From Centroberyx gerrardi (lineage: Eukaryota; Chordata; Actinopteri; Beryciformes; Berycidae), in assembly GCF_048128805.1 (NCBI RefSeq), contig NC_135998.1:27893492-27957491 (forward strand): a stretch of 64,000 bases of DNA, in the 5' to 3' direction. The first letter of the stretch is position 1. Every line of letters begins with the position of its first letter. Both the position numbers and the translations under genes were made by a program. Positions 1 through 64,000 of this stretch are shown here, in pieces. Under the pieces are notes generated by a model, which was not told where the DNA came from, made no database searches, and was given only the letters and a program-made list of their open reading frames with translations.

Positions 1-420
1 ACTGAAAGCAGATTGAATATATGGGCTGTCAAATCAGAGATTTTCAATGGTAAACAAATATGCTTGGTTTAAAATTACAGATGTAATCTGTTTGCAACTG
101 ACATCATGTGCATTTCAGTTTGAAAGTTGCAGAGTAATGTGGTCCCACAGGCTTTGCTTACCTGTTCCCAGAGCTATTAATAGGCCATTCACTGTAGTGG
201 AGCGTACTATTGTCTGAAACCAGATGGGCTAGACACACACGCACACCTGCATGGGTATGACACACTGCAGATAGATATGGTAGGCTGAGTTATTAGTGAT
301 CACTTTCAATGAATAGCTTAGATCTGGTTATGTATTTTCATACTCTAACCCCAAAACAGATGCTTGCAGAATCTTTCCCATTCACTCCCCTGTCCCTTCT
401 CTTATTCCTCCTCTCTGTAG
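1..420 (+). other. Part of intron 1 of the GRK gene
   Basis: No exon is visible here. The first visible exon at 421 is preceded by a pyrimidine-rich tract and AG at 419-420, and it starts in phase 1. A short upstream first coding exon is therefore required. In this family it encodes the N-terminal receptor-binding helix, and it is not in the window. Confidence 0.7.
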
Positions 421-6167
<5,747 letters not shown>

Positions 6168-6395
6168 GGACTGCACAGAGGCCGCTCTTATGTCGCTAGA
6201 CACAACCAGAGACGATACAATCAACAATCCCTCCCGTGTGTCCCCTGCCATCACAACTTGTGTTGCTTGTATCTCTGAACTTTCATTGCAGTCACGTCTG
6301 TCATTTTGTTAACAGACTAAACTCCAAAACAGAGCAGCTAGACTGTTGTTGATACTCTCCAGGAAAAATGTATTTTGCCTATTCAGGGTTAGGTC
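6168..6395 (+). other. Start of the GRK 3' untranslated or flanking region
   Basis: Follows the TAG stop at 6165-6167. No AATAAA is visible before the transposon begins at 6396. The pre-insertion sequence resumes at 17272, so the original 3' end may have been split by the insertion. Confidence 0.5.
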
Positions 6396-6420
6396 CATAG
6401 GCGGCGCTATTAAGAGGCTA

Positions 6421-6439
6421 GGGGAAGCTAAGCTTCCCC
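6421..6439. repeat. Subterminal palindrome of the outer element
   Basis: GGGGAAGCT and AGCTTCCCC pair perfectly around a single central base, 25 bases inside the left terminus. Such palindromes are common transposase-binding or structural sites near hAT ends; that role is inference. Confidence 0.7.
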
Positions 6440-7050
6440 AAAATTGTCATGAAAAAAAAAAACGGCAGTCCAGTAGCAGAAAATAGGAGAGCGAGCAAGC
6501 GAGAGAGACAGAGAGGCGAGCAGGACGGAAAGAGAGAGAGGATTGAAGCAGCACAAGTTGCCTAAACGGCCGACTGACACCTGAACGTAGCATCAGCAAA
6601 TGCATACACCGATGGGTTCTTGAACGTTCTAGTTATGCACATAATGAAATGTGTGCAATTTTATTTTTGCTTGTTGTATTTTAATAGCGGCATGCATGTA
6701 GACTATATGCGGTCACGCTCGCTTGCCATGTTCATTTAATGTTCATTTCGTTCGTTTTGTATTTTAAGCCTACTAGATGTTGAAGTGGAAAAGGTTATGA
6801 TAAAAAGAAAGCCATGCCTTCACTCAGCATGACCAGGTCAGCATTAACAGTTAAACTCAAGCGTTGGAAAATAAACAATGGATAACCGTAGCCAATCCTT
6901 AACACATTACTCTGTGATTATTTTCCATTCACTATTATAGCCTAATGTGTTGGTAAAATAAAAAAGGCTATAAAAAAAGTCTGTTTAAGAGGCTTTATCT
7001 CACAGTAAAAGCCCATTCACATCTAGAACAATAACTATAAAGATAACTAT

Positions 7051-8564
7051 GACTATAATAAGATTTAGTATAAGTAGTAAATGGAATATCTGTGTTCACA
7101 CTACAACTATAACTATAAAAACACACCGGCGCTATTTGACAAAGACCGTCGCCTCTAAAAATGTTGAAAAGAAAAGTGACATACTGGTCAGGGTCAGAAG
7201 AGCTTAGCGGTAAGACTGACCTGGAAGTTAGTTAAATCGCTAACTTTTGCTAGCTAACTAACAAAACAGCATCATGTCTTGGCCAACCTGACCGCAAATG
7301 CACCATTATCCTATGTTTTTAATATGACCGGGAGGTAACAACATGTGTCCCTCCAGTAGCCTGTTGAAACCGTTCAGCCACGGTGAAGTTACAGGTGTTT
7401 CTCTCAACATGGGCTACAGGAGACTTGACTTTGATCCACAGTAGATGTGGTGTTCAGAGTCACCTACTGGTAAAGAAATACATAGCTTCACTTGGTGGCC
7501 ATTAGCTCTCATATAGCCTAAACAAGCACAATAATGTCATGAAAGCGCCGTAAAAGAACATTATTATCTGCCAGCTCCTCTCTCTTTTGCGGCAATCCAT
7601 GAACCCAAATCTTTCGGCAATGTCGTTATTTAGAAAGTGCGTAAAATAAAAGCATGTCGGTAAAGTAATCATGCTCCATTTTTTCTCGGAATATTCGGCG
7701 CTGATATTGTTATAGTGTGAACGCTTGAGCAACAGCATATCCCCGGCTAACACGTGACGAACCAGCGACGTATCTAGTCTGACTTTTTGGTCATTTCACG
7801 ACCATCTGAAGACGTTGTCGTTATGTTTTGTGGTGGTAACATTATTACCTCCACTCCCCCGCCTCAGATTACCTGCATACGACTAAATGATATAACGTGC
7901 TCCGACGGTCAGTCGGTCATTAAATTACCAGCCGGCGAGGTATGTCAACTATCAAGTATGAGCAACCCCAATGAGGAAAAAGCTGCATTTTGTAGGCTTA
8001 TTGCAATAAGCCTGTGGACAATCTTAATTTCTGCAAACTGACCAACTACAATCTGAGAGAAAATAACAGTTATGTGTATATTATATATATATATACACAT
8101 ACATACTTGTAGTAATATAACTTAGAATATACGTATAGTCTACATATATGTATAAATATACTTAAATTCTATTAAAATATTTCTAGGTTTCTGTTGTGAC
8201 TATGTTCATTAGTATCGCTAGTTCTAATGCAATGTAAAATGAAACATGCTTGCATTCTCAAGTATCTAGTAAAATTTACAATATTAAAATGTTTAATTAC
8301 TTAAAATTACAAAAATACTATAAAAATATGAGAAATTCTAACCCTTTTCATTAGAAAAATAAGCTGCACAAATTCCAGTGGCTGTAATTTTGGAGAATCC
8401 AATGTAACATACTTGAAAACATCTGTGAACTGCTTTAAGAAGGTACTACTGACTCTTGTTCTAAAGGTGCACTGTTAAATAAAGTCATGTCTTTTCCCAA
8501 AAAAAAGATGACATGTTTCCTCCTTCAATCAAAATCAAGGTCATTTTTCTTTATTTTTTCAAAC
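7051..8564. other. Left interior of the inner element, no gene seen
   Basis: AT-rich sequence with a second ACTATAACTATAAAAAC motif near 7105-7125 and a (TA)n stretch near 8082-8100. The short open frames are not convincing: I found no domain motif or in-phase partner exon. Confidence 0.5.
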
Positions 8565-8936
8565 TGATGGAGGGGAGGGTGAAGCCTGGTGGTACTGACT
8601 GATAGAGAGAAGAGTGGAGCCTGGTGGTACTGGCTGATAGAGAGGAGAGCGAAGCCTGGTGTTACTGGTTGATGGAGAGGAGAGGAGAGGAAAGTGAAGC
8701 CTGGTGTTACTGGCTGATGGAGAGGAGAGAGAAGCCTGGTGGTATTGGCTGATAGAGAGGAGAGCGAAGCCTGGTGTTACTGGCTGATGGAGAGGAGAGA
8801 GAAGCCTGGTGGTATTGGCTGATAGAGAGGAGAGAGAAGCCTGGTGGTATTGGCTGACAGAGAGGAGAGTGAAGCCTGGTGGTATTGGCTGATGGAGAGG
8901 AGAGTGGAGCCTGGTGGTATTGGCTGATAGAGTGTA
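8565..8936. repeat. 35-bp minisatellite, array 1
   Basis: About 10-11 diverged copies of a purine-rich unit containing GAAGCCTGGTGGTATTGGCT and AGAGAGGAGAG. The same family and orientation recurs at 11131-12003. Copies differ by small indels and by GGTGGTATT versus GGTGTTACT variants. Confidence 0.95.
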
Positions 8937-9770
8937 CGTACTTTTATTACGTACTGAAATTTGCCCCCTCGTCTCTCCTTATAGCTCGAATCCATCACTT
9001 TTGTTGGAATAAATCTGAAGGAAAGCTATGAAATTACAAATATGGCTGTTTCTTCTTTGAATTAGTACAAAGGGGGACGCTACAAAACTGGCTGCTCTTT
9101 GTCTCCGCCATTGTACTGGTGACTGTTAAGATAACCGGAAAAGGGTTACTCCCAAATCTGGTTTGCATACCTGGAAATGTGAGATAGGCCTATAGGCTAC
9201 TACCTGTATAAATTAGGTAAAGACTAGAGTAGCCCTTTTTGTCTCTTAGGTAAATGTATCAGAATAGGCTACTACCTGTATAAATGTGCGTAAGACTAAG
9301 GTAGCCCATCCTGTCAATAAGAAAAATGTATCAGAATCGGCTACTAGCTGTATAAATGTGGTAAAGACTAGGGTAGCCCATCCAGTCGCTTAGGAAAATG
9401 GGTCAGAATAAACTACTACCTGTATAAGTGTGGGACAGCCTAGAGTAGCCAAACCTGTCAGGTCAGAGAATTTATCACAATAGGATACTACCTCTGTAAA
9501 TGTGGTAAAAACTAAGGTAGCCCATCCTGTCAGTTAGGAAAATGTATCAGAATAGACTACTAGCTGTGTAAATGTGGTAAAGACTTGGGTAGCCCATTCA
9601 GTCGCTTGGGAAAATGTGTCAGAATAAGCTACTACCTGTATAAATGTGGTACAGTCTAGAGTAACCCTTCCAGTCTCTTAAGAAAATGTATCACAATAGG
9701 CTACTGCCTGTATAAATGTGCTAAAGACTAGGATAGTCCATCTTGTCGGGTAGGAACATTTATCAGAATA

Positions 9771-10437
9771 CCGTAAAACTTCAATTAAAAGCCGAGTCCC
9801 AATTAGACGCCGGTCCCTTTTACTGGCCGGGTGTGGCTACACGTTTTGACAAATAAAGGCCGGTCTCAATTAGAAGCCGGTTGCCAGTTTTTTTTTTTTT
9901 ACTTGCATTCAAACGTCAGTCACATTTGCTGATCGCCATGGCGGCACAGAGAAAAAAGTACGACCTGAAATTCAAGCTGTCAGTTGTCAAATTTGCTGAA
10001 CAAAACTCAGAAGCAGCAGCAAGACATTTCTCCGTTGATCCCAAGAGAGTGAGAGAATGGCGAAAAAATAAAGTTGAACTTCAACGTCTGTCCGAGGAAG
10101 ACGGTAAAAGGGCTTTCTAAGGTAGGCTACCGGTATTTTGATACGGCTCTCGCTCTCGCTCTGTGCATGAGGTTGGCCTAGATGTGCTGTCTCTCGGAGC
10201 GAGATCAAATGAATGATTCGTAATTGATATGTTATTCGATAGCCTAATTTTTATACAAGTAATATTCATACTGGTTTACCAGTAAATAAACAATTTGATA
10301 GTATTTCCCATCTTTGCTGAGCAAGAGTTTTAGGAATTAAAGGCCTGTCCCATATAGACACCTATCCCAAATATAGGCCGGTTGAGTTCAGTGTTTGAAG
10401 CAAATAAAAGCCTGGGCTATTAATTGAAGTTTTACGG
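9771..10437 (+). mobile_element. 667-bp pogo/Tc1-like non-autonomous element
   Basis: The left terminus CCGTAAAACTTCAATTA (9771-9787) is a perfect 17-bp inverted match of 10421-10437. TA duplications lie at 9769-9770 and 10438-10439. Removing the element rejoins a unit of the 75-bp array exactly at GAA-TA-GGCTAC, which proves the insertion. Subterminal GGCCGGT motifs occur near both ends. It encodes a single short ORF (9938-10120). Confidence 0.93.
9938..10120 (+). CDS. 60-aa psq/Brinker-type helix-turn-helix protein from the pogo-like element
   Basis: The ATG at 9938 has a strong context (GCCATGG). The peptide has YDLKFKLSVVKFAEQ, then AAARHFSVDPKRVREWRK, a lysine-rich helix-turn-helix of the kind at the N-terminus of pogo-family transposases and POGK. 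Acidic QRLSEEDGK follows and the frame stops at 10120. No DDE catalytic domain follows within the element. It could bind the element's own ends and act as a repressor (inference), or be a passive remnant. Expression is unknown. Confidence 0.65.
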   Translation: MAAQRKKYDLKFKLSVVKFAEQNSEAAARHFSVDPKRVREWRKNKVELQRLSEEDGKRAF

Positions 10438-10479
10438 TAGGCTACTATCTGTATAAATGTCATTAAGATTAGAGTAGCG

Positions 10480-11126
10480 TGTAACAAAGTGGATATCTAA
10501 TAAGGCTTGGGTAGAGCATCTCAGTGATTAAGGACACATAGATGGCAGACATTAAGTGGATAAGGTAAAATACAATTTTATTTAAATAAAAAATACATAG
10601 GCTACCCCCGTACATAAAATCTGCACTAAAAGCATACAAGCACATAAAAACCAGGAGCCCCAATACAAGGGAAGATTGCGTGCACACAAAAGATAAGTCT
10701 GCTACAGAGCGAGCCGGGAGGCTTCATATAAGGAAGAACAGTTGATTTTGTTGCAGTTTACACACCAGGCGGTCAATAGGTCTACAATACCGCCAAAATA
10801 TGAGACCAATGCCACCAATTTGATTTTCCCCACTAGCATACGATACCGCACAGAAGTAGCCTCGCTCGCTCGCTCTGGAACAGCGTCCCTCTTTAAGTCC
10901 GGAGCCCCTTTTTAAAAAGACGCCGACTGGACTTCCCTTGATTGCTGAGCAGCCACAGATGCTCAGGTCTGCTGGGTAACGGGACCCACCGGAACATAGG
11001 AGGGAACAGAGAGACAGCCGATCAGGAATGCACTTATCAATAACAACTAATAACCATCCTTTCATAAAAATATAGAAACACTAAAACAAAAATGGCAAAA
11101 TGAAATACAATAACAGTGCCCCGCTA
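10480..11126. mobile_element. Possible solo LTR or unclassified insertion
   Basis: Begins TGTAAC and ends GCTACA, about 650 bp, with an AATAAA inside. It separates the end of the 75-bp array from the start of the second 35-bp array. No matching target duplication is visible, so this is a weak call. Confidence 0.3.
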
Positions 11127-11130
11127 CACG

Positions 11131-12003
11131 AGAGTGAAGCCTGGTGATACTGGCTGATGGAGAGGAGAGGAGAGTGGAGCCTGGTGTTACTGGCTGATGG
11201 AGAGGAGAGTGAAGCCTGGTCTAACTGGCTGATAGAGAGGAGAGTGGAGCCTGGTGGTATTGGCTGATAGAGAGGAAAGGAGAGTGGAGCTTGGTGTTAC
11301 TGGCTGATGGAGAGGAGAGTGAAGCCTGGTGGTATTGGCTGATGGAGGGTGAAGCCTGGTGTTACTGGCTGATGGAGAGGAGAGAGAAGCCTGGTGTTAC
11401 TGGCTGAAGGAGAGGAGTGTGGAGCCTGGTGTTACTGGCTGAAGGAGAGGAGTGTGGAGCCTGGTGTTACTGGCTGAAGGAGAGGAGAGTGAAGCCTGGT
11501 GTTACTGGCTGGTGGAGAGGAGAGTGAAGCCTGGTGTTACTGGCTGAAGGAGAGGAGAGTGAAGCCTGGTGGTATTGGCTGATAGAGAGGAGAGTGAAGC
11601 CTGGTGGTATTGGCTGATAGAGAGGAGAGTGAAGCCTGGTGGTATTGGCTGATGGAGAGGAGAGTGAAGCCTGGTGGTATTGGCTGACAGAGAGGAGAGT
11701 GAAGCCTGGTGGTATTGGCTGACAGAGAGGAGAGTAAAGCCTGGTGGTATTGGCTGATGGAGAGGAGAGTGAAGCCTGGTGGTATTGGCTGATAGAGAGG
11801 AGAGTGAAGCCTGGTGGTATTGGCTGATGGAGAGGAGAGTGAAGCCTGGTGGTATTGGCTGATAGAGAGGAGAGTGAAGCCTGGTGGTATTGGCTGATGG
11901 AGAGGAGAGTGAAGCCTGGTGGTATTGGCTGATAGAGAGGAGAGTGAAGCCTGGTGGTATTGGCTGATGGAGAGGAGAGTGAAGCCTGGTGGTATTGGCT
12001 GCT
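11131..12003. repeat. 35-bp minisatellite, array 2
   Basis: About 25 copies of the same unit as 8565-8936. From about 11555 on they are very regular, alternating GATAGAGAGG and GATGGAGAGG forms. Because 35 is not divisible by 3, minus-strand frames rotate through all phases every 105 bp and stay open in more than one frame, giving a spurious 35-residue peptide repeat rich in Ser, Pro and Gln. Confidence 0.96.
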
Positions 12004-12235
12004 TTTCTCCATGAAGCACTTTGTAACTTCTTGTTTCCAAAAGTTATATGAAGTAAAACTTACTTACTGACTTACCTACTTACTTACAATTTACAGTTAA
12101 TACAGTAGCCTATATAGTATATAACAGGTCAGAAATCGAATTATATCAATACTTACCAAAAGTAATCAATTGTATCAACAAACAATTACACTCCAGCTAC
12201 CATATAATTCTAAAAACCTATGTATGTCTAAAATC

Positions 12236-12802
12236 TAAAAGGAGGCTGCAGCTGCTGCTCTGAGCTAATAGGACAGCTGACAGTGCTGGCATGGAACAGC
12301 ACACTCAGTAGATCAGAGAGCGAATTGTATCAACAAATAGGCCTATAGGCTAAAGGGACAGCTGCCTTCTGACTTGGAACAGCCCGCTCAACATATCAGA
12401 AACCGAATTGTATCAACAATTATAGGCTAAAGGGACGGCTGACTGCTGGCTTGAGATGGCCTGCTCAGCAGGTCAGAAACCAAATTATATCAACAAACAA
12501 TCATACCGAGATCTGAGGACAGTGTATCACGCCGGCTACCAAATCTCTAAAACCTATTTATGTCTAAAACTATACTATTTACAGTACCTGCAATCAGAGT
12601 CTCAGGTATCTCTTGGGAGGAGAGGGGCTGCTGCTGCTGTCATCGCTGCTAGCCTTCCTCTTCCTCTGACTCTGACGCATCGGCACGTCTCTGGGCCTGG
12701 GGAAGGTACAGAAGGGACAGCTAAAGGGACGGCTGACTCTGCTGGCTTGAGACAGCCCACTCAGCAGATCAGAAACCAAATTGTATCAACAAACAATCAA
12801 AC
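12236..12802. repeat. ~105-bp diverged tandem repeat overlapping the 3' end of the unknown gene
   Basis: Repeated blocks carry AAAGGGACGGCTGACT, then GCTGGCTTGAGA, then CAGATCAGAAACCAAATT, then TATCAACAAACAATCA. Copies are recognisable near 12270, 12350, 12430 and 12720. The last copy coincides with intron 4 of the minus-strand gene and is bounded by two copies of CTGGGGAAGGTACAGAA (12697 and 12803). Confidence 0.8.
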
Positions 12803-15800
12803 CTGGGGAAGGTACAGAAAACGGACAGCATCATGTGGCCCTCTGGACTGTAGTCAGTCAGCCTCCACCGACCCTCCAGCTCCCCTCTCACAGGGCAGCA
12901 GACTGGGGAGATGACCCTGATGAAACGGCTGCCCGCCACCTTGGAAATAAGACCACATTAGAAATAAGAGTTTTGTGTAACACTTTCATGTGCCATCCTC
13001 TGGTTTCAATGTAAGTCTTTTAACATGTTTGATTATTTTTTTGCCCATAATAAATGCAAGCAATCACCTCCATAGGGCAGACGTGGTTCCTGGGGTCTGC
13101 CTTCAGGGCTGCTGGCTCGACCTTGTCAGGGTGGCTTGGAGTCACAAGGGAGTGAGCTGAAGACCTGGAGGCTGCTGTGGACACGATCACAGCTGCCGGT
13201 GCTTCCATCACGGGACCTAGGGATGGGACAGTATATTGAAATTCAATATATTGCAATACAAAAATGTGACAATACGTATTCTGGGGCAGAAAAATTAATC
13301 GCAATATCAGCTATATCTTATTCTGCTGTAGTAATCACAAATGAGACAGCTTGCCCATCACAATTTCATAAGCTCTCTATCAAAATTATTAGACTATTTA
13401 TTATTATTTGCACCTTGTAATGACATTTTTTAATTCTTGTTTAGGTTCTAGCAAGCCAATGCCATTGCTAGAAAGATTTGTGGTTCAGAAATAAACATAA
13501 TTCTGCAGAGTCATACTTTGTTGTCATTGAACTTTTATCCTATTACATCTTTTTGTGGTTGCAGTGTTTCCCCTAGCATAGAAATTAGTGGGTGGACCCA
13601 GTAATGTCGGGCCCAGTAATGTCGATCACCAGCCCACTAATCCCTGTCAGCAATTACACCAAAGTTTGCCGGCTCTGCAGTGTTTGGCCCTTCAGGCAAA
13701 TCACAGAGTAAGTACGCCCCAAACCCAAATCTGTGGTGAAGCCTGACATCTACTACCCTATCCCTCCATCTACCCTACTTTTCACCATTAGATGTCAGGC
13801 TACACCACAGATTTGGGTTTGGGGTTTAGTTACTCTTTAAAAACGGAAAAGTCCACCCAACCGGGAAGCCAGGTCACTTTAAACAAACACACAATCAAAT
13901 GACAGGCACAAACAGTTCAATCTGAGCCGCGGAGCTGACAGGTTGTGTTGTGAAAACACTATAGTAATTTAACTTTCAAAGATGAATTACTATAGTGTAA
14001 AGTTTGCTACCTAGCATGGCAAGGAGAGTGAAGGAATATGTAGCCATCTGTTGTTTGATTGACTGTAACGTTAGCTAAATAGGTGGCAGTGGTGTATCTG
14101 AATATGGTGGTGAATATGGTGTTAATCTGAATATAGTCATTTAAAAAGTCTCCTATAGACAGCCATCAGTCTCTTAACTTCTGAATGCACCAGCATTTTA
14201 GAATCATTTTATAGACAGAATGAAATCTACTGTTTTGTGAAGCTTATTCGGGAATGGCAACAATATGGAGAGTGTTGACTTGTATCGTGTAATAAGCATG
14301 TCCCATCCCTACCTAGTGGTGTGTTCTCCATGTGGTCCTGGGATGGATAGACGAAGGGGGAAGTCAGCACTTCCGCTTCAAAGGCCCCCTCATGGTAAAT
14401 CCAAGAATAGTCACTGGACTGTCCGGTGAGGCGGCGGAAGAGGGTGGGGACCACCTGACCGATGGCAAGGATGTTGTCCCTAGTCAGAGGACGGTTCCTC
14501 AGGTTGGTCACATGCATCAGTACCCCGATGATTGTTAGCAGCCCAGCTAAATGGAAAACACAATGAGACATGAATTACTTTTATTTATCTGACTACATGC
14601 CTTTCTTAAAAACATGAAATAAAAAGTAAAAATAGGAAATTTCATTAGTGATTCAGGAAAAATTAAAGATGTGAAAATATCATATCTAAGCTCAAATATT
14701 CAGCACTGTTGAAAAAGAAATCCATGCTCAAGCAACAAAAAGGAGCGATACAACCTTAAATCCAAAATAGCATGCTGAGAGAGAAAGGTGTAACACTCTT
14801 GTAGAAGAAAAATGGAAATCTATTTATTTAGCTATAAAAACATGAAGTTTTGGTCACTTGACCCTGTGCCTTTCTCTCTCAGCAAGCCCAAATATTCAGT
14901 AAGAATTAATTGTTGGATCACTGTCAAACACATGAATAAGTATATATACATTAAGTAAGATGTTGGGCTATTTCAGAAATGGTAGAAAATTTTGTTTGCC
15001 AGTGGGACTGAATCGGCAAAGGCTTCCAGAGAAAGCTTAAACAGCTCTATAGTTGAGAGACCTGTATATATCTACATGCACCTAAATCCACATCACTCTT
15101 TGTGACAATAAGCAAATTCTGTCTGGGAAAGGTCTTAATTTTATTTCAGCCACACATTATAATGCTTTTGAAACATATATTGACTTTGAAATATTTTTGT
15201 AGACAAAGAATTCTTTGGGTCTAATGATGAGATACCCGTTGAGATGCGCTATACAAATAAAAATTATTATTACTATGTTCTTTTTAACATGCCCACTGTT
15301 AAGATAATTTCTTCCTGGGATTTGCCTGGACATGCTTTACTAATAAACTGCACTCCAATGTCAATATCTAAGAATTATAGAGGAGTGTCAATTAGAAAAT
15401 CTTGTGTGATATCAAATTTCCCTTTGTAAAACACTTGAACTAAGATCAAGCCTCTAACGTTATATTAATTGTAAAGAGGCACAATTACATAATCTAACAC
15501 CAAAATCCACCCATTTGCTGCTGTTCATAACAATAAAATAAATGACTCCCAGCGGGAACTGTGTGTTTTTACATATCAATTTACTTACTATGTCCTTTGA
15601 GACATGCTTGTGATAAAGGGCTATATAAATAAACAAACTTGATTAACCTAGCATCCAACCAAGCCAGCATCCAATTCACAGCCAACACTAATTGAAAACT
15701 GCACATTTTCAGTTTTAAGAAATCGTTTTTAGCTAACATTACGGTAGCTAAACAGTAGCAAGTAGCAGGCTAACATCAAACCTAAGCTAACGTTAGCTTG

Positions 15801-16455
15801 CAGTGGTAATTGAATTTTTTTTTTTTTTTTAAATTGATCAACCCTTTGGCTGGTAAAATGTCGAGGGTCACAACGGTAAAATACAAAAAACAGTAATTGT
15901 TTTTCTAAGGCTCATATTTTAACGAATCGTGTTTGTTTTCATCCAATTTATATAAGCTAGCTAACCATAGGTGAGCTAAAGTTAGCTTGGCTAACTTTGA
16001 CTCGCCTTATTTTGCCTTACCATGTTTTGTCATGTTTTTATTTTTTAACCAAACCCACATTTTGACATTTGGTCAGGGTTATAAGATAATGATGCGTTAT
16101 GGCTTCGTGGCGCATGGGGTTCATTGGAGACACCGGTGCCGGGCGCACAGCCACCCTCTACAGCCGCACCCACTGTCTGATACCCCGAGTCAGTAAATGA
16201 GAATAAAGAACTTGTCTAGTCTGTTATGCTTTTTTCATTCAAATCAAATGAATGTGAAATGTTGAATTCATGGCTAGGTTCACTCTTTCCAAAAACAAAA
16301 GGCACATTTAGGAAACCTGGGCCAGTCGCAGCAGTCTCATCTTCCTCTAACGCCATGTCGGTGTCTCCCTCTTTTTCTAACACTACGTAGGGTTTCCCCG
16401 TTATGGAGGTGAGAGCTCCGGTGTCCTGTCGCGCCGCCAGTGGCACAGGTATCAT
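12594..16455 (-). CDS. Unrecognised five-exon gene inside the nested transposon
   Basis: I do not recognise this protein. Minus-strand exons: 16455-16317 (tentative first exon, ATG at 16455), 14546-14313, 13216-13068, 12939-12803 and 12696-12594 (TGA). Every boundary is GT/AG and the phases sum to an exact 253 codons. Exon 2 has a hydrophobic start (LLTIIGVLMHVTNL) and RDNILAIGQVVPTLFRRLTG, then SDYSWIYHEGAFEAEV. Exon 3 is Ala/Ser/Pro-rich. Exon 4 has GSRFIRVISPVCCP and GRWRLTDYSPEGHMM. The C-terminus is basic and serine-rich (KRKASSDDSSSSPSPPKR), probably a nuclear localisation signal. Open, phase-consistent exons argue against random sequence. It may be a transposon accessory gene or a captured host gene. 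Exon 1 and its 1.8-kb intron are the least certain; the intron is AT-rich and has LINE- or SINE-like 3' tails near 15245 and 15620. Confidence 0.5.
13706..13835. repeat. Foldback element with 47-bp arms
   Basis: The arms 13706-13752 and 13789-13835 are reverse complements. The inner 36 bases (13717-13752 with 13789-13824) have one mismatch, and the outer GAGTAA/TTACTC also pairs. The loop is about 36 bases. It lies in intron 2 of the minus-strand gene, so the transcript could fold into a long stem. Confidence 0.85.
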
Positions 16456-17271
16456 ATATGTTTTGATAAAAATAACTCGTTTCCTGTCCCGTCACTTTAA
16501 ATGTAATCAAAACTACAGTCATGGTTGTGCGCTACCACATAATGTTGTTCGTCGCAGCCATATGCATATCTTTATTACAATTACAAAATGGCATGCTCCA
16601 GGCTCTACTATTGGGAAACCTAGGAAGAAGATGACGCATGCAGTTGTTGCCTATTTGGCAAGAGCCTGATGCTGGTTGTGCAACATCAAGGTACACTGGT
16701 TGAGGTGTGCGTAATTGCGCAGCGCTTTGAAAATGCGCACCACATCGTTCACATTAGAGGCTGCAGGTGGAACGCACATAACTGCCAAGCCGGCTTTGGA
16801 TGGATATAGCGATTTCATCAGCTGAAATATATCCTACACAGTTGGATGACATATTGGTAAGAATAACCCCCTGAACTTCCCCAGTACAGACCACAATTAC
16901 CTTTTACCTTCATCCATCAATGAACCTATCCATTGATAGATGACATGGATTGATGGAGTGCAGTGTGTTATAGTTATCTTTATAGTTGTCGCACTAGGTG
17001 TGAATGGGCCTTAACAGCCGCAATTTAGGCGCACGCTCATAAACTTTTCTGTCATCCTACTGTGATGCTCTTATTAAACAATAACAAAACAAACATCTCT
17101 GACTGGTAAAGGCAAATTGACATTGACATTGATTTTATATTTCATGGCAAGATGTGGCCTTTCTTATTCCATAGTGCCACTCGAGCTGTTTAGGTGGTTT
17201 GCCTAATTTTGTCCTATGAAAATCCTGGGAATTTTATCTTCCCCATGCGTGATGCCCTAGCGCCGCCTATG

Positions 17272-18050
17272 ATTAGGTCATTGATATTTAAGATTGAACT
17301 TTAAGATTTACTGCCTTTAAGGCATCACATCTGCAACAGTTGTAACTTCTTTTCAAACACTAAAACCATTTTCACCAGTTGTGACATTATAGAAAAAATG
17401 GCTGAGCCATAATAGATTTGATATTCTTTAATACCAAATGCCTGCATCTTTTTTTTTTTTTTATTTAACCCAGAATATAAAACAATTGTAAATAACTGGC
17501 ACACATAGTGAAACAAACAAAATTCACATAAAGAGAATACACAAGACGTTGTAATCAGCTCTTGTCTCCAGAAAGAATGTATGAAATGTTGAAGTGGCAG
17601 TGGTACAACACAGTACCAAAAATATTTGTGAAACTGACATCCAAATAAGATTTCTTTCTACAGCATAACAATTATGGATTACATCAAAGTATACATTTTA
17701 AAAAAAGCAAAGCACCAAAAATCTTTTGATTTATACAAGCTGTCAAATGTTCACAAATCAGTGTGGAATGTCTGCTGATGACGCTCTAACGAATCTTGAC
17801 AATATCTAGCTGTCCATGATCAGCTTGTTTTGATCATTTTTCAGAACAAACTCATCAGGTTTTAACACGTTTTTCTCCAATATGTTGTCCGGCAAAACTG
17901 ATATTGCCAGAGTTGAAATCGACCATAATGTTCTCTTTTGACCTATACATGTACTGCAGTGTGGGGTGCTTAAATATTACTGGCTAAAGATGGGCCAATG
18001 TTATGACTGGGTGTCTCTGTACTGAATTCAAGGCGTATGTGTGTGTGTGT
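17272..18050 (-). other. ash2l 3' untranslated region and convergent junction
   Basis: Lies between the transposon end and the ash2l stop. No coding exon is seen on either strand. The sequence just right of 17272 is the continuation of the DNA left of 6396. Confidence 0.6.
17460..17465 (-). terminator. Candidate ash2l polyadenylation signal
   Basis: TTTATT on the plus strand is AATAAA on the minus strand, about 590 bases after the stop. It adjoins a T-run on the plus strand, so low-complexity sequence could produce it by chance. Confidence 0.4.
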
Positions 18051-25608
<7,558 letters not shown>

Positions 25609-25857
25609 GTTTCAAATCAATGGCAATTAAACAGGAAACATCGCGAGACACGGTTGGGACAACAGGAAAATTAACTTCCGGGTAGTTGACAAGACAAGAA
25701 GGGTGGTTGAAATGTTTTAAAATAATTAAAAGTAAAGTTCAAACCCATACTAGAGCCACGTCGAAATCACATGGCAGTGTTTACTTTTCCAATTCAAATA
25801 ACGTTGGGTAGCAGATTGGTTTAGAAAGCCAGAAAGTCCAGAATGTGTGTAGTCTGT
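25609..25857 (-). promoter_or_regulatory. ash2l: ash2l 5' flank and probable promoter region
   Basis: Immediately upstream of the ATG at 25608, with CpG-containing stretches (TCGCGAGAC near 25640) and no TATA box. A TATA-less promoter suits a broadly expressed gene; the exact transcription start cannot be seen. Confidence 0.4.
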
Positions 25858-26260
25858 TGCTGCCTTCAAGGCCTCCTCGTAAACTCCTACTTCCCAGCAC
25901 GCAAGTCATTTGTGCTGCAGTGGCAGAACGAAGAGGAGTAATGCGGCTTAGACATGTAAATTATTCATTAGCCAGAAATTGTACAATTTATAGGCCTAAC
26001 TATGCACAAAATGCAAGACAACTAAAAGTTAAACAAAAGTGAAAATAGAAACATACAACAATACTAATTATAATTATTATTTGCATATAATGCCAAAAAT
26101 AAAATAGGCTACCTCGCCACCTACACGACACATTTCGGCAGTGTGGATATCGTAAAAATCTCCACGTTCTTACTTCTCAGTCTAATTTACCACTTTGTTG
26201 GATGTTCATGTGCGCTCAGGTCACCAATTACAATAATTCCGACATCACATGAAGGCAGCA
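25858..26260. mobile_element. MITE copy A upstream of ash2l
   Basis: TGCTGCCTTCA at 25858 and TGAAGGCAGCA ending 26260 are inverted termini. The internal sequence matches the element at 57565-58102: both have CCTCGTAAACTC near the left end and TTACCACTTT...GTTCATGTGCG plus CAATTACAATA near the right end. Confidence 0.7.
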
Positions 26261-27298
26261 TTTTACATTGAAACGCATTCAAACGGGTCTGGATTGAATT
26301 GCATTTGCAACTGATTTCAGTGTTGCAAAAAGTTTTATACTGTGATGCAAACTGGCTGTACATGACTTCGACTGTCACATAATACTCAACTGAATATGCT
26401 TGAGTTAGGCTATTAACAGAGAAGGGTCTCTGTCGTCATAACGCAGCAAGCAAAAGGTTTCTCTGGGTGTTTCTTCAATTCAAAGTGTATTTGCAGTAGC
26501 CTTCCATGCTACAAGAGCCACAGGAGATGAATTACAAGGGAAACAAAATACAAATGTTATTCAAATCCAAAAGTCCGACCATATTGTGCATGACCCATTT
26601 GTCTGTCTACACAGGAGTAGGCTACCGCTGCTGCATGATGCTTCATCAGGCGACAGGTGCACGCCAGAGGTTGCCAGATTATTAACTAATGGTATTTTGT
26701 AGGGTATTTCTGCAAAAGAAAAAAAAAAGCAATTAAGTGGTGAAATCAGTTTTCATCTAAAATTATTGTTTAATCTTTGTCACTGTGATCTCATGGCGTG
26801 CATGCTGTGGCTTTAAAAACTATCCTAGTATATTTATAGCCTAGGTCTTTATTGGTCGTAACACATTGTAGAATTATATGCCTATTGGACAAATATCTTT
26901 AAAATATGACGCTAAGATAAATGTTTAATGATCCCGTAAGAAACAGGTTGTTACTCTAGATAAAAAAGCCTACACAATGATTCCCAAAGTGGGGTCTGGG
27001 GACCACCGGGGGTCCTTAATAGGGTTACAGGGGGTCCCCGGCAAAATAGGTAGAAATAGTTTGATTTGAGCCCAATGACAAGGATGGGTTAGGGTTAGGA
27101 AAAATTGAAAAAATGAAAAAGTTTGGCTAAACAAACATGTATTTTTTCATTTGAATACAGCAGCCAACATTCAGTACGCCAGTAGAGGGCTCACTTCACC
27201 TTTGTTATTATAATGACTGAATGGTCATTGAATACCTTACCAAAATGTTAAAAGGACTGATATCAATATCAAAAGTGGCCAAGAAGTGGCCCACATTT
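26261..27298. other. Intergenic DNA with a hAT-type half-element
   Basis: No gene seen. At about 26978-27050, CCAAAGTGGGGTCTGGGGACCACC and what follows match the ends of common fish hAT MITEs; only one end is recognisable. Confidence 0.5.
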
Positions 27299-27302
27299 TT
27301 AA

Positions 27303-28062
27303 CCCTCCTGTTGTGTTCGTTTCATGTTAATTCTGTGTTCCCTGTCCAAAATGACCACCCCATTATAGCTGATTATAAATCCATAATAATACATATATTA
27401 TCACCTAATGTTGTGTTAGATCTTTTTATCAACTTAAGTTCTTGTGAACATTACAAGTTTTGAACTTCTATTTGCTATTTATGGCCTGTAGGCCTCATTG
27501 ACCTGAGCTCATACAACTCGTTTTTGAGTAAAAAAAGCATAATGTATGGATTATTTTGACTATAACAAACACTCAGATGAAACATATTGCGCTATTTATC
27601 ACAGACTACTTTGTGTCAAAGTTTAACAAGGACATTTGTTTTGAAACCATTTCAGATTTTTAAATAGAGGCACAAAATAACATCTGTTGTGTTCCCAGTC
27701 AAAACTGACCGGTATGGTTTTATTAGTAAAGAAAGGACATAGGCCCAAAACTACACATGAAAACTTTACTGCATCTTCACTGTCAGTTTCCTGGCCTCTC
27801 TCCTCCTCACCAGTGTCATGATCAAAGATAAGATCAAGAGCCTCACATACAGTATATTGTTTGGTCATTGTGCTGCCACAGAATGAATTGTGAGCAAGGC
27901 CTCAAAAAAGCTTTATATACCAGAGCTGCAAGAAAAGTTCTATTATTGAAACAATGTTGCGATTGTTTGTGAGAATGCCAACAGGTGTGGTTCCCGTGAG
28001 GGAAAGATTCTAATGGGGAAAGGTTCCTGTGGGGGTTGCCATGGAAGCCAAGAAGGGGAGTG

Positions 28063-28095
<33 letters not shown>

Positions 28096-28384
28096 CAAAC
28101 ACACATACATGTGGGGCATGATGAATGGGCATGTGCCTGAACTCAATTTTATACACTAATTGTAGTCTCACCCATTCATTTCTAATGATGGGAACACCAC
28201 AGGTGTACAAAAGTTAAATAAAACACCCAAAATTTAATGAAAATTATCAAAATTTATTTTGTGTGTTCAGATGCCCTGTGTGGACAAAGTCATGGAACCT
28301 TATGACAATCAGATTAAATAAACTACATTTTTCAGAGAGAAAACTTGTAAATCGGTCCAATTCGACCAGAACACAATAGGAGGG
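27303..28384 (-). mobile_element. piggyBac-like deletion derivative with TTAA duplications
   Basis: TTAA at 27299-27302 and 28385-28388 flank inverted termini CCCTCCTGTTGTGTTC and GAACACAATAGGAGGG, which differ at one position. The TTAA target and CCCT-type ends are diagnostic of piggyBac. The 1,082-bp element retains a truncated coding segment on the minus strand and carries a (GT)n run at 28065-28093. Confidence 0.88.
27623..27868 (-). pseudogene. Remnant N-terminus of a piggyBac-type transposase
   Basis: The 81-codon minus-strand frame begins MTKQYTVCEALDLIFD and continues with acidic GEEERGQETDSEDA, the typical acidic start of vertebrate piggyBac transposases. It then runs into unrelated sequence and stops. 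The DDE catalytic domain is absent, matching an internal deletion. Confidence 0.55.
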
Positions 28385-28388
28385 TTAA

Positions 28389-29015
28389 GTATATTTGATG
28401 TTTTAATGTAAAACCTTAACATAAAAGAATGAACTGATAACAAAGGCTCTAAAAAAAGATCCAGCATGGTGCTTTTAAGGCTATTTATACTAATTTAGTT
28501 CAAGGTGACAGTTAATTCTTTTTTAAAAGTCTGAATTTTATTTCATTTATTTAATGTGTGTTTATTTTTGTGGAAACCTTGCATACTATGGATTTTTTTC
28601 AGTTGGATTAGGATCAACTGGAGATGGGACTTGGTTTGTTTTGGTTTGACAAAATTATTATGTTTATGTGCAATGGTGGAAGCCTCGGCGCCCTTTGTGG
28701 AAGTTGGGTGCTGTGGATTTGTAGCCACATCCACTATAGTTTAATCACGGAGTCAGGGAATTGTGGTCAGGGTTTTTTTGTTTTTTTTTGCAGCCTCTGA
28801 AGCAGCCAGAAAGAGTTGAGCTGAGCTGGAAACACAGCAGAGTCCAAAGAATGAACATCCATCTCATGACTAAGACCCGCTGACATAGGAATGGCAGCAT
28901 GAGATACTGTAGCTGTGTGAGGCTTTGCAGCAAAATTCCACATTCATATTACTCTTTGAATATATTAAATCTTTGCCCATTTCCAAAGCAACTTTTTATG
29001 TTATCATTGAATGTA
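28389..29015. other. Intergenic DNA, no gene seen
   Basis: AT-rich sequence with T-runs. The short complementary open frames near 28543-28744 have no recognisable motif. Confidence 0.5.
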
Positions 29016-29023
29016 AATTAGAG

Positions 29024-29363
29024 CAGTGATTCTCAATCTTTTTCATATCAAGGACCCCTAATTTAGTCCACATTAGGGCCATGGACCCCCATTTGATGAG
29101 ATTTTGTCTCTCAGACCCAAATCTGAGAATATTTTTATTGGTAGATATGATTTTGTCCAGAATTCCATAACTATCTGTATTGTAGGTAGAGAGAAAACAG
29201 TGAAACTATGATCAAAACAGTCATTCTTCTACATTCTCTAATGTGTTAACTTCTTGTAAATGAAATAATGCTGAAGTTTAACAATTCATCAATTTGTTGG
29301 GGACCCCCTGGAACCCCCTCAAGGACCCCTGGTGGTTCTCGGACCACATGTTGAGTACCATTG
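29024..29363. mobile_element. 340-bp hAT MITE with perfect 8-bp duplication
   Basis: Starts CAGTGATTCTCAA and ends TTGAGTACCATTG. It is flanked by AATTAGAG on both sides (29016-29023 and 29364-29371). A close relative lies at 38664-39000. Confidence 0.95.
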
Positions 29364-29371
29364 AATTAGAG

Positions 29372-31760
29372 TGTTCAGAGATCCCATGCTTGAAAAAGTA
29401 AATGCACGTTAGTAGGCAAAAGTTTTGACTGAAACTTGACTGAAACTCCAGGGTAGGTTTTATGATGAGATTTAGGGCTGGTATATTTTCATGTTTTTTT
29501 TTTGTTTTTTTCCAACTAGATTTCTACTGTCTTTACTATGTACTTCTGACATAATACCATGATTCAGATGCTCTGTTAAACCACACTGGAGGACGGCTTC
29601 TTTTCATGATCATGCTTAGGTCACTAAAAATGCCAAGACACAAGAAATACATTTTGTGAATAGCTGTTTATCTACGCGAATTTCTGGTGTCTTTCTTTTT
29701 GTCATTTTATATATTTAATGCCCATGTGCTTCACATGGGGATAAGCACCTGATCAAGTTTGGATGTGCATACACTTCTTCTTTTCTTTTTAATCTAAACT
29801 TCCCCATTTAGTTTAGATTAATACAAAACTGTGATGACGCCAAAGCACCCAATTACTATCTTCCATTCAAACACTATTTAGAAGTTTGTGGCCCACTCTG
29901 CCTCCAGCAAAGACGCACCGTGCACAAAGGCCGAGAGACGTGTGTTAAAGTAGCAGCATGAAAGCTCACAAAAGAGCACTACAAGTTAGGAATGCTAAGA
30001 GCACCCCTGGGTGCTGCTATAAATGCCTTTTAAAACCATTGTTAAGGAGATAATAGTTGTGTTGTCTCCTCCCCATTCTCATTGCAATGGAGACACATCT
30101 GTGATGCTGGGATACTGTGAGGTAGTTATGAATAGGTGAAGGAGTGAGATCTTTGTTTCTGCCTTCATGTGACCTTGTAAATGGTTCTAACTGGCTCTTT
30201 AGCATTCCTCTTGTTGTCTGCTGCACACTCTTTCTAACATCCTTGCCTCCAGGACTGAGATCACTGGAACATTCTTGCTGCAAGGACTGGGATTCATTAC
30301 TTTCTGTTTAGGCTATATGATCTGGAATCACCACAAGTTACAATATGTTACAGTATATGAAATGGGATGTAGGCTCTGTTCCTTGAGCCTTCTTTGCCAG
30401 CTGTGAGAGAAATTAGTTTAAATTAGTTGACTGCCGTATATTCTCTGTGTCTCTTCGCCCCTTTGCCTCATCATAGTCCCCCATCGTCTTCATCCCCTCA
30501 TCTTTTCCCTCTTCACCCCTCTACTTTCCTCCCTGAGTTTGTCCATTTCCCCCTGGGTGCTGCTGAACAAAGGCCAGGGTCGCAGAGGGTCAAGCCTACT
30601 GGTGACATCTGCTAATTGTCCTGATGGGCCGGCCTCTCTTGTCCTTTCAATACCAGTCGCTCTGTAGGTGTCTGTAGCTGGGAGCACGCTGGCAGCTGCC
30701 ACTGTACACCACCTTTATGGCTTACCTCCACAGGGTCATTTACCCCCTATATCTATACTGCCCCCCCTTGAGAACTAATCCATAGCCTGTAATGTGGATC
30801 TAAAGATCAGACTATTACAAGTATACTTTAAACCCCTCTATGGATTGTCATGGCAAAGATTAGTTTGAACTCACAGTCATCCTGATTCATACCCTGACTC
30901 TGATCAATCTCATTTGCTCTCAGTCATTTAGTGCTGTATCACTGGGGTTATTTACTGTTTCATGAATCATCCAAAGTCATCAAATGATGTTTGCTGCTTT
31001 TGTAAGGAAAATCCCTTTATGTACAAAAAACCCCCAAAAGTCTGTTCTCTCTTCTTTAGCTCTTATTGTATTTCCTTTCTTAGCACTTGCTCTTACAATA
31101 TTGTAAGGACACCGAGGCCCTGACCTTATTATTTTTGGTTGCTTGTAATGTGATGATTGGCTGGGTGTATATGAATAATGTAAACAGTGATAACAACAAT
31201 CTTTAATTAATTCTGCTTGAAGCGTCATATCTCAAATTCTCACTCAGTGGGACTGAGGCATGTAGCCTAATGCCAATGATCAGATGGGCAATTGCACTCG
31301 TAAACTTGTTAGTGGGCTTCTAATTAAACCTAAGTGCTTTGTGAGGACGCTACACTTAACAGGACAAATGGCACTATTGAAATTGGGACACAAGGGAGAC
31401 AGAGGCGCAACTTTCCCTTTGAGGAGTCGATCAATTAGCATCACAACCCGTGTTCACGTGTCCTACCGGCGTAAAATCTCACATTTGCAAATAATGACAA
31501 GGAAGACGACAAAAAGGAACACGGCCCGCAAAGAAAGGGGCACATTTTAACCAGATGCCCGGCAATAAATAACAGGGTAGATGCCCCCCCAGCTGAGCGC
31601 GGGCATTAACATGTTGAAGTGGCCGCACGGGGGGCTGGAGCGTGTCTGCGCGTCTGCACAGGAAGACGTGAGCCTGCAATTGTCCTGCAAGACGCATCGG
31701 TTCATTTGGGTAGCTTTTTGAATGAAATGTAAATTTGATGCTGAAGTGGCGTGTGCTGGA
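29372..31760. other. Intergenic DNA upstream of the homeobox gene
   Basis: No coding exon supported. It may hold regulatory sequence for the developmental gene at 31853, but no specific site can be assigned by eye. Confidence 0.5.
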
Positions 31761-31764
31761 CGTG

Positions 31765-31774
31765 TATATATAAG
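31765..31774 (+). promoter_or_regulatory. pnx: TATA box of the homeobox gene
   Basis: TATATATAAG lies 88 bases before the ATG at 31853. With normal TATA spacing, transcription would start near 31795, leaving a short leader of about 58 bases with no intervening exon needed. Confidence 0.7.
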
Positions 31775-31852
31775 CCCGCTGGCCCAGAGGAGCACGAGCA
31801 GCGACACTGTGTCCTTTTTGGTCCTCGGGGAGTATACAGGCTACACGTTGAC

Positions 31853-32633
<781 letters not shown>

Positions 32634-33005
32634 TGCGCAACTCTGACCGAAGTGACTGAACATGTGCCAATATTCCCAGAAACTGTTGGTACTGTTATTA
32701 ATACTTATTTATAAGAGCCGATGTGCCAAATGGAGGCTGTGTTAAAAGTGAAAATGAATAATGTTAAATATTTTCTTATGGAATTATGCGGATAAATTAT
32801 TTTGATACACATTTTTTGAAACGGTTCCCGTTTGTTCTTTGCTTCTTGAAATACACTGACTTGATACTAAAACATTTCAATGATGATAAGTTGAATGTTT
32901 TGAACATTAACTTGAACATTAGAGGGTTAGACTTCGGGTCACATTCCTGAAACTCCTTCTAATGGCTCCAGAGTAGATAAAGTAGAAGGTTTTCTAAGAT
33001 TGGGG

Positions 33006-33042
<37 letters not shown>

Positions 33043-33209
33043 TATGTGTCTATGTGTAGAAGAGAATGAGAGAAAAAAGATTAAAGTAAAGATAGTTCTT
33101 TTATGTGCGCTTAACACAGCATGAACTTCACAACTTGGCCAAGAAAGTGTTGGAAGGAGTCTGCCAATTATTTAAGATATCCACTCCAGACCATCTGTTT
33201 GACACACAT

Positions 33210-33245
<36 letters not shown>

Positions 33246-33745
33246 CACAGCACAGCACACGCCTGAGCACATCTGTGTGCAATTTAGCACATACTCTTAT
33301 CCTCAGATGTCAGAAAGGGCCATTGGGTATGAACTCCATGAATTCCCCATGGTCCATCCATTATCACCAAGGAGACAAATAAATGCAGTATTTAGGTTAA
33401 ATATAAATATAATTATTCTAAAAGAAGCTATGCTAGTAGCCAAAACAATATTATGATTTCAGGAAAAAAAAATTGCGCTACCCCCTTTTATTCAAGTGCT
33501 AGAAATCCATGATAATTGAGTCTAAATGTAGAATCCGTTATATATATAAATGGTTAAGGCATGAAATATGTAGTTGTTATTATCTGCTGCTGTTTTATGT
33601 AAGGAATAGTCCATGGCAGGCCGTTTAGTGTGAAAGATCTTTGAAACACCCTGGAGCTCCCACCATCAATGAAGTATTAGAAACAGATGGAGGGAAAGGA
33701 AAACAATGTAGATGAGTGGGCAAAATGAAAGATTGAGAAGACTCC

Positions 33746-33776
<31 letters not shown>

Positions 33777-34454
33777 ACACACCATATCTGCCAAAATTGT
33801 GAGGCTCAGCGGGAAAGTGAGTCAACATGTAATGGAAATAAATGACAGAATTTTCCATGATGGAACACACGACTGATGTGTCTGGCTGACAGGTGACATG
33901 TTGCAGCAATGACACGGCTTTTCCATCCAGGTACACCAGAAACAACAGGCATGCTCAATGTTTTTTTTATATATTGTAGACTAGGATGTACTGTAGACAA
34001 ACACATCCTGAGTCTGTGAACTTCAGCTGTCCATCAACTGATGAAGGCAAGATGATGAAGCAGAATGGAATGTCCGTCTGACTCTACAACCTTATTCAAT
34101 ATGCTCACCCAGAAATAAAATCCTTAGATCCTCACATCTGGTCATAATTAATGTGATTGAAGTAATGCTGTGTAACCCATTGGTGACCAACGGGCAAACC
34201 ACAGTCAAAAGCTGTTTTGTAATACATAATGCATTATTCTAGATATTAACACAAAATCACTCAAGGCATGTCATTTATGTCCAAATCTTTTTAAAATTAT
34301 AGTATTTAAACTTAATTTTTTTTTTTTACATGGGCCCAAGCTTTAAGTCTCCATTCATTTTATCCACCTTTTTCTAGTGGTGTCTAATAAGAGTAAAGGA
34401 GAAGTCCTGACATCTCTGTAATGTAGAAATGTGTATGTATCTCCAAATCAGTGA

Positions 34455-34518
<64 letters not shown>

Positions 34519-34689
34519 TTTAAAAGTGTGTGTATGTGTGTGTTCAAGTCTGCTTAAAAGTTCATTCTCAACGTGAGACTTGGAACATCTTTATATATTC
34601 ACGTTATCGTTCCTATAATTTGATTTCCTCACTATAATCAACGGGAATTACACCCTGGTTAAGCAGTCTCTAGGTAAAACTAAGGGTGA

Positions 34690-34738
<49 letters not shown>

Positions 34739-34754
34739 TCCTTCTCTCTTTCCT

Positions 34755-34789
<35 letters not shown>

Positions 34790-35422
34790 CTCCTTTCTTT
34801 TTGTCTCTCTTTTTGTCTTTCTTCCCTCCGTCCCTCCCTCCCTCCCAGGAATGTGACGTTTGGCAGACGCTCCTCCCCCTCGCGCGGAGACGAGTGAAGG
34901 AAAGGGGGTGAAGGGCCATGAAGGAGAGATGTGACCGAGGGAGTATGCGAGAGAGGAGGAGGAGGAGGGTGGGAGGGAGGAGGACAAGGCAGGGAGGTGT
35001 GCTGCTGCTGAAAAGCCCCACTCCAGACAGCTGCATTTCCTTTCCTCCGGCGCGGCCAGGAAGCTGCTTTCAAAGTCTCCAGCCCCTCGACACTTTCTTC
35101 CTCTCTCCATCCAGGACAACAGGACAAGGCTCTCCGCGACTCCACTGATCTCCTCCTGCAGTTCTTCTCACTGCAGAGAAACAACCGGAACACATCACTT
35201 CCACGCCTTTGAAGACTCTTTAACGACCACAAAGTCTGGTATCCCGAGACAGCTGGATCTCTGCATGTGCGGGTCATATGTTAGTTATTGTGTGTGTGCT
35301 CTGTAACAGCCAAGTCCCTGGTTCCAGACACTGCCAGAAGGCCTAGTTTCATATTTAGGATCCTCCTGGACTAAGTCGGGGTCTGTTTCATCCTCATCAG
35401 TGCTGTGTTGACGCTGGGGGAA
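32634..35422. other. Intergenic region rich in simple repeats
   Basis: No gene supported. It holds (GT)n at about 33008-33040, (AC)n at 33206-33243, a C19 run followed by (AC)n at 33744-33781, (CT)n then (GT)n at about 34459-34518, and (TTTC)n at about 34691-34800. The last translates as Lys/Glu/Arg repeats on the minus strand but is not a gene. The region from about 34850 to 35422 is CpG-containing and is the likely aebp1 5' leader and promoter. Confidence 0.7.
34691..34800. repeat. (TTTC)n microsatellite
   Basis: Tetranucleotide array with a few CTTC and CTCT interruptions, lying 620 bases or more before the aebp1 start codon. Confidence 0.95.
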
Positions 35423-46687
<11,265 letters not shown>

Positions 46688-46977
46688 ACTCCATTACCCT
46701 TCATCTATGTTACACAAACACATTACTAGCCAATTCAGAATGATGCAACATCACAGCTATGATAAATCACACAAATCCAAATACTTAACTTGTTAGTTAT
46801 TTACATTGTTTTTCATTTCCATCAGTTTAAATGGAGAAGAATATGATTTTATGGGTATGTCCATTCGATAAATCTTTTTTAGAATTCTTTTTGTAATGTC
46901 TACACAGAGAATTGATCTGGAGAAAGGCCTCTGCTGAGCAGAGACAATACGGGACAAATGTAATTGGCTCTACGTTC

Positions 46978-46983
46978 AATAAA
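46978..46983 (+). terminator. aebp1: aebp1 polyadenylation signal
   Basis: AATAAA about 290 bases after the stop codon, preceded by a short untranslated region with no competing signal. Confidence 0.65.
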
Positions 46984-49900
46984 ACTATATGTGCCACAAT
47001 ATAAAAAGGATAAGATTAGGCATTACTCCTCAAGAAGTCTATGTATATGTTTCTCAAATGGCTTGAGAATGTAATTGCTGGCCTCAATTAAACTGGTATA
47101 ATGTATTGCTGAATGCATTTGAGTTTGGATTTGGGTTCAAGTAAGGTTCATTATGTGGAAAAGGCCCAGAGATTTGATGCATTTAATACTTGTTGATAAG
47201 AAATCACGATTATGATAGCATACTTACAAAAAGACAACAAAAAAAAAAGACGGAAAGCAGAATTAGAAGAAAAAATACAGAAAGAAAAAGAAGAAACAAA
47301 GAAAACAAAAGTTAGTTTTATATAATTATAAATCAAATGAAATGAATGATTGGTGTACTAAAAGCTCTACAGTCCAACTCTAAACTATGAAGCATGTTTA
47401 TCAGAGTAATAACACCCTAAAAGGCATTTTACTGTGATTATGGTTACATCACTATACAAACATTAACTTGAAAACTAACCACACTTAAAATATCTCTCCC
47501 TGGCTCATGCTATTTTTTCATCCACACCATTTAATTGTCCCCAGATTACATGGCGGCTTGCAGGAAAAAAAAAAACGTCAATAATTCTAATGAACACAAA
47601 AGACATTTTCCAAGACTGTTCACAGTTTTTGGGACGTGGCTAAGATTACATAATTGAACTGTTTTGTTTTTGTATCCTATGATTATACTGATACTAAGAT
47701 GCTGACTCTGCAGCCTGAATGGGGCTACTGAGTCCAACTGCTTCAAGCTGCCTACAATCTATCATCTTGCAGCTTTTTGTAGGTCAGACATGAACCATTA
47801 CAGAGGATCTGATCTAACTATCCTTCGTGCTATTGAACTACAGTGAACACCAACAAAGAACCATATTAGAGGAAAAAGGTAGGTGGTTATCTAGAAGGCT
47901 CCTCTCATCACACATTGGTTTGAACCCACAACACCTTCAGAAGTCCTTTATACCGGCTCTCAGCACTGATCAGACATATTCTCCCCCACACTACACTGAC
48001 ACCACACCTTACTCTCAGACCACAACATCGCACTCAATCATTTTCAATCTGACCATCAATTTCCCCAACAATAGGCCAATGGGACAACCGAACAGCTTCT
48101 TTGAAACAGCCTGTTCTCAAAATGCATTGTACCAACAATCAGAGACAAATGGGATAAGTTCTGGACTGAGGCTCATATTCAGCTTTTTCTTCACGTGTTG
48201 TTAACTCATATGAACACCTGAGAAGGTAAATTATGAGTGCAGACCAGCCCATCATGCTCAGCTAAAGCTGCAGCGACTGGAATCAGATTTGCTTTGACTC
48301 CCCCTGCTGCCAAAATCTCTAATCTTGCAGGATGACAAATTACCAAAACTCTGTTGATGATGATGATGATGAAAAGTCAAAAATGGACTTGTGGTCCCGG
48401 TAATGTTAGCTGTCATGCCTGAGAAAGCTGAAAAGCAAGAATCACCATCTCCAGTTTGCCTCCATATCAGGATGTTCCTCTTCATATTATCTCCATCTTA
48501 ATCCACAAGAATATTGGGATTCCTAATGTGAAGGATGATGTGCAAGAACAAATACCATACCTTAGTACCATGTTAAATGAACATAGCACTAACCTCCTTG
48601 ACAAGGCACTGACGAAAGATTTACCACTGATTTACCAAAGATTAGGGTCAAAAAGATCATGCCACGCCATTCTTCTAGAGGGCTTCTCCACTTCCATCTC
48701 TGAGGATCTTCCTTTGATCCTCCTCTTCTGGAGATGCCAGGACCCGTCTGCAGACCCCTCAAGGTCTGAGAAGACAACAGCATTTTTCACCTCCCTCAGA
48801 GAGAGATCACGGCCCTTTTCTCACTCCTGCTGAGAAATGCTCGGATTTCTCTCCTCCCAGAAATGTGCGGACTTGCCTCCTATTCTTCAAAGGAGCCAGA
48901 TTCCTCCTCCTCCTCCCCTCATTATGAGCTTCCACATTCCTCGACCCGGTAGGGACCCTCGTCCACTCTTGAGTTGCCATGTTCCAAAGATGACAACTCC
49001 CATGAATGATTACTATCCCTGGCCGAGTGGACAGCTCCCCTTAAAAAGCAATTCTCTATGGCCTTGGTAGTATATCCTCCTCAGCAGATTATATTTGAGT
49101 CGATGGAAAGTACACTGAAACTAACTTGAAGGTTGTTACAGAGCAAAATTAGAGATTAAAAAAAAAAAACAGATTCCAGGTTCCATTCTGGGTCCTAGTT
49201 TTTTCTCGATGTGCTTCCACTTGATCACAGATTTTGTAGACAAAATCCAGCCTTGATATCCAAAGATTCTCTAGTAGTCTCAAAACTGTCTCAAAACTGT
49301 CCCATCAAATTCAGCTTTTAAAAATCATAATACAGCAAACTGCCAGGAATTTGGGAATCCTTTTGATTCTAGTCAAAATGATGAGAATTAAGTCCAAAAG
49401 GTTGTTCAATGTTGTTTTTACCAGTTGAGAAATATCAAGCATGATTTCTACCTTGGGTAAAATTATTCATGCCTCTATCTTGAAGTTCTCTCTCACCTGC
49501 AGCTACTTTAGAATACAGCGGCTAAATACAAAGCACATGGGCAGCCCTTTAACTGTCAGCAGCCTTTAATCATTTACTTGGGAGTATATTCTTGTCAAGC
49601 TCATCTTTTATACAAACTGTTAGCCTGAAACATAGAATAGATGAAAACTTGACGGTAGCATCGCTACCTGTGTAGTTGGCATTTAGTCGTTGTTCAGTTT
49701 GCCCCTGACTCCAAATTACACCAATTTCAAATTTGCCAAAGTGCATCACATACATGTGTGTCTGCATACGATTTACTTAACCACAGCACCATTTATTCTT
49801 TTTTGTACAGGTCGTTATTGCAAATGCAAACATTTAACTAAAATTTCACTTGATTACATATTTCCTGGCCTGTAGAAATCCTTATCCATAGTTCTCAGGA

Positions 49901-50683
49901 AACGTGTGTAAGTTTGTAGTGCATCATATTTGACTGATTGGTTTAAGTGCTCTATATATTATATGGTTAATGGTCTCTTCTGACTTGTATAGGCAATTAA
50001 CTCCATGGTTTTTCCATGAAGCCCTTCTATTTCTACACTGAAAATGTAGCAGCGCAGGAAGGACATTTTGGAGAATGACCGCTGAAAATAACAGGATTTT
50101 CACATTCCTTTACCTGCTTGAATCTCATATTATAGACATGCTGCTCTTCCAATTTTCTAGGCAGCATGAATACATTTTAGGAGAGTATGCTAAAAGTGTA
50201 AACGTGCCATAATGGTAGCGTTGCATAGAGTCCTGCTTAATTATATCAACCAGAGATCATTGAACTACTCGCACTATGATACAAAAACTCAACCGTTGAG
50301 AGCAAATTATTTTAATAATAATTTTTAATATTTTCAGAACTGACGTATTACAAGAGAAACACCAAAATAATACAGTCCCTCTATTCCTCTCAATATCTGC
50401 TGACCTCTATCATCATTGAAGAATCCAGGTTCAAAATTGACCGTCCTTCTAAATGACAAAATGCAATTTAGGTTTCAAAGTCCATATAACTCGTATAACA
50501 TTCATAGCCCATTTTGTCCGTGGTCCATATAGCCTCCTCAGCCCATTATGTCCAAAGTCCATAGTTCATAGTTGTCTGGGCTGGACAGAGACTGGAGACC
50601 AGGCCTTCCTCCTGGGGTGATGTCACTCCTCACCTTATAGCATCCATGACATGGATATGTATTCATGTGTATTGGAACAATAG
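46984..50683. other. Intergenic region between aebp1 and ddx56
   Basis: Two convergent genes flank it. Several frames of 60-125 codons lie between 47827 and 49070, but they have no recognised motif, no matching splice partners and no composition bias, so I do not call a gene. The 3' ends of both transcripts must fall here. Confidence 0.6.
50311..50316 (-). terminator. ddx56: Candidate ddx56 polyadenylation signal (ATTAAA)
   Basis: TTTAAT on the plus strand reads ATTAAA on the minus strand, about 370 bases after the stop. It is the common variant signal in an AT-rich stretch. Confidence 0.35.
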
Positions 50684-53600
50684 CTAGGACTGGCCAGCCT
50701 TGTCTTTTCTGTTTCTCCCTCCAGTGTAGCGGAAACTCTTCAGTGGGTTCTTGCCTGGGATGTTCTACAAGGGAGAGAAGCAATCATTTAATCGATTATT
50801 CTAGCAAAGATGTGACGGAAGGACTTTCCTTTAAAACTATTCATTGTTTGTGCATTTTTCTATGAATTGTAACTGCATTTTTAAATGTTAGTATTTGTAA
50901 AACATATGCCACATGAGGAGAAGAAGCTCATAGTTTTGATGCCCACACATGAAACAGTGTGAGATTTGCTGACTATGCTTATCAATCCCTTTCCTGGTTC
51001 TTTTTCCCTGCGTCTCACCTTGAAGTTGGACTTGACAACACCCTGTGGTTTTGTCTTCTCTCTCTTCCTCCGTCTCCTCCTGCTCGATAGGGGATTGACC
51101 ACTCCTTTCAGTGTCTCGGGAACTGTATGAAATCAACGGAAACAGTATTGGACCTCTTCGTAATCACATAGCTTTTACATGAAGAAGTTCAACTCAAGCT
51201 GTGTGTGTGTGTGTGCGAGTGCGTCTTACTCAGGTATTCCGGTACGTTCTTCAGGTGGGGTTTGATGACGGCGGGGTGCAGGTCTTTGTCGTGTCTCAGC
51301 AGCTGCAGGTCTCTGGGGTTATCCTCAAAATATGTCTGAGTGACAGCGGAAACAACCAATCAGAAAAGGTCTATCTTCCGCACATACGCTAACCACGATC
51401 TTGTTGAATGTTGAATCCATTTATGTCTCTGCACAGGAGTGAAGACCGCTCACCTTAAGCTTTTCTGAATTGAGCAGCTCCTGCTTGATCTCTTTCAGCC
51501 TGGCCTCCTTCACTGCCTGCTTTGTCACTGAACGCATGGCATCCTACATACAGACAAAATAAACATTCATCATTTAAACCTAAATCAGCCATTACTGGGG
51601 CACGTTCACACCAATCATGTCTGGAGCGGTTTATTCAAATTGATTTAATTTGGTTCATTTGGGCAGGTGAGAACATGCCATTACAATATGGGTGGCACCA
51701 AATAATGAGGTACCAGGATGCCTGAAAATGCGAGTCTCAGTCCTCTTCCAAGCAAACTGCGGTGCGGTTTGTCAGGAGTGAGAACGTAATCTGAACCAAC
51801 TACAGGAAACGACCCCAAAACACAAGGTTTTATGGGTAGAAGGAGGCGGATAGTAACATCTGACAGCCAGCGATCACTCATGCTTGGAAAGCCTAGCGTA
51901 ACAAAATGAACCGAGATGCTCATATTCTACTATTTCTTTATGTGTTCTTCACTGGTATGAACACCACAGACAACAAACCTCTGTCCATTAAATGTGAGTC
52001 CATGTGACTTTTGTTTACAGCCTAAACAAACCAAATACAAAAATGCCACAAAGCACATTTTTCCACTATGGTTCGGACCAAAGAAAATGAACTGTAGGTG
52101 TGATCGCACCCTTAGACAGTTTATGAACCAAACATGTCTTGGTGTGCTGTAGCGGGTTGAACTCTTGCTGGGTGGGGACCATATGACGAGGACACTTACC
52201 CTGCACCTGTACCTGAAGCCCTCGATCTCTTCCATCTTAAACTCATAAGGTTTCAGCGCACAGTCAGCATTATCTGAGAAACAAATAGAGAAAATCTGTA
52301 AGCCGTAAAAAAAAAAAAGCATTCTTATTTCCTACCAACTCGCTAGAGGAAGGATTAGACACAGACATGGGAGCTGCCATTTTCTACTGTTGGCTGCTGG
52401 GAAATGACACTAGTTGGGGGTTGAGGGCGTTGCTCAAGGGCACCTCAATGGCCAGATTTCCCTGCTGGTTTTGGGGTTCAAACTGGCAAACCCTTGGCCA
52501 TATCTTTCCTTGTCTGTCTGACTCTAAAGACAGACAGACAGGAGGAAATGAGGTCACAGCAGGCTATTTACCTCCTATGAGGGCATCCTCCACCTCTGAC
52601 AGCAACAGAAGCTCAGTGTGAGAGATGAAGGAGAGAGCCGTGCCTGGGTTGTCTGCTCTTGCCGTTCTACAAAAGCAAAAAGGTGAAGATCAGGGTTTCT
52701 GAAACAAGGCGAATATGACATCTGATGCAGCCAGCGATGATGTGAATCATCAGTCTGATTCTGAAGTGCAGCAGTTAAATGACGCAGACACCGACCTTCC
52801 AACTCGATGAATGTAGGATTCTACAGTTGTGGGAAAGTCAAAGTTGATGACATTGGCGACATTTTGGAAGTCCACGCCTCGGGAGACTCCGTACTCCTTG
52901 TCCTTGACCCTGTGAATACATCATTCAGACATCAGAGTCAATTGAAATTTGAAATATCACACAAAGACAAAGGATAAACGCATGCAAACAGATGGGAAAT
53001 GGGCTTGAGAGGCACCGACTCGTTGAACTCACCTTCCCCCTTTTGCTGCGGCCTTTTTCTTCTTTCCCTTCCCTGCCGTCGTCGATGGTGCAGCGGTGGG
53101 GTCGGCCAAACTCTGTTCGTCTGTGGCGATGATGTAGTCGTAGAACCCCTGGTTGAACTGGGTGATGATGTGACACCTGGTGAGGGGGAGACACAGGCTT
53201 GAACAGGGGAATGGGAACGGACTTACAGCATGAATCTAAAGATGCTTATGCTTTAGAGAGTTGGGTATTGTGGATATAATATACGGTATATATGACTGAA
53301 TTTACAATTCAAGTGAATTGATACAAACTATACAGTATATCTTTTTAGTATTTTGTTACATGATTATGTGACATGGGGACAAACTGAGCCAAAAACTAAT
53401 TTTTTATATTTCTATTCCTCTTAATAGGCAAATTAAATCTAAATGCACACTTCTATGTGCTGTAGTGTGCTAAAATAACTATAAAAACAAACATTATTAT
53501 TGAACACCTACAGTCTAAGTGAAAAACTAAACCTGTTCCTCTGTAAAACGCCGAGGGCTACAAGTATTGAAATTCTTCAGTTTAGCAATTTTTTAACCCA

Positions 53601-56600
53601 GCCCTAATCCTTTAATGGCATCATCTCCCCTCCCCTCCCCTCTCCTCTCACCTGGACTGGACGGGCAACTCGGAGTTGAGCACACAAGCGGGAATGCCAA
53701 ACTGCTCCAGGAACAGTTTGAGTCTGTAGCATCTGTCGACCGCTCCCACGAACACCAGCGTCTTGCCCTGAACCAGCCGCAGCTTCAGCAGCGTGTACAT
53801 GAGCAGGAACTTGTCCTCCTCCTCGCATTTAAGACTGTACTGCTGCAGCTGACCGCTGTCTGGGAGCTGCGAGCCCTGAAGCTTCAGAGTCACCTGAGAA
53901 ACCACATTCAGGACTAATGAGAAACACCAAACACACTTACACACCATCTATAAACGTGCTATTATAGTCGCTATGATGCTCAACTCCCTACTGAAATGCA
54001 GACACAATGCAATTGATTTTTTCGATAGCTGACTGCTGTCTGAAGGATGCACGATATTTCACATGTCCAGACCTTGTTGTAACAGACAAACCTTTGTGGG
54101 AATGTGAATGTGAGAGTTTGAATATGACCTTACAGGGTTGTGCAGCAGCAGCTCCTTCAGGGCCTGGACGTCCTCAGTGAAAGTAGCCGACATCAAGAAA
54201 GACTGGTAGATCTTCGGCAAATGGCTGTTACAACACCAAACAGAACAGATTTCCACAGAATAGATTAAGTTAAAGTGAAAAGAAATTTTGATGATGAATA
54301 CTGTTGAATATGGATGTGTTTTGGTTTTCCAATTACCTTCTACAAGACATTGTGCTTGTGTCAGATGTATTAAATCGAGATATTAGATGAAATCAGCAGT
54401 TCTATTAATTCCTGCAAATAATACACCTCTGTACATTGGACCAATGCACTTAAAATAATCAAAACGTTTGTTGCATTTCTTAATGCCCAACAATGTAGTG
54501 GATGGCTTTTGGGATTGTTATGGTTGTTTCTCTTAGCATTTGTTGTTATGATATAACATGTTTCAAGTGTCAGCATCTTGTCCAGTCAGATTATTATCAG
54601 TGTCTGTCTTATTTGCATAAAGCTATTGAAAACTATACAAATGACTATATTGCTTTCCCCACTGAGTTGTAACTAACCTATGCAGTTTATCCTACACTGA
54701 ACGGGACCCTGTGATATTCTGGTAAAAAAAAAAAAAAAAGACTAGTGAAAACTTCTTTAAAGAAATGAGTAAAAATCAGTAGTCATGAACCCTACAGTAT
54801 GTGCGTTCTCTCACCACAACAGGCTTTTCAGGTCTGCCTCAAAGCCGAACGAGAAGAGCAGGTCAGCCTCGTCCACCACCAGGGTCTCGAGCGACGAATG
54901 CAGGACCAGGTTCTGGGCGTTCAGGTGGGCCAGCACACGAGACGGGGTCCCCACCACCACATCGGGCTTCTCCATTAAGATAGGCCTGCCCAAATCAGCA
55001 TAAAGCGTCAATCACAAACTCACAGTCAGCTTTAGTTACGCAAAATAAATGAGAATAAACTCAGACTGATAATGAGAGCTAAATATTGTTTACATTTCCA
55101 AAAAGATTGTGTACCGCTGAGCAGACTGACCTCTGTGCTGACAGGTCGGCCTTGCCGGAGATGTCGGCCACTCTGACGTCCCTGGAGCAGTAGGCCGTTA
55201 ACTGGCGGATCATGGTCTGGACCTGCTGACCGAGCTCCTTGGTCGGCACCAGGATCAGCGCTCTCACATTCTGCTCACGAACGCTCTGGAGACATTAGAA
55301 CCAACACCCAGGTTAGTGGTAAAGGGGATGACAGGGACAGACACGTGAAATGTTCATCTTACAGAGAAAAGGTCTGGAGGTCACATTATTACAAGGTTCG
55401 AAGGACATCAAAATCTCTCCATTTCTAGGAGGATATAGACTAATTTTATGAAGTCTTTGTTATTGTATTTCTCTGAGAGAGTAAGGTAATATCATGCAAT
55501 ATGCAACTGTATTCCACCTCATGTTTCATACTTCCTTCCTTGTAAGTTTTAAACACTTTAGTGAAACTATATCATACCCGATGTGTATCCTCTTCTTTCT
55601 TATTTTGCTTATAATGGCACCAGTGTGTAGCCTACATCTTTATTTACACAGTTTAATCTCTTGCACTGCGCATTCTTGGTGAAGCTAATGCTCATTACAT
55701 ACACCTGTGACTGTTCACTAGTGTGCACTTTGATGAAGGCAGCCATGCATGTATGAGACTGATGTAATCTGTTAAACACGACTTTGCTGCATCTTTAAAT
55801 CCACTTTCATAGACGACTGGCTTTACTGCCTCTGTGGCTGTTGTTTGCTCACCTGTTTGGAGGCCAGGATGCGCTGTATGACAGGCACGGCGTAGGCAGC
55901 TGTTTTCCCAGATCCAGTTCGGGCTCGAGCCAAGAGATCTTTCCCCTCCAGGGCCAAAGGGATGGCTTTCTCTTGGATCAGGGTGGGCTGAGCCCAGCCT
56001 AAGTCTGCAACCGCCTAAGTCACAATAACATCAATTATTTTAACAGGGCAGAATAAGGTTGGGACGTTTTTCGAAGAGATACGGGAAAAAAGTTACATCA
56101 GCTTCATTCAGATACATCAGAGCAAAGTTAAATGAGCTTGTTATACTCAATCATCACAACAACACTTTTTTTAAACATTTCTCCATCCAGGGAAGGTTAA
56201 CTGGGCATGTTCATGTTTTTTTTCAGCAACATCCTGCTTTAAACTTACACTGCTACACACATTCACACGTGTCCAGTAGTTGTCGAGGTAAGGGACAGCA
56301 TTTCTTATTCACTTTCCCTACCTGAATTCCTACCAATTTGAATTTGTTTTCTTAAATGACATATTTTCCACCTTGCTGAGCCTTGTTCAGAGTTGTGAAG
56401 TCATGGCAGCTTTAGGTGGTGTGCAGCGGAGACTGAGGTGACCGCTGTCCTGCTTGTCCTGACACCTTTCACCCCTTTTGTTGAGGGATGTGAACAGACA
56501 ACCAGACCAAAACTGTCCAAATCAACTGCCGAGGAGGAGTGAGGTCAGTGGGCCTACAGGAGGAGAGCTCTCAGTTTATCTGTGTTGTATGAAGCCCAGC

Positions 56601-57498
56601 ATATCCCAGACTATCTCAACAGAGGGGCAGACCTCACGCGTCAAAACAGGTCTGTGGTTGGAGAATGATGCTCTGTTATGGAGTCTTTACTGCCGTTTTT
56701 GCAATCTGGGAATTACAATGCTACAGCTGAGCATGTACATAAATGCACAGCTGTGCTCTATAAATTGGCAGGCAGACAATAATAGCTTTGACAAAATATT
56801 ATCGCATTTAGACTAATGCAACTGCGACTGTTTCTTAATTTGTTGGGTACACGGAGATTTTTCCCACATTGGCAGACATCTGTGCCGTACATCTGCATCT
56901 GTGCTGCACAGTGACCTTATGAACTACATTCATAAGTCTTGGACACATGATCCCCATGACTGAACTGTCTGGCACTGACCGGCCCGTTAATAAAGTGAAG
57001 CTTAACACACAAGCACACACAGACAGTGTCAGTGATGTAGAAGTGAAACTATGACCATCATATGGACCACAACCACAATTATAAACAAAAATCTGTCATA
57101 TTTTCACACAGACAACTTGTTTTTTTTTCTTTTTGAAGAGGCTATCCTCATATTTGTTTATTTCTCTATTCAAATCCTCATATGCCCTGCACCGGTTTGA
57201 TACAACTATGATACGTTCTACGAATACATGTCATGAAAGTTTATGTCAGCCCAAGAAGGTGAGCAAACTCTCCACTACATCCCTGGTTGTGGTTGTAACA
57301 GTCTGCTAACAGCTAGCATGTTGGTAAGCAAGTCCTCGTGGATTTATCTGAGTTATCGAACATATTCGCAGTTTTTACACATCGGTTAGAGTTCCGGCGT
57401 CTAAATAAAGCCTTTATCGACAGTATAAAATGGTTCATTACCTTTAAAAGACGGTCGTCTAAGCCCATTTCATGGAACAGTAGCCTTTCATTAGCCAT
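50684..57498 (-). CDS. ddx56: DEAD-box RNA helicase 56
   Basis: Nucleolar ATP-dependent RNA helicase in 60S ribosome assembly. Fourteen exons: 57498-57442, 56014-55853, 55285-55131, 54985-54815, 54224-54134, 53893-53652, 53176-53033, 52909-52796, 52666-52572, 52273-52200, 51543-51454, 51335-51230, 51122-51019 and 50764-50684. They give 562 codons, 561 aa (human 547). The start is the ATG at 57498 (MANERLLF). Motifs in order: Q motif (GWAQPTLIQ), Walker A ARTGSGKT (50-57), [16 protein letters not shown] (163-166), SAT (194-196), the motif IV region (TLVFVG), and HRVGRTAR (375-382). A Lys-rich insert ([11 protein letters not shown]) sits before the GVSRGVDF segment, as in orthologs. The conserved [19 protein letters not shown] and a basic nucleolar-type tail ([13 protein letters not shown]) complete it. 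All catalytic motifs are intact. Confidence 0.98.
56015..57441 (-). other. ddx56: ddx56 intron 1
   Basis: 1.43 kb, the longest intron of the gene. No exon or known RNA gene is seen on either strand. Confidence 0.7.
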
Positions 57499-57564
57499 CT
57501 TTCCACTTCTTCTCACACGTGTGTCGCTGGATCTCTACGTCATGCGTCGCACCACACAGAATCA

Positions 57565-58102
57565 TGCTGCCTTCACGTGCCCCTCGTAAACTCTTTCTTC
57601 GGAGATTGAAAATTTATAAAAACGACTCGTCGCCCACTCCAGTGCTTTTGATTAAAAAATATTTCGATAGCTTCTGTAACAAAAGCAGTTCTCTCTTGGT
57701 GGCTGTATTTATTTTATAATTTTTTTAATCAAGTAGCACCCAGCTGCTTTGAACCGCAGTGGGAAAATGAAGAGGAGAAGGAGAAAATGTGCACAGTGCA
57801 TGTTATTGATGTTTTAATTTACTAAAAACAAAAATGAATATCAACTAAGAGTTTGACTAGTGAAAATTAAAACATAAAACAACATTAACTATTTACACAG
57901 AATGCCAAATAATAACATACAATGATATAATGTGTCACTTTTACCATCAGTTGTTGACACGCTTCCATGCTCTCTGCCCAATAAACATCATGTCAGCAAC
58001 TATCACAGAAAATTTCAAGATTCCTAGTCTATTACCACTTTATTAGGTCGTTCATGTGCGGTCTTCGCAATTACAATATTTTCCACAGCCTTGAAGACAG
58101 CA
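57565..58102. mobile_element. MITE copy B upstream of ddx56
   Basis: Termini TGCTGCCTTCA and an imperfect TTGAAGACAGCA are inverted, flanked by TCA on both sides. It is related to 25858-26260. It begins only 67 bases upstream of the ddx56 start codon, so the ddx56 promoter must lie within or next to it. Confidence 0.65.
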
Positions 58103-59616
58103 TCAGCACAGAAGGTGAAAACTGTTGTACCACCAAGACAATCCGGCAGATGTACTCTTTACTTTTAAAATAATAGGACATCCCACCTTAAATGACACCT
58201 ATTTCATCTTAGCACTTTTAGGCTGACATACATCTTGATGATATTAAACTTACTTACATTACATACATTATCCAGCTGAGTGAAGTTATATGAGGATGGA
58301 GTCTTTTAAGGGGAAAAAAAAAAGCATAAAATAATGCTTTTAATTTGCATTGGTGATTGTTTACCTGATGATGATCACCCACGGCCCACCTTTTTATTTA
58401 CTACACTGTAAAAATATATTTAGTCACTTCAACTTCACAATTAAAGTTTCCCTGCTGCCTTGAAATTGCAAGTTGGCTGAAATAGTAGTGAATATTTGGG
58501 TTAAAGTTTATTAGTTGTTATAATGTAAATTGACTGAACAAGCTTAAGACAATTAGTTAAATCAGCAAATGTTTTGTTGACAAGTAGTTGAATCCACTGC
58601 ACTCCAGTGTTATGTTTCACTGAAGGTTTTTAGTGTCAAATTTTATATTTAAAAAAAATTGTAGCGTAACAGAGGTGTGGATTTAACTGGGAACTATTAT
58701 TATTCTATTTTATGTTTTTATCAGAAATAGACTTAAAAGTTTCCATCCTGTAACTTTATTCAAACAAAAAGATGGAGGGTTTTCTGGAGATTTAACTCAA
58801 ATGCAGTGCATGCTGGGTAGTCTGCTGATACACTAACAATGTTTCTAATGAACTTTAACATGATCAGTTCAGTGAATGCTTGGTGAGTCACAAGTTATGA
58901 ACTCATGATTAAGTTACGAAATAAGTAGCTAAGTTGAAATTGACAAATACATACATCCTTTGAATTAATGATTAAAGATGAGTTTGTTTCACTGAGTTTA
59001 AAAAAATTTTTTTTTTTTACAGTGTTTACACTGTGACATAAATTCTTTCAATCTTACACTCAGTTTGTTTAAGCCAAGTTTAAGTGTTTCATTTTGCAGT
59101 TAAACTCTTCATTTGTAGACCCATTGTCATTTTCTTTCAACTTTGGGTTGGAGAGGCATACATCACTGGATATGAGACTGAAATATGTGATAGCCATATT
59201 TATGTAGCCCACACTAATAATTAAAAGAACTGAGTTTAATTCTTGTCTGAACTTTAAATCCAAATGAGCCTCATATTACAGCATTGCTAGCATTGCTAAG
59301 CCAGGAAATGTATCCGGATCCTCAGAAAAAATCATTCTGGATACTGTAACCTTTTTTGATCTTTTTCAGTTCAGTTTCTATGAAGCCTTATATCAGGTGT
59401 GACATAAGAAGAGGCATAACAAACTCTATCTGAAATAGTGGTAAATACCCGCTGATAAAGGTGAAAGGTCTCAGGAATAACCCACATTCCCTTCAGGTTC
59501 AGACAAACACTGTTCCACTGATAGTGAACAAGAGGCTTTTGAACTCAGGACAAGTTTGTCAAAGGCTTTAGATTCAAATGAGCTTTATTTTATATTAGTG
59601 GGAACATTTCTGAACA
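58103..59616. other. Intergenic DNA containing an ACACTGTAAAA-type MITE
   Basis: 58403-59025 starts ACACTGTAAAAA and ends TTTTTACAGTGT. Its right half matches 60285-60640 (shared GCAGTGCATGCTGGG and AATGATTAAAGATGAG). No gene is seen. Confidence 0.7.
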
Positions 59617-60775
59617 GTGCGGCCTCAGAGTGAGAAGGACCTGGGTTCGATTCCCGGTCGTTTCTCTGTGCAATTTGCATGTTCTCCCTGTGTTCTCCCT
59701 GTGTTCTCCCTGTGTTCTCCCTGTGTTCTCCCTGTGTTCTCCCTGTGTTCTCCCTGTGTTCTCCTGGGGTTCCTCCACAGTCCAAAGGCAAGTTTACACT
59801 TCAGAACATCAGCAAGTAACACAAAGCAGTTAGTCAATATGAAAAAATACCAATAAAAAGTAAATTAGTCACCAAAATAGTCTTTCAAAGAGCTGTGACA
59901 GGACCTCATTGGCAGAAAATCTTCAGGTGAGATAAAACTCAAAGAGAAATGGTGTGTGTCTAATGATATGGAATGTTTTTGAAACATCAAAAAATTGCAT
60001 GGGAAAGTTCCCCTCAGTATCAGTCAAAACAAAGAGGAAGAAAATATGTGTGAAACATTTATATTGTCTCTGCTTTTATAAGGCTATTGTGTTTGGGGTC
60101 CGATGTGTATACAGGACCTTGAAAAGATATCATCATGTTAAATTTGATGTTTACCTGTTTTCCCCGTGAAATTAGTCAAAGTCATGAAATATCAAGCTGA
60201 AAAAATAATGTTAATCATGTTTTTAGAGACGTTAGAGACCAAATTGACCCCAAACATAATAGGAGGGTTAAAACGTAGGATTTCTTACTGCCTTGAAATT
60301 GCAAGTCGAAAATAGAGATAGAAATAAAATACTACTGAATAGTTATAGGTCAAAGGTCAAAGAAGGAAGGGTTTCTAGAGAGTTAACTCAACTGCAGTGC
60401 ATGCTGGGAAGTATGCTAATAAGTGAACAATGTTTATATGATCAGTTTAGAGAACGCTTGGTAAGATGTTCTTTCGACTCATAATTTTGAGTCACAAGAC
60501 ATGAGCTCATGATTATATACTGTGAGGCTGACAACTTGCAATTGTAAGTTGAAATTGACGAGCTCATCTCTATACATCGAGTTAATGATTAAAGATGAGT
60601 TGTTTCACTGAATTGCACTGTGAGAGTTTTACAGTGTGAGTGTGACTGATTATTTGTCTGTCTGTGTCGCCCTGTGATGGACTGGCAATCTGCAGGCTGT
60701 TTCCCTGCCTTCCACCCAATGCATGCTGGGATAGGCTCCAGCCCCCCGTGACCCTAAATAGGAATAAATGGGTAA
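59617..60775 (+). mobile_element. Interrupted SINE-like repeat with nested insertions
   Basis: The left part (59617-59800) has a tRNA-type B box (GGTTCGATTCC) and TTTGCATGTTCTCC. The right part (60641-60775) has CCCTGTGATGGACTGGCAA and GCTGGGATAGGCTCCAGCC, the two ends of a repeat I recognise as common in fish. Between them are a piggyBac-like right end (CATAATAGGAGGG then TTAA, to about 60269) and a partial ACACTGTAAAA-type MITE (60285-60640). Confidence 0.6.
59680..59766 (+). repeat. 11-bp minisatellite inside the SINE-like repeat
   Basis: About eight copies of TGTTCTCCCTG. The unit is a local expansion of the repeat's own GCATGTTCTCCCTGTG segment. Eleven is not divisible by 3, so all frames stay open and give a spurious 11-residue peptide repeat. 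Confidence 0.95.
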
Positions 60776-63437
60776 TCTGTATATCTAAAGATCTAGTCAC
60801 CTATTCACTGTCAGAGTCTGTAGGTTATGTCAAGGATGAGATCACAGAGTCGTGGTTTTCTGGATTGTTGCTGTGGATGAAATCAGAAATATTGATTTGA
60901 CTGTCCAAGATTATAGGCATAAAGCATTTTCCTATCAATAAAATTGTATCTGCCAAATTTACACATCCCTGCTTCTGCCTCACATGTCTGATCATCCACT
61001 TTTCAAATTATTCTTTATAATCCTCATGTCAGAATTCCATAATGTTTGTCCAGTGACAGAACTGATGTTGGAAAGTCTCACAATCACTCCATTACACTTT
61101 GGGTACAGACATGAATGGAGGGAAATTTCAAGAGATTGGAAGCACCTTCATTTAATCAACAGCACATAATGAAGATTAGAATTGGAGCAAAAATTGGAGC
61201 AGGACACGAAAGGGATCCACAATAAATAATAATGTCATCAAAAAAAAAAAAGTTATTGTAAAAATGCGTAATTCAGTACAAAGCTCAAGCAAATGGTCTG
61301 CTTCAGTTACTCAATAGATTGATCAAAAATGTCCATATCTAAAAAATTAAAATTGCAGAAATCTTGCATCAAACAGAAAGTTGCATTTGAAAAACATTGA
61401 ACGCCTATGAACACAGATTTTTTTAAAGGAAGGCAATTAGATAATTGATATTTTAGCTCTCTTATTTGGACATCTTAAGCTGGAATAAATTGAAATAAAG
61501 ATATGTTTCGCAATTTCTGACTGTTTTTTTGTTTTTTTTATATAGGCCTATATCTTTACTATTATTAAAATAATGTCCAATGGGCCTATATGGCTTTACG
61601 ATGTGCTATATGTCAATAGCTTGATAGCTGAAGTACATGTTTTATGTAATGTGAGGAACATGTGTCTTGAGTTAAGATGTGTAACGTTTGTGGCCCTGGG
61701 CTGTTATGGAAAACATGCCATAAATAACACAGCTCTTATTAGTCATATGTAGCACATGAGTCAGCGACACAGACTCCCATGCCTTGAAATGTGCCGTGAA
61801 AGCAAATGACAAATGACAAAACCGGACTATTAGTGACTGAGTATTAATGCATTATCCTTCATTATCAATTATAAGACATACGAATTTTTCCTTGACCGGA
61901 TCGTATTACACATCATCGCAAAATTGGTACACACACTTCCGGTCATGAGTGAAAGGGTGAGTGTGTTTTCCATTGGGCAAGAGGGAAGTCTCACGCGTCA
62001 TAAGGTCCGAACGTGTGAAACTTCCCTCTTATTGAATGCCACCCTCAGCGTTTAGGAAGGAAGGCATGTGACGGAGAGATCTCATGCCAGTCTGCGGTAA
62101 CACCGGGAACACAAGTACTGCTTTTATATGATCTGAGGGTGGGAGATTTCACAGCCCAAGTCAGATGAGGGTCTGTGGTGGGCTGCTGCTCTGTGGCCTT
62201 ATGTCCCTGTAATGCGTCTGAAGGCGTCATGTGCAGGGCCAGTAAGAGAGGGACCTCTTCATCACCCAAATTCACCAAGCCCATGAATAAAGCGACGGGA
62301 GGGACTGGGGGGTACAAAAGCGAATCGGCGGTGATGGATTTTCATGTTTATTTCCAGGAGCCAGGTCTGCGTCCGTTCACAACAGCGCATCGAGTGTCTG
62401 TGGAATTAACACGCATGATGTGTTGGGGGATTTTGCCATTTTCTCACAATGAGAAGTCTTTATCTGTTTTGACCAGCAGGCACACATTTGACGTTATTGA
62501 ATATGACTTTCAAAATTGATGATTATATAAGTTCCTAACTGGAATGCTATGGTATAAAATATAGACTGTATCCACTGAACACATCGTGGATCAGACAGTA
62601 CAGTTCAATGGGTATATTTCCTATCACATGCATAGACTCCCAGCTAAAGCAGGTTTTTTTTTTTTAGATTAATGGGTGAGGACCCAAAGGAGAGCCTGGA
62701 GCACTGGGAGTATTTAATAAAACATCTGAAATTAATCTGAGTGAATGACTAGGTTATTTTTAGATTGTTAGAGCTCCTGAAATAAACATCTATAGTGTTT
62801 GTGCTCCCTGGTAGTTTTTTTTTTTCTGTGTTGATAGTGTTGAATATTTGACTGTCAACACTGTAAACTGTAAAATAATAAGGATTCATCATGTAAAACA
62901 CTATCTGCTTCCCACAAGTGCCCAGTTGTGTCTGTATCTCATAAAATAAATCTAAAGCACTAAGTTAGAAACAAATGCACATATGGATTGTAACAGTCGT
63001 GTGGTGTAAATGGGGAAAAATGATACAATTAATTATTTTTCAACCTCAAACTCCATGGCCTTGGCTTATTTTCTGTGAAGAACATGTGAAAGAGCACATT
63101 TTTACTGAGTACACATGGTATACTCCACCCTACATATTTACATCCCTGATCCCATGTTCGGGTCAGTAATGAAAGGGTAGAAACGGTAGGTGAAAACAGG
63201 CAGAGCATGGTAAATATCAAACAAAAAGCTGACTGACCACTTTTGCTCTCACACCTGTGTATGTACACACACACACACGTACGTGCATGCACACACTTAT
63301 GCACACATGTATTGTTTTTGGTCTTTCGCTCAATCAGATTTGTGGCGTATTTCATAGACTCAACACACAACCCTCTCCACCATGTTATAGACAGTAATGC
63401 CAAAAGAAAATGTCCCAAGCCTAGTCCCACCTCCACC

Positions 63438-63487
<50 letters not shown>

Positions 63488-64000
63488 ACAGTGTGTGGGT
63501 CACTACAATCCATCAATATAATCAAAAGAATCTCTACTCAGAGGGCCTCGGAGTAGGCGAGAGAGAGAGAGAGAAACAAATAGTGATGTGGAAGATGAGG
63601 AGGAATGTCATGATGTCCATGAGTGTCAAAGATGATGATAACGAGGATAATGTAGAAATCAATTCTGAGATAAAGATGAATATGATTTATGCCACCCATG
63701 TCTTCCTTATAGTGGATTTTTTTTGCATAAATCACAGCTTTATCACAAAAAACTGAAATGTTAAAGACATTGAAATTTAAAATCCCCATAATGTCCTGGG
63801 TCAGTTTGACCCAGCGGACCCATAACGTTCTGACACGGTGAGTAAATCCCTGTCAACCATGAATGAAATATCCAACTGTGGGAGTCCATGGATTCCTACT
63901 GGAGGTTTCTAAATTAGTTCATGGCTCCCTTTGAAGCCACTGGCAAGGTCAGCAGAGGGGCCAAGCAAAACTATAGAAGCAAACAGCAGAGTCGGGATGG
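60776..64000. other. Intergenic DNA, no gene seen
   Basis: Contains a hairpin at 61971-62038, (CA)n at about 63439-63485, and a GGGTCAGTTTGACCC palindrome near 63800 of the kind found in fish piggyBac-like repeats. Open frames at 62045-62519 have no recognised motif. Confidence 0.55.
61971..62038. ncRNA. Hairpin resembling a short precursor RNA
   Basis: Arms 61971-61998 and 62011-62038 pair at about 22 of 28 positions around a 12-base loop, including an uninterrupted AAGAGGGAAGT block. I do not recognise a known microRNA. It may be an inverted-repeat remnant. Confidence 0.25.

Follow-up and report, generated by a model that had tools for sequence, protein, structure and literature searches.

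A multicopy gene carried by a fish DNA transposon: probable capture of a host gene, followed by insertions that may have become introns

Pack-TIR elements of metazoans hold host sequence between the terminal inverted repeats (TIRs) of a DNA transposon and sometimes occur at several places with distinct target duplications, and the locus described here shares the second feature and probably the first. In the account of Tan et al. 2021 (PMC8277862) the median captured size is 224 bp and few cases are multicopy (13% in frogs). Introners, as presented by Gozashti et al. 2022 (PMC9860276), are intron families found in many genes, with splice sites derived from the element ends or from the insertion site; no pattern of such gain in vertebrates is described there. 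According to PMC2746811 and PMC3151243, vertebrates rarely show recent intron gains whose source can be identified. A literature search on captured host genes in DNA transposons of teleosts found nothing that matches among the papers listed, which is no proof of absence.

The window, the whole stretch of 64,000 nucleotides of Centroberyx gerrardi DNA that was analysed, contains a transposon with a gene aboard. We consider it fairly probable that this transposon captured a two-exon host gene as DNA and spread it, and that three later insertions became introns. The carrier has the following parts.

6396..17271, no strand assigned: whole DNA transposon with the gene aboard, 10,876 bp, TIR CATAGGCGGCGCTA at both ends
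6396..6409, plus strand: left TIR CATAGGCGGCGCTA
7005..7053, plus strand: left arm of a subterminal inverted repeat, 84% identical over 49 bp to its partner at 16967-17015
8564..8932, no strand assigned: second 35-bp tandem repeat array
11130..12001, no strand assigned: 35-bp tandem repeat array
12264..12497, no strand assigned: 77-bp satellite array (repeat family D12), likely source of intron 4
16967..17015, minus strand: right arm of the subterminal inverted repeat, pairing with 7005..7053
17258..17271, minus strand: right TIR

The window copy is flanked by GTTAGGTC and ATTAGGTC, a target duplication identical at 7 of 8 bases. Four copies have exact 8-bp duplications (ACCATACA, CCTCCAGT, AGTACCAT and AGTACAGT), and the flanks of a sixth copy, on C4 at 31.0 Mb, are alike at 7 of 8 bases when compared by eye. 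The duplications differ between the element copies examined, as in multicopy Pack-TIR elements, and thus mark more than one separate insertion. The exact CATAGGCGGCGCTA motif occurs 16 times genome-wide, and its backwards control does not occur. Two TIRs and a target duplication enclose the gene in the window copy, L014, L015, L016 and L018, and not in the older copies. No TIR was found in the older copies L019 to L023 at up to two mismatches in the 8 kb fetched, and the right-hand 1.2 kb of the element is missing from them, save for a 28-bp scrap in L021; these copies may therefore not belong to the very same element as the window copy. Where the sequence-only reading had placed the gene in an "inner element", an element is indeed present, but it is better described as the single element 6396-17271 with other repeats nested inside. 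Rfam gave no gathering-level match in the window.

No transposase was seen in the carrier. The search extended to other sites that carry the left end of the element or its TIR (L046 to L048 and L066 to L069). Among the six longest open reading frames of each of the partial elements L046, L047, L048, L066, L067 and L068, inspected by eye, none could be assigned as the carrier transposase; for L069, the longest were inspected by eye and five by Pfam. The end of the gene is still present in L048. In the C4 copy at 31.0 Mb, additional DNA gives Copia-like matches (RVT_2 and integrase-type) as well as a Harbinger-type DDE_Tnp_4 fragment, all of which are taken as nested insertions. For the element to move, a transposase would have to be supplied from elsewhere. 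The 8-bp duplications and the short TIR of CATA type suggest, as a lead only, that the carrier belongs to the P superfamily. The zebrafish P-type element Pdre2, as far as described in PMC10983969, likewise has a short TIR that starts with CATA, subterminal inverted repeats and 8-bp duplications, although its TIR, CATACCTGTCAAC, is unlike that of the carrier.

The gene lies on the minus strand and has these parts in the window, in the direction of reading.

16074..16075, minus strand: deletion junction; the missing ~600 bp included the TATA box, the first coding exon and the beginning of intron 1
14546-14313, minus strand: coding exon A, the second coding exon of the full gene, with acceptor ATTTAG and donor GTAGGG; frame kept in most copies
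13217..14312, minus strand: intron 2, its ends those of a presumed hAT-type MITE, TAGGGATGGGAC...GTCCCATCCCTA (13218 to 14311), with further sequence in the middle
13216-13068, minus strand: coding exon B, from copy alignment
12940..13067, minus strand: intron 3, positions ~2-117 of 128 being a dispersed repeat with a (TTGA)n end
12939-12803, minus strand: coding exon C, from copy alignment
12697..12802, minus strand: intron 4, a single unit of the element's own 77-bp satellite
12696-12594, minus strand: coding exon D, with a basic, serine-rich tail ...RKRKASSDDSSSSPSPPKRYLRL and stop TGA

Exons A to D were found where the sequence-only reading had put them, with exact limits at GT..AG boundaries and compatible phases. 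If left unspliced, exons A, B and C each run into a stop within the following intron. The donors of introns 2 to 4 (GTAGGG, GTGATT and GTTTGA) look weak. Eighteen places besides the window were fetched: 17 transposon copies and the C19 gene (L026). What is likely to be the first coding exon (M..QREKYLL..QDHA/G, donor AG/GTA) is open from the start codon to the donor in 12 of these 17 copies and in the C19 gene; in the transposon copies it generally stands behind a TATA box. As the window copy has neither the TATA box nor this exon, it cannot make the protein as modelled, and this copy of the gene is probably dead. Intact copies are predicted to make a small, probably nuclear protein.

The MITE of intron 2 has inverted ends of 17 bp. 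Both ends are present in five of six independent copies fetched, and the 8-bp duplication is exact in two of them, 7/8 in two and not seen in one. We take the MITE to be of hAT type from the consensus TAGGG...CCCTA and the 8-bp duplications. The 3' part of intron 2 has 26 scored matches outside the gene copies, and of the 40 matches scored for the intron 3 repeat, 19 likewise fall outside them. The ends of intron 2 thus coincide with the TIRs of a dispersed element, as in introners. Within the gene no 8-bp target duplication is visible around the MITE; such duplications are described for only some introner families (PMC9860276). The C19 gene has neither intron 2 nor intron 3, and the region of exons A to D is a single exon in both the C19 and the C4 relative; the spliced length around intron 2 is equal in the C19 gene, as judged by eye. 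As introns 2 and 3 are largely recognisable repeats, they look gained rather than ancestral, and the C19 gene would represent the ancestral form without intron 2.

Intron 4 is flanked by 18-bp direct repeats (12819-12802 and 12713-12696). All 11 young copies have it, and it is missing from L019, L020, L022, L023, L024, L025 and the C19 gene, in agreement with the tree of copies, in which the young clade has 100% support. Excision of introns 2, 3 and 4 from GT to AG restores the frame in each case, and the three are predicted to be removed by splicing.

The gene occupies about 25 places in the genome. When codons are aligned to the window, a procedure that masks insertions and deletions, 17 of the 18 other places are free of stops, L025 being the exception. 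L012, L014 and L017 are frameshifted by indels, the normal stop is lost in L013, and whole exons are missing from L021, L024 and L025. The dN/dS among the older copies, a group of four in which L022 and L023 are nearly identical, is 0.39 (bootstrap 0.24-0.60). This value would indicate that the gene was under constraint while introns 2 and 3 were already present. Between young and old copies dN/dS is 0.65 (0.46-0.92), and between the young and old consensus 0.85, with exon C lowest at 0.18. Among the young copies it is 0.70, with an interval up to 1.03; in view of this value and that of the consensus, the younger lineage may be under weak constraint or none. It had been proposed that values close to 1, combined with stop codons in the other copies, would refute the gene; exons A to D do not show this, with 0.39 to 0.70, though 0.85 for the young-old consensus, but stops do occur in the proposed exon 1. 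In ten young copies the exons have six distinct gaps in about 660 columns, four of them multiples of three, and three intron stretches have 19 in 689 columns, so that gaps are rarer in exons.

These figures bear on the possibility that the insertions broke the captured gene, that no splicing takes place and that the frames are still open because the copies are young. The young dN/dS and its interval, the similarity of exon and intron distances among young copies, the frameshifts and the missing stop codon, and the weak donors would all fit such a course. The insertions, however, can be excised exactly by GT..AG with the frame restored, and the older copies show their low dN/dS with introns 2 and 3 already aboard. 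Moreover, the TATA box is kept in 11 of the 12 transposon copies that have the first exon and its start codon. An inactive passenger of this kind seems unlikely, although not far-fetched.

The C19 relative (C19:5246187-5246783) is 57% identical over 199 residues and is intact, with one open exon. The C4 relative (C4:11449205-11449726) is 34% identical and has an open frame of 253 aa. A likely first exon lies upstream of each, giving both genes two exons, and they are 32% identical to each other. Around the C19 gene no TIR was found at up to three mismatches in 8 kb, and blastn to the element gave nothing beyond the gene and its 3' flank. Near the C4 gene there is one unpaired TIR site with three mismatches in 6 kb, and the element matches the coding sequence only. 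A new transposon protein or a captured host gene had been proposed as alternatives. The latter is favoured because the intact, undivided C19 relative and the more distant C4 relative both lack paired element ends. The direction from host to transposon is thus favoured, not proven, by the sequences compared.

Searches of Pfam, NCBIfam and PDB (for the C4 relative, Pfam only) gave no relative of the protein, and the earlier remark that it matches no known family holds for these libraries as far as searched. PF19207 (DUF5879) was rejected, with an E of 0.024 that is below its cut-off and no listing for the better-joined proteins of other copies. The best PDB matches, with E of 9.3 and 2.1, are chance. 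A viral relative was also rejected, as the eight IMG/VR loci match only 26-27 residues around DYTPEGDM, which was treated as chance. The results point to a small protein family that has two host members and is absent from the protein libraries consulted.

The C19 and C4 genes could also be domesticated transposon genes, that is, old copies of a transposon-born gene kept by the host after the transposon ends were lost. One genome cannot settle the direction, most of the gene's places are not the C19 or C4 loci, and the lack of a relative in the protein libraries fits such an origin. It is harder to reconcile with two host-type genes, 32% identical to one another, that have the simple two-exon form in common, with the gain-like introns 2 and 3, and with the absence of paired element ends, and of matches beyond the gene and its 3' flank, at either locus. 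Domestication is therefore quite unlikely.

The probable capture from the host is further characterised by the nucleotide homology between the C19 gene and the copies, which runs from about 60 bp 5' of the ATG via parts of intron 1 past the stop into some 3' UTR. Because non-coding sequence is shared, the gene was probably captured as DNA. The aligned C19 sequence does not include the TATA box seen in the copies, so that a host promoter may not have been part of the captured DNA. Entry of the gene via reverse-transcribed RNA, for which the undivided second exon of the C19 gene could be cited, is contradicted by the intron 1 and upstream sequence common to C19 and the copies and is very improbable.

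A further exon had been placed at the 5' end of the gene.

16317..16455, minus strand: exon 1 of the earlier model, rejected because of stops in 7/7 other aligned copies

The resulting five-exon gene of 253 codons, starting at 16455, is scarcely credible, as only its four downstream exons stand: the added exon is open and in phase in the window copy alone, every other copy holding the stretch (in an alignment that left out L012, L014 and L017) has stops in its frame, most of the older group has no match (none in L019, L020, L022, L023 and L025, with scraps of the region only in L021 and L024), nor has the C19 gene (L026), and the conserved first exon with its start codon belongs to the segment deleted from the window copy.

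If the gene was captured from the host, its history may be described as follows. The transposon would have taken up, as DNA, a complete two-exon host gene, the donor, including intron 1, a short piece of 5' flank and part of the 3' UTR. It would then have spread this gene through the genome. The long second exon would have been interrupted three times after the capture, by the hAT-type MITE, by the short dispersed repeat and by a satellite unit. The last interruption, confined to the younger clade, would be a single satellite unit from the element itself, accompanied by an 18-bp direct repeat. All three insertions have GT..AG at their borders, and their removal by splicing would bring back the old frame. 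A more far-reaching proposal, which we put forward tentatively as possible rather than probable, is that a whole expression-competent host gene was mobilised and that all introns but the inherited one were made after capture by three kinds of insertion. If true, this would show, as a natural series, how introns arise while selection acts on protein function, by a MITE, a retroposon-like tail and a satellite unit with a target duplication, with the states before and after the last gain in one genome.

In comparison with the Pack-TIR elements described in PMC8277862, the carrier holds an apparently whole gene, which occurs at about 25 places and whose frame is largely conserved. A fish DNA transposon thus seems able to carry an apparently entire gene, beyond fragments. 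As in the introners of PMC9860276, a non-autonomous TIR transposon seems to have become an intron; here, one MITE and one other repeat apparently gave one intron each, in a mobile gene. The introns of slc26a2 in notothenioids (PMC12357937) are also a teleost case, with dispersed transposon-like sequence and GT-AG in the repeat ends. In that account slc26a2 is a resident host gene, whereas here another transposon carries the gene; there are up to three gains, and copies that have intron 4 occur beside copies that lack it within one genome. In the intron gain by tandem duplication in potato RdRp, as reported in PMC4974935, the duplicated stretch gives both splice sites, which resembles intron 4; the latter, however, consists of one of the element's satellite units with 18-bp direct repeats and differs in this from a simple tandem duplication. 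One mobile gene thus offers up to three intron gains, and since intron-less and intron-bearing copies coexist side by side for one of them, the splicing of a newborn intron is directly testable.

The gene lies on the minus strand of a DNA transposon of 10.9 kb, and its predicted spliced form in the window is made of four coding exons.

6396-17271: carrier element with the terminal inverted repeat (TIR) CATAGGCGGCGCTA; encloses the gene
14546-14313, minus strand: exon A, by minus-strand translation and splice-site check
13216-13068, minus strand: exon B, by minus-strand translation and splice-site check
12939-12803, minus strand: exon C, by minus-strand translation and splice-site check
12696-12594, minus strand: exon D, by minus-strand translation and splice-site check

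The joined exons give about 207 codons, ending in RKRKASSDDSSSSPSPPKRYLRL followed by a stop; read unspliced, exons A, B and C each meet a stop within the next intron. Translation and splice sites bear out these four exons, which the sequence-only reading had proposed. No meaningful relative was found in Pfam, NCBIfam or PDB for any query used, so that its description of a protein matching no known family stands for these searches.

The genome searched comprises 779 Mb. Exon A as a DNA query occurs at 19 places, the window included, and the protein search gave 81 exon-level matches. Sorted by position, these fall at about 25 places of the transposon type, of which two are weak, and at one locus on each of the contigs C19 and C4. 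When 8 kb was fetched around each of the 18 other exon A places, 17 proved to be of the transposon type and one, L026, to be the C19 gene. The copies L009-L018 and the window are called young here, and L019-L023 older. In the codon alignment to the window, with indels masked, stops are found only in L025. Frame-breaking indels occur in L012, L014 and L017, the normal stop is lost in L013, and exons are missing from L021, L024 and L025. The splice dinucleotides are retained at nearly all sites present; the exon A donor is lost in L024.

A stretch of about 600 bp, present in most young copies, is absent from the window at 16074/16075. It holds a conserved exon, M-(A)-x-QREKYLL..QDHA, which ends AG|GTA in a phase that fits exon A. 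The first exon placed at 16455-16317 by the sequence-only reading lies further upstream of this exon and contains stops in all seven other copies aligned; it was rejected. As the conserved first exon belongs to the missing stretch and the proposed one carries stops, the window copy is defective and the proposed start is wrong. Of the 17 other transposon copies, 12 (L009, L010, L011, L013, L015, L016 and L018-L023) keep the conserved exon open all the way from its start codon to its donor, as does the C19 gene; the exon was not found in L012, L014, L017, L024 and L025. A TATAAAA box is situated about 80 bases upstream of its core in 11 of these 12 copies (10 by exact search for TATAAAAG, and L013, which reads TATAAAAAG); it is absent from L021 and from the aligned C19 sequence.

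Across the genome, 16 exact matches to the TIR were found, versus none for a backwards control. The 8-bp target duplication is exact in L014, L015, L016 and L018, and seven of eight bases agree in the window copy and, by eye, in the flanks of a separate copy at 31.0 Mb on C4. The element has subterminal inverted repeats of 49 bp and tandem arrays of 35-bp, 72-bp and 77-bp units; no transposase was seen in it. The gene is common to the older copies, four of which (L019, L020, L022 and L023) also match the satellite arrays. These four have no match to the right-hand 1.2 kb of the element, and none of the older copies shows a TIR at up to two mismatches within its fetched 8 kb.

Other sequences were also noted. 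Inside the 72-bp array, a nested element of about 670 bp (9769-10439) has 28-bp inverted ends, and its open frame at about 9938-10120 encodes a DNA-binding domain of the Brinker type (PF09607, E 1.4e-8); a piece 95% identical to the element lies at 281-932 of L019. The C4 copy at 31.0 Mb contains extra DNA with Copia-like (RVT_2) and Harbinger-type (DDE_Tnp_4) fragments. Elsewhere in the window, a homeodomain frame at 32130-32633 (PF00046, E 2.6e-22) is probably a host homeobox gene. A frame at 46043-46687, with a threonine-rich tail and a weak, below cut-off match to a carboxypeptidase regulatory-like domain, may represent the 3' end of a host gene for a carboxypeptidase-like protein. A long nested inverted repeat at 42076-42721, with arms 94-97% complementary, is probably of foldback or MITE type.

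Genome-wide, the protein query matches best at C19:5246187-5246783 (57% over 199 residues), a single open exon that does not belong to a transposon copy. Another open frame, C4:11449205-11449726, matches at 34%. Aligned with each other, the two show 32% identity, and a likely first exon precedes each of them. The C4 frame (sense 2580-3400 of the fetched locus) ends early in the tail, with an apparent one-base shift just before the basic, serine-rich part, which seems to be a sequencing error or a recent loss of the tail. No TIR was found at up to three mismatches in 8 kb around C19, and 6 kb around C4 contains one unpaired site with three mismatches; neither locus matches the element beyond the gene and its 3' flank. 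Nucleotide homology between C19 and the transposon copies starts about 60 bp before the ATG and runs through parts of intron 1 and the coding exon to about 45-70 bp past the stop. This homology of flank and intron argues that the gene was captured as DNA.

In C19, the sequence of exons A-D is one exon, and by eye the spliced transposon sequence has the C19 length at the A/B and B/C junctions. Intron 2 (A/B) starts G|TAGGGATGGGACGATAT and ends ATATTGTCCCATCCCTA|G, forming a 17-bp inverted repeat that has no mismatch in L020; among 200 shuffles, the highest score equals that of the one-mismatch copies and stays below that of L020. The 3' part of the intron gave 2501 first-look candidates, and 26 of 40 scored lie outside gene copies by our own count. 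Six independent copies match roughly the last 300 bp. Five have both ends, 351-386 bp apart, with an 8-bp duplication that is exact in two, 7/8 in two and not seen in one. This is a hAT-type MITE, with ends of the form typical of the hAT superfamily. No such duplication is visible around intron 2 within the gene. The intron measures 1096 bp in the window versus 319 bp in L020, so most copies carry further sequence inside it. Intron 3 (B/C) is matched, mostly at positions 2-117 of 128, by repeats ending (TTGA)n; of the 40 matches scored, 19 are located outside gene copies. Intron 4 (C/D) is a single unit of the 77-bp satellite of the element itself, with TTCTGTACCTTCCCCAGG occurring twice at a distance of 106 bp. 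All 11 young copies have this intron, whereas L019, L020, L022-L025 and C19 lack it; L021 gives no data. In a C19-rooted tree that leaves out L021, L024 and L025, the young copies are a clade supported at 100%, so that the simplest account is a single origin of intron 4 in the ancestor of these copies.

Selection was estimated by the Nei-Gojobori method with codon bootstrap, keeping the broken L012, L014 and L017 and leaving out L021, L024 and L025 because of their missing exons. The dN/dS is 0.39 (0.24-0.60) among the older copies and 0.70 (0.48-1.03) among the young, 0.65 (0.46-0.92) between young and old, and 0.57 (0.43-0.79) between transposon copies and C19. The two consensus sequences, young and old, give 0.85, with single exons lying between 0.18 (exon C) and 1.69 (exon D, where sites are few). 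These ratios suggest that the older lineage is under constraint and that constraint on the younger is weak or uncertain. A dN/dS near 1 with stops in other copies, which would have told against the sequence-only reading, is not seen over the four exons (0.39 to 0.70 among copies), where stops occur in L025 alone. Among ten young copies (without L017), intron distances (0.04-0.07) resemble exon distances (0.04-0.06), as would be expected if decay after insertion was mostly neutral. However, exons have fewer distinct gaps, with 6 over about 660 columns, four being multiples of three, against 19 over the 689 columns of three intron stretches.

Transcription of an intact copy would probably start from the TATA promoter that the copy carries, and the spliced product would encode a protein of about 230 residues, with a basic tail rich in proline and serine. 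The tail resembles a nuclear localisation signal, and the protein may act in the nucleus. The element itself would move by a transposase supplied in trans.

The carrier shares CATA ends and the 8-bp duplication size with zebrafish P-type elements, as described in PMC10983969, but its TIR sequence differs. Among the papers listed by the literature searches, none was seen to combine, as here, the capture of an entire gene with the later gain of several introns. A study of human intron gain (PMC12124190) leaves our reading unaffected, and the introner study (PMC9860276) reports no pattern of gain in vertebrates. Among these sources, the closest known kinds are Pack-TIRs (PMC8277862), introners and the transposon-made introns of notothenioid slc26a2 (PMC12357937).
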